This document shows, in pieces, positions 1-64,000 of a stretch of DNA of 64,000 nucleotides. How positions within the stretch are numbered: the stretch's first letter is position 1; each line of letters opens with the position of its first letter. The translations under genes were made by a program, and so were the position numbers. Source of the DNA: Actinomadura syzygii (GTDB lineage Bacteria > Actinomycetota > Actinomycetes > Streptosporangiales > Streptosporangiaceae). The notes under the pieces were generated by a model. The model was not told the origin of the DNA and did no database searches. It saw only the letters and a list, made by a program, of their open reading frames with translations. The stretch covers positions 186,001 through 250,000 of the forward strand of contig NZ_VSFF01000013.1 of assembly GCF_008085905.1 (NCBI RefSeq), given 5' to 3'.

Positions 1-192
1 GGTGAGCAGGTGGTCCTTGGTGGCGAAGTAGCGGTAGACCGTCGCGCGCGCGACCCCCGCGCGATCCGCGACGTCGTGCATGGTGACCGCCGGATACCCG
101 CCCTCCAGCGCCAGCTCCCGCGCGGACTCGATCAGCCGCTCCCGCCGCGCCTGCTGATCCTTGCTCAGCGTCCGTGTGACGGTGAACCGCAT
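1..192 (-). CDS. TetR-family regulator, N-terminal part (runs off the window)
   Basis: The minus strand codes for about 64 residues of a TetR-type DNA-binding domain before the window edge. The ATG at 190-192 opens a reading frame with the typical helix-turn-helix pattern: TMHDVADRAGVARATVYRYF followed by TKDHLL. The ligand-binding C-terminal part lies outside the window, so the effector and target genes cannot be inferred. The family recognition is clear from the HTH; the start is the first good ATG after a short basic leader. Confidence 0.85.
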   Translation of the reverse strand, partial: MRFTVTRTLSKDQQARRERLIESARELALEGGYPAVTMHDVADRAGVARATVYRYFATKDHLLT

Positions 193-284
193 CTCACCGC
201 TCAAAGCCACCCTGCCTTCCGCACCGCCCGGCCAGTCAACAACCCCCATTCTTCCGCCTATTCTCCCCAAACCGCGCTACAACC

Positions 285-336
285 GACCTGCTGCCCCTCG
301 TCCAGGAGGCTCCAGTTCCAGACGGAGCAGCAGGTC
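285..336 (-). terminator. Hairpin downstream of the peptidoglycan-binding gene
   Basis: GACCTGCTG at 285-293 pairs with CAGCAGGTC at 328-336, with further partial pairing inside the arms. It lies about 50 bases past the stop of the minus-strand gene ending at 386. There is no clear T-run, so termination is an inference from position. Confidence 0.4.
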
Positions 337-385
337 GTCCTTCCACGGGGCCGTCACCGCATCGGGCCGCAAGGCCCTGGCGGGG

Positions 386-922
386 TCACTTGCCGGCGGG
401 AGTGGAGACCAGCTTGTTCCAGTCCTTGGGGTCGGCGTAGGCGTGGACGGGAAGCCCGTGGGCGCTCTGGAACTTGTTCAGCTTGGTCTTGGTGCGCGGG
501 CCGAAGTAGCCGGTGATGGGCAGGTCGTCGTTGTAACGCCACTTGTTGAGCGCCACCTGCAGTCCCTTGACGCAGTCGTTGCGCTCGCCGTAGGAGAACC
601 CGCCCTTGCCGGTGAGGCTGAGCCAGGTGGAGGCGCCCACGATGCCGTCGACCTTGTTGCCGTTCTTGTACTGGAAGCTGCGCACCGCGGCGTAGGTCTT
701 GGGCCCGAAGTGCGAGGGCACGGCCACCTTGTCGCCGTGGCAGTTGAGCAGCCACTGCAGGGCCCGGACGTTCTCGCTCGTCTGACCCTGCCGGAGAACC
801 GGCCAGGTGAGCCCCTTGTAGGTGGGCTCGGGGTCGGCCGAGGCGGGCGAGGCGAGAACCACGCCCCCCAGCACCATGCTCCCGGCGGCGAGCCCGGCGA
901 CCGCGATCCGCTTGAGATTCAT
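386..922 (-). CDS. Secreted protein with two peptidoglycan-binding (PGBD) repeats
   Basis: The 178-residue product begins with a classical signal peptide (basic MNLKR, hydrophobic stretch, cleavage expected after ASPASA). Two repeats of the PG_binding_1 type follow. The first covers roughly residues 45-110 (SENVRALQWLLN, HFGPKTYAAVRSFQ, VDGIVGASTW). The second covers roughly 115-175 (DCVKGLQVALN, YFGPRTKTKLNKFQ). No catalytic domain is attached. The family usually targets proteins to the cell wall, so an exported wall-binding role is inferred. It is apparently monocistronic. An unusually long inverted repeat lies just upstream (967-1008). Confidence 0.85.
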   Translation of the reverse strand: MNLKRIAVAGLAAGSMVLGGVVLASPASADPEPTYKGLTWPVLRQGQTSENVRALQWLLNCHGDKVAVPSHFGPKTYAAVRSFQYKNGNKVDGIVGASTWLSLTGKGGFSYGERNDCVKGLQVALNKWRYNDDLPITGYFGPRTKTKLNKFQSAHGLPVHAYADPKDWNKLVSTPAGK

Positions 923-1475
923 CCTGTCTCCCCGGTGTGTGGTGGGTTACGCCTGGTGAGAGGCCCACCGGACAGCGGTGGTTCGGGGACGGCACCCCGC
1001 TGTCCGGTCACGGTCACTCGCGAACATTTCGACGAGTGCGGAGCGTCCGTACGCCCAGTGGGACTAGGGCCTGCCTGGCAAAGGTCGTCCGGGCCCGCCA
1101 CGTCGGCCGGTGCCGGACGACTTATGCGCGAGAATCGCTCAGCCGGACATTGGGGATGAGCTTGCCGTCGCGCCCGCACGTCCATCTCGCGCCGCGAACG
1201 CATCGGAACGTCCGCCCGGTATCAAAGGTCCGAAAAGAATGTCAGGCGATGCGATGGGAGCGAATGTCGGCCGGGTCCTCAGCGCTACACCGGCACATTC
1301 ACCAGGGCCACCGGAGGCGGATGACAGCCGGGGATGAGACCAGTCGGCGTCAACGCTCTGGGCCGCGCTTCGATTGGCGCGCAAATGGAGTCGACGAGGC
1401 ATTTTCATTGTGATCTAGAGGCGGCTTTGAAAGCATCGTGAGCGCTCGGATCTTCGCGGTACGGAGAGCGGACAA
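923..1475. other. Non-coding stretch with one long inverted repeat
   Basis: This 553-base gap separates two divergent genes. Short reading frames here have shadow-like composition and no convincing ribosome site. The only striking element is the 12-base inverted repeat at 967-1008. A GGAGAG motif at 1460-1465 precedes the ATG at 1476. No clear -35/-10 pair could be fixed. Confidence 0.5.
967..1008. repeat. Perfect 12-bp inverted repeat, 18-nt loop
   Basis: ACCGGACAGCGG at 967-978 is exactly complementary to CCGCTGTCCGGT at 997-1008. It sits 45-86 bases upstream of the minus-strand PGBD gene start. It may be an operator or leader hairpin for that gene; there is no T-run to suggest a terminator. 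Confidence 0.6.
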
Positions 1476-4031
1476 ATGACTGAACTGGTCGACTTCTACT
1501 GGATGCCCGATGCCTGGTTCGTGGGACGTGAGGACTTACTGGCCGAGCTCACCACGACGACCGGGCGGCAGCGGATGCACCAGGTCGTCGGTGGTACGGG
1601 CACGGGCAAGTCGTCACTTCTCTTCCAAGCGAGCCGCAGACTCGCCGCGAGTGGACTGGCCGTGGGTTACATCAGCGCCAGCCGGATCGCCGCGGTCGCG
1701 GCGGCCCCCGCGGGAACCCCGGACGCGCAGGCGCGCACCACGCTCGACTGGTGTCGTACCGCGGCCCGGCTCATCGCGGCCGATCTCGACGGTGCCCACA
1801 TGTTCGATGCCGCCCGCCAGAGGAGCGTCCAGGACGCCGCGAACCGGATCATCGACGCGGTCTGGCGTGTCGAGCGCATGTCCGATCCAAAGCACTGCGG
1901 TGCGGATGGCCCCGGGCCGGACGCGCGCGTCGGCCGGCAGGACGCGGTGGCCGCCCGGCCCGGCGACCTCATCCGGCTTCTGTTCGATGAGGTCAGGGAC
2001 GCACTGGCGGGTTGCGAGGCACCGACCGGCGACCACGCGGGCTTGGCCGTTCTCATCGACGAGTTCGACCGTGTCGAGGGGACCCCGACCGCCGAGTGGC
2101 TGCTCGACCTGCTGGTCCGGCTGCCGTCCAGCGTGAGGATCGTGGCGCGCCGGCCTGGCGGCCCGACACCCGAGGGCGTCGTGCACCACCTGCCCCCGCT
2201 CAGCCGCTCGGACGTCGCGAGCTACCAGCGGGTCCGGCTGCCGTCCTCCGGGGACCTCGATCGTCTCATCGCCCAGACGGTGGAGGTGACCCAGGGACAC
2301 GCCCTCGCGGTCGGCATAGCCACCGACCTGCACGCCGCCTACGGCGACGAGTTCGACCTGCGACGGGCGTTCGGCGCAACGGGGAAGACGGGGCCCCCGC
2401 AGGAGGGCACCGAAACGTCCTCGCGGCTGGAGGCGATCGGCGCGGCGTTGGACGGGCTGCTCGACGATCTGTGGAGACCGGCCTCCTGGACGCGCGACCG
2501 GGGCCGTTTGCGCCTGCTGGACAGGCTGAGCGTGGTACGGCGGTTCGACGAGCCGCTGCTGGCCGCGCTCCTCCAGGACACCGGCGCGGTGGCGGCCGAG
2601 GTGTCCGCGCTGCAAACCGTCCTGCGGCATCAGTCCTTCGTCGTCGGGTTCGACGACGACCTCGAGCAGGGACTGCGGCTGCACGAGGCCGTGCGTGGCC
2701 GCCGCGAACGGGCGCTGCTCGCCCAGGACCCCGCCTTCTACCACCGGATGCACGGCCATGCCGCCCGGCATTGGGAAAGACTGCTCAACGCGTTCGAAAC
2801 CGACGAGGACGATGCGCTGTACCGTACGTGGCATCGCTACGAACACCCCGAATGGCACGCGTTACAGACCGACTGGCTCTTTCACCTGGCCCGCTCGGAC
2901 GCGGAACCGCGAACGGTCGACCTCGCTTTCGCACGGGTCTTCTTCGACGCCTTCTGGTGGTTCGGTGAGGCGGTGCCCTCTCCGCTCTGCGATGAGATCC
3001 TCGACAGGTTCGAGAACATGCCCAATGCGGACGGGTCGCTCGCGAGCCGTGAATGGATCGGGCATCTGAGGAGGTTCCGCAGTTCCTTCCCCAGTGCGCT
3101 ACGGCCCGAGTACGCCGAGGCCGGGCAGTGGGAAAGCTCCTGGGAGGCGCTCCAGGGGATGAGCGCCCTGCTCGACCAGGCGGCACACGGCGTCCGGCAG
3201 GACTCTCCAGAAGACGACGACGTCATGCAGGTCAGGGGCCTGATCAACACGTACCTCGGTGAGGTGGGCACTCGCCTGGAGCGCCCGCTCGAAGAGGTGC
3301 TGGCCGCCTACCACGAGGCCAGAATCGCCTTCGACTACCTGGAGGAGGAATGGTGCCTGCTGTGGGTCGACTACCTGAGCACCGACGTCCTGTGCGCTCC
3401 GCAGTACCCGGGGCACCTTGACGAGGCCGAGCGGCAGATCCGTCCCCTGGAGGCGAGGATCTCCGAGCAGGCCGAATACGAGCTGCGCGTCCTGCTGGCC
3501 GAGACGTTCGGGGAGATCAACTGGCGGCGTGCGTTGGAGGCGTCGCCAGCCGAGGCCGCGGGGCGCCTGCGCGCGGCCCTTGACGCCCATGCCCGCGCGG
3601 TCATGCACGCCTACGCCTTCAACACCCGCCAGGAGATGCCCGACCAGGCGCCCAGTGAATACACCAGGGTGCTGTACGAGTCGCGGATGGACCATGCCCG
3701 CGCGCGCATGCGCGACCTGGAGCTGATCAGTGAGGACGCCTCGCGGCCCGCTGAGCTGCGGGCGGTCGCCCGGCGCGAGTACGAGGCCGCCCTGGTCCGG
3801 ATGGAACGGCTCTTTCGCCCGTACTGGGCCCACATCCGGCAGACCGGAGGGGCCACGGCGTCCGACCGGCGGACGGCGGGCGGCGACACGCTGGACGGGA
3901 TCTTCCCTCCGCCTCCCACGAGCGCGGACCTCGACACCCGGTCCAGCGCGTTCGCCGACGCCGTCCGACATTTCCTGCGGGTCCGCCGGCGCGAGTTGGA
4001 CGACCGGTCGATCACCGCTCCGCTTCCCTGA
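1476..4031 (+). CDS. STAND-like P-loop ATPase with helical-repeat C-terminus
   Basis: The 851-residue protein has a Walker A motif GGTGTGKS at residues 39-46, directly after a short segment with WFVGREDLLAEL, the usual entry to AAA/STAND NTPases. A Walker B-like segment VLIDEFD lies near residue 190. The C-terminal 450 residues are rich in charged amphipathic helices and look like TPR- or HEAT-type solenoid repeats, though no repeat unit is sharp. No transmembrane segment or signal peptide is seen. It faces the trypsin/NTPase/WD40 gene and their 3' ends overlap by 20 bases. Role in a conflict or signalling system is inferred from architecture and neighbours. The start ATG follows a GGAGAGC ribosome site. 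Confidence 0.7.
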   Translation: MTELVDFYWMPDAWFVGREDLLAELTTTTGRQRMHQVVGGTGTGKSSLLFQASRRLAASGLAVGYISASRIAAVAAAPAGTPDAQARTTLDWCRTAARLIAADLDGAHMFDAARQRSVQDAANRIIDAVWRVERMSDPKHCGADGPGPDARVGRQDAVAARPGDLIRLLFDEVRDALAGCEAPTGDHAGLAVLIDEFDRVEGTPTAEWLLDLLVRLPSSVRIVARRPGGPTPEGVVHHLPPLSRSDVASYQRVRLPSSGDLDRLIAQTVEVTQGHALAVGIATDLHAAYGDEFDLRRAFGATGKTGPPQEGTETSSRLEAIGAALDGLLDDLWRPASWTRDRGRLRLLDRLSVVRRFDEPLLAALLQDTGAVAAEVSALQTVLRHQSFVVGFDDDLEQGLRLHEAVRGRRERALLAQDPAFYHRMHGHAARHWERLLNAFETDEDDALYRTWHRYEHPEWHALQTDWLFHLARSDAEPRTVDLAFARVFFDAFWWFGEAVPSPLCDEILDRFENMPNADGSLASREWIGHLRRFRSSFPSALRPEYAEAGQWESSWEALQGMSALLDQAAHGVRQDSPEDDDVMQVRGLINTYLGEVGTRLERPLEEVLAAYHEARIAFDYLEEEWCLLWVDYLSTDVLCAPQYPGHLDEAERQIRPLEARISEQAEYELRVLLAETFGEINWRRALEASPAEAAGRLRAALDAHARAVMHAYAFNTRQEMPDQAPSEYTRVLYESRMDHARARMRDLELISEDASRPAELRAVARREYEAALVRMERLFRPYWAHIRQTGGATASDRRTAGGDTLDGIFPPPPTSADLDTRSSAFADAVRHFLRVRRRELDDRSITAPLP

Positions 4032-7000
4032 CCGACGGGGGAAGCTCGAAAAGGATCACCTCGCGTCCCGACCCCACGGCCAGCACTCCGGGCGCGCTGT
4101 CGAGCGCCGTGACGGGATAGGGACAGGCGATCCGGTAGAGAAGACGGGGATCGGACGGGTCCTGCACGCTCCAGATCATGACGTAACGATCCATTCCCCC
4201 ACTGATCACCACGGGATGGTCGTCGAGTGACGTGGCCAGCACCGCGAGCACCTCACCGTCATGGGAGAGGGTCGCGAGCAGCTCGACGTTTCGCAGATCC
4301 CAGAGGCGGACGTGGGCGTCCTCGCCACCGGTGACGACGAGCGGTCCTCCGCCCGAATCGGCGCAGTCGACCGCGTTGACCGCCCCGGTATGGCCTCGCA
4401 GGTAGTTGCGGGTCTGCAGCGTGTCCAGCCACCAGACCTGGGCCCGCTCATCGGTGCGGGCGCCGACCAGCACAGGGTGGCCGTCGAGCTCACCGCAGGC
4501 CAGCGCGGTGATGGCGCCGCGGCGCTGCGGGTCGGGCCGCAGGTGCCGGGGAGCCGGTGCGCCGGGCGGTCCGGTGCCCGGCACGTCCCAGGCCCACAGA
4601 CCGCCCCGGCCATCGGCCGCGGCCACCCGCAGCGCCGGGGCCGCACCGTCGATCATCGACGCCGTGCCGCGGCAGGTCACGGCCGAGATCGGTCCGAAGG
4701 GCACGTCGAGCACCATCGGCTGCGCGCCGCCGTCCAGGTGCCGGACGCTCACCCGCCCCTCGGCGCCGCCGAAGACCACCACGGGCTCATCGCCCAGCAC
4801 GCCACAGCCGACCGAGGTGACCGGGGCCCCGAGGTTCGTGAACGGCTGCTGCGGCTCACCCGACGCCAGATCCCAGCACCGGACGGCGTCGGCGGCCACG
4901 CTCAGCACCACCGGCTCGCCCGGGACGCACGCGACCGCCGACACCTCGGCCGAGTGGCCGGGGCGCGGAGCCGGCGCCGCGGTCCCGGACCCGCCGTACG
5001 ACGTGCGCCGCTGACGGCGCGAGCCGCCGGTGGCACGTGCGGCGCCCGTGGCCCGCGAGGCGCTCGTCGCCCGCGACCTGCCCGTGGCGCGTGCGGCGCG
5101 CGAGCCGCCCGGACGTCCGGCGGTGCCGCACACGGCCGACAGATCCCAGGCTCTGACAGTCCCGTCGTCGTCCCCGCTGATCGCGAACGGCTGATCGGTT
5201 CCGCCGTCGGCCGAACGGGCCGTGTCCCCTGCCGCGCACGCGATCTGGCGTACCGCGCTGGTGTGCCCCACGAGAGTCTCCACCCGCCGCCGGACCTCGA
5301 GATTCCAGACGCCGATCGTCCCGTCCGCGTGCGCGCTGAGAGCGATCACGGCACGGCCCACACGGGTACAGGCCACGGCGAGTGCACGCTCGCCGTCCAT
5401 GCCCAGCTGTCCCAGAGGCTTGCCGGTGTCCAGATTCCAGAGTTGCATCGGCCGATCCCGATGGCAGGTGACGGCCACCGGGGCGCCGTTGAGCTCGGCA
5501 CAGGCCACGGCCTGCACCTCGCTCACACCGTCGATCGAGGTCGGGCGCCGCACCCCGGACCGCAGGTCCCACACCTGGGCTCCGCCCGTGCGACCGGCCA
5601 GGACCGCCAGCGCCTCCGTCGCCCCGGTCTGGAGGCAGGCGACGACCAGGTCCGGCGAACCGGGGAACCCGGCCAGGGGGAGCCAGGCGAAGGGAGGCGA
5701 CGGACGCAGGCATGCGGCGGATCCGTCGGGCCCGGCCGCGCTGCCGCAGACCAGAACCGGCCCGTCGTCGACCACGGCACCGGCCAGGGCGTGGGCACCG
5801 TGCCCCGAAACGGTCAGGCGTTCGGACGGGGCCCGGGTCCGCAGGTCCCACGCCCTTACCGCGCCGTCGTCACCGCTGGTGAACGCCACGGGCCGGCCAC
5901 CGAGGTCAGCGCAGGCGACGGCCTGCACTATGTCGGCGCCGTCGGGCAGCGGGCAGCGCACCTGGGAACCGTCGCGTACGTCCCAGAAACAGAGGTAGCC
6001 GTCCAACCCACCCGTGACGGCTACCTGGCGGCCGTCGGGAAGGCGTGTCGCGGCGATGGCGCTCACCCCGGCGTCATGGCCGCGCAGGCTCCACAGCAGC
6101 GCACGGCTCGCCTGGGCGCCGCTGGCCCAGCGAGGCCGCACCCGTAACGGGCCGCTGAGCCCGCGGAGCAGCGCCGTGGCCCGGAATCGGGCGGCGTCGA
6201 CGGCGAGCAGCTCCCGGCGCTCCTCCAACAGCAGGCGGCGGTCGTCCGGCTCCGGCCCGGTCCCGAGGTCGATACCCCGGTAGTGGTGGGCCGAGGTGCG
6301 ATAGACGTCGCGGACCGCCCCGCCCTCCGGCGTCCCTTCCGGTGTCGTGGTCCGGTTGAGCGCTCGCAGCAGCGACGCCGGGTCGGCGTGCACCAGGAAC
6401 TCGGCATCGCCGATCAGCCGGTCGAGCACGCCGGGCACCGCCTCGGCCGCGTGTTCGGCAAGGTGGGCGATCACGTAGGCGGGCGCCGTGTCCCATCCGG
6501 CGCCGTTCCCCGCGCCCCCATGGACCTCCACCAGCGTTTCCACGATCGCCTGTTGGTCGCGGGCCCGCTTCGGCCCGGACGGCAGAAGCTCCTCGTCCAG
6601 CGCGCGGTGGAAGAGCCTTCTTGTGACCCCGTCCGCGCCGCTTCCCGTGGTGAGCAGATAGTCGTTCATGGCCCCGGAGTGCATCCACTCCGGGCCGAGG
6701 TGCTGCATCCTCCTGGGATCCAGGGCGCGGACGAACAGGAGCCACTGGTCGTCGGTGAGCCCGGCGCCCCGGGCGTAGGCGAGGGCGGTCAGCAGGCTGC
6801 GCAGGGCGGTCCGCTCGGCCTCGGGAAAGCGGTTCAGGTAGCTGTTGAGCGCCTCGCCGACGCCGGAGGGGATCATCTCCCGCGCGTCGAAACCGGGCGC
6901 GGCCGGATCGACCGGCGCGTCCGCGCGGGCGAGCGCGATGGCCGCCAGCGCCGCGACCAGGTGGTTGCCCTCGGCGCGGTCGCCGATCACCCGCGCCAGC

Positions 7001-8322
7001 CTGGCACGCAGGTCCGGGTCGCTCCGATACGCACGCCATGCCGCACCAGACGGTTCGTGCACGTCCACCCGGGCCAGTACGGCGGCCGCGGCGCTCTCCA
7101 GCCCTGGAAGGTCCTGGTACTCGCCATCGAGGTCGACAAGATCGCAGTCTCCGCCGGGCGGCCGGAGAGGCGCCAGCAGGTCGTCGCCGTCGACATCGCG
7201 GTTCAGCCGGCAGGCCACCGCCACACGCAACCCGGGTACCCGCGCCAGCGCCGACAGCACCTCGGCCATCTTCCTCGCCTCGCCGTCGGCCGCCTCGTCC
7301 AGCGCGTCGACCGCGATCTGGACGGGAGCGGCCGCCCCGTCCAGCGATCTGAGTGCTTCGACCAGCGTGTCAGGCGAGGCCGACCGGGGCAGGCCGGAAA
7401 GATCGGCCACCGCGTCCAGCAGAGCGCCCACCGTGGCGTCACGGGCATGGAACGCCAGGCTCCCACCCGCGCTCGCCTCGGGCTGGTCGATGATCGCCCG
7501 GGCCAGCACCGAGGACTTCCCCGTGCCGGGTCTGCCGGTGATCACCAGGGCCCGCCCCCCGGGCGCCGCCGCCCTCAGATGCTCGACGACGCGGTCGACG
7601 GCCTCTCCGCGGCCACGGAACAGGTCCGCGTCCGGGTCGCCGGCCTGCCGGGCATAGGCCCGGCACGTGAAATGCGCCGCCGCTCCCGCACCGACGAAGA
7701 ACCACGGGCGGGGCAGGCCCTGCCACACCTTCCTCACCGCGCTGATCGGGACGAAGCGAGAGATCCGCAGGGGCGCGCTCGCCCCCCGCAGCAGGCCGAC
7801 CAGGCAAGGGCGCTCCCCGGCGAAGGCGATGACCGGACCGCCGCTCTGGCCCTTCAGCGAGCCGCGGGCCTTCTCAGGCCAGTCGACCTGCACGAACCCC
7901 TTGGCGATCTCTGTCGGATTGGTGAAGTCCCGCCACGCGCCCTCGGCCTTCGGGTCCTCCTCCGGGTAGCCGAAGAGGTGCACCTTGTCGGGGAGGCGCC
8001 GTACCGGCCACAGCGCCACCGGCGCCAACCCCGTCGGCGCACGGTCCAGTTCCAGCAGCGCCACGTCCAGGTTCTGCGGATCGGCCTCGCGCCCGAGCTC
8101 GACACGCTTCGCCTCGACCATCGGGAACCCGTCGAACCGCAGCCCGATCCTCAACCCGGCGCAGCCCTCCAGAACATGCGCCGCGGTCAGTACATGATTG
8201 GGGCCGACCAGAACTCCAGAGCCGAGGGGCACCCCCTTCTCCCCATCGCCTACGTCGCCCTCCCTCAGCCGCCGGCAGACGATGGGCGCCGCCGCGACCA
8301 CGCGGTCGAGCGGACCGCTCAT
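4012..8322 (-). CDS. Trypsin-like protease / STAND NTPase / WD40 repeat protein
   Basis: The 1436-residue protein has three parts. Residues 1-205 are a trypsin-fold domain with an intact triad: His49 in LTAAH, Asp86 in NLDVALLEL, Ser160 in GQSGGPV. Residues about 235-600 form an NTPase with Walker A GRPGTGKS (263-270) and Walker B IAVDALDE (337-343). From about residue 715 to the end there are roughly a dozen WD-type repeats (many end in VWDL, AWDL, LWDL or similar). An arginine/alanine/glycine-rich linker at about 1064-1112 interrupts them. Such proteins are known from actinobacterial NTP-dependent conflict systems, where a sensor repeat activates an effector protease. It overlaps the upstream Trypco1-like gene by ATGA, so both are translated together. 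There is no signal peptide; it is cytoplasmic. Confidence 0.85.
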   Translation of the reverse strand: MSGPLDRVVAAAPIVCRRLREGDVGDGEKGVPLGSGVLVGPNHVLTAAHVLEGCAGLRIGLRFDGFPMVEAKRVELGREADPQNLDVALLELDRAPTGLAPVALWPVRRLPDKVHLFGYPEEDPKAEGAWRDFTNPTEIAKGFVQVDWPEKARGSLKGQSGGPVIAFAGERPCLVGLLRGASAPLRISRFVPISAVRKVWQGLPRPWFFVGAGAAAHFTCRAYARQAGDPDADLFRGRGEAVDRVVEHLRAAAPGGRALVITGRPGTGKSSVLARAIIDQPEASAGGSLAFHARDATVGALLDAVADLSGLPRSASPDTLVEALRSLDGAAAPVQIAVDALDEAADGEARKMAEVLSALARVPGLRVAVACRLNRDVDGDDLLAPLRPPGGDCDLVDLDGEYQDLPGLESAAAAVLARVDVHEPSGAAWRAYRSDPDLRARLARVIGDRAEGNHLVAALAAIALARADAPVDPAAPGFDAREMIPSGVGEALNSYLNRFPEAERTALRSLLTALAYARGAGLTDDQWLLFVRALDPRRMQHLGPEWMHSGAMNDYLLTTGSGADGVTRRLFHRALDEELLPSGPKRARDQQAIVETLVEVHGGAGNGAGWDTAPAYVIAHLAEHAAEAVPGVLDRLIGDAEFLVHADPASLLRALNRTTTPEGTPEGGAVRDVYRTSAHHYRGIDLGTGPEPDDRRLLLEERRELLAVDAARFRATALLRGLSGPLRVRPRWASGAQASRALLWSLRGHDAGVSAIAATRLPDGRQVAVTGGLDGYLCFWDVRDGSQVRCPLPDGADIVQAVACADLGGRPVAFTSGDDGAVRAWDLRTRAPSERLTVSGHGAHALAGAVVDDGPVLVCGSAAGPDGSAACLRPSPPFAWLPLAGFPGSPDLVVACLQTGATEALAVLAGRTGGAQVWDLRSGVRRPTSIDGVSEVQAVACAELNGAPVAVTCHRDRPMQLWNLDTGKPLGQLGMDGERALAVACTRVGRAVIALSAHADGTIGVWNLEVRRRVETLVGHTSAVRQIACAAGDTARSADGGTDQPFAISGDDDGTVRAWDLSAVCGTAGRPGGSRAARATGRSRATSASRATGAARATGGSRRQRRTSYGGSGTAAPAPRPGHSAEVSAVACVPGEPVVLSVAADAVRCWDLASGEPQQPFTNLGAPVTSVGCGVLGDEPVVVFGGAEGRVSVRHLDGGAQPMVLDVPFGPISAVTCRGTASMIDGAAPALRVAAADGRGGLWAWDVPGTGPPGAPAPRHLRPDPQRRGAITALACGELDGHPVLVGARTDERAQVWWLDTLQTRNYLRGHTGAVNAVDCADSGGGPLVVTGGEDAHVRLWDLRNVELLATLSHDGEVLAVLATSLDDHPVVISGGMDRYVMIWSVQDPSDPRLLYRIACPYPVTALDSAPGVLAVGSGREVILFELPPSVREAER

Positions 8323-8642
8323 TCCTCGGCCGTCCTCCCACGCCTCCAGGTGAGCGTCACCTCGATGACGCTCTCACCCTGCGCCTTGACGAAGTACCAG
8401 CCGACCTTCCCGGACACTTTGACGCCGAACTTCATCGTCACCTCGTCGACCCCGGTGACCGTGGCGCGGGTGGAGGCGGCCAGTTCCTGCGCGGTGCCCG
8501 CGATAAGCGCGAACCGTGTTCGCAGACGGCCGTGGTCGGCGATCTCATCCGCACCGCCCTGGTCGTCGAACAGGGCGGTACTGTCCGCCTCGAAAAGCAC
8601 CTCGGATCCATCTTCCAAGGTATAGCGCACGAATTCAGTCAT
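8319..8642 (-). CDS. Trypco1-like (trypsin-co-occurring domain) protein, CU044_2847-type
   Basis: The 107-residue protein starts MTEFVRYTLEDGSEVLFEAD and has a second conserved block, MKFGVKVSGKVGWYFVKAQGE, ending with a strand VIEVTLTW. This matches what is known of the small beta-rich domain that recurs beside or fused to trypsin-like proteases in bacterial conflict systems. Its stop overlaps the start of the trypsin/NTPase/WD40 gene by ATGA, so it is the first gene of that unit. An AAGAAGG ribosome site precedes the ATG. It is thought to be a partner or substrate of the protease; that role is inference. Confidence 0.75.
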   Translation of the reverse strand: MTEFVRYTLEDGSEVLFEADSTALFDDQGGADEIADHGRLRTRFALIAGTAQELAASTRATVTGVDEVTMKFGVKVSGKVGWYFVKAQGESVIEVTLTWRRGRTAEE

Positions 8643-8761
8643 GACTCTGCCTTCTTCTCCGTCGTCCTACCCCGTCGCCGGGCATGACAAATCCCCGAGG
8701 GTGTGCTGTATCGCAAACACGCTCGCCGCGGAAACGGGACCAATTTGCGGGCGGGTCGAAA

Positions 8762-9139
8762 TCAGAGTTCGGGCAGCGCGTCGGCGCCCGCGGGCGCTTC
8801 CGCCGCCGAGAAGAGCGCGACGGCCCCGGCCGGGCTTCCCCAGGGATCACGGAGCAGTATCAGCCGGACGGCGAGCGGCCGCACCGAGCCGTCCTGACAG
8901 TGAACCGGAAGGCGCACGGCGCCGCGGTCGAGTGCGGTGTCGGTGGACGTCGCGGGAGTGGCCATGAGCGCGTGGAAAGCGGTCCAATGCGCTTCCTTGT
9001 ACTCGTCCGGCACGATCACATCAAGGCGTTGGCCGACAACGGCACCGGCCTGATGGCCGAGCAGCCTTTCGGCGCCGGAATCCCATGACCGGATCAGGCC
9101 ATCGGTGTCGGCTACCACAACTGCATACGAATCTTTCAC
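8762..9139 (-). CDS. Single PAS-domain protein
   Basis: About 125 residues form one PAS fold: VVVADTDGLIRSWDSGAERL, LGHQAGAVVGQRLDVIVPDE, then a PAC-like tail with VRPLAVRLILLRD. There is no output domain, so it may act as a stand-alone sensor or partner module. The ligand is unknown. GTG at 9137-9139 is preferred because it lies 6-7 bases after AAGAAGGGG; a GTG two codons earlier is too close to that site. It is divergent from the GNAT gene. Confidence 0.75.
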   Translation of the reverse strand: MKDSYAVVVADTDGLIRSWDSGAERLLGHQAGAVVGQRLDVIVPDEYKEAHWTAFHALMATPATSTDTALDRGAVRLPVHCQDGSVRPLAVRLILLRDPWGSPAGAVALFSAAEAPAGADALPEL

Positions 9140-9309
9140 GCCCACCCCTTCTTACACTAGGCCGCCGCAGGGTGCGGGGCGTATCATGCACTAACGCCAG
9201 AGCAGTTTGCGACCTTACCTCCGCGCACACACGAACATACCGAAACCTGGCTTTCCCGCTCGCGATTCAGTGCGATTTTGGTATGAGTCCCCTTACCGAG
9301 GAGCAGCCC

Positions 9310-10050
9310 ATGGCCGCATCGGCTCCACCGGCGTTTCACGTCGAACCAATGGCCGCCGACGATGATTCCGGCCTGACCGATTTCTACGAAAGCGTGTTGG
9401 TGCCGAACTTCCCCCCGGACGAGCTGGAGGCCAAGAGCACCTTCGTCGACGGCGTGCGTTCGGGCGGCACCCACGTCCTCGCCGCGCGCACGCCCGCGGG
9501 CGACATCCTCGGCGGTGCCGTCGGCGACTGGTTCGGCGGCAGCCAGGTGACGTTGCTGTCCTATTTGGCGGTGCTGCCAGGTGTGCGCAGTGGTGGTGTC
9601 GGCACGCAGTTGATGGCCGCGGCCACCGACGCGTGGACCGCGCGCTGGAACCCCCGACTGCAGGTCGCCGAGATCGAGGATCCGCGGCACCACCACGCCA
9701 CGACCTACGGCGATCCACGGGCGCGCTTGCGCTTCTACGAGCGGCTCGACGCGCGGTTCCTTCCGATCCCCTACTTCCAGCCGGCGCTGGGCAAGGCCGG
9801 ACGCCGGGTGCCCGACCTGATGCTCATGGTCTTCGGCGGTACGGCGATGCCCTGGCACGACGGCACGGTGCACGGCGCCCACGTCGAGGAGTTCCTGGCC
9901 GAGTACTTCGAGGTCTGCGAAGGGCCGCCGACCACCGACGACCTCCAGCTGAATCGGCTGCTGGAGGCGTGCCGCGCTCCCGGTGGCCTACCGCTCCTCC
10001 CCGCCGCCGAACTGCCCGACCCGAGAGGCGATGAGCCCAGCTCCTTCTGA
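9310..10050 (+). CDS. GNAT-family N-acetyltransferase
   Basis: The 246-residue product carries the acetyl-CoA binding motif A region of GNAT enzymes: a beta strand LLSYLAVLPGVRSGGVGTQL followed by a helix. The preceding strands (THVLAART, GDILGGAVGD) and the later YGDPRARLRFYERLDAR segment fit the fold. The substrate cannot be read from sequence. ATG 9310 is chosen because GAGGAG lies 6-7 bases upstream; an in-frame ATG at 9283 lacks such a site. It is monocistronic in appearance. Confidence 0.8.
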   Translation: MAASAPPAFHVEPMAADDDSGLTDFYESVLVPNFPPDELEAKSTFVDGVRSGGTHVLAARTPAGDILGGAVGDWFGGSQVTLLSYLAVLPGVRSGGVGTQLMAAATDAWTARWNPRLQVAEIEDPRHHHATTYGDPRARLRFYERLDARFLPIPYFQPALGKAGRRVPDLMLMVFGGTAMPWHDGTVHGAHVEEFLAEYFEVCEGPPTTDDLQLNRLLEACRAPGGLPLLPAAELPDPRGDEPSSF

Positions 10051-10223
10051 AGAAGCCCACAACAGCGGACGCCCACGAGCGTGCCGACGACGCGGAAGTC
10101 GCGGCGACTCATCACGAGGTCGGACCGTTCGTGAAATCTTGGAAATCACTGCTGTGGGCGTACTCCTGGAAGTGTAGAGCTGAGTACGGGTGAATGTGCA
10201 GCGATCGTGCCCTGGAGGTTTCG

Positions 10224-11291
10224 ATGCGTGCAGGGGTCGTGGTTACCGCACAGTCCGGAGTGGAGGATCTCGCCGTACATGCCGAGAAGTTGGGACTGCA
10301 CAGTTTCTGGGTCAACGACACACCGATGGTCCACGGCGATCCTTTCGTCGCTTTAAGCCTGTGTGCGAAGGCCACCAAGCGCATCAGGCTCGGTATTGGC
10401 GTGACCTCACCGGCGCTGCGCTCGGCCCCGGCCGCCGCGAGTGGGTTCGCCAGTCTCAATGCATTGGCGCCGGGACGGGTCATCTGCGGAGTCGGGACGG
10501 GAAACACCGCGCGGCGCACGCTTGGCATGCGGCCTACCACGGCGGCCACGGTGGAGACCTTCCTCGCCCAATTGCAGGGCCTGTGCGCCGGACGCAGCGT
10601 TGAGTACCGCGAAGGTGACCTGGTGCGCGACGTCCGTTTCCTGCACGCCGGGGCGCAGGCGAACACGGCCGATCCGATCGAGTTCGTCGTGGCCGCGCTG
10701 GGGCCGAAGGCCGCCGCTGTCGCCGGTCGTCGCGGCACCGGCCTGATCTCGTTCGGCCTGCTGGACCCCGCCGCCTGGCGCGCGCTACTCAATGTCCGCC
10801 ATAACGCCGCCCGGGATCTCGGCTCCCGCCGCACACAACCTCGGGCGGACTCCTATCTGGTCACCGCGCTGCACGTCCTCGACGGTGACGAGGCAGCCGA
10901 CAGCGACGCGGCCCGGGAGGCGACCGGTCATCTCGTCCTGTCGCTGCTGGCCTTCGCCGCCGACACCGCCGCCGACACGCCCGCCTTCGCCGACCAGCTC
11001 GGCCCCGCCGAACGCGAGGCGGTGCGGCGACTGCTGGACCGACGCGGCACCACTGCGGATGCACCTGACCGGCACACCAAGCTCTATCCCAACTATCTCG
11101 GACGCATCGCGCCACAAGACCGCGATCTGATCCTGCCCTCGCTGATGAACAACCTTGCCTTGGTCGGCACCCACGACGACCTTCGCGCGCGCGTCGCCAC
11201 TCTGCGACAGGCCGGTGTGGACGAACTGCTCATCCAGCCGGTGATCGATCCCCCGAGCGAGATGGCCCAGCTAGCCGAACTTCTCAGCTGA
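10224..11291 (+). CDS. LLM-class flavin/F420-dependent oxidoreductase
   Basis: The 355-residue protein has the luciferase-like TIM-barrel pattern: opening strand MRAGVVVTAQ, EKLGLHSFWVND, a strand RIRLGIGVTSP, and PGRVICGVGTGN, the usual glycine-rich segment after strand 4. Members reduce or oxidise small molecules with FMN or F420; no substrate is suggested by context. ATG 10224 follows GGAGG by five bases and is preferred to the more upstream GTG at 10194. The last eight bases overlap a small minus-strand reading frame. Confidence 0.85.
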   Translation: MRAGVVVTAQSGVEDLAVHAEKLGLHSFWVNDTPMVHGDPFVALSLCAKATKRIRLGIGVTSPALRSAPAAASGFASLNALAPGRVICGVGTGNTARRTLGMRPTTAATVETFLAQLQGLCAGRSVEYREGDLVRDVRFLHAGAQANTADPIEFVVAALGPKAAAVAGRRGTGLISFGLLDPAAWRALLNVRHNAARDLGSRRTQPRADSYLVTALHVLDGDEAADSDAAREATGHLVLSLLAFAADTAADTPAFADQLGPAEREAVRRLLDRRGTTADAPDRHTKLYPNYLGRIAPQDRDLILPSLMNNLALVGTHDDLRARVATLRQAGVDELLIQPVIDPPSEMAQLAELLS

Positions 11292-11415
11292 GGGGCTCTG
11301 AACCGCCTTCGGACCCTGGGGGCGGCGGGGCGTTCGACGCCGCCGCCGCCGACACCGCGGGGGAAATGCCCGCGGTCAACGCGAGAGCGGAGAGGCAGAC
11401 CACTCCCTCACGCAT
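11284..11415 (-). CDS. Possible 43-residue secreted peptide or relic of the adjacent DUF4360 gene
   Basis: A minus-strand reading frame runs from ATG 11413-11415 to TGA 11284-11286. It has a strong purine-rich ribosome site (GGAAGGGACAAGGG) upstream. The product starts MREGVVCLSALALTAGISPA and continues with VSAAAAS, a good signal peptide, followed by only about 17 polar residues. The leader resembles that of the next gene upstream, MRKGIALSTAAAALAMTAAS. It may therefore be a truncated duplicate of the DUF4360 gene or a real tiny exported peptide. The 3' end overlaps the LLM gene by eight bases. Confidence 0.45.
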   Translation of the reverse strand: MREGVVCLSALALTAGISPAVSAAAASNAPPPPGSEGGSEPLS

Positions 11416-11463
11416 GGACCCTTGTCCCTTCCGTAGGAAGTTGCTTGGAGGCGGGCCGCCCGA

Positions 11464-12114
11464 TTACGGGCAGGTCTTCCAGGTGTAGCGGTAGGTCGTC
11501 TTGACGGTGTTGTCGAGGGAGTCCACACCGACGAAGCTGATCTTCGTCTTGTCGGAGGTCCCCTGGTCTACCCGCACTTCGGTCTTGATGTTGAAGAACC
11601 GCTCCTCGCCGCATGGCGACCATACGAGCTGCGTGAACGTCACGCTGTCGTTGAACTGCCAGTTCCTCTTGATAGGGCCGGCGAGGGGATGTGAGGTCTG
11701 CGCGGTCTCCGGCTGGCCTTGGAAGTAGTAGTTGGCGACTTGTGCGCCGCTCGCCCCGGGTTGCAGGGAGGCATAGCCCCGGTGTTCCGTCGTCGAGACG
11801 GCGTAGCTGAACCCGTGCGGGACGTGGACGTTCAGGATGAGCTGGCAGCTCTTGCGGGATTCGACGGGCGAGACCGTGCCGCCCGCCTGGGCGATGTACT
11901 TGGCGTAGGTGACCGTGAACGAGTCGGCGGTGGGCGCTATGGCGGGCTCGGCGCTGTCCTTCGGACAACCACTGCCGTTGTAGCTCACGACATCGATGGT
12001 GATTCCGGTCGGGCCGTGAGCCAGCAGATGCTCGGACGCAGCGGCGGGCGTGACCGACGCGGCGGTCATGGCTAACGCTGCGGCAGCCGTGGATAAGGCG
12101 ATCCCTTTGCGCAT
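11464..12114 (-). CDS. Secreted DUF4360-type protein
   Basis: The 216-residue protein has a signal peptide (MRKGIALSTAAAALAMTAAS, cleavage near AAAS) and a mature beta-rich domain. It has cysteines in GSGCPKDS, KSCQLILN, WSPCGEE and the C-terminal TWKTCP, which could form two disulfides. Spacing and the phrase VTYAKYIAQAG fit the DUF4360 family, whose function is unknown. The ATG at 12112-12114 is five bases after AAGGA. The track's longer frame upstream has no leader character. A sigma70-like promoter is visible at 12211-12240. Confidence 0.8.
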   Translation of the reverse strand: MRKGIALSTAAAALAMTAASVTPAAASEHLLAHGPTGITIDVVSYNGSGCPKDSAEPAIAPTADSFTVTYAKYIAQAGGTVSPVESRKSCQLILNVHVPHGFSYAVSTTEHRGYASLQPGASGAQVANYYFQGQPETAQTSHPLAGPIKRNWQFNDSVTFTQLVWSPCGEERFFNIKTEVRVDQGTSDKTKISFVGVDSLDNTVKTTYRYTWKTCP

Positions 12115-12597
12115 GCTATTCCTTACTCGGGGGGAGCCGTGGGAGACGGCGACGGTCTCCGGATTGACCGGAGACCGGCGCCGATGAAGACAGATCCGGG
12201 ATCTGCTTGAATGGTAACTTTTATGGTCAATTACCGTCAATCAGAGCTTTTCAACTTTCCGGCACGCGGCAATTGCCAGGTGAAGTCAGGTCCCATCTCG
12301 CCTTGATCATCGATTATCGAACGTCAATGCCGACTCTTTGACAAAGAATCGTTCCAATCGTCGTTTCAAGATCACGATCGGGCGATGACCAGGAAGTTCA
12401 CATATGCACGAACGGCCGGAAGCGGCCGCATCGCCTCTCTTGGAACGCTCCCATGCCGCCCTTTCACGGACGGAGGTCGATGCGGCCGAGGTTTCCGCAT
12501 TGCCGGGCGAGGGGTCCCGACTCGCCCCCCACCCGGCGCGAGGGGGACCGGCGTCCATCACTCGCCACCGGCCACCTCGCCGGTCACTCCAGCCGAG
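12115..12597. other. Non-coding stretch with one promoter
   Basis: This 483-base gap lies between the DUF4360 gene and the next minus-strand secreted-protein gene. It contains a relatively AT-rich part at about 12200-12380 with the promoter described separately. Short reading frames here lack coding character. Nothing else was recognised. Confidence 0.5.
12211..12240 (-). promoter_or_regulatory. Sigma70-like promoter of the DUF4360 gene
   Basis: On the minus strand TTGACG (12235-12240) is followed after 18 bases by TACCAT (12211-12216). The predicted start of transcription leaves a leader of roughly 90 bases before the ATG at 12114. The assignment rests on motif and spacing only. Confidence 0.5.
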
Positions 12598-13056
12598 TTA
12601 CTGGTTGCCGCAAACGACGTAACGTCCCTGCTTCGGGGTTTCACTGCCGTCAATGTCGCCGATGCTCAAGGTCACGACGTACTCCATTCCGCCGAGGCAC
12701 CTGAAGGTGTATTCCGCGGTCCGGGTTTCATTCCAGAATCTCAATACCGGGTCGAAGAACGTGAGGTTGACCTTGAACTTCGGAGTGAACGGCCCCTTTC
12801 CTCCGGTCCACTCCGCCTTGCAGAAGATTATGTTCTTGCCCTCTTGGACTTTCGACGAACACGCGAAGGACTTGATGACGAAGTCGGAGGCGGCCGCGGC
12901 CTGGCTCGTCGTGCCGAGCGTCGTGGTGCTCTGCCCGATGCGCGCGGTCGGCCCCGCTGCGTGGGACTGGGGAGCGTAGGCCCCGACCATCGCGACGAGC
13001 GCGAGGAGCACCGCCGCCAGGAGGGTCGCGGGCGCGAGGACGGTTCTTCGGTTCAT
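12598..13056 (-). CDS. Small secreted protein of unknown family
   Basis: The 152-residue product has a signal peptide (MNRRTVLAPATLLAAVLLAL, cleavage near SHAA) and a mature beta-rich domain of about 115 residues. Four cysteines (SFACSSK, FCKAEW, FRCLGG, VVCGNQ) could form two disulfides. I do not recognise the family. The ATG follows an AAGGGAAG ribosome site. It sits between two other exported proteins transcribed in the same direction but with its own leader, so co-regulation is possible but not shown. Confidence 0.7.
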   Translation of the reverse strand: MNRRTVLAPATLLAAVLLALVAMVGAYAPQSHAAGPTARIGQSTTTLGTTSQAAAASDFVIKSFACSSKVQEGKNIIFCKAEWTGGKGPFTPKFKVNLTFFDPVLRFWNETRTAEYTFRCLGGMEYVVTLSIGDIDGSETPKQGRYVVCGNQ

Positions 13057-13196
13057 GGGCTTCCCTTTTCGCTGGTCACGGGCGGGTCGAGCGGCGGAAA
13101 CGTGAACCGCCGGTCGTAGTTCGCGCGAGATCAGCGAGCGGATGACGTGCGGATGACGTGCGGGCCGACATCACTAGGTGGGCGAGCGTCTACGAT

Positions 13197-13220
13197 GGCG
13201 AGCCCCGCCAGGGGCTCGCC
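13197..13220 (-). terminator. Terminator-like hairpin after the carboxylesterase gene
   Basis: GGCGAGCCCC (13197-13206) and GGGGCTCGCC (13211-13220) form a perfect 10-bp stem with a GCCA loop, 15 bases past the esterase stop. A second copy of the CCAGGGGCTCGCC segment follows directly. No T-run is present, which is common in actinomycetes. Confidence 0.6.
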
Positions 13221-13234
13221 AGGGGCTCGCCGGG

Positions 13235-14914
13235 TTACGAATTGATGGTCTTCCAGAAGGCGCACTGGTGTTCTGCGTTGCGGTCGGTCTGGCCGATCGT
13301 GGTGGTGGCGAGTGATTGCACCCGACCGCCGTCCTGGAAGGGCATCCAGCGGGGTTGTCCGCTGCCGTTGGGGTTTCCGGTGGCGGCGAACCGGGCCCAG
13401 TAGCCGATCATGGTCGTGGAGAGCTGTCGCTGGGCGGGTGTCTGCGGGCCGGGGAGCTGCTCGTCGTCGAACAGGTACTGCAATTCGGCTCCGTGGAACG
13501 CGCCGGTGGGGAAGTTGGGCTTGGGCAGGGTGCTGAACCACGGCGCCGTCTCGTCCGCGAACTCGTAGGCGTAGACCGGAGTGTGCGCGGCGAGTGCGCG
13601 GTCGCGGTCCTGGGCGGGGCATCCCCAGGCCCAGTCGGTCACGACCGCCGACAGTGCCTCGCCTGCGGAGTGGAACTTGGCGACCGGATACCGGGCCAGA
13701 ACTCGCCGCAGGTCGGCCGGGCTGAACAAGGCGGCGAGTTGCTCGCGGTAGCTGTCGGGAGTGGTGACCTGTTTGGTGGCGACCTCGATCGCCGCGGTGA
13801 ACAGGCGGTGTTCGTCCCGAGTGGTTCCCTGCATGACGGGGACACGGTTGAAGCGGCCGGTCGCGAAGGCGCGCTCGGGGCTGAGTGGCAGGAAGCCCCC
13901 GCCGACTGTGGGCCCTGACCCGACACCGACGTCGGACCACTTGGCCAGTTCACTGATGTCGCGCTTGTCGCGCTTGCCGCGCAGGCAGGCTGCCGCGGTC
14001 ACCGGGTCGGGGCAGCCGACCTTGGCCGCCACCTCCAGACCGTTCTTCTGGCGGTCGGCGCGGGGCAGCGGGAACCAGGTCGGCGGCCCCGGCGACCATT
14101 TGTCACCGGTGCACTGCGCGCTCTGCACGATCGCCCGGTGGAACAGCCCCGCCGATGTCGGCGCGGCGAGTTGGGCGCAGACGCTGGTCCCGCCCGCGGA
14201 CTCGCCGAAGATCGTGACGTTGCCGGGGTCGCCGCCGAACGCCGCGGCGTTGCGCTGCACCCAGCGCAGTGCGGCCTGCTGGTCTTCGAGGCCGAAGTTC
14301 CCGGACAGGTTGCGGGCCTTGCCGTGGTCGAGTGCCGGGTGGTCCAGGAATCCGAAGATCCCGAGCCGGTAGTTCGGGCTGACCACGATCACGTCGCCTT
14401 CGGCGGCCAGCCGCCGCGCGCCGTACAGGCTGGCGGCGCCGCTGATGAACCCGTTGCCGTGGATCCACACCATCACCGGCAGTTTGCGTTTCCCGGTGTT
14501 GCGCGGCGTGGTGACGTTGAGGAACAAGCAGTCCTCTGTCGTGCTGGCCTCATCGATCACTCCGGCGGCCTGGGCGCAGCGGTTGCCGGGCTTGGTGGCG
14601 TCCCGCACGCCCCGCCACGGCGTGGCCGGTTGCGGCGAGGCCCAGCGCAGGTCGCCCACCGGCGGCGCGGCGTACCGAATCCCCTGGAACACCCTGGCCG
14701 TCGAATCGACCCTGCCGCGGACGGCGCCGGCATCGGTCCGAACCACGGCAGAGGCGGCAGGGCCGTCGTCACCGCGACCCGGTGACAGCGCGTCGGCCGC
14801 CCCTGCACCGGCGATCGAGCCCGAGAGCAACGCCGCGGTCAGCAGCACCACCACCCTGCCGGGCCGCCGTCGGGTGCGCCCGCCCGGCGCGTGGTGTCGA
14901 TGCAGCAGTTCCAT
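13235..14914 (-). CDS. Exported type-B carboxylesterase
   Basis: The 559-residue protein has a long basic N-terminus, a hydrophobic segment VVVLLTAALLSGSIAGAGA, and then the carboxylesterase B domain. Signatures seen are FQGIRYAAPPVGDLRW, EDCLFLNVTTP, the oxyanion region VWIHGNGFISG, and the nucleophile elbow FGESAGGTS. These enzymes hydrolyse ester bonds of lipids or esterified xenobiotics; it probably acts outside the membrane. The ATG at 14912-14914 follows AGGGGGAG. It is divergent from a TetR gene, and two palindromes overlap its promoter, so repression by that TetR protein is likely. Confidence 0.88.
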   Translation of the reverse strand: MELLHRHHAPGGRTRRRPGRVVVLLTAALLSGSIAGAGAADALSPGRGDDGPAASAVVRTDAGAVRGRVDSTARVFQGIRYAAPPVGDLRWASPQPATPWRGVRDATKPGNRCAQAAGVIDEASTTEDCLFLNVTTPRNTGKRKLPVMVWIHGNGFISGAASLYGARRLAAEGDVIVVSPNYRLGIFGFLDHPALDHGKARNLSGNFGLEDQQAALRWVQRNAAAFGGDPGNVTIFGESAGGTSVCAQLAAPTSAGLFHRAIVQSAQCTGDKWSPGPPTWFPLPRADRQKNGLEVAAKVGCPDPVTAAACLRGKRDKRDISELAKWSDVGVGSGPTVGGGFLPLSPERAFATGRFNRVPVMQGTTRDEHRLFTAAIEVATKQVTTPDSYREQLAALFSPADLRRVLARYPVAKFHSAGEALSAVVTDWAWGCPAQDRDRALAAHTPVYAYEFADETAPWFSTLPKPNFPTGAFHGAELQYLFDDEQLPGPQTPAQRQLSTTMIGYWARFAATGNPNGSGQPRWMPFQDGGRVQSLATTTIGQTDRNAEHQCAFWKTINS

Positions 14915-14939
14915 GTCGCACTCCCCCTGACGATCATCA

Positions 14940-14960
14940 TTCGTGTGTGGGTCACACGAA
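14940..14960. promoter_or_regulatory. TetR-type operator 1 (perfect palindrome)
   Basis: TTCGTGTG-TGGGT-CACACGAA has 8-base perfect arms and a 5-base spacer. It covers the end of the esterase -10 box and the presumed transcription start. Assignment to the divergent TetR protein rests on position. Confidence 0.65.
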
Positions 14961-14988
14961 CTTAAGTGTGAGGCATACACGAAGTCAA
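14959..14988 (-). promoter_or_regulatory. Promoter of the carboxylesterase gene
   Basis: Minus-strand TTGACT (14983-14988), an 18-base spacer and TAAGTT (14959-14964) form a near-consensus sigma70 promoter. Both operator-like palindromes overlap it: one fills the spacer and the other covers the -10 to +1 region. Confidence 0.6.
14963..14983. promoter_or_regulatory. TetR-type operator 2 (imperfect copy)
   Basis: AAGTGTG-AGGCA-TACACGAA repeats the half-sites of operator 1 with mismatches and the same 5-base spacer. Its centre is 23 bases from that of operator 1, about two helical turns, as expected for two dimers on one DNA face. Confidence 0.5.
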
Positions 14989-15038
14989 GGTAGAGTCGGC
15001 CGGACAGGGATCCCCGGTCGAGCGGAGGAGGCCACCGG

Positions 15039-15779
15039 ATGCCGAGCCCGCAGGACTCCGACCTGCCGCCGGGACTGGCCTTGGCCTGGGGCCTCCCCGC
15101 GAAGACGACCAAGCTCGGGCGCAAGCCGTCGCAGAGCGTCGAGCAGATCGTCGGCGCGGCCGTCGAACTGGCCGACGCGGACGGATTCGGCGCCCTGTCG
15201 ATGCCCAAGATCGCCCAGCGGCTCGGGCTGACCGCCAACGCGATCTACCGGTATGTGAGGTCCCGGGACGAGTTGCTGGTCCTGGTCGCCGAGGCCGCCT
15301 GGGGTCCGGCGCCGGACCTGGCGTCCGGGACGGGAGACTGGCGCGACGCGGCGGACGTGTGGACGCGGGCGATGATCGACCGGTTCGACGTCCACCCCTG
15401 GCTGTGCGATCTCCCCGTCCGCGGGGCCCCGGTGACGCCGAACCTGCTGGACTGGACCGAGGCGATCCTGAAAGTGCTGACCGGCGCCGGGCTGCCCCCC
15501 GCCGAGGCCCTGGGATGCGCGTTCGTGCTGGACGGCTACGCGCGGCAGATCGGCGGCATGCGCCGCGACCTGCGCTACAGCACGGCGACTCCGACGCAGT
15601 CGGACACCGTGACCAGGTTCCTCCTACCCCGGCTGCGCGAACGCGGTCACTCGGTCCTGGCGTCCATGATGGACGGCAACGACTACACCGACGACGTCGT
15701 CGACGATGACGTGACCTTCGGACTCGACCTGATCCTGGACGGAGTCGGCGCACGGGTCACAGCAAAACGTGCTGTCTGA
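15039..15779 (+). CDS. TetR/AcrR-family regulator of the divergent carboxylesterase
   Basis: The 246-residue protein has the HTH at about residues 45-70 (LSMPKIAQRLGLTANAIYRY, VRSRDELL) after a 30-residue N-terminal extension. A C-terminal TetR_C-like domain (DVHPWLCDLPVRG, AFVLDGYARQIGG) resembles that of drug- or tetracycline-type repressors. GGAGGAG lies eight bases before ATG 15039. The 124-base gap to the esterase holds two matching palindromes, which makes autoregulation and repression of the esterase likely. The ligand is unknown. Confidence 0.88.
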   Translation: MPSPQDSDLPPGLALAWGLPAKTTKLGRKPSQSVEQIVGAAVELADADGFGALSMPKIAQRLGLTANAIYRYVRSRDELLVLVAEAAWGPAPDLASGTGDWRDAADVWTRAMIDRFDVHPWLCDLPVRGAPVTPNLLDWTEAILKVLTGAGLPPAEALGCAFVLDGYARQIGGMRRDLRYSTATPTQSDTVTRFLLPRLRERGHSVLASMMDGNDYTDDVVDDDVTFGLDLILDGVGARVTAKRAV

Positions 15780-15793
15780 GTGCGGCTGGAGTG

Positions 15794-16660
15794 CTAGCCG
15801 TCACCATTCTGGTTGAGGCCGGTGAGTTCTTCGCTGAGCGTCCACAGCCGGGCGGCGGCCTTTTCGTCTCGTGCCAGGGCGCTCGGCTCGACCAGTCTGC
15901 TTTTGACGAAATAGCCACCGGTCACGTCCGCGACGTCCGGTGAGGATGCGAGATACACCGAGGTCCGGGCACCGGACGAGGGGCCGCGCTGCACACGCAG
16001 TGCGACCTGCAACAGCGCGCCGAGTACGCCCGTGACGTCGCGGCCAAGCCCTGAACGCACGGAACCCGGATGCAGGCAGTTGGCGGTGACGCCGGTGCCG
16101 TCCAGGCGCCTGGCCAACTCGAAGGTGAACAGGATGTTCAGCAGTTTCGAAAGTGGATACGCCTGCCGCTGATCGGTGGGCATACCGGCGGAAAGCTCGT
16201 CCCAGGGCATCGTCCGGACCTGTTTGTGGGCGGCCGACGCGACCGTGACGACCCGCGCGGGAGCGCTGCGCTCCAGCAGTCCGCGCAGCAGGTTGGTCAG
16301 CAGGAACGGCGTCAGATGGTTGATCGCGAGGGTGCTCTCCCAGCCGTCTGCGGTCGTCCGCCGCCGCATCATGATCACGCCCGCGTTGTTGACCAGGACG
16401 TCGAGCCGGTCATACCGGGCCTGGACCTGCTCGGCCAGCAGCCGCACCTCGGCCATGCTCGACAGGTCGGCGGCCAGGGTCTCCACCCGCGCCCCCGGCA
16501 CCCGGCGACGGATCTCATCGGCGGCCGCCTCACCGCGGGCCGCCGTCCGGGCGGGGACGATCAAAGTCGCGCCCTCTCCCGCCAGCCGGACGGCGGTCTC
16601 CTTCCCGATGCCGCTGGTCGCACCGGTCACCAGGCAGGTCTTACCCGACATCGTCGCCAC
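15794..16660 (-). CDS. Short-chain dehydrogenase/reductase, retinol-dehydrogenase-like
   Basis: The 288-residue protein has the NAD(P) motif TGATSGIG at residues 12-19, NNAG near residue 90, a Ser in VASAAHK and the catalytic Tyr-Lys pair in AYPLSK. The order and the phrase ADLSSMAEVR fit the retinol-dehydrogenase-like SDR group. The substrate is unknown. It converges with the TetR gene, 14 bases apart, and follows the histidine phosphatase gene on the same strand. Confidence 0.88.
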   Translation of the reverse strand: MATMSGKTCLVTGATSGIGKETAVRLAGEGATLIVPARTAARGEAAADEIRRRVPGARVETLAADLSSMAEVRLLAEQVQARYDRLDVLVNNAGVIMMRRRTTADGWESTLAINHLTPFLLTNLLRGLLERSAPARVVTVASAAHKQVRTMPWDELSAGMPTDQRQAYPLSKLLNILFTFELARRLDGTGVTANCLHPGSVRSGLGRDVTGVLGALLQVALRVQRGPSSGARTSVYLASSPDVADVTGGYFVKSRLVEPSALARDEKAAARLWTLSEELTGLNQNGDG

Positions 16661-16697
16661 GCGGTCTCCAAGCCCGAACGCCCCGGGACGGTCGAAC

Positions 16698-17330
16698 CTA
16701 TTTCACCCCCGGCGCCAAGGGCGCGCAATGCCCGTCAGGCCATGCTGGGCAGTGCCAGGCGTGGCCGTCCCACTCGACGAGGAAGGGGCGCGCGTGAGGC
16801 AGAGGTGTGCCCCAGACCTTGGAGCCGAGGGCGCATAGTCGTGCGAGGGTGACGGTGAGGCTGGCGACGTGGCCGACTACGGCAACGGTCTCCCCGGGGT
16901 GGGCCGTGGCGATCGTCGCGAAGGTCGCCGTCATGCGGGCGAGGACGTCGTGTCCCGTCTCGCCGTCTGAGACCCGTTGGTCTAGGTCCTGCTTGACGAT
17001 CCAGGCGTGAAGGACCTCTGCTGTCCGTGCGCGGACCGCCGGATCGTTGGTTCCCTCGTGCTCGCCGATGCCGACCTCGTTCAGCTCTGGCATCGCCGTG
17101 ACGGTGAGTTCCGGAAGGGCCGCAAGGTGCTCTGCGGTCTGCCGTGCCCGGACCGCCGTGCTGGAGTAGATCCGCGTGATCGGCTCGTCTGCGAGTAGCC
17201 GGGCCGCCGCGAGGGCCTGGTGGCGGCCGTGCTCGGTCAATGGCGCGGCCGGAACGACTCCAGCAGTGCCGGTGATGACATTCGCCGATTCGGCGTGGCG
17301 CAGGCACCAGATGCGAAGGCGATCGCTCAT
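16698..17330 (-). CDS. Histidine phosphatase (phosphoglycerate-mutase-like) protein
   Basis: The 210-residue protein starts with the catalytic LRHAES motif near residue 10. It has the supporting IYSSTAVRARQTAEHL segment, an acidic residue in LNEVGIGEHEG, and the second histidine in VAVVGHVASL. These enzymes form a phospho-His intermediate and act on small phosphoesters. It lies in a minus-strand run behind the XRE/DUF397 genes, which suggests but does not prove a shared transcript. Confidence 0.85.
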   Translation of the reverse strand: MSDRLRIWCLRHAESANVITGTAGVVPAAPLTEHGRHQALAAARLLADEPITRIYSSTAVRARQTAEHLAALPELTVTAMPELNEVGIGEHEGTNDPAVRARTAEVLHAWIVKQDLDQRVSDGETGHDVLARMTATFATIATAHPGETVAVVGHVASLTVTLARLCALGSKVWGTPLPHARPFLVEWDGHAWHCPAWPDGHCAPLAPGVK

Positions 17331-17353
17331 GCGGCTTGTTCCTCGGACGGGCT

Positions 17354-17566
17354 TTAAGAGCGGTGGCGGCGGAGCGTCCAGAAAAGCCAGTTCCCGGTGC
17401 TGGAGCAGGACGCCACGTCCCAGCCCTGACTGCCGAGATCGGAGAGTAGGGTCACTATCTCCTTGTGGTTGCCGTGATACATCTCCTCATAGTCCCCGGG
17501 AAGGTTGACCTGGATGGTCTCCTGGTCCCACAACCACTCAATAGTGCCGAACTCATAGGTGAAGAT
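17354..17566 (-). CDS. DUF4177-like small protein with an unusual start
   Basis: A minus-strand frame ending at TAA 17354-17356 codes for about 70 residues, including IFTYEFGTIEWLW, LLSDLGSQGWDVASC and GNWLFWTLRRH. The GxxGW and C-terminal strand are typical of DUF4177-like proteins. The frame has no ATG, GTG or TTG before the conserved region; upstream it is open only to a TAA near 17595. The best candidate is ATC at 17564-17566, six bases after CGGAG. It may be a rare ATC start, a sequence error or a frameshift. It follows DUF397 closely. Confidence 0.55.
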   Translation of the reverse strand: MFTYEFGTIEWLWDQETIQVNLPGDYEEMYHGNHKEIVTLLSDLGSQGWDVASCSSTGNWLFWTLRRHRS

Positions 17567-17577
17567 CGCTGTCTCCG

Positions 17578-17763
17578 TTAGAGGTTCTTGAGGGCGTTAG
17601 CAAGGTTCCGGAAGTCGCCGGTGCTGAGGACGAGTTTGGGCCCGTCGGGGTCCTTGCTGTCACGGAGCGCTACGATGTTCGAGGCACCAGCAACCTCGAC
17701 ACAATTGTCGTTCTGGACTGTGCTGCGTGAAGCTTTGCGCCATGCGGCTTTGGTCAGGTCCAT
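17578..17763 (-). CDS. DUF397 protein
   Basis: The 61-residue product has the hallmark pattern of DUF397: WRKASRSTVQNDNCVEVA followed by VALRDSKDPDGPKLVLS. Its start overlaps the end of the XRE gene by ten bases. In actinomycetes, DUF397 proteins act with XRE-DUF5753 regulators in developmental or antibiotic control, where they are thought to bind and modulate the regulator. Confidence 0.92.
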   Translation of the reverse strand: MDLTKAAWRKASRSTVQNDNCVEVAGASNIVALRDSKDPDGPKLVLSTGDFRNLANALKNL

Positions 17764-18557
17764 CTCTCGTCAAGCACCTTTCTAATCAACGCTCGGCTCT
17801 CCCTCACGTTGAGGGCCTCCGCCTGAAGACTAGCGAAGGTTTCGTTCAGAGTGGCTAGGTCTGCCGGGTCTGCGCTGGTCACACCTTTCGTCGCGGTGAC
17901 GATGTACGTGGCCTCGCGGCGGTCCGCCTGGGTTGCGATCGCGAAGGCCGCGCGTGCCTCCTCTACGTAGACGGTCGGGAGGATCTGGAGTCGGATGCCG
18001 TCTCGATACGACAGTTCAACGAGGTACTCAAGTTGCTTCCGCATGACGTCCACTGTGCCGACCTGCCTAAGCAGGATGCTCTCCTCCAAGACCACGAAGA
18101 TCTTGGGTGCCGGGTCGCTCAGGACGTGCTTCTGCCTCTTCATCCGGGTGGCGACGTCTTCGGGGTTCTTGAGGATTGCGCTCGCGTAGGCTTCGGTCTG
18201 AAACAGCCCATTGACTATGTGCGTCTCGTACACGCGGATCAGATTGGCCGTCGACTCCGCCTTCGGGAAGTCAACGAAGTGGGTGGCATACTTGATCGAC
18301 TTGATCGCCTCGACCAGGTCGTTCCATGCCTCCACGATCTCACCGTTCGCGTGCAGCGCACCGTCCAACCGCTTGGCGAAGTCGAGGCGGCACCGGGTCT
18401 TGCCGCGTTCGACATGGCTGATGTAGGCGCGCGAGACTCGTACCAGTGTGGCCAGCTCCGTCTGGTTGAGTCCCGCCGCCTCGCGCAACCGCCTGACTTC
18501 CAGGCCGAAGGTCCGGAGTTCGGGGCTGTCTTTGCTGTTGTGGCTGCTCTCGGCCAT
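17754..18557 (-). CDS. XRE-family regulator with DUF5753 domain (WhiJ-like)
   Basis: The 267-residue protein has an XRE helix-turn-helix at about residues 20-75 (NQTELATLVRVSRAYISHVE) and a C-terminal DUF5753 domain (YETHIVNGLFQTEAYA, RQKHVL, LQILPTVYV). It overlaps the DUF397 gene by ten bases and is divergent from a HATPase gene. This is the WhiJ/AbaA-like arrangement common in streptomycetes and relatives, which tunes development or secondary metabolism. DNA targets are not visible. Confidence 0.92.
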   Translation of the reverse strand: MAESSHNSKDSPELRTFGLEVRRLREAAGLNQTELATLVRVSRAYISHVERGKTRCRLDFAKRLDGALHANGEIVEAWNDLVEAIKSIKYATHFVDFPKAESTANLIRVYETHIVNGLFQTEAYASAILKNPEDVATRMKRQKHVLSDPAPKIFVVLEESILLRQVGTVDVMRKQLEYLVELSYRDGIRLQILPTVYVEEARAAFAIATQADRREATYIVTATKGVTSADPADLATLNETFASLQAEALNVRESRALIRKVLDERWT

Positions 18558-18760
18558 CTTGATCTCCCGTCCTAGGGCGCAACTCCGTCGCTAACAAATG
18601 CAACCGGAATGCGGGTGCTGCCGCAGTCATCAGTAACGTACGCCTTCTTGTGGCTTCATGGTGCTCGTTCAGTAACAGAGGGTGATTGCGGCGGGTACTT
18701 CTGGTTTGGGGTGTTGGGCCCGTTCGGGATCAGCCGTCGTCCAGGCTGGAGGGGTCACCG

Positions 18761-19159
18761 ATGCCAGCGGTACTGGTCGCGCCGGAGTCACCGGCGCTTG
18801 TTCTGGAGCCGTCCGAGTACGCGCCCGCGAAAGCGCGGCGCTACCTGACGGAGCGATTCGCCGAGCTCGGGCTTGGCGACGACTTCGTGGGACGCGTCGT
18901 CGTCACCGAGCTGGTCACCAACGCATACAAGCACGTCGGGATCGGGCGCATCATTGTGCGCGTCCTGCCGGATGTCCGCCTCAACCTCGCGGTCATCGAG
19001 GTGTGGGACGAGGGGATCGCCCTGCCCGTCGTCCGGGGCGAGAACGACGACGCGGAGGACGGGCGCGGGTTGTTGCTGATGGCGCAACTCGTCCACGACT
19101 GGGGTGTCCGGCGGATCGGCGGGGAGGGCAAGGTCGTATGGGCTCGTTGCGCTCGATGA
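18761..19159 (+). CDS. Anti-sigma-like HATPase (ATP-binding protein)
   Basis: The 132-residue protein is a stand-alone GHKL-type ATP-binding domain. Its N-box is VVVTELVTNAYKH, its G1-like box is VWDEGIALP, and its G2-like segment is GRGLLLMAQLV. It lacks a phosphoacceptor domain, like anti-sigma kinases of the RsbW type. ATG 18761 is chosen because GGAGGGG lies six bases upstream. It pairs with the divergent XRE/DUF397 genes, the typical AbaA-like context, and its stop overlaps the next gene by ATGA. Confidence 0.88.
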   Translation: MPAVLVAPESPALVLEPSEYAPAKARRYLTERFAELGLGDDFVGRVVVTELVTNAYKHVGIGRIIVRVLPDVRLNLAVIEVWDEGIALPVVRGENDDAEDGRGLLLMAQLVHDWGVRRIGGEGKVVWARCAR

Positions 19160-19515
19160 GCGTCGAAAGCCGTCGGCGGTTGCTGCGGTGGCGAGGGGGG
19201 CCGGGACGTGGCGCTGTCGTCGGGCATCTCGACGGGCTCGCGGTCGCTCTCGCGTCCAAGGGATACCGGCATATCAAGCTCTATCAGGCCGCCGAACTCC
19301 CGGGGCGCCCGCTGCTTTTGTGGGTGTTCGTATTCGGCGTGGAGGGCCACGTGCGAGTCGCCGTTACCGTTCGCGCCACGGACAGTGGGACCTGGGCCTA
19401 TTACGAGGCCGGGCATGGCGAGTACGGGTATCTATGCCCGTGCGGTGATGCTCAATACGCCGCCGAGCGGGTGGACGCTCTCCTGAAACACCGAATGTTT
19501 CCGTCCACCTGGTAG
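19156..19515 (+). CDS. Conserved actinobacterial small protein downstream of the HATPase
   Basis: About 119 residues; the ATG at 19156 overlaps the HATPase stop (ATGA), indicating translational coupling. An in-frame ATG at 19138 is also possible. The sequence contains VVGHLDGLAVALASKGYRHI, LPGRPLLLWVFVFG and a C-terminal GYLCPCGDAQYAAERV with two cysteines. I do not recognise a named domain. Position suggests it belongs to the XRE/DUF397/HATPase system. Confidence 0.7.
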   Translation: MSVESRRRLLRWRGGPGRGAVVGHLDGLAVALASKGYRHIKLYQAAELPGRPLLLWVFVFGVEGHVRVAVTVRATDSGTWAYYEAGHGEYGYLCPCGDAQYAAERVDALLKHRMFPSTW

Positions 19516-19527
19516 GGGCGGGGAGCG

Positions 19528-19728
19528 ATGATGTCCCGTGTCTCTGGTCCCTGGGCGCGCCTTTGGGACGGCGAATGCAGCGTCCCGTTATGGGCGTTCG
19601 TTCCCGACCGGCGTGTTGATGCTCGGACTGCGGCTCAGCTTGCCGAACGACTTTGTGACGCCCTTTCCCATGACGCGCGGCGGCCGGATGGGACCTGGGC
19701 CAGGAGACCCGTCCGGCGGCGGAAATGA
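19528..19728 (+). CDS. Small hypothetical protein
   Basis: A 66-residue frame starts 12 bases after the preceding stop, with GGGGCGGGGAG as ribosome site and two ATGs (19528, 19531). The product contains the helix-like DARTAAQLAERLCDAL segment and a basic C-terminus. No family is recognised. It is probably the third gene of the HATPase unit and is followed by a strong hairpin. Confidence 0.5.
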   Translation: MMSRVSGPWARLWDGECSVPLWAFVPDRRVDARTAAQLAERLCDALSHDARRPDGTWARRPVRRRK

Positions 19729-19738
19729 GCGCGCCGCC

Positions 19739-19781
19739 GGCCTGTTCGGTCCATCCGCTCCGTGGAAGGACCGAACAGGCC
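19739..19781. terminator. Bidirectional terminator between converging genes
   Basis: GGCCTGTTCGGTCC (19739-19752) and GGACCGAACAGGCC (19768-19781) form a perfect 14-bp stem with a 15-base loop. It lies between the HATPase unit on the plus strand and galE on the minus strand and can serve both. Confidence 0.75.
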
Positions 19782-19795
19782 CGTGCGGGCGGGTC

Positions 19796-20800
19796 TCAGG
19801 CCACGTCTAGGTCGCGGCGCCTTTCGGCCCATTGGAGGGAATGGCGGATGGCGTCCTCGATGGTGTATTCGGGCTTCCAGCCGAGCAGTTCCAGGGCCTT
19901 CGCCGGGTTCACGAAGGCGCCGACGACGTCGCCGGGACGGGCCGGGGCGTCCACCGCCTGGAAGCCGTCGCCGACGACCTCCCGGAATGCGGCCACCAAT
20001 TCGCGGACCGTCGTTCCGTCGCCGGTGCCCAGGTTGATCACCTGGTAGCGGGGCGTGTCGCCGAGCGGCGGGACGATCGCGTCGAAGCGGTTGACCGACT
20101 CGTAGAAGGCTCGGGCGATGTCCCAGACGTGGATGTAGTCGCGGATCGCGGTGCCGTCGCGGGTCTCCCAGTCCACCCCGGTGATCGTGAACGGGACGCC
20201 GTTGGTGTGGCATTCGATCATCTTGCCGAGCGCGTGGGTGGGCTTGCTGTTCTGCAGGCCGGTGCGCAGCCGCGGGTCGGCGCCGATCGGGTTCAGGTAG
20301 CGGAGGGAGATCACGCGCAGGTCGTAGGCCTTGCAGAAGTCCTGCAACAGCAGCTCCGCCATCATCTTCGAGCGGGTGTAGGGGTTCTGCGGTTCGAGCT
20401 CGGACGTCTCGGTGACCGACAGGTCGGGCTCGGGACGGTACATCCCGGCGGTGGACGCGAAGATCATCCGGTCGCAGCCGTTGCGGACGAGGTGCCCGGC
20501 GAGGTCGAGGGTCTTGGACAGGTTGACCCGGTAGTAGCGCAGCGGGTCCGTCATCGAGTCGGGCACCACGATCAGCGCGGCGCAGTGGACGGTCGCGGCG
20601 ATGTCGGGATGGTCGCGGAAGATCTCGTCGACGAGGTCGCCGTCGCCGATGTCGCCCCGGTAGAAGATCTTCCCGTCGGCGAACTCGGAGCGGCCCGTGA
20701 CGAGGCTGTCGAGCACCACGGGTGTGACGCCGCGTTCGGCGAAGGCGGAGGCGATGGTGCTGCCGATGAATCCGGCTCCCCCGGTGATCAGGACTTTCAT
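19796..20800 (-). CDS. galE: UDP-glucose 4-epimerase
   Basis: The 334-residue protein shows the extended SDR fold: GGAGFIGS at residues 7-14, the SDR Ser in FASTAGMY and the Tyr-Lys pair in PYTRSK. GalE-type landmarks are SLRYLNPIGADP and the late DYIHVWDIARA. It interconverts UDP-glucose and UDP-galactose, supplying precursors for the polysaccharide operon that begins 1 kb away. It has its own AGGGGAAC ribosome site and is divergent from an orphan regulator. Confidence 0.92.
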   Translation of the reverse strand: MKVLITGGAGFIGSTIASAFAERGVTPVVLDSLVTGRSEFADGKIFYRGDIGDGDLVDEIFRDHPDIAATVHCAALIVVPDSMTDPLRYYRVNLSKTLDLAGHLVRNGCDRMIFASTAGMYRPEPDLSVTETSELEPQNPYTRSKMMAELLLQDFCKAYDLRVISLRYLNPIGADPRLRTGLQNSKPTHALGKMIECHTNGVPFTITGVDWETRDGTAIRDYIHVWDIARAFYESVNRFDAIVPPLGDTPRYQVINLGTGDGTTVRELVAAFREVVGDGFQAVDAPARPGDVVGAFVNPAKALELLGWKPEYTIEDAIRHSLQWAERRRDLDVA

Positions 20801-21083
20801 TTCAGTTCCCCTGATACGGCTGATACGGCCAGTACGTCCCCTGAACGGTCACGGCCAGGATCAGCAGGCGATCGCGGTCGGTCAACGGCCGGAACTCCAG
20901 GTGACCGGGACCGGACGGGGGTGAACCCGGCGGCGCGGGGCGGCGTCCGCGCACGCGACCTCCGCGCGCGTCGCCCGCGCGGAACGGAGGTGCGCGAAAC
21001 GACCCGAACCCCGCCGGAACAGGACGGACGCAGTACAGCATTTGCAGGATCCGCCGGGCGTCCGCAGCCTTCATGGTCGGTGG
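20801..21083. promoter_or_regulatory. Divergent intergenic region galE / LuxR regulator
   Basis: This 283-base gap separates two divergent genes and must hold both promoters. A tandem CTGATACGG repeat lies just upstream of galE (about 20811-20828). No clear -35/-10 pairs were identified. Confidence 0.4.
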
Positions 21084-21746
21084 ATGGAACCGATCCGCGT
21101 CCTCATCGTGGACGATCACGCGCTCTTCGCCGAGGCGCTCGCCGCCCGGCTCGGACGCGAGCCAGACCTGGTGATCCTGCCGATCGCCGCCGACGTGCGG
21201 CGCGCCCTCGCGCTCGTCGCCACCGAGCGCCCGCGGGTGCTCGTCCTCGACCTGACGCTGGGCGCGGAGAGCGGCCTCGACGTGCTGGAACAGGTCCGCG
21301 AGACGCATCCGGACGTCCGGGTCGTGGTGCTGACCGCGACGAGCGGGCTGGACGTCCTGGTGCAGGCCGTCCGGGGCGGCGCGGTGGGCTGGCTGGAGAA
21401 GACCGAGGGCGCCGACATGGTCGCCCGGGTGATCAGGTCCGCGGCGCGCAAGGGCGGGTGGATCCCGCCGGACGTGCTGGGCGAGGTCCTGCGGCGGCTC
21501 CGCACCGAGGAGGCCGCGCCGGACGCCGGGGCGCAACTGCTGGCGGAGCTGACGCCGCGCGAGCGCGAGGTGCTCCAGTGCATGGTGGACGGCCTCGGCC
21601 GCGCCGAGATCGCGGACCGGCTCGGGCTGTCGGCGAACACCGTCCGGACGCACACGCAGAACCTGCTGGCGAAGCTCGACCTGCATTCCGCGCTGGAGGC
21701 GATCACGCTCGCGATGCGCGCCGGCATGCGCCCGTCGCACCGGTAG
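21084..21746 (+). CDS. Orphan NarL/LuxR-type response regulator
   Basis: The 220-residue protein has a receiver domain with acidic pocket IVDDHALF, phosphoacceptor Asp in RVLVLDLTLG and Lys in GWLEKTEG. The C-terminal LuxR HTH reads LTPREREVLQCMVDG, then LSANTVRTHTQNLL. No kinase gene is adjacent. The ATG at 21084 starts MEPIRVLIVDD; the longer frame upstream lacks domain character. Location next to galE and just ahead of the polysaccharide operon makes control of that operon plausible. Confidence 0.88.
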   Translation: MEPIRVLIVDDHALFAEALAARLGREPDLVILPIAADVRRALALVATERPRVLVLDLTLGAESGLDVLEQVRETHPDVRVVVLTATSGLDVLVQAVRGGAVGWLEKTEGADMVARVIRSAARKGGWIPPDVLGEVLRRLRTEEAAPDAGAQLLAELTPREREVLQCMVDGLGRAEIADRLGLSANTVRTHTQNLLAKLDLHSALEAITLAMRAGMRPSHR

Positions 21747-21872
21747 GCCCGAACCGGTGGGCCCGAACCGCCGGCCCCTGGTGCAAACAGCGTAGGCGGG
21801 GGTCGTCTTTTGGGCGATTGCGGCGAATAGCCGCGTTCCTACGCTCGCCGTGACGAAGCCGGAGGAATGATC

Positions 21873-23270
21873 GTGGAGATCGACGAAGTCGCGGCACGGG
21901 TGGTCCGCACCTACTGGGCGCTGCTGCTGGTCATGACGGTTCTCCCGTTGACGCTGGTGGCGCTGCTGATGAGCGGGCAGGAGCCGCCGTCGGTGGCCAA
22001 GTCGCGGCTGCAGGCGAGCAGCAAGGCGACGGACGCGGCGCCCGGGGACGCGGGCGTGAGCATCGTGGTCAGCCAGGTGAAGGCGTTCGCGACCAGCGAG
22101 AACCTGCTGTCCAGGGTGGTGCGCGCGCAGCGTGTGGACCGTTCGACGACGAAGGTCGCGAAGGCGATCGGCGTGACCGGTCTCGGCACGTCCACGGTCG
22201 TCGAGCTGTCGGTGAAGGACGCCGATCCCGCCGTCGCGCGGAAGCTGACCGACGCGATCGGCACGGAGGTCGTCCGGGAGATCAACCAGTCGAACCAGGG
22301 GTCGATCAAGCAGCAGATCGACGAGATCGACGCGCGGGTCCGGACGCTGGAGCGGCGGCTCGGCCCGCTGTCGCGGCGGGCGGGCGCGCAGCCGAACCCG
22401 GACATCGGCGCGGCGAACGAGCGGGAGCGCGTCCAGGCGGAGCTGACCGACCTGCGCTCGAACCGCTCCGACCTGCAGACGCAGCTCATGTCGGCGGGGA
22501 CGGCGTCGGTCGTCCAGCCCGCGGTGCTCGCGCCGAAGTCGGACCCGGTGGTGATGATGTCCGCCATCGCGGGCCTCGTCGGGCTGATCGGCGGAATCCT
22601 GATCGCGGTGGTGGCGGAGATGGTCCGGCCGACGATCCCGGGGCAGCGGCGGGTCGCGCGGCGGCTCGGGGTGCCGCTGCTCGGCTGGGCCGACCAGGGG
22701 CCCGCGCAGCTCGCCGACCTCGGCCGCCGCGTCCGGCTCGCCGCGAAGAAGGAGGGCGTCGGACGGGTCACGCTGGTCGGCGCGCCCGGCCCGCTGCCCG
22801 CCGAGCTGGTGTCGTCGGTGGCGGCGGCCGTGTACGGGGACGCGACGAAGGTCGTCACCACCACCACCGCCCAGCCGGGACGCGACGAAGACGACGATGA
22901 CGACGACGGGCCGTCCGGGAAGGGCGGGGACGGGCCGTCGCTCAACAGCAGCGGGTCCACCGGGAAGAGCACGTCGGTGGTGCGGGCGCGGCCGGGGACG
23001 GCGGTGCTGGCGAAGAAGCCCGCCGCCGTGACGTCGACGGAGACCACGCAGCCCGTCCCGGTCCGGCAGCTGTGCCACGTGCACGCCTTCGAGGACATCG
23101 ACCCCGGCGCCGACGACGAGGTCGGCGTGGTGGTCGCGGTCGGCCCGGTGACGACGGTCGCCGGGCTGGAGACGGTTCGGGATCTGGTCGCCGCGTCCGG
23201 GTGGCCGCTGCTCGGGGTCGTCGGCACGTCCCGCAAGACCGCGGCGCCGAGGAAAGGCCGCGTCCCGTAA
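21873..23270 (+). CDS. Wzz-like polysaccharide copolymerase with degenerate kinase-like domain
   Basis: About 465 residues. A first transmembrane segment (ALLLVMTVLPLTLVALLM) is followed by an extracytoplasmic domain with coiled coil (IKQQIDEIDARVRTLERRLG) and a second transmembrane segment (MMSAIAGLVGLIGGILIAVV). The cytoplasmic part resembles a BY-kinase fold (RVTLVGAPGPLPAELV) but has no Walker A Gly-Lys-Ser/Thr, and carries an Asp-rich insert. Such proteins set polysaccharide chain length. GTG 21873 lies seven bases from GGAGG and is preferred over ATG 21867. First gene of the operon. Confidence 0.75.
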   Translation: MEIDEVAARVVRTYWALLLVMTVLPLTLVALLMSGQEPPSVAKSRLQASSKATDAAPGDAGVSIVVSQVKAFATSENLLSRVVRAQRVDRSTTKVAKAIGVTGLGTSTVVELSVKDADPAVARKLTDAIGTEVVREINQSNQGSIKQQIDEIDARVRTLERRLGPLSRRAGAQPNPDIGAANERERVQAELTDLRSNRSDLQTQLMSAGTASVVQPAVLAPKSDPVVMMSAIAGLVGLIGGILIAVVAEMVRPTIPGQRRVARRLGVPLLGWADQGPAQLADLGRRVRLAAKKEGVGRVTLVGAPGPLPAELVSSVAAAVYGDATKVVTTTTAQPGRDEDDDDDDGPSGKGGDGPSLNSSGSTGKSTSVVRARPGTAVLAKKPAAVTSTETTQPVPVRQLCHVHAFEDIDPGADDEVGVVVAVGPVTTVAGLETVRDLVAASGWPLLGVVGTSRKTAAPRKGRVP

Positions 23271-23353
23271 GAGCCCGCGTCCCGTAGGAGCCGCTCCCCT
23301 AAAAGCACCGCGTCCGCAGAGCCTTCTCGTTCCGCTAGATCAAGGGGTGGTCC

Positions 23354-24499
23354 ATGAGTTCGTCCGTTCCGTTCACGGTTCCGTCGGTGGCCGGCGAGGT
23401 CTCAGACGCCGTCGTCAAGGTGCTCGACTCGGGGTGGATCACGACGGGGCCGCAGACGGCCGCGTTCGAGCAGGAGTTCGCCGACTACCTCGGCGCCGCG
23501 CACGTGGTGATGGTCGCGTCCTGCACGACGGCGATCGAACTGTGCCTCCGCGCCCTCGACCTGCCGCCCGGCTCGGTCGTGCTGACCCCCAGCCTGACGT
23601 TCTGCGGCGCGATCAACGCGATCCTGCACGCGGGGCACCGGCCCGTGCTGGTGGACATCGACGAGGACACGCTCGTCCCGAGCCCGGCGACCGTCGCGGC
23701 GGCGGCGGAACGGTCCCGGCCGGCGGCGATGATCGTCCAGAACCAGGGCGGATATCCGGTGGACGTCGCCGCGCTGGCCGAGGCGGCGGGCCTCGACCGG
23801 AGCCGGGTCGTCGAGGACGCGGCGCACGGCCCCGGCGCGCAGCGGGACGGCAAGCCGGTCGGGTCGGAGTCGCAGGCCGCGTGCTTCTCCTTCTACGCGA
23901 CGAAGAACATGCCGATCGGCGAGGGCGGCGCGGTGGCGTCCGCCGACCAGGAGTTCGCCGACCGGGTCCGCGCGATGCGCATGCACGGGATGAGCAAGGA
24001 CTCCTGGAAGCGCTACCTGCCCGGCGGGAGCTGGCGGTACGACGTGAAGACGGTCGGGCTGAAGGCGAACATGACGGACGTCCAGTCCGCGATCGGGCGG
24101 GCGCAGCTCGCCGCGCTGCCCGGCTGGCAGAAGGACCGCGCCGACCTCGTCGCCCGCTACGACGCGATGCTGCGAGACCTGCCGGGGCTCGTCCTGCCGC
24201 AGCGGAACCTGGACGGCGTCACGCACGCCTGGCACCTCTACCAGGTCCGCGTCCAGGACCGGGACGCGATCAGCGCGGAGCTCGAAGCGGCGGGCGTCGC
24301 GACGTCCGTGCACTTCATCCCGGCCAACCAGATGACCGCCTACCAGGCGATCCTCGGCGCGGAGGAGTGCGCGTCGGTGCCGGTGACCGACCGGGTCGGT
24401 GAGGAACTGCTGTCGCTGCCGCTGTATCCGGGGCTGTCGGCGGACGGGCAGGACCGGGTCGTCGCCGCGCTCACCGAGGCGCTGCGGACCCGGGGCTGA
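23354..24499 (+). CDS. DegT/DnrJ/EryC1-type sugar aminotransferase
   Basis: The 381-residue PLP enzyme has the family pattern: GWITTGPQTAAFE, VASCTTAIELCL, TPSLTFCGAINAI, VEDAAH (Asp155) and the PLP lysine Lys184 in FYATKNMPIGEGG. These enzymes aminate keto-sugar nucleotides to make amino sugars for surface glycans. It is the second gene of the polysaccharide operon; the next gene is an SDR of the dehydratase type that would normally supply the keto-sugar. Confidence 0.92.
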   Translation: MSSSVPFTVPSVAGEVSDAVVKVLDSGWITTGPQTAAFEQEFADYLGAAHVVMVASCTTAIELCLRALDLPPGSVVLTPSLTFCGAINAILHAGHRPVLVDIDEDTLVPSPATVAAAAERSRPAAMIVQNQGGYPVDVAALAEAAGLDRSRVVEDAAHGPGAQRDGKPVGSESQAACFSFYATKNMPIGEGGAVASADQEFADRVRAMRMHGMSKDSWKRYLPGGSWRYDVKTVGLKANMTDVQSAIGRAQLAALPGWQKDRADLVARYDAMLRDLPGLVLPQRNLDGVTHAWHLYQVRVQDRDAISAELEAAGVATSVHFIPANQMTAYQAILGAEECASVPVTDRVGEELLSLPLYPGLSADGQDRVVAALTEALRTRG

Positions 24500-24509
24500 G
24501 GAGCCGACC

Positions 24510-25703
24510 GTGCGCAGGTTCCTGCCGCGCCGCGCCGCGGTTCCGCCGCCGCCGGGGCCCGTCCCGGTCAGCCCGCTGGCGCTGCTGATGGGACGGGACG
24601 AGGTCGTCCTCGCGGGCGACCGCGGCCGGCGGCTCGTGCGCGGCCGGCGGGTGCTCGTGACCGGGGCGTGCGGCACGATCGGCCGCGCCCTGTGCCGCCA
24701 GGTCGGACGGCTGGAACCGGCGTCGCTGTGCCTCGCCGACAAGGACGGCGAGGCCCTGGAACGGCTCGGCGCGGCCTGCCTCGCGGACCCGGCGTGCGGC
24801 CCGGTGACGCTCGCCGAGGTGGACGTCCGGGACGGGGACGGCGTCGCCGGACTCGTCCGGGACGCCCGTCCCGAGCTGGTGTTCCACACCGCCGGGCGGA
24901 GCGACCTCACCGACGTCGAGCGGGACCCGTGCGGCGGCGTCGCCGCGAACGTCCTCGGCACCCGGCACGTCATCGACTGCGCGGTGCGGCACGACGTGCG
25001 GCGGCTCGTGTTCGTGTCGTCGGACAAGGCCGCCGACCCGACGTCGGTGCTCGGCGCGACGATGCGGCTCGGCGAGCTGCTGCTGCGGACCGCGACCGGC
25101 GGCCCGACCTGCTTCGCCGCCGTCCGCGTCGGGAACGTGATCGGCGAGGCGGAGCCGCTGCTCAGCCTGCTCGCGCACCGGATCTCCTCCGGCGAGACCG
25201 TCACCATCACCCACCCCGAGGTGGCGCGCCACTTCATGACGGTGACGGAGGCCGCCGGGCTGCTGATCGAGGCGGCGGCGATGGCGGAGGAGGCGGAGAC
25301 GTTCGTCCTGGACATGGGGCGGCCCGTCCCGGTGGTCGACCTCGTCCACCGGTACGCCGAACAGCTCAGGCTGCCGGAGGTGACGATCCGGTTCAGCGGC
25401 CTCGGCCCCGGCGAGAAGCTCGCGGAGAAGGCGTTCGCCGACTCCGAGCGGCGGCTGCGCACCGCGCACCCGAAGATCTGGGCGACCCGGCCCGCCGCGC
25501 CGCCCGCCCGGCTGCCCCAGCTCCTGGACGAGCTGGAGGACGCCGCCGGGGCGGGCGACGACGACGCCGTCCGGCTGCTGCTGCGCCGCCTGCTCCCCGA
25601 GTACCACCCCGTCCGGCGTCCGGCGCCCGCCGGCGACCCGCGGCCGCCCGCGCCGTCCCGGCTCTGCGACGCCGGGTGCAGCCCCGATCCTCCCCGCCTG
25701 TGA
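24510..25703 (+). CDS. FlaA1/CapD-like nucleotide-sugar dehydratase homolog with altered active site
   Basis: The 397-residue protein has the NAD(P) site VLVTGACGTIG and the polysaccharide-biosynthesis pattern VDVRDGD, FHTAGRSDLTDVE, FVSSDKAADP, and later FMTVTEAAGLLI. It has no N-terminal membrane part, as in short PseB-like forms. The catalytic segment, usually MGATK or MGASK in the family, reads LGATMR, so the conserved Met and Lys are both changed. Loss of dehydratase activity or a different reaction is possible. GTG 24510 follows GAGGAG. The C-terminal 60 residues are Pro/Arg-rich. Confidence 0.8.
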   Translation: MRRFLPRRAAVPPPPGPVPVSPLALLMGRDEVVLAGDRGRRLVRGRRVLVTGACGTIGRALCRQVGRLEPASLCLADKDGEALERLGAACLADPACGPVTLAEVDVRDGDGVAGLVRDARPELVFHTAGRSDLTDVERDPCGGVAANVLGTRHVIDCAVRHDVRRLVFVSSDKAADPTSVLGATMRLGELLLRTATGGPTCFAAVRVGNVIGEAEPLLSLLAHRISSGETVTITHPEVARHFMTVTEAAGLLIEAAAMAEEAETFVLDMGRPVPVVDLVHRYAEQLRLPEVTIRFSGLGPGEKLAEKAFADSERRLRTAHPKIWATRPAAPPARLPQLLDELEDAAGAGDDDAVRLLLRRLLPEYHPVRRPAPAGDPRPPAPSRLCDAGCSPDPPRL

Positions 25704-25710
25704 GGTGCCC

Positions 25711-26967
25711 GTGAGTTCAACCAGGAAGCTCAGAGTCGCCACGGTGATCACCCGGTTCAACGGGGGCGCCGGGCAGGTCGCGCTGAACGGCGCGCTGGCC
25801 CTGCCGGAGGGCGGCTACGAGCGCGCGATCGTCACCGGCGGCGTCGGCATGGACAGCAAGGCGCGCGGTTCCGGTCCGGCCTCCCCGGAAACCGCCGACT
25901 CGTCCGCGCGAAACGGCGTCCTCTACGGGGACGAGGCCGTCGCGAACGCCGCCGCCGGTGACCTCACCCCGCGGGCGCACGCCGCGGGGATGGAGATCGT
26001 GCAGGTGGGGCCGCTGGTCCCGCAGATCTCGCCGCGCGACGACATGGCCGCGCTGAAGACGCTGACCCGCGTGCTCGCGGAGGGGCGGTACGACGTCGTC
26101 CACACGCACAGCGCGAAGGGCGGCGTGATCGGACGGGTCGCGGCGGCGCGGGCGGGCGTCCCGCGCATCGTCCACACGTGGCACGGGTTCCCGTTCAACG
26201 AGTTCCAGTCGTGGCCGCGCCGACGCCTATACATACGCCTCGAACGGATCGCGGCGAAGCGCACCGACGCGTTCCTCGCGATCGGGTCGGAGACGGTGAC
26301 GACCGCGCTGCGCCTCGGCCTGACGACGCCGGAGCGGGTGCGGCTGTCGTGGCCCGCCGTGGACGTCGCCGCGTACGCGACCGCGCCCGGGTCCCGCGCG
26401 CAGGCGCGCCGCCGCCTCGACCTGCCGCTCGGCGTGAAGGTCGTCGGGTCGGTCGGGCGGCTGACGTTCCAGAAGGGCCCGGAGGTCTTCGCGAAGGCGA
26501 TCGCGCGGCTGCCGGACGACGTGTTCGGCCTGTGGGTCGGCGGCGGCCCGATGGCGGACGAGCTGGCGGAGCTGACCGCGAAGCTCGGCATCGGCGACCG
26601 GATGCGCTGGCTCGGGCACCGCGACGACGTCGCCGACGTGCTGCCCGCGTTCGACGTGATGGCGATGGCCAGCCGGTGGGAGGGCCTGCCGTGCGTGCTG
26701 GTCGAGGCGATCGGGGCGGGGATCCCGCTGGTCGCGACGGCCGTCCCGTCCAACCAGGACCTGGTGCTCGCGGGCGAGACGGGGATGCTCGTCCGGCCCG
26801 AGGACCCGGCGGGGCTCGCCGGGGCGATCTCCGCGCTGCTGGACGACCCGTCCGCCGCCGCGCGGATGGCGGAGCGGGCTCGTGAGCGGGTCGGCGACTG
26901 GTTCTCGCCCGCGCACCTCGGCGTCGTCCTGGACGAGACCTACCGAGGGAGCTCGCACCGCCCATGA
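25711..26967 (+). CDS. GT4-family glycosyltransferase
   Basis: About 418 residues with two Rossmann-like halves. The N-terminal part has YDVVHTHSAKGGVIGR and HTWHGFPFN. The C-terminal GT4 signature runs from VVGSVGRLTFQKGPEVF to ASRWEGLPCVLVEAIGAG, where the E-x7-E motif binds the nucleotide-sugar. It transfers a sugar during repeat-unit assembly on the cytoplasmic side. GTG 25711 is preferred, with GAGG upstream, over GTG 25705. Its stop overlaps the next gene by ATGA. Confidence 0.9.
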   Translation: MSSTRKLRVATVITRFNGGAGQVALNGALALPEGGYERAIVTGGVGMDSKARGSGPASPETADSSARNGVLYGDEAVANAAAGDLTPRAHAAGMEIVQVGPLVPQISPRDDMAALKTLTRVLAEGRYDVVHTHSAKGGVIGRVAAARAGVPRIVHTWHGFPFNEFQSWPRRRLYIRLERIAAKRTDAFLAIGSETVTTALRLGLTTPERVRLSWPAVDVAAYATAPGSRAQARRRLDLPLGVKVVGSVGRLTFQKGPEVFAKAIARLPDDVFGLWVGGGPMADELAELTAKLGIGDRMRWLGHRDDVADVLPAFDVMAMASRWEGLPCVLVEAIGAGIPLVATAVPSNQDLVLAGETGMLVRPEDPAGLAGAISALLDDPSAAARMAERARERVGDWFSPAHLGVVLDETYRGSSHRP

Positions 26968-29714
26968 CCGCGCCGCCCATGACCGCGACGATCGACGCCC
27001 CGGCCCGCCCCTTCGCGGAGGGCGCACCGCCCTTGAAGCGGCGGCTGCGGGCGACGTCCGTGGTGCTGGTCGCGGGCATCGCCTCGCTGCCGCTGCTGAT
27101 GCCCGCCGGGCTGCCGCCCGGCCCGGGGAACACGGGGCTGCCGGACGTCGCGCTCGTCGGCGTCACCGCGACCATGCTGCTGTGGGCGGGGACGCGGCGG
27201 CTGCCGGTCCGGTGGCCGTTCCTGCTCCCCACCCTGCTGACGATCATCGCGGGCGGGATCGCCGCCGTCGTCAACGACGCGGGCGCGCTCACCCTCGTCA
27301 AGGACCTGTTCGTGCTGCTCTGGGCGGTGAGCATCGCGAACCTCGGACGCGACCCGGCGCTGCTCAAGGTCGCGCTGCGCGCGTTCGTGTGGATCGGCAC
27401 GTGCTACGCGCTCGTGATGATCACCGGTTTCGTGCTGGGGATCGAGGCGCTGTCGGGCAAGCAGCTCGACGGCGAGCGCGCGATGTTCACGTTCGGCGAC
27501 GCGAACTACGCGTCCAACTGGTTCATCTGCGTCTACTTCATCGCGCGGGCGACGCGGTTCCCGGCCACGCCGTGGCGGCGCTGGACGGTCTGCGGCGTCC
27601 TGCTCGCCGCCGAGGTGCTCACCGGCTCGAACGGCGGGCTCCTCGCGCTGGTCGCCGCGATCCTGCTCGGGTACCTGTTCCGGCTGTTTCGCGAGGGGAA
27701 GGCGCACCACGCGATAGCGGTCGGCGCGCTCGCCGTGTTCGTCGGGGGCGGCGGCATCGCGGTCGTCACGCAGGTGGACATCCAGCCGCTGCTGGACCGG
27801 GCGAGCGAGGCGTCCCCGATCCTGCGCGACTCCATCGGACGGACGACCGGGGAGAGCACCAACTCGCGCAGCACGGTCCTCGCCACCACCGTCCAGATGA
27901 TCGAGGACCAGACGCATCCGTGGGGCATCGGGCCGGGCCGGACCGAGGCGGAGATGCTGATCCGGCAGGAGACGTACGTCCGGGAGGCGCACAACGACTA
28001 CGTCGCCTCCGTGCTGGAACGCGGGTTCCTGGGTGGCGTCGCGCTGATCCTGCTGGTTTTCGTTCTGCTGTTGAAGTGCGTGCGGATCGCGCGGCGGAAC
28101 GCGCTGACGCGAGAGTATGCGCGGCTGGTTCCGCGTCCGGAGCTGTTCGGCGCGCTGGTCGCGGTCTTCCTCATCTCTGGGCTTTTCTACGAGACATTGC
28201 ATTACCGACATGGGTGGGCGTTCTTCGGGCTGATCGCGGCGCTCGATCTGTTCGGACGGAGAGAGGCCGCGCCCGAGGCGGTCACTACGCAAAGAAGGCG
28301 CAGCGGGATCCGCGTCGCTTCTCGGCAGACCGCGCCGCCGCCGGTGAAGCCCGTCGCGAAGCCCGTCCTCGAAAAGGAGCCCGCCCCGGAAAAGGAGCCC
28401 GAGGAGGCGAGTGCGGCCAAGCTCAAGCGGCGGCTGATCGGGCTCGTCGCCGGGAACATGGCCGGGCGGATCGGCGCGCTCGCCTCGCTCGGCATCGCGA
28501 CGATCATGGTCGCGCGGATCGGCGGGCCGAAGCTCGTCGGCGCGTTCACACTGGTCAGGATCCTGCCGGGGCTGCTGTGCCAGTTGTCCAGCGCGGGCCT
28601 GCCGGGCGCCGCGCCGTTCTTCCTCGCGCGCGACGGCTACGACCAGAGCCGGGTGCGGCCGACGCTCGCCTGGCTGACGGTGATCGGCGCGACGATCTCC
28701 GGGGTCGGGTGGCTCGCGCTGAGCCCGCTGGTCTTCCTCGTGTTCTTCAAGTCGTTCGGGTTCTGGGTGACGGTCGCGGCGGCCGTCCCGTCGTTCACGC
28801 AGGGGTTCGTGTCCGTCGGCAAGGGCCTCCTCCAGGGGACGGACGACCAGCCGGGCGCGAGCCTCGCCATCGCCGTCGAGGAGTTCGTGTTCCTGCCGAT
28901 CTACCTCGTCCTCCTCACCGGCTGGTACGGGCCGGGCGCGCTGATCGCCGGGCTGGTGCTCGCCGACATAGCGGCCGCGGCGTGGATCGCGCGGCGGCTC
29001 GCGCGGCGCGGCTTCTTCGCCGGATGGGGACGCCCCGACCCGAAGCTCGGCCGGTCGATCGCCGGGTACGGGTTCCGCGGCTACCTCGGCCAGCTCATCG
29101 ACCTGCTGCAACTCCGGTTCGACATGGCGCTGCTCGGCGCGCTCGCCGGGCCGAAGGTGCTCGGCGTGTACACGGTCGCCAGCAAGTTCGCGGAACTCGT
29201 GCAACTCCCCGGACTCGCGGTCAACTACGTGCTCTATCCGGACTTCGCGAAGGAAGACCGGGAGACCGCGACGAAACGCACGTCCCGGCTGATCCTGCCC
29301 GCGCTCGGCGTCTCGGTGCTCGCCGCGCTGCCGCTCGCGCTCGTCGCCGGGACCGCGCTGCCCTGGATCTTCGGGGACGTGTTCGACGACGCGGTCGTGC
29401 CCACCTACATCAGGCTGGCCGGGGTCGTCACGTTCGGCGTCACCGGACTGATCATGGCCTACCTGTACGGGGTCGGACGGCCCGGCGCCGCGTCCACCGG
29501 GCAGGGCATCGGCCTCGTGGTCGTCGTGGTGCTCGGCGCCGTGCTGATCCCGACGCACGGCGCGACCGGCGCGGCGGTCGCCACGTCCCTGTCGTTCGTC
29601 GCGACGACGGCGGCGCTGCTGGTCTGGTTCCAGCGCGTCAAGAACACGACTCCGAAGACCGCGTCCGTGAAGACCACGTCCGTGAAAACCACGTCTTCTA
29701 CAGGCAAGGGGTGA
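26964..29714 (+). CDS. Fused Wzy-like polymerase / Wzx-like flippase
   Basis: A single 916-residue frame holds two membrane proteins. Residues 1-432 look like an O-antigen polymerase/ligase: about ten hydrophobic segments and a large external loop ending in HNDYVASVLERGFLGGVALI. Residues 433-486 are a charged Pro/Lys/Glu-rich linker. Residues 487-905 look like a polysaccharide flippase: IGLVAGNMAGRIGALASLG, VGAFTLVRILPGLLC, VLGVYTVASKFAELV, with about 12 hydrophobic segments. Wzy and Wzx normally come from separate genes. Its ATG overlaps the GT4 stop (ATGA). No stop or frameshift is visible at the junction. Short Lys/Thr repeats end the protein. Confidence 0.85.
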   Translation: MTAPPMTATIDAPARPFAEGAPPLKRRLRATSVVLVAGIASLPLLMPAGLPPGPGNTGLPDVALVGVTATMLLWAGTRRLPVRWPFLLPTLLTIIAGGIAAVVNDAGALTLVKDLFVLLWAVSIANLGRDPALLKVALRAFVWIGTCYALVMITGFVLGIEALSGKQLDGERAMFTFGDANYASNWFICVYFIARATRFPATPWRRWTVCGVLLAAEVLTGSNGGLLALVAAILLGYLFRLFREGKAHHAIAVGALAVFVGGGGIAVVTQVDIQPLLDRASEASPILRDSIGRTTGESTNSRSTVLATTVQMIEDQTHPWGIGPGRTEAEMLIRQETYVREAHNDYVASVLERGFLGGVALILLVFVLLLKCVRIARRNALTREYARLVPRPELFGALVAVFLISGLFYETLHYRHGWAFFGLIAALDLFGRREAAPEAVTTQRRRSGIRVASRQTAPPPVKPVAKPVLEKEPAPEKEPEEASAAKLKRRLIGLVAGNMAGRIGALASLGIATIMVARIGGPKLVGAFTLVRILPGLLCQLSSAGLPGAAPFFLARDGYDQSRVRPTLAWLTVIGATISGVGWLALSPLVFLVFFKSFGFWVTVAAAVPSFTQGFVSVGKGLLQGTDDQPGASLAIAVEEFVFLPIYLVLLTGWYGPGALIAGLVLADIAAAAWIARRLARRGFFAGWGRPDPKLGRSIAGYGFRGYLGQLIDLLQLRFDMALLGALAGPKVLGVYTVASKFAELVQLPGLAVNYVLYPDFAKEDRETATKRTSRLILPALGVSVLAALPLALVAGTALPWIFGDVFDDAVVPTYIRLAGVVTFGVTGLIMAYLYGVGRPGAASTGQGIGLVVVVVLGAVLIPTHGATGAAVATSLSFVATTAALLVWFQRVKNTTPKTASVKTTSVKTTSSTGKG

Positions 29715-29718
29715 CCCC

Positions 29719-30474
29719 ATGTCCGAGGACCACGCCGCGCTGCCGAGCCGTCCCGTCGACCCGTCCGACGGCGTCCCGCCGTCCAGGGCGCGCCGCGTGC
29801 TGGACGTCGTCGGCGCGGTCGCCGGGCTGCTGCTGCTCAGCGTCCCGCTGCTGGTCGTGTTCGCGCTGGTGAAACTGTCCAGCCGGGGGCCGGGCGTGTT
29901 CCGGCAGACGCGCGTCGGGCAGGGCGGGCGGCCGTTCGTCATGTACAAGTTCCGGACGATGCGGCAGGGCGTCGGCGGCCTCACCGTCACCGCCAACTGC
30001 GACCCGCGGCTCACCCGGATCGGCAAGCTGCTGCGGCAGTGGTCGCTGGACGAGCTGCCGCAGCTCGTGAACGTCCTGCGCGGGCAGATGACGCTGGTCG
30101 GGCCGCGTCCGGAGACCTACGACCTCGCCGTCCACTACCCGCCGGACTGCCGCTGGATCTTCGACCACCGGCCGGGGCTGACCGGGGTGTCGGAGGTCCG
30201 GTTCCGCGACTTCGACGTGCTCGGGCCGGGCGAGGAGGTCGACCTCGTCAACTACATCGAGCGGATCGTCCCGGCGCGGGTCGCGGTGGACGCCGTCTAC
30301 CTGACCGACCCGTCGATGCGCGCCACGATCGGCGCGATCTGGGACACCGTCAAGCACATCCTCGGCTTCACCGTCCCGCCGCTCCAGGTGGGCGGGGCCG
30401 GGCCCGGGACGGGGGCCGTCCAGGAGACGGCGGCGCACGCCGCCGCCGCGAAGGAGCCCGGCTCCGCCGCCTGA
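29719..30474 (+). CDS. Initiating phosphoglycosyl transferase (bacterial sugar transferase domain)
   Basis: The 251-residue protein has one hydrophobic segment at about 28-50 and the complete sugar-transferase core: FRQTRVGQGGRPFVMYKFRT, LRQWSLDELPQLVNVLRGQM and LVGPRPETYD. This enzyme class loads the first sugar phosphate onto undecaprenyl phosphate. It lacks the N-terminal multi-spanning domain of WbaP-like proteins, so it is the short PglC-like form. The start lies four bases after the fusion gene's stop with GGGGTGAC as ribosome site. Confidence 0.9.
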   Translation: MSEDHAALPSRPVDPSDGVPPSRARRVLDVVGAVAGLLLLSVPLLVVFALVKLSSRGPGVFRQTRVGQGGRPFVMYKFRTMRQGVGGLTVTANCDPRLTRIGKLLRQWSLDELPQLVNVLRGQMTLVGPRPETYDLAVHYPPDCRWIFDHRPGLTGVSEVRFRDFDVLGPGEEVDLVNYIERIVPARVAVDAVYLTDPSMRATIGAIWDTVKHILGFTVPPLQVGGAGPGTGAVQETAAHAAAAKEPGSAA

Positions 30475-30496
30475 CCACCGTTCTCGGGAGGACGCC

Positions 30497-31414
30497 ATGG
30501 ACATCCGGGACGTGCCCGTCAAGGTCTGGGCCGTCGCGGGCACGCTGCTGCTCGCGGCCGGCGTCCTGCTCTACGCGCAGCACAGGTCGTCCGGCTACGA
30601 GCCGTACGACGGGCCGCTCGCCACGCCCGGCACACCCGCCGCGAAGCCCGGCGAGACGCGGCGGATCGCGCTGAACACGCAGCCGTCCGACTATCCCCGG
30701 CTCCAGGCGCTCGGCTACGACCTCGTGGACGTGAAGCCGGACGCCTCCCTCCTCGCGGGCGTCCCCGCGGGCATGCGGGCGCTGCTGTGGGTCGGCAACT
30801 TCACCTGCGGCGACTTCGAGCTGGGCTTCGAGGACTTCCAGAAGGCCGTCCAGCGGTTCGGGCACGACCCGAAGGTCTACGGCTGGTACCTGTCGGACGA
30901 GCCGAACCCCGGCGGATGCCCCGACGTCGCGAAGGAGATCCGGCGGCGCGCCGAGTACGTCCGGCGGCACGCGCCCGGCCAGATCACGTTCATCTCCCTC
31001 ACCGACTGGCCGATGAAACCGCTCGCGCCGGGCCGCGTCGGCGTCGACCTGATCGGGCTCGACCCGTACCCGTGCAAGGGCTCGACGAAGGCCGAGGACC
31101 GCTGCGACATCGGGGCGATCGACCGGATGGTCCGGATGGCGGACGACGCGGGCATCCCCCGCGCCAAGGTCGCGCCGGTGCTCCAGACGTTCGGGCAGAG
31201 CTGCTCGAACGGCGACAAGAAGTACTGGATGCCGACCCAGGACCAGTTCAAGCAGATCCTCGCCCGCTGGGACCGGCTCACGCCCCGTCCGCCGCTGGAG
31301 ATCTCCTACTCCTGGGGACGCCAGCACGAATGGGCCTGCCCCACCCTCGCCGACGCCTCCGGCGGCGCCCATCCGGACCTGCAAAGCATCATGAAGGCCC
31401 GAAACAGCCAGTGA
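30497..31414 (+). CDS. Membrane-anchored TIM-barrel glycoside-hydrolase-like protein
   Basis: The 305-residue protein has one N-terminal transmembrane anchor (VWAVAGTLLLAAGVLLYA) and a probable external domain. The domain shows GH-barrel-like strands: YDLVDVKPDASLL, VYGWYLSDEPNPGGCPD with an acidic pair at a strand end, GVDLIGLDPYPCKG, AKVAPVLQTFG. Four or more cysteines could form disulfides. No specific GH family is certain. It is the last gene of the polysaccharide operon and could trim or process the polymer outside the membrane. Confidence 0.65.
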   Translation: MDIRDVPVKVWAVAGTLLLAAGVLLYAQHRSSGYEPYDGPLATPGTPAAKPGETRRIALNTQPSDYPRLQALGYDLVDVKPDASLLAGVPAGMRALLWVGNFTCGDFELGFEDFQKAVQRFGHDPKVYGWYLSDEPNPGGCPDVAKEIRRRAEYVRRHAPGQITFISLTDWPMKPLAPGRVGVDLIGLDPYPCKGSTKAEDRCDIGAIDRMVRMADDAGIPRAKVAPVLQTFGQSCSNGDKKYWMPTQDQFKQILARWDRLTPRPPLEISYSWGRQHEWACPTLADASGGAHPDLQSIMKARNSQ

Positions 31415-31423
31415 CCTGGTAAA

Positions 31424-31582
31424 TCAGTCGCCGACGTTGTCGGCGATCGCCGGGTGTTCACCGCCGGACGGCACCGGGAAGTCCATTGATCCGAGCTTCA
31501 ACGCCAGGATTTCCATCACACCGACAATCAACACGAAGGCGACGGCCATCAGGCCGAGCTTCGTGCGGTTCAACCCGCGCAA
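31424..31582 (-). CDS. Putative small single-span membrane protein
   Basis: A minus-strand frame codes for a hydrophobic segment LGLMAVAFVLIVGVMEILAL followed by a short polar tail ending in HPAIADNVGD. A TTG at 31580-31582 is preceded by GGGGGGTAAAGGG; GTG codons at 31595-31597 and 31619-31621 are alternatives. The small size and unusual start lower confidence. It faces the polysaccharide operon tail-to-tail, nine bases away. Confidence 0.45.
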   Translation of the reverse strand: MRGLNRTKLGLMAVAFVLIVGVMEILALKLGSMDFPVPSGGEHPAIADNVGD

Positions 31583-31664
31583 CCCTTTACCCCCCACACG
31601 AACAGGCAAGAAACCTAACACGCCGTAAGCATGGTCATATGCCGGACACGCCAAAATGCGGCAC

Positions 31665-31695
31665 CCCCCGGCCCCGGTGCGCCCGGGACCGGGGG
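31665..31695 (-). terminator. Terminator-like hairpin after the MBL/Rieske gene
   Basis: CCCCCGG (31665-31671) pairs with CCGGGGG (31689-31695). After one mismatch a further five pairs follow around a TGCGC loop. It lies 16 bases beyond the stop of the minus-strand gene. Confidence 0.5.
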
Positions 31696-31710
31696 ACGTG
31701 TCGCCCTCTT

Positions 31711-33276
31711 TCAACCGATCCTGCGGCTGGTGAGGTTGGCGGCGCGTGCGTTGACGCACTCGCCGGTCGCGAGGTCGAAGGCGAAGTTGTGCGCCAGGCA
31801 GTGGATCCGGCCGTCCCGCAGGACGGCCCCGACCGACAGGTCCTCGCCCGCGTGCGGGCAGTAGCGGGGGATGTCGTAGCGGCCGCCGTCGCAGTCGACG
31901 GTGATCCGCTCGGACTCGTCGCGTCCCGTCTCGTACGCCTCGACGGCCATCAGCGCGGGCGCGTTGGCGTGCTTGAGGAGGCCGACGAGGTAGTCGTTGT
32001 AGACGTCGGGGTCGCGGTAGAGGCTGAGGCGGAACGAGATCAGCAGGTCCTCCCAGGCCATCCGGCCGGTGAGGACGCCGTCCAGCCAGCGTCCGGCGGT
32101 GGTGATCCGGTAGTGCGGGCGGACGTCCGGGGACGCCTCGGCGACGGTGAGCCCGTCCGGCCCGAAGTCGACGTCCCAGACCCCGCCGTTCGGGCCGGTG
32201 ATCTCGAACCGGACGACCATCGCGATCTGCCGGAGGAAGTAGTCGCTGAGCCCGCCGAGCCGGTGGAAGTGCGCGGCGAACCGGTCGAACAGGCCGGGGC
32301 CCGGTTCGGGGTTCTCCGCCAGCACCTCGGCGATGGCGCCCGCGCGGTCGGCGGCGTACCGCTCCAAGTACGCGGGACGGTCGGCGTCCGCGAACGAGAA
32401 CTCCGCCGACACCGGGTCGCGGACGACGTCGCCCGTGTCCAGGTCGAGGACGTCGCCGGGCTTGAAGTAGTCCCAGCGCTGCCCCGGCAGGTGCTCGCGC
32501 AGCCAGTCGGTCGACACCTCCGGGTCGCAGAACGCGCCGTCCTTCTGACCGAGCACCCGGTTGAGGGCGGCGACCTCGTCGTCCAGGAAACAGGGCGGCC
32601 CGGCGAACGGGACGGCCAGCTCCGGCGCCGTCTGCCGGACGAGCCGCTGCGCCGCGCGCAGTTTCGACACCCGCTTGTCCATCGAAATCTTGGCCATTTC
32701 GGCGGCCGGGTACTCGTAGCAGATCGGATGCCACGAAGCGCCGGACGTCTGCAACGCCATCAGGTCCAGTCGGCCGCCCGCGAGGTGTTTGGCGCGGCGC
32801 GCCTGCGCGGCGGTCAGCCGGGCGTCGTTGCAGTGCAGGATCCCGCGCCCGTCGGCCACCACGAGAAAGGCCGCGTCATGGCACATCGGGGAGAGTTCCG
32901 GAATCGCGGTGATCCAGGATCCCTGATTGTCGAGCGGGAATTTCTCCCAGTCCGCCAACTCGATTACCTGGCGGCCGGCCGCGGCCGCCGTCATCCGCTC
33001 CCGGAAGGCCGGTCCCGGATAGCGCGGAATGAGGATTCGGGTCCGCGCCGGAAGCCGGTCGATGACCCATGGGTCGAAATGATCTAGGTGTTCGTGCGAC
33101 ACCGCGACCCAGTCCGCGTCCAGCAGCGGGCCGAGATCCAGGTGATCGTTTCTCGGATACTGGTGCCAGGCTCCGAGAAAGGCCCCCGTTGGAGCGAGCC
33201 ACGGGTCCGCTAGCAGGTGGAACGCGGCCGCGTCCACCGCAACCCCCGCATGTCCGAGAAATGTGACCTTCGGCAT
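31711..33276 (-). CDS. Metallo-beta-lactamase-fold / Rieske protein (CMP-NeuAc hydroxylase-like)
   Basis: About 521 residues. The N-terminal half has an MBL fold (TFLGHAGVAVD, then the metal motif VSHEHLDHFDP). The C-terminal part holds a Rieske-type 2Fe-2S site, CPH in YCPHAGEDL and CLAH in HCLAHNFAFD. MBL plus Rieske in one chain is seen in CMP-N-acetylneuraminate monooxygenase-like proteins, although there the Rieske domain is usually N-terminal. The real substrate is unknown. ATG 33274-33276 (MPKVTFLGHAG) is preferred; the track's longer leader is not conserved in character. Confidence 0.75.
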   Translation of the reverse strand: MPKVTFLGHAGVAVDAAAFHLLADPWLAPTGAFLGAWHQYPRNDHLDLGPLLDADWVAVSHEHLDHFDPWVIDRLPARTRILIPRYPGPAFRERMTAAAAGRQVIELADWEKFPLDNQGSWITAIPELSPMCHDAAFLVVADGRGILHCNDARLTAAQARRAKHLAGGRLDLMALQTSGASWHPICYEYPAAEMAKISMDKRVSKLRAAQRLVRQTAPELAVPFAGPPCFLDDEVAALNRVLGQKDGAFCDPEVSTDWLREHLPGQRWDYFKPGDVLDLDTGDVVRDPVSAEFSFADADRPAYLERYAADRAGAIAEVLAENPEPGPGLFDRFAAHFHRLGGLSDYFLRQIAMVVRFEITGPNGGVWDVDFGPDGLTVAEASPDVRPHYRITTAGRWLDGVLTGRMAWEDLLISFRLSLYRDPDVYNDYLVGLLKHANAPALMAVEAYETGRDESERITVDCDGGRYDIPRYCPHAGEDLSVGAVLRDGRIHCLAHNFAFDLATGECVNARAANLTSRRIG

Positions 33277-33533
33277 GTGCAGATTGTGCGCCGACGGGCC
33301 CGCGGGCGCACCCGCAGTAATACGCAAAGCGGCTACGCCGTAGGCATGAAAGAAAGGCCGACAAGTGAACTGACAATCCCGTCGCGACGCACCGTCAAAC
33401 AGAATGGTTCACCCTCTGATCTGCATGTCCACTTCTGGTCAGCCACTGGTCTGTTGCGGTCAATTGACTGGACATAGGCGGCGGTGCCGGGCGACCGTCA
33501 TAGACGTGCTGGAATAGCGGACGGGGGTTCCTC

Positions 33534-34427
33534 ATGGACATGGGGCGGTCACGGTCGTCCCCGGCGGACGGACGGGTGGGCGTGGGGACGCTCCCGGCCG
33601 GGCCGGGGCCCGGGGGCCACGACAGGCCGCACGACGGGCCGCCGCCGGCCGGCGGCGGCGGTCACCTGCTCTGGCGGCGCAGGCTCAGGCACGACATCCG
33701 CCACGAGCTCGGCACGATCATCATGCTGGCGTCGGCCGTCGTCGTCGCGGAGGACGTCGGCGAGACCAGCCGGGCCCGCATCGAGCAGCTCCTCGGCGAG
33801 ACCAGGTGGCTCGACCACCTGCTGCGGCGGCTCGACGAGGACGACGCGGAGGAGTACGGCGGCGGCAGGCCGCTGCCGAGCCCGGAGCGCATCCGGGTGG
33901 ACGACCTGACGGCCGAGGTCGTGACCGGGATGCGGCTCTCCACCACGCACGAGGTGTGCTTCGCGGGTGGCGAGGCGTGGGCCCACATGGACCCGGTCGC
34001 GCTGTGGCGGGCGGTCCGCAACGTCCTCGACAACGCGTGCCGCGTCGCGGAGGGGCGCGTCGACGTGCGGGTCGAGGCCGACCAGGGCTGGATCGCGATC
34101 CAGGTCGACGACGACGGGCCCGGCTTCGGCGCCACCGGCGCGGAGTCCCGCGGCGCCGAGCCTCCGCGCGGGCGGGCGCGGCGGGGGCTCGCCTCGCTCG
34201 GCCTCGGCATCGTGCACGACCTGATCTCCGGCTACGGCGGCAGCCTGGAGATCCGCACCTGCGAGATGGGCGGGGCGCGCGTCCGCATGCTGCTGCCCGC
34301 CGCGCCGCCGCCCGAGAACCCGGTCGGCCCGCCGACCGTGCCCGGCTCACCGAACGTGCCCGGCTCCCTCAGCGCCGCGGGGACCCCCGCCGACCCGCAC
34401 GGCGACGACTGGCGGCGCCATCCATGA
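33534..34427 (+). CDS. Soluble sensor histidine kinase
   Basis: The 297-residue kinase lacks transmembrane segments. An H-box-like RRLRHDIRHELGTIIMLA lies near residues 50-65. The catalytic domain has N-box AVRNVLDNACR, G1 VDDDGPGFG and G2 LGLGIVHDLISGYGG. The C-terminus is Pro-rich. Its stop overlaps the response regulator start by ATGA, so they form a pair. The signal is unknown; it must be cytoplasmic or come through another protein. Confidence 0.85.
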   Translation: MDMGRSRSSPADGRVGVGTLPAGPGPGGHDRPHDGPPPAGGGGHLLWRRRLRHDIRHELGTIIMLASAVVVAEDVGETSRARIEQLLGETRWLDHLLRRLDEDDAEEYGGGRPLPSPERIRVDDLTAEVVTGMRLSTTHEVCFAGGEAWAHMDPVALWRAVRNVLDNACRVAEGRVDVRVEADQGWIAIQVDDDGPGFGATGAESRGAEPPRGRARRGLASLGLGIVHDLISGYGGSLEIRTCEMGGARVRMLLPAAPPPENPVGPPTVPGSPNVPGSLSAAGTPADPHGDDWRRHP

Positions 34428-35071
34428 AAATGATCATCTGCGACGACCACGCGGTCTTCGCCGAGTCGCTGTCCCTCGTCCTCGCCGACGCCGGGCACAG
34501 CGTCCTCGCGGTGACCTACTCGCCCGCGGAGGCGCTGCCGGTGCTGCGCGCGCGGCGGCCGGACGTCTGCCTGATCGACCTGCAGTTCCCGTCCGGCACC
34601 GCGCTCGACTGGATGCCGCGGCTGCGCGCCGCGGCGCCGGGCACGCGGTTCGTCGTCCTCACCGGGTTCCTGGAGCAGCCGGTGCTGGACGCCGGGATCG
34701 CGGCGGGCGTGCGCGGGTTCGCGCACAAGGGCCAGCAGGCCCGCGACATCCTCACCGTGCTGCGCCGCGTCGAGGACGGCGAGGTCGTCGTCGACCAGGC
34801 GGCCCGGCGCGGCGGCGGCCGCCCGCGCAGCCAGGCGGAGCAGGTCGCGCGGTTCCTCACCCCGCGCGAGCGCGAGGTCCTCACCCGGCTCGCGCGCGGC
34901 GAGTCGACGCAGGCGCTCGCGAAGGCGATGGGGGTGACGCGCAGCACGGCGCGCAGCCACGTGCAGAGCGTGCTGAGCAAGCTCGGCGTGCACTCGCAGC
35001 GCGAGGCGGTGATCGAGGCGGCCAGGCACGGGCTGGTCAGCGTGGAGACGGGCGAGTGGCTCGCCGGTTGA
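34424..35071 (+). CDS. NarL/LuxR-type response regulator, partner of the preceding kinase
   Basis: The 215-residue protein has receiver landmarks IICDDHAVF, phosphoacceptor Asp in VCLIDLQFPSG and Lys in FAHKGQQ. The LuxR HTH reads LTPREREVLTRLARGES, then VTRSTARSHVQSVLSKL. It overlaps its kinase by ATGA. It shares HTH style with the orphan regulator at 21084. Its targets are not visible; the P450-like gene follows 88 bases later on the same strand. Confidence 0.88.
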   Translation: MKMIICDDHAVFAESLSLVLADAGHSVLAVTYSPAEALPVLRARRPDVCLIDLQFPSGTALDWMPRLRAAAPGTRFVVLTGFLEQPVLDAGIAAGVRGFAHKGQQARDILTVLRRVEDGEVVVDQAARRGGGRPRSQAEQVARFLTPREREVLTRLARGESTQALAKAMGVTRSTARSHVQSVLSKLGVHSQREAVIEAARHGLVSVETGEWLAG

Positions 35072-35159
35072 CGTAGTCCCGCAGGTATGGGACGGCCGAA
35101 TCCGGCCCTTCAGGGTTCGGCCGTGACGCGTTAGCGTCCGCCTTGAAGAGGAGGTGCCC

Positions 35160-36113
35160 ATGCCTCACCGGCGAGGTGTCCTGCCGACCGCTCTGCCCAT
35201 CACCGACGCGGGCGCGCTCGACCGCGCGGACACCTACGCCCGCGGCATCCCGCACGACCGGCTGGAGCGCCTCCGCGCCAAGACGCCGGTGGTGTGGCTG
35301 GACGGGCGCGCCGCCGGACGCCCCGGCTCGTGGGCGGTGCTGCGCTACGCGGACGTCCAGCACGCGCTCGTCCACCCGGAGCTGTTCGCGCCGCAGGGCG
35401 ACGGCGTCGTGCACGGCCCGGCGACCGACCTCGGCGGCGACAGGGGCCCCGGCCTCGGCTTCGGCCCCGACCCCGGCGGGCACTCCCCGGACGGCGGGCC
35501 CGGCGACGCGCACGACGCAGCGCTCATCGACATGGATCCTCCCGCGCGGGCGCTGCTGGCGCGCGTCCCGTCCAAGGAGCCGGTGGACTTCGTCGGCGAG
35601 GTCGTCGGCGACCTTCCCGAGACGCTGCGGAACACTCTCGCCGGGGGCCTGTACGCCCTGCTCCGCCATCCGGCGCAGTTCGCGCGGCTCCGCGAGGAGC
35701 GCTACGACGAGGGGCTCGTCGACAGCGCCGTCGAGGAGATGCTGCGCTGGTGGACGCCCGTCCTCCAGGTGTGGCGGGTCGTGCAGCGCGGCACCGTGAT
35801 CGGGGGTGTGCCGCTGCTCGCCGGAGAGCGGGTTACGCTTTGGCTTGTGTCCGCGAACCACGACGACGAGGTGTTCGCCGAGCCTCGGCAGTTCCTCCCC
35901 GAGCGGTTCCTGCGGGACGTCCGGTCGCATCTCTGCTTCGGGTTCGGGCAGCGCGCGTGCCTCGGCGCGCGGCTGGCGCGGGTGCACCTGCGCGCCCTGC
36001 TCGACGCGGTGCTGGAACGCCCGGGGCTGCCGCAGCTCGCGGGCGAGCCGGTGCCGGTGCGGTCGAGCGCGCGGCACGGGTTCGAGCATCTGCCCATCCG
36101 CTGGACGGCCTGA
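35160..36113 (+). CDS. Cytochrome P450-like protein lacking the I-helix region
   Basis: The 317-residue protein keeps the P450 C-terminal core: ExxR (Glu193, Arg196 in VEEMLRWWTP), PERF and the heme loop FGFGQRACLG with Cys267. The N-terminal beta region (WAVLRYADVQHALVHPELF) and the MDPPAR segment are also present. The roughly 80 residues that normally cover helices D to I, including the A/G-G-x-D/E-T-T oxygen-activation motif, are absent: sequence jumps from EVVGDLP to ETLRNTLAGG near residue 153. Normal family size is about 400. GAGGAGG lies before ATG 35160. Likely not a standard monooxygenase. Confidence 0.75.
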   Translation: MPHRRGVLPTALPITDAGALDRADTYARGIPHDRLERLRAKTPVVWLDGRAAGRPGSWAVLRYADVQHALVHPELFAPQGDGVVHGPATDLGGDRGPGLGFGPDPGGHSPDGGPGDAHDAALIDMDPPARALLARVPSKEPVDFVGEVVGDLPETLRNTLAGGLYALLRHPAQFARLREERYDEGLVDSAVEEMLRWWTPVLQVWRVVQRGTVIGGVPLLAGERVTLWLVSANHDDEVFAEPRQFLPERFLRDVRSHLCFGFGQRACLGARLARVHLRALLDAVLERPGLPQLAGEPVPVRSSARHGFEHLPIRWTA

Positions 36114-36146
36114 ACCCCGTCCGGCCCGAGCACCGTAGGTCTTCGA

Positions 36147-37292
36147 GTGGGACTGACGAGCTGGGGGACGTTCGGCCTGCTGGCCTTAGCCGCGGTCGGA
36201 TGCATGGCCGCGGTCGTGGCCATCTGGCCGAAGGCGGCCGCGAAGCGGAGACGGGCGGTGGCGGCGCGGGCGGCGATGCTCGCCGGATGCCAGCTCGTCG
36301 TGCTGCTGGCGCTGGTCACGGCCCTGAACGCGCACTACCTGTTCTACGGGTCCTGGACGGACCTGGTCAGCGCGGCGGGCGGCGGCGTCGGGCCGCCGGG
36401 CAACCCGGCGCTCAAGGCGAGCGCCACCGGCGGCGGCTCGCGGATCGTGGTCCGGACGGCGCGTCCCGACCTCTCCCCCGGCGCGGGCGGGAAGCACGCG
36501 CCCGCGCGGGACGGCCAGGTCGAGCGCGTCGTCATCCAGGGCGTCCGCACCGGGCTGTCGGCGGAGGAGTACGTGTACCTGCCGCCGCAGTACTTCCAGG
36601 CGGCGTACGCGACCCGCCGGTTCCCCGTCGTGCTGTTCCTCGCCGGATACCCGGCCGCCGACCGGCTCGTCTGGATCAGGCGCGGGCACATCCCCGAGGA
36701 CGTGGCGCAGGCCCAGGCCGCGCACCGCATCCAGCCGATGATCTACGTGATGGCGCGGCCGACCGTGGTCGCCGGCTGGGACACCGAGTGCGCCGACGTG
36801 CCCGGCGGCCCGCAGGTCGAGACGTTCTTCGCGCAGGACGTCCCGGAGGCGGTCGCCGCGACGTACCGGACGGCGCGCGGCCGGAGCGGCTGGGGCGTCG
36901 CCGGATACTCGACGGGCGGCTTCTGCGCCGCGAAGCTCGCCATGCTCCACTCGGACCGGTTCTCCGCCGGGGTCAGCATGGCCGGGCACTTCCACGCGCT
37001 GCTCGACACGACGACCCGCGACCTGTACGGCGGCAGCCCGGCCCTCCGGCGGAACAGCAACCTGATCTGGCGGGTGCGGAACCTCCCCCCGCCGCCGGTG
37101 TCGCTGCTGGTCGCGTCGGCGGACGTCGGCGAGAAGACGTTCCCGTCGGCGCGGACGTTCATGAAGGCCGCGCGTCCGCCGCTGATGGTCGACGAACTGC
37201 TCCTGCCGTCCGGCGGCCACAACTTCAAGACGTTCCGGAAGTACATCCCGCCGTCGATCAGATGGCTGAGCGCGCGTCTGCGGGGCGAGTGA
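36147..37292 (+). CDS. Membrane-anchored esterase (alpha/beta hydrolase)
   Basis: The 381-residue protein has two N-terminal transmembrane segments (about residues 8-28 and 42-62) and an external esterase D-like domain. The nucleophile elbow is GYSTGG with Ser255. A matching His358 occurs in PSGGHNF, and Asp326 in ASADVGEK could complete the triad. The family includes mycolyltransferase-like and predicted secreted esterases. GTG 36147 is the probable start. Two bases after its stop begins a diverged paralog. Confidence 0.8.
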   Translation: MGLTSWGTFGLLALAAVGCMAAVVAIWPKAAAKRRRAVAARAAMLAGCQLVVLLALVTALNAHYLFYGSWTDLVSAAGGGVGPPGNPALKASATGGGSRIVVRTARPDLSPGAGGKHAPARDGQVERVVIQGVRTGLSAEEYVYLPPQYFQAAYATRRFPVVLFLAGYPAADRLVWIRRGHIPEDVAQAQAAHRIQPMIYVMARPTVVAGWDTECADVPGGPQVETFFAQDVPEAVAATYRTARGRSGWGVAGYSTGGFCAAKLAMLHSDRFSAGVSMAGHFHALLDTTTRDLYGGSPALRRNSNLIWRVRNLPPPPVSLLVASADVGEKTFPSARTFMKAARPPLMVDELLLPSGGHNFKTFRKYIPPSIRWLSARLRGE

Positions 37293-37293
37293 C

Positions 37294-38313
37294 GTGGAAC
37301 CCGTGAGCGTCGCCTTCATCGGCCCGGTCAGCCTGCTGGCGCTCGGCGCCGTCGTCGCCGCGCTCGTGCTGTGGCGGCGGGCCGCCGGGCCCGGACCGCG
37401 CGCGGTGCTCGCCCGGAGCGGGCTGCTGCTCGCCGCGCAGTGCGCGCTGACCGCGTCGGTCGTCCTGCTCGCCAACCGGTACTTCGTGTTCTACCCGACC
37501 TGGGACGACCTGCTCGGCAACACCCCCGAGGGCGCGCGGGTGGCGCACGTCCAGGTGCAGGGGCCGCGGGCCGCGCCCGCGAAGCGCACCGGCACCGAGG
37601 CGCGGTCCGGCGGCGGCCGGGTCGACGTCCTGGACGTCCGCGGCGCGCGCAGCGGGATCGACGCCAAGGCGCGCGTCTACCTGCCGAAACGGTACTTCGA
37701 TCCGGGCGCGCAGCCGCTGCCGGTGGCCGTCGTCCTGACGGCGGGCGACGGCGAGCCGACGATCCCGGCGGACGCCCGGCAGACGATCTACGTGGCCGTG
37801 CCGCTCCCGGGCGGCCGCTGCCAGGACGTGCCGGGGCGCACCGGGGGCCCGCTGGCCGAGACGTTCCTCGCCGCCGACCTGCCCGCCGCGCTCGCCGACG
37901 CCTACCACGTGCCGCCGACCCGCGACGGGTGGGGCGTCGCCGGGGACGGCCCCGCCGCCGGGCGGTGCGCGGCCCGGCTCGCCATGCTGCACTCCGACCG
38001 GTTCGCCGCCGTCGCGACCCTCGACGCCCGCTTCGACGAGCCGCGCGGCGACGCGGCGCCGTACGGCGGCAGCGAGGCGATCCGGCGGAGCGACGACCTG
38101 CCGTGGCGGCTGCGGAACGTCCCGCCGCCGCCGGTGTGGCTGCTGGCCGCCGCCGACCGGGACGGCCCCGACGCCGGGCAGGCGCGGCGGTTCGTCTCGC
38201 TCGTCCGGCCGCCGATGCGCGCCGAGACGCTCCTCCTCGCGCATTCCGGCGGGGAGCTGACGGACGTCCTGCGGCGGCTCGGGGACCGGCTCCTGCTACC
38301 TCCCAGGGAGTAG
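37294..38313 (+). CDS. Paralog of the preceding esterase without catalytic Ser and His
   Basis: The 339-residue protein keeps the same layout: two transmembrane segments, the FYPTWDDLL motif (FYGSWTDLV in the first copy) and shared blocks LAMLHSDRF, LRNVPPPPVWLL. The nucleophile region GWGVAGYSTGG of the first copy reads GWGVAGDGPAAG here, so Ser is gone, and PSGGHNF reads HSGGELT, so His is gone. It is therefore probably a pseudoenzyme, perhaps a structural partner of the active copy. GTG 37294 starts two bases after the first gene's stop; GTG 37303 is an alternative. Confidence 0.75.
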   Translation: MEPVSVAFIGPVSLLALGAVVAALVLWRRAAGPGPRAVLARSGLLLAAQCALTASVVLLANRYFVFYPTWDDLLGNTPEGARVAHVQVQGPRAAPAKRTGTEARSGGGRVDVLDVRGARSGIDAKARVYLPKRYFDPGAQPLPVAVVLTAGDGEPTIPADARQTIYVAVPLPGGRCQDVPGRTGGPLAETFLAADLPAALADAYHVPPTRDGWGVAGDGPAAGRCAARLAMLHSDRFAAVATLDARFDEPRGDAAPYGGSEAIRRSDDLPWRLRNVPPPPVWLLAAADRDGPDAGQARRFVSLVRPPMRAETLLLAHSGGELTDVLRRLGDRLLLPPRE

Positions 38314-38371
38314 GGGCGCCGTCTCCCGGCGGCCGACGCGGGTCCGGGCGCCGATGTCCTAACGTGCAGGC

Positions 38372-39676
38372 ATGAGCACCTCACCGGTCCGTCCGCACTG
38401 GCCGCGCCCGTCCGCGTGGCCGGTGTGGGTCGTGCCGGCGCTGCTCGCGTTCGTGCAGGTCGTCGGGTCGCTGGGCGCGGAGCACGGGGGGCCGCGGCAC
38501 GGGCCCGGGTCGTCCGGCCCGCCCTGGGCGGACGGCGGGTCCGGCGGGCTCGACGTCGGCCACCGGGAGCTCGGGCCGCTCGGCCTCGCCCTGCTGCTCG
38601 CCGGACCGGCGCTGCTGCTGCTGCGCCGCCGCCGGCCGGTGTTCACGCTCGGCGCGGTCGCCGCCGTGACGGCCCTCTACCTGCTGCGCGCCTACACCTA
38701 CGGGCCCGCGCCGTTCTCCCTCGCCGTCGCGCTGATGGCGGCCGTCGTCGCCGGGCACCGGCTCGCCGCCTGGGCGGGCACCGGCGTCGGCCTCGCCGCC
38801 TACCTCGGGCTCACCGCGCTGATCGGCGGCTCGGAGCAGGACCGCGGCCACGGCGGGGTGTTCCCGGTGGAGCGGCCGAGCCTCACCGACGTGACGTTCG
38901 TCGTCGGCTGGGCGCTGGTGGTGCTGGTGACGTCGGAGCTCGTCCGGATGCGGGCGCAGCGGGCCGCGGAGGCCGCCCGCATCCGCGCCGAGAAGGAGCG
39001 CCGCGAGGCCAGCGAGGAGCGGCTGCGGATGGCCCGCGAGCTGCACGACGTCCTCGCCCACAACATCTCGATGATCAACGTGCAGGCGGGCGTGGCGCTG
39101 CACCTGATGGACCAGAACCCCGAGCAGGCCCGCACCGCGCTCGCCGCGATCAAGGACGCGAGCAAGGAGGCGCTCACCGAGATGCGCGGGGTGATCGGCG
39201 CGCTGCGGGCGGAGGGCGAGACCGCGCCGCGCTCCCCCACCGCCGGGCTCGACCGGCTCGACGACCTGCTCGACCGCGCCCGCTCCGCCGGGCTGCGGGT
39301 GCACGCCGAGGTCACCGGGGAGCGGCGGCCGCCGCACTCGGGCGCCGACCTCGCGGCGTTCCGGATCGTCCAGGAGTCGCTGACGAACGTGGGCCGCCAT
39401 GCCGGGCCGGGGCCGGTGACGGCCCGCGTCCGGATCGCCTACGGTGAACACGACATCGAGGTCCGGGTCGAGGACGACGGCCGGGGGGTGTCCCTCCTCG
39501 ACGACGACCCGGACGGGACCGGGTCCGGCATCCGGGGCATGCGGGAGCGGGCGGCGGCGCTCGGCGGCGAGTTCGAGGCCGGGCCGCGGCCGGGCGGCGG
39601 GTTCCGGGTGCGGGCGCGGCTCCCCCTCGGCGACCGACCGGGCGACGAACCCGGCGAAGCGTCGGGCGATCGGTGA
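38372..39676 (+). CDS. NarL-type sensor histidine kinase
   Basis: The 434-residue kinase has four to five transmembrane segments in residues 15-190 and no large external domain. A short coiled coil (AARIRAEKERREASEERL) leads into the HisKA_3 box MARELHDVLAHNISMI. The catalytic domain has N-box-like ESLTNVGRHAG, DDGRGV and GSGIRGMRERAAALGG. It probably senses membrane state. The response regulator gene starts 17 bases later. Confidence 0.9.
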   Translation: MSTSPVRPHWPRPSAWPVWVVPALLAFVQVVGSLGAEHGGPRHGPGSSGPPWADGGSGGLDVGHRELGPLGLALLLAGPALLLLRRRRPVFTLGAVAAVTALYLLRAYTYGPAPFSLAVALMAAVVAGHRLAAWAGTGVGLAAYLGLTALIGGSEQDRGHGGVFPVERPSLTDVTFVVGWALVVLVTSELVRMRAQRAAEAARIRAEKERREASEERLRMARELHDVLAHNISMINVQAGVALHLMDQNPEQARTALAAIKDASKEALTEMRGVIGALRAEGETAPRSPTAGLDRLDDLLDRARSAGLRVHAEVTGERRPPHSGADLAAFRIVQESLTNVGRHAGPGPVTARVRIAYGEHDIEVRVEDDGRGVSLLDDDPDGTGSGIRGMRERAAALGGEFEAGPRPGGGFRVRARLPLGDRPGDEPGEASGDR

Positions 39677-39693
39677 GGCGGGGAGGACGGGAC

Positions 39694-40398
39694 ATGCGCT
39701 ACTCCGACGGGTCGGCGGCCGGGGACGGCTCCCCGATCAAGGTGCTGCTGGCCGACGACCAGGTGCTCGTCCGGGCCGGGTTCCGGGCGCTGCTGGACGC
39801 GCAGGCCGACATCGAGGTCGTCGGCGAGGCGAGCGACGGCGAGGAGGCCGTCGCGCGGGCGCGGTCGCTGCGTCCCGACGTCATCCTGATGGACATCCGC
39901 ATGCCCGGCCTGGACGGCCTTGAGGCGACCCGGCGGATCGCGTCGGACGAACGGCTGTCCGGCGTGCGGATCGTGATCCTCACCACGTTCGAGTTGGACG
40001 AGTACGTCTTCGAGGCGCTGCGCGGCGGCGCGAGCGGGTTCCTCGTCAAGGACACCGAGCCGGTCGAGCTGCTCCACGCGGTGCGGGCCGTCGCGGCGGG
40101 CGACGCGCTGCTGTCCCCGAGCGTGACCAGGCGGTTGATCGCCGAGTTCGCGGCGCGGGCGAAGGAGCCCGCGGCGTCGCCCCGGCTGAACGCGCTCACC
40201 GAGCGCGAGCGGGAGGTCATGGCGCTCGTCGGGGAGGGCCTGTCGAACGAGGAGATCGCGGCGCGCCTGGTGGTGAGCCCGGCCACCGCGAAGACGCACG
40301 TCAGCCGCACGATGGTGAAGCTCGGCGCGCGCGACCGCGCCCAGCTCGTCGTCTTCGCCTACGAGTCGGGGCTGGTCAAACCGGGCTGGCTGCCCTAG
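39694..40398 (+). CDS. NarL/LuxR-type response regulator
   Basis: The 234-residue protein has receiver landmarks [12 protein letters not shown], phosphoacceptor in [13 protein letters not shown], Thr in ILTTFE and Lys in FLVKDTEP. The HTH reads [20 protein letters not shown] then [17 protein letters not shown] 39694 follows GGGAGGA. It pairs with the upstream membrane kinase; this is the common actinobacterial two-component layout (as in DesR or LiaR). Confidence 0.92.
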
Positions 40399-40508
40399 TA
40401 ATTCTTACTCCTGGGCGATTCACTGTTGTCGTCCGATCGGTGTGGCAGGGTGGACGGCGGGGCCGCGGGGCATCCGGCGGCGGGGCCCTATCGACGCGAA
40501 GGAGTCCG

Positions 40509-41120
40509 GTGCCGAACGACACGAGGATCCTCGCCGTCGACGATCGTACGGAGAACCTGACCGCCCTCGCCGCCGTCCTGGACGCCCTTCCGGTCGAGGT
40601 CGTGCCCGTCACCTCCGGCCAGGCCGCGTTGAAGGAACTGCTGAACGACGAGTTCGCGCTGATCCTGCTCGACGTCGTGATGCCGGAGATGGACGGCTTC
40701 GAGACCGCCGGGCACATCAAGGCCAGGCCGCGCACCCGGGACGTCCCGATCATCTTCCTCACCGCCGGCGGCGAGGCCGGGGAGCAGGCGTTCCGCGGCT
40801 ACGCGGCGGGCGCGGTCGACTACCTGACCAAGCCGTTCGACCCGTGGCTGCTGCGCGCGAAGGTGTCGGTGTTCGTCGAGCTGCACCGCCGGAACCTGCA
40901 GCTCAGGCGGCAGGCGCGGCTGCTGCGGCAGACCCTCGCCGAGGGCGCCGGGGAGTCGGTCATGGCGGCCTGCGACCGGCTGCTCGGGGCGCTCGACGAA
41001 CGCCTCAAGCGCGTCGAGGACGACGTCGACCAGCTGCGCTCCGGCGAGCCCGCAACCGACCTCGGCGGCCACGTCGCCGACCTGCGGCTCGCCCTGGACG
41101 CCCTCTCCCCCGGCGGCTGA
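40509..41120 (+). CDS. Receiver-only response regulator with C-terminal coiled coil
   Basis: The 203-residue protein begins with a receiver domain: AVDDRTENL, phosphoacceptor in [14 protein letters not shown], Thr in FLTAGGE and Lys in YLTKPFDP. Instead of an output domain there is a long helix ([17 protein letters not shown]) and a second helical part ([14 protein letters not shown]). Such proteins act through protein contact. GAAGGAG lies ahead of GTG 40509. It has its own leader, so it is not strictly part of the upstream operon. Confidence 0.85.
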
Positions 41121-41132
41121 TCCGCCCAGCCG

Positions 41133-42623
41133 TCAGACGGTGGCGGTGACCGCGGGCGGCGATCCGGCCGCGCCGCTCTTGAGCTTGCCGCGCAGGATGA
41201 ACGCGCCCGCCAGCACCGCCGCGACGACGAGGACCACCGCGATCGTGACGATCAGCACCGTCCGGCGGCGCTCCGTCCCGCCGTGCCCCGCGCCCTGCGC
41301 CCCGTGGACGGGCGGCGGCGAGGGCGGCTGCTGCCAGTTCGCGTACTGCTGCGGCTGCTGCCACGGCGGCGGCGTCTGCGGAGCTGACGGCACAGCGGGC
41401 AACTGGCCGGGCGGCTGGCTGGGCGGCTGCGTCGGCGGGCGGCCAAGCGCCGGATGCCGCGACGGCGGCTGCTGCTGGGACGGCGGGGGCGCCCACTCCG
41501 TCTGCTGGAACGTCCGGGACTCGGACTCCAGCGAGTCGCGCGCCGGATGAGGGCTCCGCCCCGGCACGCCGTTCTGGTCCGGCTGCCGGAACCGGCCGGG
41601 GTCGCGCCTGGTCACCGGCTCCCGCTCGCCCGGGTCGCGGCGCGTCACCGGCTCCGGGTCGGGTCCGTCGAGGTCGCCGGGGTCGCGCCGGGTGACCGGG
41701 TCGAGCTCGGCCGGGTCGAGGACGGTCTCCGACGCGTCGTCCGTCCGGGTGGCGGGCGCGAAACGGCCGGACGGCTCGTCCGCCACCGTCTCGCCGACCG
41801 GCGGCGACACCGGAAGGGTCGCCACGCGCGTGAGGAGCGGGTGCGCCTGCGCCGCCGTCATCCGGTTCACCGGCTCGCGGGCGAGCAGGCCGTCCAGGAC
41901 GCGGGCGAGCGGCCCCGCGTTCCGCGCCGGCGGGACGGGCTCGGTCAGCGCGGCCTGCAGCGACGCCATCGCGTCCGACCGCTCGTAGGGGGAGCGCCCC
42001 TCCACGGCCGCGTACAGGGTCGCGCCGAGCGACCACAGGTCGGACGCGGGCACCGCGCGCTCGCCCTGCGCCCGCTCCGGCGGGATGTACGCGGGCGAGC
42101 CCATGACCAGGCCCGTCTGGGTGAGCGTCGCGTCGCCCTCCACCTGCGCGATGCCGAAGTCGGTGAGGACGACGCGCCCGGTGTCGGTGATCAGCACGTT
42201 GCTGGGCTTGACGTCGCGGTGCAGGATGCCCTTCTCGTGGGCGTGCCGCAGCGCCCCGAGCATCTGGAGCCCGATGTCGGCGACCCGGCGGTGCTCCATC
42301 GGCCCGCGCTCCAGCAGGTCTTGCAGGGACGGCGCGAGGACCAGCTCCATCACGATCCAGGGGCGGTCGGACTCCTCGACCACGTCGTGGACGGTCACCA
42401 CCCCGGAGTGGTTCAGCCGCGCCGACGCCCGCGCCTCCCGGAACGTCCGCTCGTACAGGACGTGCCGCTCGGAGTCGGACAGGCCCGGCGGCAGCAGGAC
42501 CTCCTTGACCGCGACCTCGCGGTCGAGCATGACGTCGAAGGCGCGCCACACGGTGCCCATGCCGCCGCGCCCGACCACCGAGTCGAGCCGGTAGCGGTTG
42601 CCGAGCAGACGTGCCTGTGCCAT
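41133..42623 (-). CDS. Ser/Thr protein kinase 1 of the triple cluster
   Basis: The 496-residue protein has a PknB-like kinase domain: [20 protein letters not shown] with the ATP lysine, [16 protein letters not shown] and activation loop [13 protein letters not shown]. The linker carries a repeat of the type EPVTRRDPG and a Gln/Pro-rich stretch. One transmembrane segment ([21 protein letters not shown]) is near the C-terminus, with only about 20 residues outside, so the external sensor has been lost compared with its neighbours. ATG 42621-42623 is chosen because the domain starts there. Third gene of the minus-strand kinase run. Confidence 0.9.
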
Positions 42624-42645
42624 GGCTAGAGGGTCCCCCCGCTGG

Positions 42646-44316
42646 TCATCCCACCCCGGAGGGACGGAACGTGTCGAGAACATTCTTCACGAGTGTCTCG
42701 TTCTCGTTCCACTGGGACGCGGGAACCGCGACGATGACAGCGTACGCCCGGCCGTCCGCCATCACACCGCGGTCGCGCGCCCGGGTGAGGCCCCCCGACC
42801 GGGACCAGGTGAACTCGATGTCGGCGGCGGGCTGCCCCGCCACGCTGGTGCTGGTGATCGGCGCGACGCGCTGGAAGCCCTTGAGCTTGCCGTCCGCGAT
42901 GGCCTCCCGCTCCCAGGTGACCCAGTGCTCGTACGGGTCGCCGGTCCACGGGGTGCGGTCGACCTGGACGTACGCGCTGGTCACGGGATCGGTCCAGACG
43001 ACGCTGTTGCCCTGCGCGGAGCGCCGCCACCCGCGCGGGACGCCGATCGTGTAGCCGGCGCCGCTCGCCGGGACCAGGCCGTCCGGGAGCGGCGTCCGCG
43101 GCGGGACGGACGGCGTCGAGGGCGTCGTGCTCGGCGGCGCCTGCGTCCGCGGCGTCGTCGGCTGGTCGATGACCGTCGGCGACTGGGACGCGCCCCGCGC
43201 GCCGCCGGACGCGCCGTCCGGCCACAGCAGGTACCCGGCGACCGCGAGGACCGCCGCCGCCACGACCGCGCCCGCGATGACCGGGACGACCGCCGACCGC
43301 CGCTTCGGGGCCGCCGCGGTCGGGTGGGCGGGCGTCCACTGGCCGCCGGTCCCCGGCGGGTACTGCGTGGTCATGTGGTCCGGCGGCGGAGGCACCGGCA
43401 CCGGGACGGGCATCGGCGGGAAGGTCGGCGTGTGCCCGATCGGGGGGCCGTCCACCGAGGTGGCCTCGTGCGAGGCGATCTGGACGGCGGCCAGCCCGGC
43501 GGCGTGCCCGTTCGCGATCGCGGTCAGCGCGTCCTCGGCCTCGGCGCCGCTCGTCCGCCGGACCGGGTCGCGTTCGAGCAGCCCGGTGAGGACGGGTGCG
43601 AGCGGCCCCGCGTTCCGCGCCGGCGGGACGGGCTGCGTCATGATCGCGGCGAGCACGGCCATCGCGTCGCTGCGGTGGTGCGGGGCGCGACCCTCGGTCG
43701 CGGCGTAGAGGGTCGCGCCGAGCGCCCACAGGTCGGAGGCGGGGATCGCCGGGTCGCCGTTGATCCGCTCCGGCGACATGTACGCGGGCGAGCCCATCAC
43801 CATCCCGGTGGCGGTGAGCGTCGCGTCGCCCGCCATCTGCGCGATGCCGAAGTCGGTGAGCACGGCGCGGTCGTCATCGCCGACGAGCACGTTCGCGGGC
43901 TTCACGTCGCGGTGCAGGATGCCGATCGCGTGCGCGGCGCGCAGCGCGCCCGCGACCTGGCGGCCGATCGTCGCGACGCGGCCGGGCGGGAGCGGGCCGT
44001 CCTCGTCGACGATGTCCTGGAGGGAGCGGGCCCGGACCAGCTCCATCACGATCCAGGGGCGGCCGTCCTCGTCGACGACGTCGTGGACGGTCACCACGCC
44101 GGGGTGGTTCAGCCGCGCGGACGCGCGGGCCTCCCGCAGGGTGCGGCGGTGCCGGTTGTCGCGCTCGTCGTCGCTCAGCCCGGCGGGCAGGACGACCTCC
44201 TTGACCGCGACCTCCCGGTCGAGGGTCTCGTCGCGGGCCCGCCACACGGTGCCCATGCCGCCGCGTCCGACCACGGACTCCAGCCGGTACCGACCGGCGA
44301 GGACGCGCCCCTCCAT
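42646..44316 (-). CDS. Ser/Thr protein kinase 2 with external sensor domain
   Basis: The 556-residue kinase has [39 protein letters not shown] and VMGSPAYMSPE, then a Pro-rich linker and one transmembrane segment near residue 345 (VVPVIAGAVVAAAVLAVAGY). The C-terminal external part of about 190 residues starts at SGAGYTIGVPRGWRR and includes YVQVDRTPW and FKVTW-like strands. It resembles the external part of kinase 3. The ATG overlaps the stop of kinase 3 (TGATG), so the two are translationally coupled. Confidence 0.9.
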   Translation of the reverse strand: MEGRVLAGRYRLESVVGRGGMGTVWRARDETLDREVAVKEVVLPAGLSDDERDNRHRRTLREARASARLNHPGVVTVHDVVDEDGRPWIVMELVRARSLQDIVDEDGPLPPGRVATIGRQVAGALRAAHAIGILHRDVKPANVLVGDDDRAVLTDFGIAQMAGDATLTATGMVMGSPAYMSPERINGDPAIPASDLWALGATLYAATEGRAPHHRSDAMAVLAAIMTQPVPPARNAGPLAPVLTGLLERDPVRRTSGAEAEDALTAIANGHAAGLAAVQIASHEATSVDGPPIGHTPTFPPMPVPVPVPPPPDHMTTQYPPGTGGQWTPAHPTAAAPKRRSAVVPVIAGAVVAAAVLAVAGYLLWPDGASGGARGASQSPTVIDQPTTPRTQAPPSTTPSTPSVPPRTPLPDGLVPASGAGYTIGVPRGWRRSAQGNSVVWTDPVTSAYVQVDRTPWTGDPYEHWVTWEREAIADGKLKGFQRVAPITSTSVAGQPAADIEFTWSRSGGLTRARDRGVMADGRAYAVIVAVPASQWNENETLVKNVLDTFRPSGVG

Positions 44317-46322
44317 CAGTCGCCCGCGGGCGTGAAGAGGCGGTAGACGGGCTGCAGGTCGGCGTGGACCTTGCCCCAGTCCGCGTCGGGCGCGCAGAGC
44401 AGGATCGCGTAGCCGTGCCCGTTCGCGACGAAGCCGCGGTTCAGGATGTGCATGCGGCCGCCGTCCCCGTCGAAGGTGAACTCCCAGTCGGCCGACTTCT
44501 TGCCCTTCCCCGTGTCGGGGACGGGCGGGTGGTCGCCGGTCGGCCTGATGTCGATCTTCTCGTAGCCGCGGAAGCCGGACCCGCCGCGCTCCTGCCGCCG
44601 CCAGTCGCCGATCGCGCTCTTGCCGGGATCGTCGGTCTGGTCGATCTGGATGTAGGTCCGGCGGCCGGGCGCGTAGTAGAAGTCGCCGCCGTTCCTGCGC
44701 TCGGGGCCCGTCCACTTCTCCGGGACGGCGAGGCTGTAGCCGCTGCGGTCCTTGTGCGTCCGGTATCCGGCGGGGACGCTGACGCCCGGCGTGCCGGTCG
44801 GCTTCGCCGAGGCCGGCGGCGCGGACGAGCCCTTGACGCCGGTCGCCGGGGTGGTCGCGCCCTCCTTGCGGGCCCGCTCGCCGCCCTTGTCGCCGCCGCC
44901 GCTCGCCAGCGCGATCCCGGCGACGACCATGATGATCACCAGCACCACCGCCGCCACGATCAGCACGTTGCGGTTGGAGGCGAGCACCGGACGCCCGCCG
45001 CCGCCACCGTGCGTCGTGGGCGGGAAGTGCGTCCCCTCGTGATCGACGGCGCCGTGGTCGACCGAGCCGTGGTCGACCGCGCCGTGGTTGCCCGCGCCGT
45101 GGTCGGCCTTGCCGTGGCCGCCCGGCCCGTGCTTGAGCGCCCCGCGGCGGGTGGGCATCGTGCTGCCGACGGGCTCGGTCCGGGGGCCGGAGGCCCGCCA
45201 GGACGACACGCGGTCGGGGTCGGGCGTGGTCTCGTTCGGCCCCGCCTTGCCCGTCTTGCCTGCCTTCCCCGCCTTGCCCGCCTTGCCCGCCGTCGCGGGC
45301 CCGGACGCGGCGGCGCCGGACGGGAGGTCGAAGCTGGTCAGCTGGTCGGGACGGCCGCCCGCCGCCTCGCCGGAGGGCGGCTCGACGACGGTCTCGGCGG
45401 GCGAGCCGGAGCCGTGGCCGGGGACGGGCGGGAGGTCGTCGGCCGTGTACTCGACGGCCATCGTGCGCTGCGTGTCGATGGTCTCCTGGCGGACGATGTC
45501 GTCCAGCAGCGCGCCCGCCTCGATGGCCCCCATCCGCTGGTCGGGGTTCTTGTGGAGCAGCCCCTCGATGACCGGGATGAGCCGGCCGCCCTTCTCCGGC
45601 GCGTCGGGCTCCTCGGAGATGACCGCGACCAGCGCGGCCATCGGCTCGGGACGCTCGAACGGCGACTTGCCGTGCAGCATCGCGTACAGGGTCACGCCGA
45701 GCGACCACAGGTCGGACGCGGGCCCCGCGACACGCCCGCGCGCACGCTCGGGCGCGATATAGGCGGGCGAGCCCATGACCAGGCCCGTCTGCGTGAGGGT
45801 GGCGTCGCCGGACGCGGTCGCGATGCCGAAGTCGGTGAGCACGGCGCGCTCGCCCATGCGCCCGGTGCCGGTGATGAGCACGTTGCTGGGCTTGACGTCG
45901 CGGTGCAGGACGCCGGCCTCGTGCGCGGCGTGCAGCGCGGCGAGCATCTGCCGGCCGATCTCCGCGGCGCGGCGGGCCTCCAGCGGGCCCTCCTGCTTGA
46001 TCACCTGGTCGAGGGAGCGCGCCCGGATGAGCTCCATGATGATCCAGGGGCGGTCGTCCTCCTCGACGACGTCGTAGACGGTGACGACGCCGGGGTGGCC
46101 GAGCCGGGCCGCGGTGCGCGCCTCACGGAACGTGCGCTTGTGGTGGACGGCGCGCTCCTCATCGGTGAGACCATGCGGGAGGATGACCTCCTTCACCGCA
46201 ACGTCACGACCGAGGACCTCATCGTGTGCCTGCCAGACCGTCCCCATGCCGCCCCGGCCGACCTGGGTCACCAGGCGGTAGCGGCGGGCGAGCAACCGCT
46301 CACCGGTGGGTTCATTTGGCAT
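44316..46322 (-). CDS. Ser/Thr protein kinase 3 with external sensor domain
   Basis: About 668 residues. The kinase domain has [38 protein letters not shown] and [11 protein letters not shown]. The linker contains low-complexity repeats (KAGKAGKAGK, and HGAVDHG-type His/Asp repeats). One transmembrane segment (VLIVAAVVLVIIMVVAGIAL) is followed by an external domain with GYSLAVPEKWTG, TYIQIDQTDDP and a hydrophobic ILLCAP strand. The first gene of the kinase operon. ATG 46320-46322 (MPNEPTGERLL) is preferred; a GTG at 46374-46376 is possible. Confidence 0.9.
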   Translation of the reverse strand: MPNEPTGERLLARRYRLVTQVGRGGMGTVWQAHDEVLGRDVAVKEVILPHGLTDEERAVHHKRTFREARTAARLGHPGVVTVYDVVEEDDRPWIIMELIRARSLDQVIKQEGPLEARRAAEIGRQMLAALHAAHEAGVLHRDVKPSNVLITGTGRMGERAVLTDFGIATASGDATLTQTGLVMGSPAYIAPERARGRVAGPASDLWSLGVTLYAMLHGKSPFERPEPMAALVAVISEEPDAPEKGGRLIPVIEGLLHKNPDQRMGAIEAGALLDDIVRQETIDTQRTMAVEYTADDLPPVPGHGSGSPAETVVEPPSGEAAGGRPDQLTSFDLPSGAAASGPATAGKAGKAGKAGKTGKAGPNETTPDPDRVSSWRASGPRTEPVGSTMPTRRGALKHGPGGHGKADHGAGNHGAVDHGSVDHGAVDHEGTHFPPTTHGGGGGRPVLASNRNVLIVAAVVLVIIMVVAGIALASGGGDKGGERARKEGATTPATGVKGSSAPPASAKPTGTPGVSVPAGYRTHKDRSGYSLAVPEKWTGPERRNGGDFYYAPGRRTYIQIDQTDDPGKSAIGDWRRQERGGSGFRGYEKIDIRPTGDHPPVPDTGKGKKSADWEFTFDGDGGRMHILNRGFVANGHGYAILLCAPDADWGKVHADLQPVYRLFTPAGD

Positions 46323-46447
46323 ATCCGCGACCATATCGACTTTTGCTGACAACCTTGGACCGAGCTTGCAAGCCACATCCCCCTACTCGTACGACGTCCG
46401 GCCCCACCTTGAGGTTCGCCGCCGGACGGGCACGCGCCGACGGAAGC

Positions 46448-49400
46448 GTGGTGGACGTGACACCCGTGACGAATAAGAAGGCAGCACCGCACGGCGACCG
46501 GGGGAACGCGCCGGGACGGGAACCGCACGATCCCCGCGCGCCGCGCGGCGGCCTGCGCGGCGAATGGGGACGGCTGATCCAGGCCGCACCGACGATCTTC
46601 TTCTGGTACACGCGCCTCTCCGGGATCCTCTCGCTCCTCGCGTGGGTCTCCTATGGTCTCATCCTTGAGATAGCCGATATCTGGGCGTTGCGCTGGATCG
46701 GCTATCTCGGCTGGTTCCCGAGCGTGCCCATCGGGCTCGTGTGGATCCTGCTGTCGATGGGCATCAGGCGGCGCAAGAAGGCCGCCTGGCGGATCCTAGT
46801 GGCGATCTTCTGCCTGCCCACCGCCCTCGGCGTGACGGCGCTGCTGACCACGCTGATCAGCCCGGCGAAGCCGACTCCGATCGGCCTGATCGTCAGCGCG
46901 GGCGTCTACCTCGCGGTGCTCGTCCTGCTGATCTCCGCGCGCGGGCAGTTCACCACGCTGCCGGACCGCGCGAACCGCAGGCTCGCCACGCTGGTGTTCA
47001 TCGGCACGCTGATCGTGACCCTCGGGATCGGCACGCTGCTGGTCAACATGACCGACCGGAACCGGCACGGCGACCTGTGGACGCACCCGCTCTACGCGAT
47101 CTCGCAGACCGTCCTCGGGCCGCGCGTCAGCGGCAAGCCGATCAATGTGAACGTCCCGTTCGCGGTGGACGCGATCCTCTGGGTGCTCGGCACCGGGCTG
47201 CTGCTCGTCACGTTCTGGGCGCTGTTCAAGCCGGGGCGGCGCGACCCCGTCCTGGACCCCGGGGCGGAGCTCGCCGCCCGCGCGCTGCTCGCCGAGTACG
47301 GCGACCAGGACTCCCTCGGCTACTTCGCGCTGCGCCGCGACAAGGACATCATGGTCGCGCCGAACGGCAAGGCCGCCATCGCCTACCGGGTGGAGGGATC
47401 GGTCTCGCTCGCCAGCGGCGACCCGCTCGGCGACCCCGAGTCGTGGGACCAGGCGATCGAGGCGTGGCTCGCGGAGTGCCGCGAGCACGCCTGGATCCCG
47501 GGCGCGGTCAGCGTCGGGGAGCGCGCCGCGCACATCTACCGGCGGCACGGCTTCGACGCCCTCGAACTCGGCGACGAGGCGATCATCGACCTGACCGACT
47601 TCAACCTGGACGGACGGGAGATGCGGCAGGTCCGGCAGGCCGTCCGGCGGGTGGAGCGGGCCGGGTACAGCGTGCGGATCAGGCGGCACTCGCAGATCCC
47701 GGCGTGGGAGATGGCGAAGCTCATCCGCAGCGCGGACGCCTGGCGCGGCGACGACACCGAGCGCGGCTTCTCGATGGCGCTCGGCCGCCTCGGCGACCCG
47801 ACCGACGGCCGCTGCGTCATGGTCGAGGCGTTCGACGCGGAGGGCGAGCTGCGCGGGCTGCTCAGCTTCGTCCCGTGGGGGCGGACGGGGCTGTCGCTCG
47901 ACCTGATGCGCCGCGACCGGCTCGCGGAGAACGGCCTGAACGAGTACATGGTCGCGAAGCTCGCGGAGAAGGCGGCGGCGGTAGGCGCGCAGCAGCTCTC
48001 GCTGAACTTCGCGATGCTGCGCAAGGCGTTCGCGCAGGGCTCGTCGATCGGCGCCGGGCCGGTCGCGCGGCTCTACTACCGGTTCCTGTCGTTCGCGTCG
48101 AAGTTCTGGCAGCTCGAATCGCTGTACCTGGCGAACTCCAAGTACCTGCCGCACTGGCGGCCGCGCTACGTCTGCTACACGCACAGCCGGGACGTCCTGC
48201 GGCTCGGGCTCGCCTACGCCCGCGCCGAGGGGTTCCTGCCGAACCTGAACCGGCCGAAGCTGGACCGCGCCGCCGCGATGGTCCCGTCCGCCGACCTCGT
48301 CCAGCGGATCAAGGAGATCGAGGACGCGGCCGACGCCGCCCGCGCGCCGCAGCGCCGGCTGTCGGAGCAGGAGCGGGTCCGGCACGCCAAGCTGGACGAG
48401 ATCCGCGCCGCCGGGATGGAGCCGTACGCGCTCGGCTTCGAGCGCACCGACTTCGCCGCCGGGATCCGCGAGCGGTTCGCCGGCCTCGCGCCGGACGCCC
48501 ACACCGGGGAGCGCGTCTCGGTCGCCGGCCGGGTCGTCCTCGCCCGCGAGCACGGCAGGCTGATCTTCGTCACGCTGCGCGACGAGACCGCCGACCTCCA
48601 GGTCATGCTGACCGCGGACGCGCTCGGCGACGAGTCGCTGCGGCACTGGAAGAAGCTGATCGACCTCGGCGACCAGGTCGGGGTGAGCGGCGAGGTCGTG
48701 ACGTCCCGGCGCGGCGAGCTGTCGGTGCGCGCCGAGTCGTGGAAGCTCGCCGCCAAGTGCCTGCGGCCGCTGCCGAACAAGAGCACCGGGCTGTCCGACC
48801 CGGAGGCCCGGGTGCGGCAGCGCTACGTCGACTTCATCGTCAACGACGAGGCGCGCCGGATGCTGCGGGTCCGCGGCGACGCGATCGCCGCCGTCCGGGA
48901 CGGCCTGCGCGAGCGCGGCTACCTCGAAGTCGAGACGCCGATGCTCCAGCCCGTCCACGGCGGCGCCGCCGCGCGCCCGTTCACCACCCGGATGAACGCC
49001 TACAACCTTCAGCTCTACCTGCGGATCGCGCCCGAGCTGTACCTGAAGCGACTGCTCGTCGGCGGGGCCGGGCGCGTCTTCGAGCTGAACCGCAACTTCC
49101 GCAACGAGGGCGTCTCGCCGAAGCACAACCCCGAGTTCACGATGCTGGAGGCGTACGAGCCGTACGGCGACTACGACACGATGGCGGAGCTGACCCGCTC
49201 CCTCGTGACGGACGCGGCGCGGGCCGCGCTCGGCACCACGGTCGTCGTCCGGGACGGGGCGGAGCACGACCTCGCGGAGCCGTGGCGGCAGATCACCGTG
49301 TACGAGTCGGTGTCGGAGGCGCTGGGCGAGGAGGTCACCCCGGACACGCCGGCCCCAGTCACGCGCGGGTACGCCGAGCGGTGCGGGCTGAACGCCGACC

Positions 49401-49825
49401 CGCAGTGGGGGCAGGGGAAGATCGTCCAGGAGCTGTTCGAGGCGCTGGTCGAGGGGACGCTGACCGCGCCGACGTTCGTCCGGGACTACCCGGCCGAGAC
49501 GTCCCCGCTGACCCGGCCGCACCGCGCCGACCCGCGCCTCGCCGAGAAGTGGGACCTGATCGTCTTCGGGATGGAGCTCGGCACCGCCTACTCGGAGCTG
49601 ATCGACCCGATCCTGCAGCGGCAGCGCCTCACCGAGCAGTCGCTCCAGGCGGCGGGCGGCGACCCGGAGGCCATGGAGCTGGACGAGGACTTCCTGCGCG
49701 CCCTGGAGTACGCGATGCCCCCGGCGGGCGGGATGGGCATGGGCATCGACCGGCTGCTGATCACGCTGACCGGGCGGAGCATCCGCGAGACGATCCCGTT
49801 CCCGCTGGTCCGCCCCGGTTCTTAG
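46448..49825 (+). CDS. lysX: Bifunctional lysyl-phosphatidylglycerol synthase / lysyl-tRNA synthetase
   Basis: About 1125 residues, the normal size of LysX. Six transmembrane segments (residues about 40-265) precede an MprF-like lysyltransferase domain (KDIMVAPNGKAAIAYRV, SLASGDPLGD, FAMLRKAF). The C-terminal 510 residues are a class II LysRS with an OB domain (RVVLAREHGRLIF), motif 2 FRNEGVSPKHNPEFTML and motif 3 GMGMGIDRLLITLT. It adds lysine from Lys-tRNA to phosphatidylglycerol, lowering envelope charge and conferring resistance to cationic peptides. GTG 46448 or the next GTG codons are the likely start. Divergent from the kinase operon. Confidence 0.92.
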   Translation: MVDVTPVTNKKAAPHGDRGNAPGREPHDPRAPRGGLRGEWGRLIQAAPTIFFWYTRLSGILSLLAWVSYGLILEIADIWALRWIGYLGWFPSVPIGLVWILLSMGIRRRKKAAWRILVAIFCLPTALGVTALLTTLISPAKPTPIGLIVSAGVYLAVLVLLISARGQFTTLPDRANRRLATLVFIGTLIVTLGIGTLLVNMTDRNRHGDLWTHPLYAISQTVLGPRVSGKPINVNVPFAVDAILWVLGTGLLLVTFWALFKPGRRDPVLDPGAELAARALLAEYGDQDSLGYFALRRDKDIMVAPNGKAAIAYRVEGSVSLASGDPLGDPESWDQAIEAWLAECREHAWIPGAVSVGERAAHIYRRHGFDALELGDEAIIDLTDFNLDGREMRQVRQAVRRVERAGYSVRIRRHSQIPAWEMAKLIRSADAWRGDDTERGFSMALGRLGDPTDGRCVMVEAFDAEGELRGLLSFVPWGRTGLSLDLMRRDRLAENGLNEYMVAKLAEKAAAVGAQQLSLNFAMLRKAFAQGSSIGAGPVARLYYRFLSFASKFWQLESLYLANSKYLPHWRPRYVCYTHSRDVLRLGLAYARAEGFLPNLNRPKLDRAAAMVPSADLVQRIKEIEDAADAARAPQRRLSEQERVRHAKLDEIRAAGMEPYALGFERTDFAAGIRERFAGLAPDAHTGERVSVAGRVVLAREHGRLIFVTLRDETADLQVMLTADALGDESLRHWKKLIDLGDQVGVSGEVVTSRRGELSVRAESWKLAAKCLRPLPNKSTGLSDPEARVRQRYVDFIVNDEARRMLRVRGDAIAAVRDGLRERGYLEVETPMLQPVHGGAAARPFTTRMNAYNLQLYLRIAPELYLKRLLVGGAGRVFELNRNFRNEGVSPKHNPEFTMLEAYEPYGDYDTMAELTRSLVTDAARAALGTTVVVRDGAEHDLAEPWRQITVYESVSEALGEEVTPDTPAPVTRGYAERCGLNADPQWGQGKIVQELFEALVEGTLTAPTFVRDYPAETSPLTRPHRADPRLAEKWDLIVFGMELGTAYSELIDPILQRQRLTEQSLQAAGGDPEAMELDEDFLRALEYAMPPAGGMGMGIDRLLITLTGRSIRETIPFPLVRPGS

Positions 49826-50334
49826 AGCGTTCGGGGGGCCGGGCGGTAGCCCTGGGCGGCGAGCCAGGCGCGTGCCGCGCCGCGCCGGGCGTCCTCTCCC
49901 TCGGGGAGGGGCAGCGGCGGGATCGGCAGCCAGCGGTCGGAGTCGTCGGCCTCCTCCGCGGGAACGACGTCGCCGCGCTCCAGGTCGAGGAGGGAGTCGC
50001 CGCCGTCCAGGGCCGCCGCCAGGGCGCCGAGGTCGGCGGGCAGCGGGACGAGCGGCGGCGCCGGGCGCGACCCGAGCGCGGCGGCGAGGTCGGCGGCCAG
50101 TTCGGCGTCGCCCGGCAGGCCGCGTGAGTCCAGCGCGTCGAGGCAGGCGCGGGCGAGCCGCTCCGCATCTGGCTCGGCGTAGGGCTCGGTCAGCGCGAAG
50201 ACGAGCACGTCGCCCGCGTATTGCAGCACCGGGGCGAGCGGCCGTCCGCGCAGCGCGCCGAGCCCGTCACGTCCGTCCCCGCGGTGTGCGGCGGCGCGCA
50301 GCCGCGCCAGCGATTCCCCGTCCCATTCGGTCAC
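49822..50334 (-). CDS. Hypothetical acidic protein, faintly UPF0158-like
   Basis: About 170 residues from GTG 50332-50334 (start of MTEWDGESLARLR). Its stop overlaps that of lysX in antiparallel fashion (TTAG). The segment SLLDLERGDVVPAEEADDSD resembles the FLDLETGEV pattern of UPF0158 proteins, followed by RWLPIPPLP. No catalytic motif is recognised. The longer frame upstream is not supported. It ends with a conserved-looking ARAWLAAQGY helix. Confidence 0.6.
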   Translation of the reverse strand: MTEWDGESLARLRAAAHRGDGRDGLGALRGRPLAPVLQYAGDVLVFALTEPYAEPDAERLARACLDALDSRGLPGDAELAADLAAALGSRPAPPLVPLPADLGALAAALDGGDSLLDLERGDVVPAEEADDSDRWLPIPPLPLPEGEDARRGAARAWLAAQGYRPAPRTL

Positions 50335-50449
50335 ACCGACATTTGTACAGACTTCGTCTGACACTGGGCGGCCGTTCCGCCGGAAAACCATTATGGATAT
50401 TCGCCGGGCGTCCGTAGCGTTGACCATGTTCCTGACGGGAGAAGGTGAG

Positions 50450-51187
50450 ATGACCATGGCAAAGCTCAACCAGATCATCGCCATTGAGAAAGGCGTGAAG
50501 GGCCGCGCCCAGCGCGAGGTGGCGGACGTTCTGCGGCTGCTCCAGAAGCCGGTGCTGCTGTCGGGCATCTCCCGCGTGTACCGTCCGAAGGACGACGAGG
50601 GCGAGACCCTTCCGCCGGAGTCCACCAAGGTCCAGGTGAAGTCGGAGGACGCGCTCCGCGACGTCTCGAAGACGCTCACCCGGCTGTTCGACGTGGTCGC
50701 CACGAAGGACTGGGCGAACCGCGAGGCGAGCGCCGACGTCGTCGTCGACGGCAGGCCGATCCTGACCGGAGTCCCGGTCACCTACCTGCTGTTCCTGGAG
50801 AAGCAGCTCAACGAGCTGCACGCGGTCCTCGACAACCTGCCCGTCCTGGACGCGTCCGAGTCGTGGAGCTACGACGAGAGCCAGGACGTGTGGCGCGCCG
50901 CGCCGGTCGAGACGTCCCGGACGAAGAAGGTCCCGCGGGCCCACGTCCTCTACGAGGCGACCGAGAAGCACCCGGCCCAGGTCGAGACGTTCACCGAGGA
51001 CGTGATCGTCGGCACCTGGACGAAGGTCGCGTTCTCCGGCGCGCTGCCCGCGCGCCGCCTGAACGAGCTGCGCGACCGCGTGGACCGGCTGCTGGCCGCG
51101 GTGAAGTACGCGCGTGAGGAGGCCAACACGGCGGAGGTCGACGACCGGCAGGTCGGCGACGCCGTCTTCGCGTACCTGTTCGCGTAA
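50450..51187 (+). CDS. DUF7873-type protein next to a Y-RNA-like element
   Basis: The 245-residue soluble protein begins MTMAKLNQIIAIEKGVKGRA, continues with GISRVYRPKDDEGETLPPES, and has LFDVVATKDWAN and VPVTYLLFLEKQLNELHAVL. It ends with a charged coiled-coil-like helix (LNELRDRVDRLLAAV) and AVFAYLFA. This pattern recurs in actinobacteria and their phages as DUF7873; no function is established. GGGAGAAGG precedes ATG 50450. No membrane segment. It is followed after 130 bases by the YrlA-like RNA, so a role with that RNA is an attractive but unproven idea. Confidence 0.75.
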   Translation: MTMAKLNQIIAIEKGVKGRAQREVADVLRLLQKPVLLSGISRVYRPKDDEGETLPPESTKVQVKSEDALRDVSKTLTRLFDVVATKDWANREASADVVVDGRPILTGVPVTYLLFLEKQLNELHAVLDNLPVLDASESWSYDESQDVWRAAPVETSRTKKVPRAHVLYEATEKHPAQVETFTEDVIVGTWTKVAFSGALPARRLNELRDRVDRLLAAVKYAREEANTAEVDDRQVGDAVFAYLFA

Positions 51188-51196
51188 CCCGAGACT

Positions 51197-51216
51197 CCCC
51201 CGCTGGAGCGCGGGGG
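51197..51216 (+). terminator. Hairpin after the DUF7873 gene
   Basis: CCCCCGC (51197-51203) pairs with GCGGGGG (51210-51216) around a six-base loop, ten bases past the stop codon. A second hairpin, CCGCG-TCCC to GGG-CGCGG (51218-51237), follows at once. Together they probably terminate or process the transcript. Confidence 0.5.
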
Positions 51217-51240
51217 GCCGCGTCCCTGTGGGCGCGGAAA

Positions 51241-51300
51241 GCTGAGGATGACGCTCAGTCTGAATACGCAAGCTCAGACTATCGCTCCAGACTCAGCATT
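51241..51300. other. Structured non-coding segment upstream of the Y-RNA-like element
   Basis: This stretch holds several overlapping self-complementary pieces: GCTGAG with CTCAG, TCTGA with TCAGA, and GCTGAG (51241) with CTCAGC (51293). The word CTCAGtCTGA and variants recur three times. It could be the promoter region or a 5' domain of the RNA that follows. No coding frame fits. Confidence 0.4.
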
Positions 51301-51320
51301 CGCCGTTCCCCACCGGCGGA

Positions 51321-51424
51321 GGCGACCGGTCTTTCCCGTAGTTGTCAGTTCGAATCTGACCCGCAGCTCTCGTGCTGCGGTAGCTCAACGGAAGAGCGCG
51401 GCGAAGGAAAACTGACCCGGCGCC
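51321..51424 (+). ncRNA. YrlA-class bacterial Y RNA (tRNA-like module, candidate)
   Basis: A tRNA-like domain is present with its halves in rearranged order. The T arm comes first: GTCAG (51344-51348), loop TTCGAAT, CTGAC (51356-51360). It runs directly into an acceptor-like strand CCGCAGC (51361-51367), a 6-base loop TCTCGT, and the pairing strand GCTGCGG (51374-51380). Then come TA, as U8-A9, and a D arm GCTC-AACGGAA-GAGC (51383-51397) with the D-loop GG. The outer ends form a bulged stem: GGCG, CCGG-TC and TTTCC on the 5' side with GGAAA, GACCCGG and CGCC on the 3' side. This is the known layout of YrlA Y RNAs, in which the anticodon arm is replaced by the Ro-binding stem. No Ro gene is in the window. 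The exact ends and strand of transcription are inferred. Confidence 0.75.
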
Positions 51425-51432
51425 TGTTCATC

Positions 51433-51496
51433 GACGGTGGGTGCATTCGACGGCTTCCGGGCCCCGGGGATCGGGTAATCCCCGGGGTCCACCGTC
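51433..51496. terminator. Nested hairpin between the Y-RNA-like element and the winged-helix gene
   Basis: GACGGTGG (51433-51440) pairs with CCACCGTC (51489-51496). Inside, CCCCGGGGAT (51462-51471) pairs with ATCCCCGGGG (51478-51487) around CGGGTA. The position between converging units suggests a two-way terminator. The 3' side is followed by GCCA, which makes it superficially tRNA-like, but no D or anticodon arm fits. Confidence 0.5.
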
Positions 51497-51510
51497 GCCA
51501 TTCCGCGAGG

Positions 51511-52605
51511 TCACCCCGTCCAGGCGGTGAGATGCACCTCGTGCGCGGCGTCGGGGTCGGTGAACTCCAGGAGGCTCGCCGCCTCCGCCTCGACGGCCCG
51601 CTCGTCCGGGATGGGCGCGAACGCCTCGACGGTCAGGACGGCGCGGCCCGCCTTCCGGTCGCGCTTGAGCGTCCACAGGCCGTGGACGCGCCCGTCCACG
51701 AGGAGCGTCGGCTTGGTCTCCGACCCGACGCAGACGAGCTTGCGGTGCTCGTCCGTCATCAGGCGGGTGCGGTCGGCGTAGGCGAGGACGAGGTTGTCGA
51801 ACCCCGGCAGGAACCGGACGGGGGCGTCGCCCTCTCCGTCCGGCAGTCGGGCGTCGGGGAGGTCGAAGAGCTCCACGCCGTTCTCGTCCTGGTAGACGCG
51901 CAGGTCGGGGCGCAGTTCGTCGAAGACCTCGGCCATCCGGCGCAGACCGGACCAGATCTGGAAGTCCTTGACGGACGCGGGCCCGAACGACGCCAGGTAG
52001 CGGCGGACCAGCCGCTCCGGCCCGGACTGCTGGAACGACCTGCCGATCCACTCCTCCGCGAGCGCGAACGGCGTGGCGCCGCCGACGTTCCACGTCCCGC
52101 TGGGCGGCGGGTGGACGACGGACAGCAGCGCCTGGACCGTCCAGCCGATGGCCGTCCGGTCACGGCCCGGCCACGTCTCGGCGAGCCTCTTCGCGAGCTG
52201 CGGACGGGTCATGACCTCGCCCTCCAGGAGTTCGCGCGCCGCGGCGGCCAGCTCGTCGAGGTCCCAGTCCCGGGTGGCGCGGCCGAACGCGGCCTGCCGC
52301 GCGCTGAGGATCCTCTCCTGGACGAGCGGCCGCAGCCACAGGTAGTCGTCGGAGAGGGCCATGTGCTGCGTCCCCCGGAGGATCGACCCGCGTACGACGT
52401 GCCGTCCGGTCATGAGGTCGGTGAGGTCGTCGCGCCGGAAGCCCGCCAGCCGCGTCCAGAGCGTGTAGTAGGGGACGTTGTTCTCCTGCGCCTGGAGCGC
52501 GACGAGATGCCGGACGGCGTCCAGCGCGGACATGTCGGCCCGCTCCAGGAGGTGCTGCCGCTCCAGCGCCGCCCGGTTGAGCGTCCGTCGATCCAGCGTC
52601 CGCAT
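51511..52605 (-). CDS. Winged-helix DNA-binding domain protein (HTH_42-like)
   Basis: The 364-residue protein matches the winged-helix DNA-binding family common in actinomycetes: LNRAALERQHLLER, AVRHLVALQAQENN, LTDLMTGRHVVRGSILRGTQH, GPASVKDFQIWSGL and FLPGFDNLVLAY. Related proteins, such as YcaQ, are DNA glycosylases that unhook crosslinks or act on damaged DNA, so a repair role is conceivable; this was not tested. ATG 52603-52605 follows AGGGGG. A perfect 13-base inverted repeat lies 25 bases upstream of the start. Confidence 0.82.
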   Translation of the reverse strand: MRTLDRRTLNRAALERQHLLERADMSALDAVRHLVALQAQENNVPYYTLWTRLAGFRRDDLTDLMTGRHVVRGSILRGTQHMALSDDYLWLRPLVQERILSARQAAFGRATRDWDLDELAAAARELLEGEVMTRPQLAKRLAETWPGRDRTAIGWTVQALLSVVHPPPSGTWNVGGATPFALAEEWIGRSFQQSGPERLVRRYLASFGPASVKDFQIWSGLRRMAEVFDELRPDLRVYQDENGVELFDLPDARLPDGEGDAPVRFLPGFDNLVLAYADRTRLMTDEHRKLVCVGSETKPTLLVDGRVHGLWTLKRDRKAGRAVLTVEAFAPIPDERAVEAEAASLLEFTDPDAAHEVHLTAWTG

Positions 52606-52629
52606 CACGACCCCCTAAGACAGGAACAA

Positions 52630-52663
52630 AGCATTCCGTTCTACGATACCAGAACGGAATGCT
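52630..52663. promoter_or_regulatory. Perfect 13-bp inverted repeat, probable operator
   Basis: AGCATTCCGTTCT (52630-52642) and AGAACGGAATGCT (52651-52663) are exact complements separated by eight bases. It sits between the stop of the helicase-like gene and the start of the winged-helix gene, both minus strand. The arms contain the GAACGGAATG word seen in some TetR-type operators. It could also act as a terminator for the upstream gene. Confidence 0.55.
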
Positions 52664-52678
52664 CTATTCCCCTGCCGT

Positions 52679-55600
52679 CTAGCCGGACCCGGCCTGCTGC
52701 TCCCGGTACGCCTCCACGGCGTAGCGGAGGCGGGCGCCGACGAGGAGCGCCTCGTCGTCCGGACAGCCGAGCAGCCGGGTGACCAGCTCGACGATCTGCT
52801 CGTCGGTGAGGTCCGGTTCGCGCGCGGCGATGCGTCCGACGATCTCGACCAGCTCGGGACGCTTGTAGGTGACGATCGACCGCCCGCGCTTGACCTGCGC
52901 TGGAGCGTCGGGCGGCGGCTCTTTGCGGGCCGGGGGTCCCGGCTGCCCCCAGATCGCCGGGACGTCCGGACGGGTCTGCGTGGACGGCTCCTCGGCTGGC
53001 GGCGGCGTCCGACGTCCCGGCGCGTCCAGCCGCCGAGGCGGCGGACCGCTCCCCGACGCGGGCGCGCTCCCCTCCGCCCGCCCGACACGCGGCGCATCCA
53101 ACCGCCGAGGCGGCAGCTCACGCCCCCCACCACCCGACTCCTCCCGAGCACCCGAACCACCCTCCACGGATCGCGAAGGCCGCGCGGACTGCGGAGGCTG
53201 CGAGGGTTGCGCGGGCTGTGGAGGTCGCGCTGGTTGCGCTGGTTGGGCGGGCTGCGGAGGCCGTACAGACTGCGCGGGCGGTGTTGGTGGCGTGGGTTGC
53301 ATGGGTTGCGTGGACCGTGCGGACTGCGCAGGCTCTGCGGGCTGCGGGGGCTTCGGGGGCTGCGGAGGTCGCGCGGGCGGCGGTGGCTGTGTGGGCGGCG
53401 GTGGCTGTGTGGGCGGGGCCGGGGGTGCCGGGTCGGGGATGTCCGCGGGCTCGGTGGTCAGGGCGGTGAACAGCGGCGCGGTCGGGGTGATCACGTTGTG
53501 CAGGTGGGCGGGGAGCAAGGTGGACGGGGGCGGGCCCTCCAGCGGTGGGAGCGCGGGGCCCGGTGGTCCTACGAGGATGATCCGGGGGGCGAGCCAGAGC
53601 AGGAAGAGGGCCTCCGCGCCCGCCTCGTGCTCGCCGTCCACGATCACGACGTCGAACGAGTCGGGGACGGGCGGCAGCGCCTCCGGGACGCGCCAGAGCG
53701 GCAGGATCCAGGCGGGGATGTCGCTGGACGCGGGCGGGTTCTCGCGGGCGGCCGTCCAGGCGCGGGCGGCGGCGAGGTCGGCGCGGACGTCGGCGAGCCG
53801 CGCCTCGGCCTCGGCGAGCGCCTCGCGGAGCCGGTCCGCCTCCGGGACGCTCCGCTCGGCGAGCCTGCGGGCGGCGGTCCGGGCCCAGGCCCACGCCTCG
53901 TCCCAGCGCCGGGCGCGGTCGTGCCAGGCGGGGTCGCCGTCGGTGGCGATCATCAGGTGCGCGAGGTCGGGATGCACGGCCCGCACCCGGGCGAGCAGTT
54001 CCTCGCAGCGGATCTGCAGCGACCGCTCGTGCCTGGCCTCGGCGAGCGCGCCGAGCGCGCGGCCGTAGGCGGCGGCGTCGCGGTCGTCGATCGCGGCGAG
54101 CGCGGCGCGCAGTTCGGGCGGGTCGCCGGGGACGGTGGGCCCGATCGAGTCGCGCAGCGCGTCGAGGTCGGCGGCGGCGCGGTTGACGCCGAGCCCCTCC
54201 AGCGCGTTCTGCAGCGAGGACGCGTACCCGTGCCACTGCACCGGGTGCCCGAGCGGGACGGCGAGCCCGTTCCGCTCCAGCAGCCCCTTCGTCTTCTCCA
54301 CGGCGGGCATCGCCTCCAGGACGCGGCCGAGCCGCGCGTGCGCCCGCAGGAACCGGGCGACGCGCTCGCCCGGCGGCAGGTCGGCGGGGAAGGAGATGCC
54401 CGCCGCCTCCCACACGTACTGGAGTTCGCGGCAGGTGATCCGCACCATGAGGTCGGTGTGCAGGAGGCCGAGCGCCTCCGCCGTCGCCGGCGCCGCGCCG
54501 TCCACGGTCACGGCGGCGAGCAGCGGCTCCGCCTGGCGCTGCGCGGCGGAGCGCAGCGGTCCGCGCTTGAGCGTCCCGCCGCCCGCGAGGTGGCCGCCCA
54601 GCTCGTGCGCGGCGGCGGCGACCGCGCGCAGGTCGGCGCCCGGCGGCAGCTCGATCCGGTGTCCGCGCAGCTCGCCGAGGGCGCGCTCGGCCCACTGGGC
54701 GCGGGCGGTCATCTCCGCGACCCGCGACCAGATCAGCGGGCGGCGCCCGGCGAGCGCGTCGCCGAACGCGCGGACGGCGAGGTCGGCGGAGTTCCAGCCG
54801 CCCGGGTGCCCGTCCAGGCCGAGGTCGCGCAGCGCCGCCTGGACCACGGAGGCGTTGCCGTCGAGCCGGGCGAGGAGCGTGACGTCGGCGTCCCGCAGCC
54901 GCCGGGACAGGTCGGTCCTGGACCGCTCGGCGCGCTCGGCGGCGGCGGACTCGGCGTCGATCAGCGTCCGGACGTAGGCGGCGCTCGGCAGCGCGCCCGG
55001 GTCGACGTCGCGCTGCTCGGTGCGGGCCTTGCGCTCGGGCGTCTCCTCCGCGAGCAGGACGACCAGCTCCGCCGCCTCCGCGCGGGAGATCGGCGGGCCC
55101 GCGGGCATGTCGTCGCGGACCGGCAGCCACGACAGTTCGGGCGCCTCGCCGCGCAGCCGCTCGTCCGGCCGCTGCTCGGGGGCGTCCGCGTCGCCGCTGC
55201 GCACGCGCTCGCCGATCTCCGCGACCCGGCGGGCCGCCTCCCGCTCCTTCGCGGCGAGCGCGTCGAGGTCGGGGGCGGGTTCCGCGGCGCGGGCGCGGAC
55301 GCCGTCGGCGACCCGTCCGGCCGTGGCCGGGTCGGCGACGGTGAGGCCCGCGAGGCCGGGCGGGAGCGCGGCGCGCAGCGCGCCCGACGCGGCCGCGCCG
55401 GACGTCGCGACGAGCACGCGGTGCCCGCGCTGGAGCAGCCCGGCGAGCAGGTCGGGGACGGTCTCCGGCGCGCGTTCCGGGACGTGCATGACGTGCGGGC
55501 GGCGGCCCGGCGTGACGAGCCGGGCGAGGCCGTCCGGGACGCCGCGCACCAGCAGCCCGAGCAGCCGGGCGTGGTAGTCGGCGACGGCGGCCCGCCCCGG

Positions 55601-56338
55601 CGGCCGGACGACGAGCGCGGGCGCGAGCCTGACCCGCGGCACCGGCGAGGGCGCGCCCGGGTCGGGCGTCCAGTCCTCGCGGAAGTCGGCGGGGGCGGAC
55701 AGCGCGACCGAGCACCATTTGCGCAGCACGTCCCCGGTCGAGGCGTTGAGCCCGAAGCCCTGCCCGGCCTGGACGGCGTCCGCCACCCACCCGGCGGGGC
55801 GGTAGACGGGATGCCCGGCCAGCAGCTCCCGGTCGCGCAGCGTCGTGTGCCCGGCGAGGACGACGTCGATGCGCTCGGTCCGGTCGTCGACCACGATGCG
55901 GACGGGCGTGTTCAGCAGGTGGTCGTGCACGGCGGGCCGCCACGACAGCAGCCCGGTCGCGAGCACGACCTCCTGCCCGGACAGCTCGCGCAGGATCCGG
56001 TACCAGTTGCGGAGCGCGAGCCAGCCGTCGAACTCCTCCAGCACGACGGGCGGCGTCAGCGGGATGACCGGGACGCTGAACAGCACGTCGCCGGGCCCGG
56101 CGTCCGTCTCGACGTAGACGTCGCCGGGCAGCTCGCACAGCCAGTGGACGTGGTCGTGCCCGGACAGGTCGCGGGCCGGACGGCGCCGCGCCTGCGCGAG
56201 GTCGCGCAGGTAGCGCAGCAGCCGCGCCGCGTGCTCGGCGTCGCGGCCGTCCGGAGCACCGCCCGGAATCCCGCCGGGAACCTCGCTGGGAACCTCGCCG
56301 GAATCCCGGCCCGGCCCCGGTCCGCCCTCCGCTGGCAC
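52679..56338 (-). CDS. Large SF1-helicase-like protein with eroded nucleotide-binding motifs
   Basis: About 1219 residues from GTG 56336-56338, which has a long GGGAGGGAGGGAG ribosome site. The N-terminal 300 residues carry beta-rich segments. The region HRVLVATSGAAASGALRAAL (residues ~300) matches the start of an SF1 core but has no Walker A Gly-Lys-Thr. Residues ~890-920, FDVVIVDGEHEAGAEALFLL then LAPRIILVGPPG, match the Walker B/motif III region of Upf1-like helicases, with Asp-Glu replaced by Asp-Gly. Long coiled coils fill the middle. Residues ~973-1063 are Pro/Gln-rich repeats. The last 65 residues (TYKRPELVEIVGRI) resemble C-terminal domains of helicase-nuclease-type proteins. Probably a non-helicase descendant. 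Confidence 0.65.
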   Translation of the reverse strand: MPAEGGPGPGRDSGEVPSEVPGGIPGGAPDGRDAEHAARLLRYLRDLAQARRRPARDLSGHDHVHWLCELPGDVYVETDAGPGDVLFSVPVIPLTPPVVLEEFDGWLALRNWYRILRELSGQEVVLATGLLSWRPAVHDHLLNTPVRIVVDDRTERIDVVLAGHTTLRDRELLAGHPVYRPAGWVADAVQAGQGFGLNASTGDVLRKWCSVALSAPADFREDWTPDPGAPSPVPRVRLAPALVVRPPGRAAVADYHARLLGLLVRGVPDGLARLVTPGRRPHVMHVPERAPETVPDLLAGLLQRGHRVLVATSGAAASGALRAALPPGLAGLTVADPATAGRVADGVRARAAEPAPDLDALAAKEREAARRVAEIGERVRSGDADAPEQRPDERLRGEAPELSWLPVRDDMPAGPPISRAEAAELVVLLAEETPERKARTEQRDVDPGALPSAAYVRTLIDAESAAAERAERSRTDLSRRLRDADVTLLARLDGNASVVQAALRDLGLDGHPGGWNSADLAVRAFGDALAGRRPLIWSRVAEMTARAQWAERALGELRGHRIELPPGADLRAVAAAAHELGGHLAGGGTLKRGPLRSAAQRQAEPLLAAVTVDGAAPATAEALGLLHTDLMVRITCRELQYVWEAAGISFPADLPPGERVARFLRAHARLGRVLEAMPAVEKTKGLLERNGLAVPLGHPVQWHGYASSLQNALEGLGVNRAAADLDALRDSIGPTVPGDPPELRAALAAIDDRDAAAYGRALGALAEARHERSLQIRCEELLARVRAVHPDLAHLMIATDGDPAWHDRARRWDEAWAWARTAARRLAERSVPEADRLREALAEAEARLADVRADLAAARAWTAARENPPASSDIPAWILPLWRVPEALPPVPDSFDVVIVDGEHEAGAEALFLLWLAPRIILVGPPGPALPPLEGPPPSTLLPAHLHNVITPTAPLFTALTTEPADIPDPAPPAPPTQPPPPTQPPPPARPPQPPKPPQPAEPAQSARSTQPMQPTPPTPPAQSVRPPQPAQPAQPARPPQPAQPSQPPQSARPSRSVEGGSGAREESGGGGRELPPRRLDAPRVGRAEGSAPASGSGPPPRRLDAPGRRTPPPAEEPSTQTRPDVPAIWGQPGPPARKEPPPDAPAQVKRGRSIVTYKRPELVEIVGRIAAREPDLTDEQIVELVTRLLGCPDDEALLVGARLRYAVEAYREQQAGSG

Positions 56339-56424
56339 CGCGGCTCCCTCCCTCCCGGGAAAGCTGGTGCCACGATCTAACACCCCCGGGCGGGCCTGGT
56401 CGAGCGCTATCGGTTGATCTTGTG

Positions 56425-56628
56425 TTACCGCGCGCCCGCGAGGTGGCGGTCCTCGTTCGGCATCATGACCCAGAGCACGAGGTAGACGACGAACTGCGGG
56501 CCCGGCAGCAGGCACGACAGCAGGAACAGGACCCGTACGGTCAACGGCGACATACCGAACCGTTGCGCGAGGCCCGCGCAGACGCCCGCGATCATGCGGC
56601 CGCGGCGCGGACGATAAAGGCCGTTCAT
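56425..56628 (-). CDS. PspC-domain membrane protein
   Basis: The 67-residue protein is a single PspC domain: LYRPRRGRMIAGVCAGLAQR followed by MSPLTVRVLFLLSCLLPG and a second hydrophobic helix FVVYLVLWVMMP. PspC domains sense or stabilise the membrane under stress. ATG 56626-56628 follows GGAGAG. It precedes the helicase-like gene on the same strand by 86 bases. Confidence 0.9.
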   Translation of the reverse strand: MNGLYRPRRGRMIAGVCAGLAQRFGMSPLTVRVLFLLSCLLPGPQFVVYLVLWVMMPNEDRHLAGAR

Positions 56629-56758
56629 CTCTGTTCTCTCCCCGATTCGTCGGACGGTTGTCGCGGCCGCGGAACTCGCGGCCACAACACCTACGCTACG
56701 AACCGGACACCGGCGTCCGCATCGGCCGTTCGACCTGTTCGCGTCCCATACTCCGGGG

Positions 56759-57448
56759 CTAGGGGACGTCCCCTAGGGGCTCGGCGTTGTGGGCGGCGAC
56801 GAGCTCGGGGAGGGCGGCGAGGTCGTCCAGGACGAACAGGCACCGGCGCAGCGCCTCCGGGTCGTCCTGGATGTGCCCCCACGGCCCGCGCCGCAGGAAC
56901 GCGACCCGCATCCCGAACGCGAGCGCCGGACGGACGTCGTTGTCGATGCGGTCCCCGACGTACAGGACGCGGTCCGGGAGCACGTCCGCGATCTCGGCGC
57001 AGCGCGCGAAGAACTCGGGGGACGGCTTGCTGACGCCCCACACGTCCGAGATCCCGACGACGTCGGCGTCCAGGCCGAGGGCGGCGATCTGCCGGGCGGC
57101 CTCCACCGGCTGGTTGCCCGCGATGCCGACGTAGAGGCCCTGGTCGCGGAGGCCGGACAGGCAGGCCCGCGCGTCCGGGTACAGGTCGTCCGGGCCGAAC
57201 CCGTTCGGGACGCCCGCCGCCGCCCTGGCCCGCTCCTCCGCCGCCAGGTCGAAACCGGGGCGGAAGTGCTCGAAGACGTCCATGTGGGAGCCGCCCGTCG
57301 CGAGCACCGCGCCGAGCTTGGTGAGGAACGTGTGCCGGGGGACGCCGAGCCAGTCGGCCCAGCGCCCGTAGATCTCGCCCTCGTTGATCAGTGTCTCGCC
57401 GACGTCCAGGAAGACGGCCCGGACCGCGCCCTCGCCGGGAACGGTCAC
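56759..57448 (-). CDS. HAD-family hydrolase
   Basis: The 229-residue protein has the HAD motif I variant FLDVGETL, where the second Asp is Gly, as in many actinobacterial members. Motif II is a Gly/Asn segment (VGIAGNQP), then the Lys in VSKPSPEFF and motif IV LYVGDRIDNDV. It probably dephosphorylates a small metabolite. Its GTG start overlaps the stop of the MBL gene by four bases, so they are co-translated. Confidence 0.85.
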   Translation of the reverse strand: MTVPGEGAVRAVFLDVGETLINEGEIYGRWADWLGVPRHTFLTKLGAVLATGGSHMDVFEHFRPGFDLAAEERARAAAGVPNGFGPDDLYPDARACLSGLRDQGLYVGIAGNQPVEAARQIAALGLDADVVGISDVWGVSKPSPEFFARCAEIADVLPDRVLYVGDRIDNDVRPALAFGMRVAFLRRGPWGHIQDDPEALRRCLFVLDDLAALPELVAAHNAEPLGDVP

Positions 57449-58098
57449 ACGTCCGCCAGGTCGACCGAGGTACCGGGGACGAGACGCTGGAAGTCAGCCC
57501 CGATCTCCTCCCCCGCCTTGGCGACGTGGTTGCCCATCACCGTGAGGCCGATGTCGTTCAACAGCCCGTCGTGGACGACGAAGGCACGCTCGGGCCTGAC
57601 CTCCCGCGCGTACGCGTACAGTTCCGGGATTTTCATCCAGGGCGCGTTGCCGGGCAGGCACAGCGTGGGGACGGGCTCCGCGGGGACGGTCAGCGCGTCC
57701 CCCGGATGGAAGACCTGGCCGTCGATGAGGAATCCGGTGTTCGGGATGGGCGGGACGTCCGGGTGCAGGATCTCGTGGTCCTCGCCGTAGACGTGGACGT
57801 CGAAGCCCGCGACGGTGACGGCGTCCCCGTGGCCGACCTGGTGGACGCGGCCGCCGAGGTCGGCGAGGCTCTCGGCGACGGTTCGGGACGTCCACACCTC
57901 CAGCGCCGGACGCTCCGCCATCGCCTTGCGCAGCGCGTCGGCGTCGAAGTGGTCGAAGTGCTCGTGGGTGATGAGCACGGCGTCGGCGGCGGCGAGCGCG
58001 TCGGCGGCGCCGTCGCTGAACGCGCCGGGGTCGATGACGATCGTGCGGTCGTCCCTGGTGATCTGGACGCAGGCGTGTCCGAGCTTGGTGAGACGCAT
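57445..58098 (-). CDS. Metallo-beta-lactamase-fold hydrolase (UlaG-like)
   Basis: The 217-residue protein begins MRLTKLGHACVQI and has the metal motif LITHEHFDHFD near residue 55, with later HQVGHGD and LCLPGNAPWM. This short form resembles UlaG/RomA-like hydrolases acting on small lactones or phosphoesters. The first gene of a two-gene unit with the HAD hydrolase. Confidence 0.85.
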   Translation of the reverse strand: MRLTKLGHACVQITRDDRTIVIDPGAFSDGAADALAAADAVLITHEHFDHFDADALRKAMAERPALEVWTSRTVAESLADLGGRVHQVGHGDAVTVAGFDVHVYGEDHEILHPDVPPIPNTGFLIDGQVFHPGDALTVPAEPVPTLCLPGNAPWMKIPELYAYAREVRPERAFVVHDGLLNDIGLTVMGNHVAKAGEEIGADFQRLVPGTSVDLADV

Positions 58099-58177
58099 CC
58101 TACGAGCCTTTCACGCGGCGCGGCCCGTCCCGCCGACCACCCCTGGCCGGGCCGGGCGATCTGCGAGACTGGCGGGC

Positions 58178-58378
58178 GTGACGACCCCGCCTTCGCCCGA
58201 CTCCCCGGACGCGGAACGGCCGTCCCGGGAGGAGCTGGACAGGCAGGTGCGCGACCGCTACGGAACCTGGCGCGACCAGCCGCGCGGACTGGCCTGCGCG
58301 GTCGTCGCCGCGTTCATGGTCCTCACCACGGTGGCGTTCGGCCTCGCCGCGCTCGCCGTCATCGCGGCCATCCGCTGA
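58178..58378 (+). CDS. Small membrane protein
   Basis: The 66-residue product from GTG 58178 has a charged N-terminal half (REELDRQVRDRYGTWRDQPR) and one long hydrophobic segment (LACAVVAAFMVLTTVAFGLA) continuing to the C-terminus. No family is recognised. It is divergent from the MBL gene and followed by a strong terminator, which supports a real gene. Confidence 0.6.
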   Translation: MTTPPSPDSPDAERPSREELDRQVRDRYGTWRDQPRGLACAVVAAFMVLTTVAFGLAALAVIAAIR

Positions 58379-58405
58379 GAGCCCGATTTCCACGGACGTA
58401 CAACA

Positions 58406-58443
58406 CGGAGCCGGAGCGCCCCGACTGGTGCGCTCCGGCTCCG
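58406..58443. terminator. Bidirectional terminator
   Basis: CGGAGCCGGAGCGC (58406-58419) and GCGCTCCGGCTCCG (58430-58443) form a perfect 14-bp stem with a 10-base loop between two converging genes. CCTTCCCC follows on the plus strand. Confidence 0.8.
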
Positions 58444-58464
58444 CCTTCCCCTCATTCGGCTCAG

Positions 58465-58764
58465 TCAGGTAGGGGTCCCCCCGGTCCCCTCCGCGATGGT
58501 GAACGCCACGTCGCCCTGCGGGTCGACCTGGGCGTCGAGGGTCTTGTCGTCGAGCATCTCGGCGACACCGGACTCCAGGTAGACCTTCGCGCCCTCCTCC
58601 TCGACGACCTGGTCGCCGGCTTCGGGGGCGGGGGCGACGGAGAGCCGCAGGGCGTCCGAGCCGTCGAGCCCGGGCTCGATGCGGATGCCGGTGTCCGGCG
58701 GAAGCTCCGGGTTCGCGGTCACGGTCTTGATGACCTGCACGGCACCGTCGGTCAGCGTGAGCAC
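58465..58764 (-). CDS. HesB/IscA-like protein without cysteines
   Basis: The 99-residue protein has the A-type carrier layout: LTLTDGAVQVIKTV, IRIEPGLDG, LRLSVAPAP and VYLESGVAEMLDDKTL. The cysteines that bind an Fe-S cluster in IscA are absent; the protein contains no cysteine. Cysteine-free HesB-like proteins are common in actinobacteria and have no known role. It is monocistronic. Confidence 0.8.
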   Translation of the reverse strand: MLTLTDGAVQVIKTVTANPELPPDTGIRIEPGLDGSDALRLSVAPAPEAGDQVVEEEGAKVYLESGVAEMLDDKTLDAQVDPQGDVAFTIAEGTGGTPT

Positions 58765-58857
58765 GATCAGCTCCTCACGTCTTCATTCTCGGATCGGATC
58801 TGCCCCACCCTCCCCGATCCTCACACCGGCAAACATGCGAGCCGTGTCCGAATGGTT

Positions 58858-59817
58858 TCAGTCCGCGTTCGGCGCGAGCGCCCGCACCGCCTCGGCCGGG
58901 GACAGCCCGCCGCCCGGGACGACGGCGAGCACCGGCGTGGTCAGCCCGTTCGCCCCGTACTCGCGGACGCGGGCCCGGCACTCGGCGGGCGTCCCGTGCA
59001 CGAGCAGGTCGTCGACGACCTCGTCCGGGATGGCGGCCAGCGCGGCCTTGCGGTCGCCCGCCGCCCACGCCTCGTGCATCGGACGGAGCGCGTCGCCGCG
59101 TCCGAGCCACTCGTGGAACGCCCGGTACACCGGGACGGTCAGGTACGCGGCGATCATCCAGCGGCCGATCGCGCGGGCCTCCGCCGCGTCGCCGGTCGGG
59201 CAGACGAACAGCCGCGCGATCAGCTCGGGCTCGTCGCCCAGCACGCCGCGCACCACGCGGACGTCCCGGGGGGCCAGCCAGTTGGTGATCGCGCCGTCCG
59301 CCTCGCGGGCGGCGAGCCGCAGCATGCCGGGACGCAGCGCCGCCAGCACCACCGGCGGCGGCGTCGCGGGCGGGGTCTCCAGCCTGAAGCCCCGGACGGT
59401 GAACGTCTCGTACTCCTCCTTGACCTTCTCCCCCGCGAGCGCCCTGCGGAGGAAGCGGAGGGTGTCGCGGGTCCGCTGGTAGGGCCGCTCGAACCGGATG
59501 TCGTTCCAGCGCTCGACGATCGTGTCGGACGACGTCCCGATGCCGAGGACGAACCGTCCGGGCGCGAGGTCGGCGAGCGTCGCGGCGTGCTGGGCGAGCA
59601 GCGCCGGGCCGCGCGTGTAGACCGGCACGATCGCGGAGCCGAGCCGCACCTCCGGGTCCCACTGGGAGGCGAGCGCGAGCGGGGTGAAGGCGTCCGCCCC
59701 GGCGACCTCGGCGCTCCAGGCGTCGGTGTAGCCGAGCCCGGCCAGCCCGGCGACGACCTCGCGGTGCCCGGCCAGCGGAAGGCCGGTCAGCGGAATGGTG
59801 ATCCCCCAGCGGTTCAT
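58858..59817 (-). CDS. LLM-class F420-dependent oxidoreductase
   Basis: The 319-residue protein has the LLM pattern MNRWGITIPLTG, LGYTDAWSAEVAGAD, RLGSAIVPVYTRGP, LAQHAATLADLAPGRFVLGI then GTSSDTI. These enzymes use F420 in actinomycetes. It is the second gene behind an SDR (24 bases between stop and start), in a cluster that also has divergent thiolase/DUF35 genes, which suggests lipid or steroid-like catabolism. Confidence 0.85.
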   Translation of the reverse strand: MNRWGITIPLTGLPLAGHREVVAGLAGLGYTDAWSAEVAGADAFTPLALASQWDPEVRLGSAIVPVYTRGPALLAQHAATLADLAPGRFVLGIGTSSDTIVERWNDIRFERPYQRTRDTLRFLRRALAGEKVKEEYETFTVRGFRLETPPATPPPVVLAALRPGMLRLAAREADGAITNWLAPRDVRVVRGVLGDEPELIARLFVCPTGDAAEARAIGRWMIAAYLTVPVYRAFHEWLGRGDALRPMHEAWAAGDRKAALAAIPDEVVDDLLVHGTPAECRARVREYGANGLTTPVLAVVPGGGLSPAEAVRALAPNAD

Positions 59818-59841
59818 GCGCGCCTCCTCGGGCGTCGGGCG

Positions 59842-60609
59842 TCAGGCGAGTGACGGGCGGACGGTGGCGCCGCCGTCCACGACCAGGGTCTGCCCGGTCA
59901 TCCAGGACGAGGCGTCCCCGGCGAGGAAGACGGCGGCGTTCGCGATGTCCTCGGGCTCGCCGAGCCGGCCGAGCGGCGTGGCCTTGCTGATCTCCGCCTC
60001 GTTCGGCTCCCAGAGGGCGCGGGCGAGATGGGTCTTGACCAGGCCGGGCGCGATGCAGTTGACGCGGACCTTCGGCGCCAGCTCCATCGCGAACTGCTTG
60101 CTGAGGTGGATCACGGCCGCCTTGGTCGCGTTGTAGTAGCCGATCCCGTGCTCGGTGATCAGGCCGCCGACCGACGCGATGTTGATGATCGAGCCGCCGC
60201 GCTCGGCGAGCGAGGCGCGCAGCGCGAACTTCGTCCAGGTGATGAGCGCGAACTGGTTGACCTCGACGGTCTTCGCCGCGGCGGCGGGCTCGATGTCGGC
60301 CATCGGGCCGTAGTAGGGGTTCGTCCCGGCGTTGTTGACGAGGACGTCGAGGGCGCCGAACTCCGCGACGGCGGCGTCCACGCACGCGGCGGCCTGGTCG
60401 GCGTCGCCGACGTGCGCGGCCTTCGCGAGCACCCCGGCGTCCGGGTACGCCCGGGAGATCTCCGTGGCGACCTCGTCCAGCGCCTCCTGCCTGCGCGAGG
60501 ACAGGACGACGTTCGCGCCCTCGGCGGCGAGCGCCGTCGCGATCGCCTTCCCGATGCCCCGGGACGCCCCGGTGACCAGGGCCGTCTTGCCTTGCAGTCC
60601 AGTCCGCAT
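59842..60609 (-). CDS. Short-chain dehydrogenase (3-oxoacyl-reductase-like)
   Basis: The 255-residue classical SDR has TGASRGIG, NNAG, a Ser in IASVGG and the Tyr-Lys pair in YYNATK, ending with the typical SSWMTGQTLVVDGG. ATG 60607-60609 (MRTGLQGKTALVTG) is preferred. It heads the minus-strand SDR-LLM unit and is divergent from the DUF35/thiolase genes. The shared 173-base gap has a perfect palindrome. Confidence 0.9.
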   Translation of the reverse strand: MRTGLQGKTALVTGASRGIGKAIATALAAEGANVVLSSRRQEALDEVATEISRAYPDAGVLAKAAHVGDADQAAACVDAAVAEFGALDVLVNNAGTNPYYGPMADIEPAAAAKTVEVNQFALITWTKFALRASLAERGGSIINIASVGGLITEHGIGYYNATKAAVIHLSKQFAMELAPKVRVNCIAPGLVKTHLARALWEPNEAEISKATPLGRLGEPEDIANAAVFLAGDASSWMTGQTLVVDGGATVRPSLA

Positions 60610-60681
60610 CCGAACACTCCCTACCGGTGCGCACCCGCGGCGCGGCATCACCAGAATCCGACTCGGTTCACTGTAGCGAGG

Positions 60682-60699
60682 TGACTGACGGGTCAGTCA
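60682..60699. promoter_or_regulatory. Perfect palindrome, probable TetR-type operator
   Basis: TGACTGAC-GG-GTCAGTCA has perfect 8-base arms. It lies about 73 bases upstream of the SDR start and 83 bases upstream of the DUF35 start, so one regulator could control both directions. A possible promoter for the plus-strand genes is TTTCTA (60730-60735) with TACAGT (60752-60757). Confidence 0.65.
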
Positions 60700-60782
60700 G
60701 CGGGTGTCGGATGTCCCGGGTCGCATTCTTTCTAACGATTGTTTGATTGGTACAGTGCGCGCCAGAGGCTGAGGAGGGCCGC

Positions 60783-61232
60783 GTGACCACGACTAAGGAA
60801 CGCCGTCCGGCGATCGACGGCTGGTTCGGCACGGCCGAGGGCGAGGTGCGGCTGCTCGGGACGCGGTGCGCGTCCTGCGGGACGCCGTACTTCCCCCGCA
60901 ACGAGCTGGCCTGCCGCAACCCCCGCTGCGCCGGGCCGAAGGACGGCTCCGAGCTGGAGCCGTACGCGCTCTCCGGACGCGGCCGCGTCTGGTCCTACGC
61001 CGACTCGCGGTACAAGCCGCCGCCCCCGTACGTCTCGCCGGAGCCGTTCGTCCCGTACACGGTCGCGGCCGTCGAGCTGGAGGCCGAGCGGATGGTCGTC
61101 CTCGGGCAGGTCGCGCCCGGCTACACGGTCGACGACCTCGCCGTCGGCATGGAGGTCGAGCTGACCGAGGGCGTCCTGTACGAGGACGACGACACCGAGT
61201 ACACCGTCTGGATGTGGAGGCCCGTGCGATGA
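60783..61232 (+). CDS. DUF35 OB-fold / zinc-ribbon protein (acyl-CoA-associated)
   Basis: The 149-residue protein has an N-terminal zinc ribbon (LLGTRCASCGTPYFPRNELA, then CRNPRCAG) and an OB fold (GRGRVWSYADSRY, VAAVELEAERMVVLGQV). DUF35 proteins bind acyl-CoA and partner thiolases or aldolases such as those ending steroid side-chain degradation. GAGGAGG precedes GTG 60783. Its stop overlaps the thiolase start by ATGA, a strong sign of a two-subunit complex. Confidence 0.9.
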   Translation: MTTTKERRPAIDGWFGTAEGEVRLLGTRCASCGTPYFPRNELACRNPRCAGPKDGSELEPYALSGRGRVWSYADSRYKPPPPYVSPEPFVPYTVAAVELEAERMVVLGQVAPGYTVDDLAVGMEVELTEGVLYEDDDTEYTVWMWRPVR

Positions 61233-62419
61233 GCCGCGATGTCGCCGTGCTGGGCGCGGGCATGCACCCGTGGGGGAAATGGGGACGGAACTTCGTCGAG
61301 TACGGGCTCGCGGCGGCGCGGGCGGCGCTCGCCGACGCCGGGCTGGCGTGGCCGGACGTCCAGTACGTGGCGGGCGCGGACACCATCCGCAACGGGTATC
61401 CGGGGTTCATCGCCGGGGCGACGTTCGCGCAGGCGCTCGGCTGGACGGGCGCCCGCGTCTCGTCCAGCTACGCGGCGTGCGCGTCGGGCGCGCAGGCCGT
61501 CGACACCGCGCGGGCGCGGATCCTCGCCGGGCTCTGCGACGTCGCGCTGGTGGTCGGCGCCGACGCCGCGCCGAAGGGCTTCTTCAAGCCGGTCGGCGGG
61601 GACCGTCCGGACGACCCCGACTGGCTGCGGTTCCGGCTGCTCGGCGCGACGAACCCGCTGTACTTCGCGCTGTACGCGCGCCGCCGGATGGCCGTGCACG
61701 GCGCGACGCCGGACGACTTCGCCGCCGTGAAGGTGAAGAACGCGCGGCACGGGCTGGCGAACCCGAACGCCCGCTACCGCAAGGAGGTGACGCCGGAGGA
61801 CGTCCGCGCGTCCGCCGTCGTCGCGGACCCGCTGCGGCTCCTCGACATCTGCGCCACCAGCGACGGCGGCGCGGCGCTCGTCCTGTCGTCGGTGGACTTC
61901 GCGCGACGGCACGGCGTCGCCGACCCGGTCCGGATCTCCGGGCTGTCGACGGTGACGCCGACGTTCCCGAAGACCGTCCTCGACCTGCCGGACTTCGCGA
62001 CCGACTCCGCGATGGCCGTGCCGGAGCCGGAGCGCCCGTTCCGCTCCGCGCTCGCGCACGCCGCCTACGAGGAGGCCGGGATCGGGCCGGACGACCTGTC
62101 GCTCGCCGAGGTGTACGACCTGTCCACGGCCCTCGAACTCGACTGGTACGAGGACATCGGCCTGTGCGAGCCCGGCCATGCCGAGGAGCTGCTGCGGTCG
62201 GGCGCCACGACGCTCGGCGGGCGCGTCCCGGTGAACCCGAGCGGCGGGCTCGCGTCGTTCGGCGAGGCGATCCCGGCGCAGGCGATCGCGCAGGTCTGCG
62301 AGCTGACCTGGCAGTTGCGCGGGCAGGCCGAGGGCCGCCAGGTCGAGGGCGCGCGGACGGGCATCGCCGTGAACCAGGGCCTGTTCGGGCACGGCTCGGC
62401 GGTCATCGCCGTCCGCTAG
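61229..62419 (+). CDS. SCP-2/thiolase-like acyl-CoA enzyme
   Basis: The 396-residue protein has the thiolase layout MSRDVAVLGAGMHPWG, VSSSYAACASGAQAVDTARA with the nucleophilic Cys, DPLRLLDICATSDGGAAL, and VNPSGGLASFGEAIPA near the end, with GHGSAVIAV as the last strand. The usual second Cys of the C-terminal motif is not obvious, as in Ltp/aldolase-type members. With its DUF35 partner it probably cleaves or condenses a CoA thioester from a lipid or sterol-like compound. Confidence 0.88.
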   Translation: MSRDVAVLGAGMHPWGKWGRNFVEYGLAAARAALADAGLAWPDVQYVAGADTIRNGYPGFIAGATFAQALGWTGARVSSSYAACASGAQAVDTARARILAGLCDVALVVGADAAPKGFFKPVGGDRPDDPDWLRFRLLGATNPLYFALYARRRMAVHGATPDDFAAVKVKNARHGLANPNARYRKEVTPEDVRASAVVADPLRLLDICATSDGGAALVLSSVDFARRHGVADPVRISGLSTVTPTFPKTVLDLPDFATDSAMAVPEPERPFRSALAHAAYEEAGIGPDDLSLAEVYDLSTALELDWYEDIGLCEPGHAEELLRSGATTLGGRVPVNPSGGLASFGEAIPAQAIAQVCELTWQLRGQAEGRQVEGARTGIAVNQGLFGHGSAVIAVR

Positions 62420-62450
62420 CCACCTGTACTAATAGCTACCTGGCGACCGG

Positions 62451-64000
62451 CTACTTGGCGGTGAACCCGTCGCAGCCGATGTAGAAGGCGTCGCCGTTCG
62501 GACGGACGTGGAACCACACGATCGTCCAGATGCCCGGGAACAACGAGCCCGTCGCGCCCTGCGAACCGCGCCAGTTGAAGTCGTCCGGGTAGGTGAGGTC
62601 CAGGCCGTTGCTGCCCGCCTCCTCACCCTCCGGATACAGGTGCGGCTTGCTGTAGGCCCAGTGGGGGCCGTCGCTGCCCGACAGCGACGGGTCGCGGACC
62701 TCGGCGGCGATGTAGTAGCCGTTCGGCCGCTCGTACTTGATGCGCGCGCCGACCTTGACGGACTTCCCCGTGTACGGCACGCGCGGCGCCGAGACCTGGA
62801 ACTGGGAGTAGATCTTCTTGTCCTCCTCCTGGGGCCTGATCGCGGGCAGGCAGGTGTTGTCCTTCGGGGAGAACTTCAGGCTCCAGTAGTCCTGGGTGGG
62901 CTGCTTGACGAAGATCTCGTCCGGCGGCCGTCCGTCCGGGCCGGGCGTCCGGCCGCCCGCCGGGGAACTCGCGGGCGTCGTCGGCGAACCGCCGCCCCGG
63001 ACGCCCTGACCGGCCTGGGCCCCCTGCCCGCCCTGCCCTCCGCCGTCACCGCCGGCCGCGCCGTTCTGCCCGCTCGAGTCCCCGTCGTTGAAGACGGCCC
63101 GCGCGGCGAACGCGCCGCCGAGGACGACCGCGACCACCCCGGCGCTCGCCGCGATGACGGCGGCGCGGGAGCGCAGGCCCGTCCCGCCCGTGACGGTCGT
63201 CCTGGTGCGCTCCGGCGGGACGAGCCCGGACGTCGCCGCGTCCGCGACGCTGACCGGCGCCGGCCGCGGCGGGCCGACGAACCGCCGGTAGTCGGGGTCG
63301 TCCGCGATCGCGACCGTGGACGCGGCCATCTCCAGCAGCCGGTCCAGCGTGATCCGGGCGCCGGGGTCCTTCTCCGCGCAGAGCCGGACCAGCTCCGCCA
63401 CCCGCGGGTCGGCCCCGTCGAGGTCGATCTCTCCGCTCAGCGTGCGATGGATGATCGCCTCGATGCGTCCGCCGCCGAACGGCGGGCGTCCGGTGGCGGC
63501 GTAGGCGATGGTCCCGGCGAGGGAGAACACGTCCGACGCGGGCACCGGCTCCTGCTCCCGGACGACCTCCGGCGCGACGTAGCCGGGCGTGCCGTTCCAC
63601 GCGCCCGTCTGGGTGATCTGTGTCTGCCCCTCGCCGCGCGCGATGCCGAAGTCGATCAGGCGCGGGCCGTCCGGGGCGAGGATCACGTTGCCGGGCTTGA
63701 GGTCGCGGTGCTGGACGCCCTGCCCGTGGATCTCCAGCAGCCCCTGGGCGAGGGCGGCGAGCAGCCGCAGGCAGGTGTCCGGCGGCAGCGGCCCGTGCTC
63801 GGCGACGGCCTGCCGGAGCGTCGGTCCGGGGACGTACTCGGTGGCGAGCCAGTACGGCGGCGCGTCCAGCCCGGCGCCGACCATCGCGGCCGCGAACCGG
63901 CTGCGGACCCGCTCGGCGGTCGCGACCTCGCGGCGGAAGCGGGCGAGCGCCTGCGGGCCCTCGAAGCCCTCCCGGATGACCTTCAGCGCGATGTGCCGTC
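62451..64000 (-). CDS. Ser/Thr protein kinase, N-terminus beyond the window
   Basis: At least 516 residues are present. The frame is open to the window edge, where the ATP-lysine motif HIALKVIREGFEG is seen, so about 40 residues are missing. Catalytic motifs: QHRDLKPGNVI, IDFGIA, GTPGYVAPEV. After the kinase domain comes one transmembrane segment (AAVIAASAGVVAVVLGGAFA), a Gly/Gln-rich linker, and an external domain of about 160 residues (DYWSLKFSPKDNTCLPAI, YSKPHLYPEG, IVWFHVRPNG) with a pair of cysteines. It differs from the external domains of the other three kinases, so it senses something else. Confidence 0.9.
   Translation of the reverse strand, partial: RHIALKVIREGFEGPQALARFRREVATAERVRSRFAAAMVGAGLDAPPYWLATEYVPGPTLRQAVAEHGPLPPDTCLRLLAALAQGLLEIHGQGVQHRDLKPGNVILAPDGPRLIDFGIARGEGQTQITQTGAWNGTPGYVAPEVVREQEPVPASDVFSLAGTIAYAATGRPPFGGGRIEAIIHRTLSGEIDLDGADPRVAELVRLCAEKDPGARITLDRLLEMAASTVAIADDPDYRRFVGPPRPAPVSVADAATSGLVPPERTRTTVTGGTGLRSRAAVIAASAGVVAVVLGGAFAARAVFNDGDSSGQNGAAGGDGGGQGGQGAQAGQGVRGGGSPTTPASSPAGGRTPGPDGRPPDEIFVKQPTQDYWSLKFSPKDNTCLPAIRPQEEDKKIYSQFQVSAPRVPYTGKSVKVGARIKYERPNGYYIAAEVRDPSLSGSDGPHWAYSKPHLYPEGEEAGSNGLDLTYPDDFNWRGSQGATGSLFPGIWTIVWFHVRPNGDAFYIGCDGFTAK

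Follow-up and report, generated by a model that had tools for sequence, protein, structure and literature searches.

A single-headed copy of a structured RNA with a permuted tRNA-like head, located directly downstream of a DUF7873 gene in Actinomadura syzygii

Algae and archaea contain permuted tRNA genes, in which the 3' half is located before the 5' half and the acceptor ends are joined by a loop. The two-piece tmRNA is also made from a permuted gene, which is cut in the loop beside the CCA end. Phages carry further large structured RNAs, such as GOLLD and ROOL, which are often found near tRNA genes, and YrlA RNAs, the Y RNAs found with Rsr/Ro60 (RF02553), are known from phages as well as from bacteria. 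A length of 90-150 nt is given for YrlA RNAs, and the YrlA head is described as engaging PNPase in a Ro60-YrlA-PNPase particle (PMC8394870).

The window analysed in this study is a stretch of 64,000 nt from Actinomadura syzygii. A sequence at positions 51321-51424 on its forward strand was initially interpreted, in a sequence-only reading, as a YrlA-type Y RNA of approximately 100 nt without a neighbouring Ro gene. The features listed for it, including a T arm, a 7-bp acceptor-like hairpin, U8-A9, a D arm and a bulged enclosing stem, were all present in the sequence, and the permuted order of T arm, acceptor hairpin and D arm is that of YrlA-type tRNA mimicry. However, these coordinates were incomplete, as nothing but the 3' head is included in them, whereas the conserved RNA is approximately 300 nt long and extends from about 51195 to 51490. 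It is not simply a stray YrlA RNA but belongs to a larger RNA that usually has two heads in relatives. The window copy has one, and it resembles a YrlA RNA because the other head, module A, is absent from it. The predicted fold of 51321-51424 was better than those of its shuffled versions (z -3.2, 0/200 as good), and for 51188-51500 none of 100 shuffled sequences folded as well as the original (z -4.9).

The 5' end of the RNA lies just past the stop codon of the DUF7873 gene (PF25283; Pfam 370.6 bits), which is located on the same strand at 50456..51187, with the start codon at either 50450 or 50456, and therefore ends 134 bases upstream of the originally noted region, as had been reported. 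From this end, the RNA comprises two hairpins predicted in the fold of 51188-51500 (HP1 at 51195..51216 and HP2 at 51218..51237), followed by the core helix P1, which was defined from the alignments and corresponds to helices 1-3 of the covariation count. The 5' strand of P1 (51241..51263) shows T-n-A every 6 nt in relatives, and its 3' strand (51274..51297) carries the conserved TATCGCTCCAGA.TCAGC. Module A was not found in the window copy, in which P1 closes on a short linker instead (51264..51273). Arm B, consisting of an outer stem and the tRNA-like head, is located at 51302..51455 (C4:237302-237455 in our coordinates for the genome) and was matched by our covariance model R1 with 110.9 bits (E 2.9e-28), the window copy being one of the 36 rows of the training alignment (A6). 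Within arm B, the two sides of the outer stem, 51309..51324 and 51421..51441, pair in the predicted fold and enclose module B. The module is made up of the T arm GTCAG-TTCGAAT-CTGAC (51344..51360; helix 11 in relatives), the closed 7-bp acceptor-like hairpin CCGCAGC<TCTCGT>GCTGCGG (51361..51380; helix 12), and U8-A9 with the D arm (51381..51397; helix 13), in which U8-A9 occupies 51381-51382 and the D arm GCTC-AACGGAA-GAGC occupies 51383-51397. The first base of the TCTCGT loop is at the discriminator position (U73). The RNA ends with a terminal hairpin (51459..51490; helix 14), which is not followed by a U run and whose loop sequence appeared, by eye, to be alike in relatives. All of these parts are on the forward strand. 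The window copy shows what we used to recognise the family, namely a position directly 3' of DUF7873, P1, and an arm B that bears module B. In a scan of the window RNA with Rfam 15, all families scored below their cut-offs, and ARAGORN detected no tRNA genes of standard order in the window.

The same order of DUF7873 stop codon, two hairpins, P1, arm B and terminal hairpin was found in relatives, whose RNAs are approximately 300-400 nt long and in most cases carry module A at the tip of P1. RNAalifold predicted 80 pairs from 35 bacterial RNAs (alignment A4, drawn from a list of 46 non-redundant ones), of which 52 showed changes on both sides, including 7/7 pairs of the acceptor-like hairpin (helix 12) and 8/9 pairs of the terminal hairpin (helix 14). 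In this alignment 96.7% of cells were paired, compared to 38.5-47.8% when the partners were slid, and 0/500 shuffles scored as high on any of five measures. The covariation of the head stems, on which the YrlA-like interpretation of the head depended, therefore holds in relatives. A second set of 42 RNAs (alignment A5, made of the 34 listed phage and viral-contig RNAs and 8 bacterial ones) showed changes on both sides in 44/48 predicted pairs.

To determine how widely the arrangement occurs, 171 DUF7873 loci were surveyed, consisting of 80 bacterial loci (the closest 80 of 91 relatives), 9 phage records fetched from 73 found, and 82 viral contigs (80 kept of at least 465, plus 2). Among the bacterial records were Actinomycetota, together with ones labelled Myxococcales, Spirochaetes and Planctomycetota. 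A rule-based detector, recognising a 5-bp T arm with a TTCRANY loop, a 7-nt acceptor hairpin, two bases and a D arm, found at least one permuted tRNA-like module in 161/171 loci (79/80 bacterial loci, 8/9 phage records and 74/82 viral contigs), a count that takes any module within 900 nt downstream of DUF7873, so that the far ones in L088 (offset 675), L095 (813) and L162 (608) may be unrelated. Two or more modules were found within this distance in 109 loci; both totals include L077 to L086. The control set consisted of the 167 loci in which 350 nt or more were available downstream, and here the detector was positive in 9 for the upstream sequence and in none for the reverse strand or for shuffled sequence. 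One of the loci scored as a miss, L124, has only 9 nt downstream, and in five others (L121, L152, L160, L165 and L167) the RNA was present by eye and was missed by the strict rules. No recognisable RNA was seen downstream of DUF7873 in L031, L117 and L119, the last two of which look identical in this region. Viral L167 and L152 also appeared, by eye, to be without module A, similar to the window copy. In L095 (approximately 3298-4045), several hundred bases appeared, by eye, to interrupt module A past its T arm and acceptor strand, and a module was found after this at offset 813. No Rfam cut-off was reached on the RNA in the 16 DUF7873 loci scanned.

The RNA and the DUF7873 gene were found together in surveys of whole genomes as well. 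Among the genome of A. syzygii and its relatives, DUF7873 was present in 31/59, and the same 31 carried an R1 match of at least 64 bits directly downstream, while phylum-wide it was present in 6/296 genomes, the same 6 having an adjacent R1 match of at least 63.7 bits (A. syzygii is counted in both sets). No R1 match of at least 63 bits was detected in any searched genome without DUF7873. The best match in such a genome in the 59 set was 48.4 bits and covered the tRNA-like part only, and weak matches to the whole model were found in G034 (31.7 bits) and G035 (28.7 bits) of this set and in G105 (33.2 bits) and G068 (29.1 bits) of the 296 set. Module A was present in 29 of the 31 DUF7873 genomes, detected by a second R1 match directly upstream in 28 and by the detector in G027; A. 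syzygii and G010 are the two without it. When reading frames of at least 100 aa were compared across 55 loci, the ones common to all ten groups were DUF7873 and frames that overlap with it, and no other frame was common to more than two. Searching viral contigs for the RNA first gave the same association. Of 80 sites with the core-helix pattern, tested among 108 pattern stretches, 5 were close to a module, and DUF7873 was present at each of these 5, compared to 0/75 sites without a module (four of the five contigs were already in the DUF7873 set, only L254 being new). In one relative (G009:C6:195276-196005), DUF7873 matches were found in two frames with the RNA still adjoining, which could be a sequencing error or decay. 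The suggestion that the RNA goes with a protein gene other than Ro is thus borne out by adjacency to DUF7873 in both bacteria and phages. Based on this linkage, the DUF7873 protein is likely to be the partner of the RNA, and the RNA, one copy of a large family common to many bacteria and phages, is likely to work with DUF7873 and not with Ro, the protein served by the known RNAs of similar appearance.

DUF7873 is a large family, with 6861/7998 scored candidates matched, and encodes a protein of approximately 245 aa. The AlphaFold2 model (mean pLDDT 95.3, pTM 0.73) predicts four long helices and a long beta hairpin, for which no clear match was found among solved structures. No mention of DUF7873 was found in the literature searched, and no earlier description of a two-headed RNA family linked to it was found. 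In the window, the next gene downstream is convergent, AlkZ-like and on the minus strand, and a LysX-type protein, in which a phosphatidylglycerol lysyltransferase domain is joined to a lysyl-tRNA synthetase, is encoded upstream of DUF7873 at 46226-49825. In phages, the unit of DUF7873 and RNA was located inside a tRNA array in 4/9 stretches, and ARAGORN called 278 tRNAs in the 91 phage and viral loci compared to 28 in the 80 bacterial loci. Ordinary tmRNA genes were present elsewhere in L028 and L085; in the latter, Gordonia phage Phendrix, the tmRNA match (2072-2600) is in the same tRNA array as DUF7873 and the RNA.

The acceptor loops of the modules were then compared with the ends of tRNAs. 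In phage modules, NCCA was exactly at the tRNA 3' end position in 50/113 distinct modules compared to 33/1538 at other offsets, and in bacterial modules it directly followed the acceptor in 21/121 compared to 14/825 at other offsets (Fisher p approximately 1e-41 and 2e-11, respectively, values that ignore relatedness). A U preceded G1, at position -1, in 74/113 phage modules (T at 415/1764 other loop positions) and in 62/121 bacterial modules (T at 275/1067). In the ordinary tRNA genes of the same loci, CCA was encoded in 41/255 phage and 3/26 bacterial cases. The discriminator was A in 100/125 of module A and T in 105/145 of module B, so that module B is mostly U73. Module A of relatives looks tRNA-Leu-like, with A73 and a Leu-type D arm, as 11 of the 14 ordinary phage tRNAs predicted by ARAGORN to have the same D arm were tRNA-Leu. 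The location of NCCA at the exact tRNA 3' end position suggests that the heads are likely to be processed like tRNAs, and together with U(-1) and the discriminator pattern it supports, without proving, cleavage of the loops and use of the ends.

Taking these results together, we consider it most probable, at roughly 0.6, that the window encodes a structured noncoding RNA of approximately 300 nt, in a version with one head, which is bound by DUF7873 and whose head is cleaved by RNase P and completed by CCA addition, thereby presenting tRNA-like ends. The RNA would be transcribed from the region directly 3' of DUF7873 and bound by the DUF7873 protein to form a particle. RNase P would cut the tRNA-like head and CCA would be added at the 3' end, and if the acceptor loops are cut, pairing in the acceptor stems could keep the resulting pieces together, similar to what is seen in two-piece tmRNA. 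The particle could then offer its tRNA-like ends to recruit a tRNA-handling enzyme, by analogy with the Ro60-YrlA-PNPase particle. A more far-reaching proposal, which we put forward tentatively and hold to be possible rather than probable, is that the family forms a new tRNA-mimic particle, in which a two-headed RNA is cut in both acceptor loops to give two chargeable tRNA ends (one Leu-like and one with U73), is held by DUF7873 and is used by both phages and their hosts.

As the head has the same order as that of YrlA RNAs, it could be argued that the window RNA is a Y RNA that is encoded far from the gene for Ro60 (rsr) and serves this protein in trans. The sequence-only reading had noted that no TROVE gene is nearby, which is correct for this locus, and a genome-wide search showed that the genome does have a Ro gene, the sole TROVE match being on another contig (C1:10538, contig 1). 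RF02553 was the closest Rfam model to 51319-51429 and matched it with 38.9 bits (E 2.7e-7), so the proposed search with the YrlA covariance model returned a similarity that is below the cut-off of 69. Two RNAs from the Ro locus of the same genome scored 44.8 and 40.9 bits, also below 69, indicating that this cut-off does not discriminate. A CTGAYC strand 3' of the head was found in 9/26 Ro-locus modules and in 50/145 of module B, compared to 5/124 of module A, and arm B and YrlA may therefore share descent; a GCGAAG-like motif 5' of the module, a weak marker for the binding of Ro60 through the basal stem, was found in 7/26, 2/145 and 14/124, respectively. However, three permuted modules are present at the Ro locus itself, upstream of the Ro gene (L001 257-625), and permuted modules were also found in 15 of 19 Ro-locus stretches from relatives, which carried one to three each, 26 in total (one of the 4 stretches with none is a short contig end). 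A TROVE match was found in 20/59 genomes; among the 31 in which DUF7873 and the RNA occur, it was present in 13 and absent from 18, and 7 of the 59 had TROVE and neither DUF7873 nor the RNA, although the TROVE matches were partial and weak (23.5-64.2 bits) and a diverged Ro could have been missed. Among 14 control genomes, a DUF7873 match and a TROVE match were both obtained in Deinobacterium chartae, and neither was obtained in any other. The relatives, in addition, have two heads and other arms, and the genomes that carry the RNA without a Ro match make service to Ro60 in trans very improbable.

The heads could instead act as decoys that soak up enzymes attacking or modifying tRNAs, such as toxins and host defence nucleases, with DUF7873 protecting the RNA and phages shielding their translation in this way. 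The location of the unit in phage tRNA arrays would fit with this, as would the preservation of the tRNA elbow arms, the acceptor and the CCA position. The anticodon loop is the target of many tRNA-attacking nucleases, and none is present in the RNA. The long conserved core and terminal hairpin would also be superfluous in a decoy, and bacterial copies are mostly away from tRNA arrays, therefore we regard this role as unlikely. Another possibility is that no particle is formed and the heads are a cis-acting processing element, in which RNase P and 3' enzymes cut the DUF7873 mRNA by tRNA punctuation. In the genomes searched, the RNA followed DUF7873 in the same orientation, and NCCA and the U at -1 match processing signals, but two different heads, a conserved P1 and an outer stem exceed what punctuation needs, the next gene in the window is convergent, and punctuation would not tie the RNA to one upstream gene. 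This makes a processing element improbable. The least credible of the alternatives is a messenger-like tag, in which a K-L-K-L pattern in the core strands would be translated as in tmRNA. It was considered because the conserved T and A every six bases in these strands can be read as alternating charged and hydrophobic codons; however, the frame is shifted by single-base insertions among relatives (L043, L059 and L062 compared to L046 and L055) and the core strands pair with each other in P1.

If the heads of this RNA are processed and charged, cells and phages would contain an aminoacyl-RNA particle that belongs to neither of the two known types; if they are not, this would be a Y-RNA-like system with a protein other than Ro. 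In either case, a large protein family of unknown function is tied to an RNA, and in phages both are found beside tRNA genes.

Compared to known systems, the RNA shares with YrlA and Rsr/Ro60 the permuted head, the long enclosing stem and an RNA gene next to a protein gene. It differs in that the neighbour is DUF7873 and not TROVE, the window RNA having no adjoining Ro/TROVE gene; in its length of approximately 300-400 nt, most relatives having a second head in addition to the core helix and the terminal hairpin, and the window copy having one module; and in the enrichment of NCCA after the acceptor in DUF7873-linked modules, compared to 2/26 at Ro loci. With tmRNA and SmpB it has in common a tRNA-like end and a dedicated small protein, DUF7873 being the putative partner, but most relatives have two heads with D stems and no conserved reading frame, and no Rfam tmRNA match was obtained in the window RNA or the DUF7873-linked RNAs scanned. 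The order of the halves and the loop-joined acceptor ends are the same as in permuted tRNA genes, whereas the place of the anticodon loop is taken by the body of the RNA. Similar to GOLLD and ROOL, neither of which reached the Rfam cut-offs when the window and the 16 loci were scanned, it is a large structured RNA found in phages, but it is smaller and is linked to a conserved protein gene.
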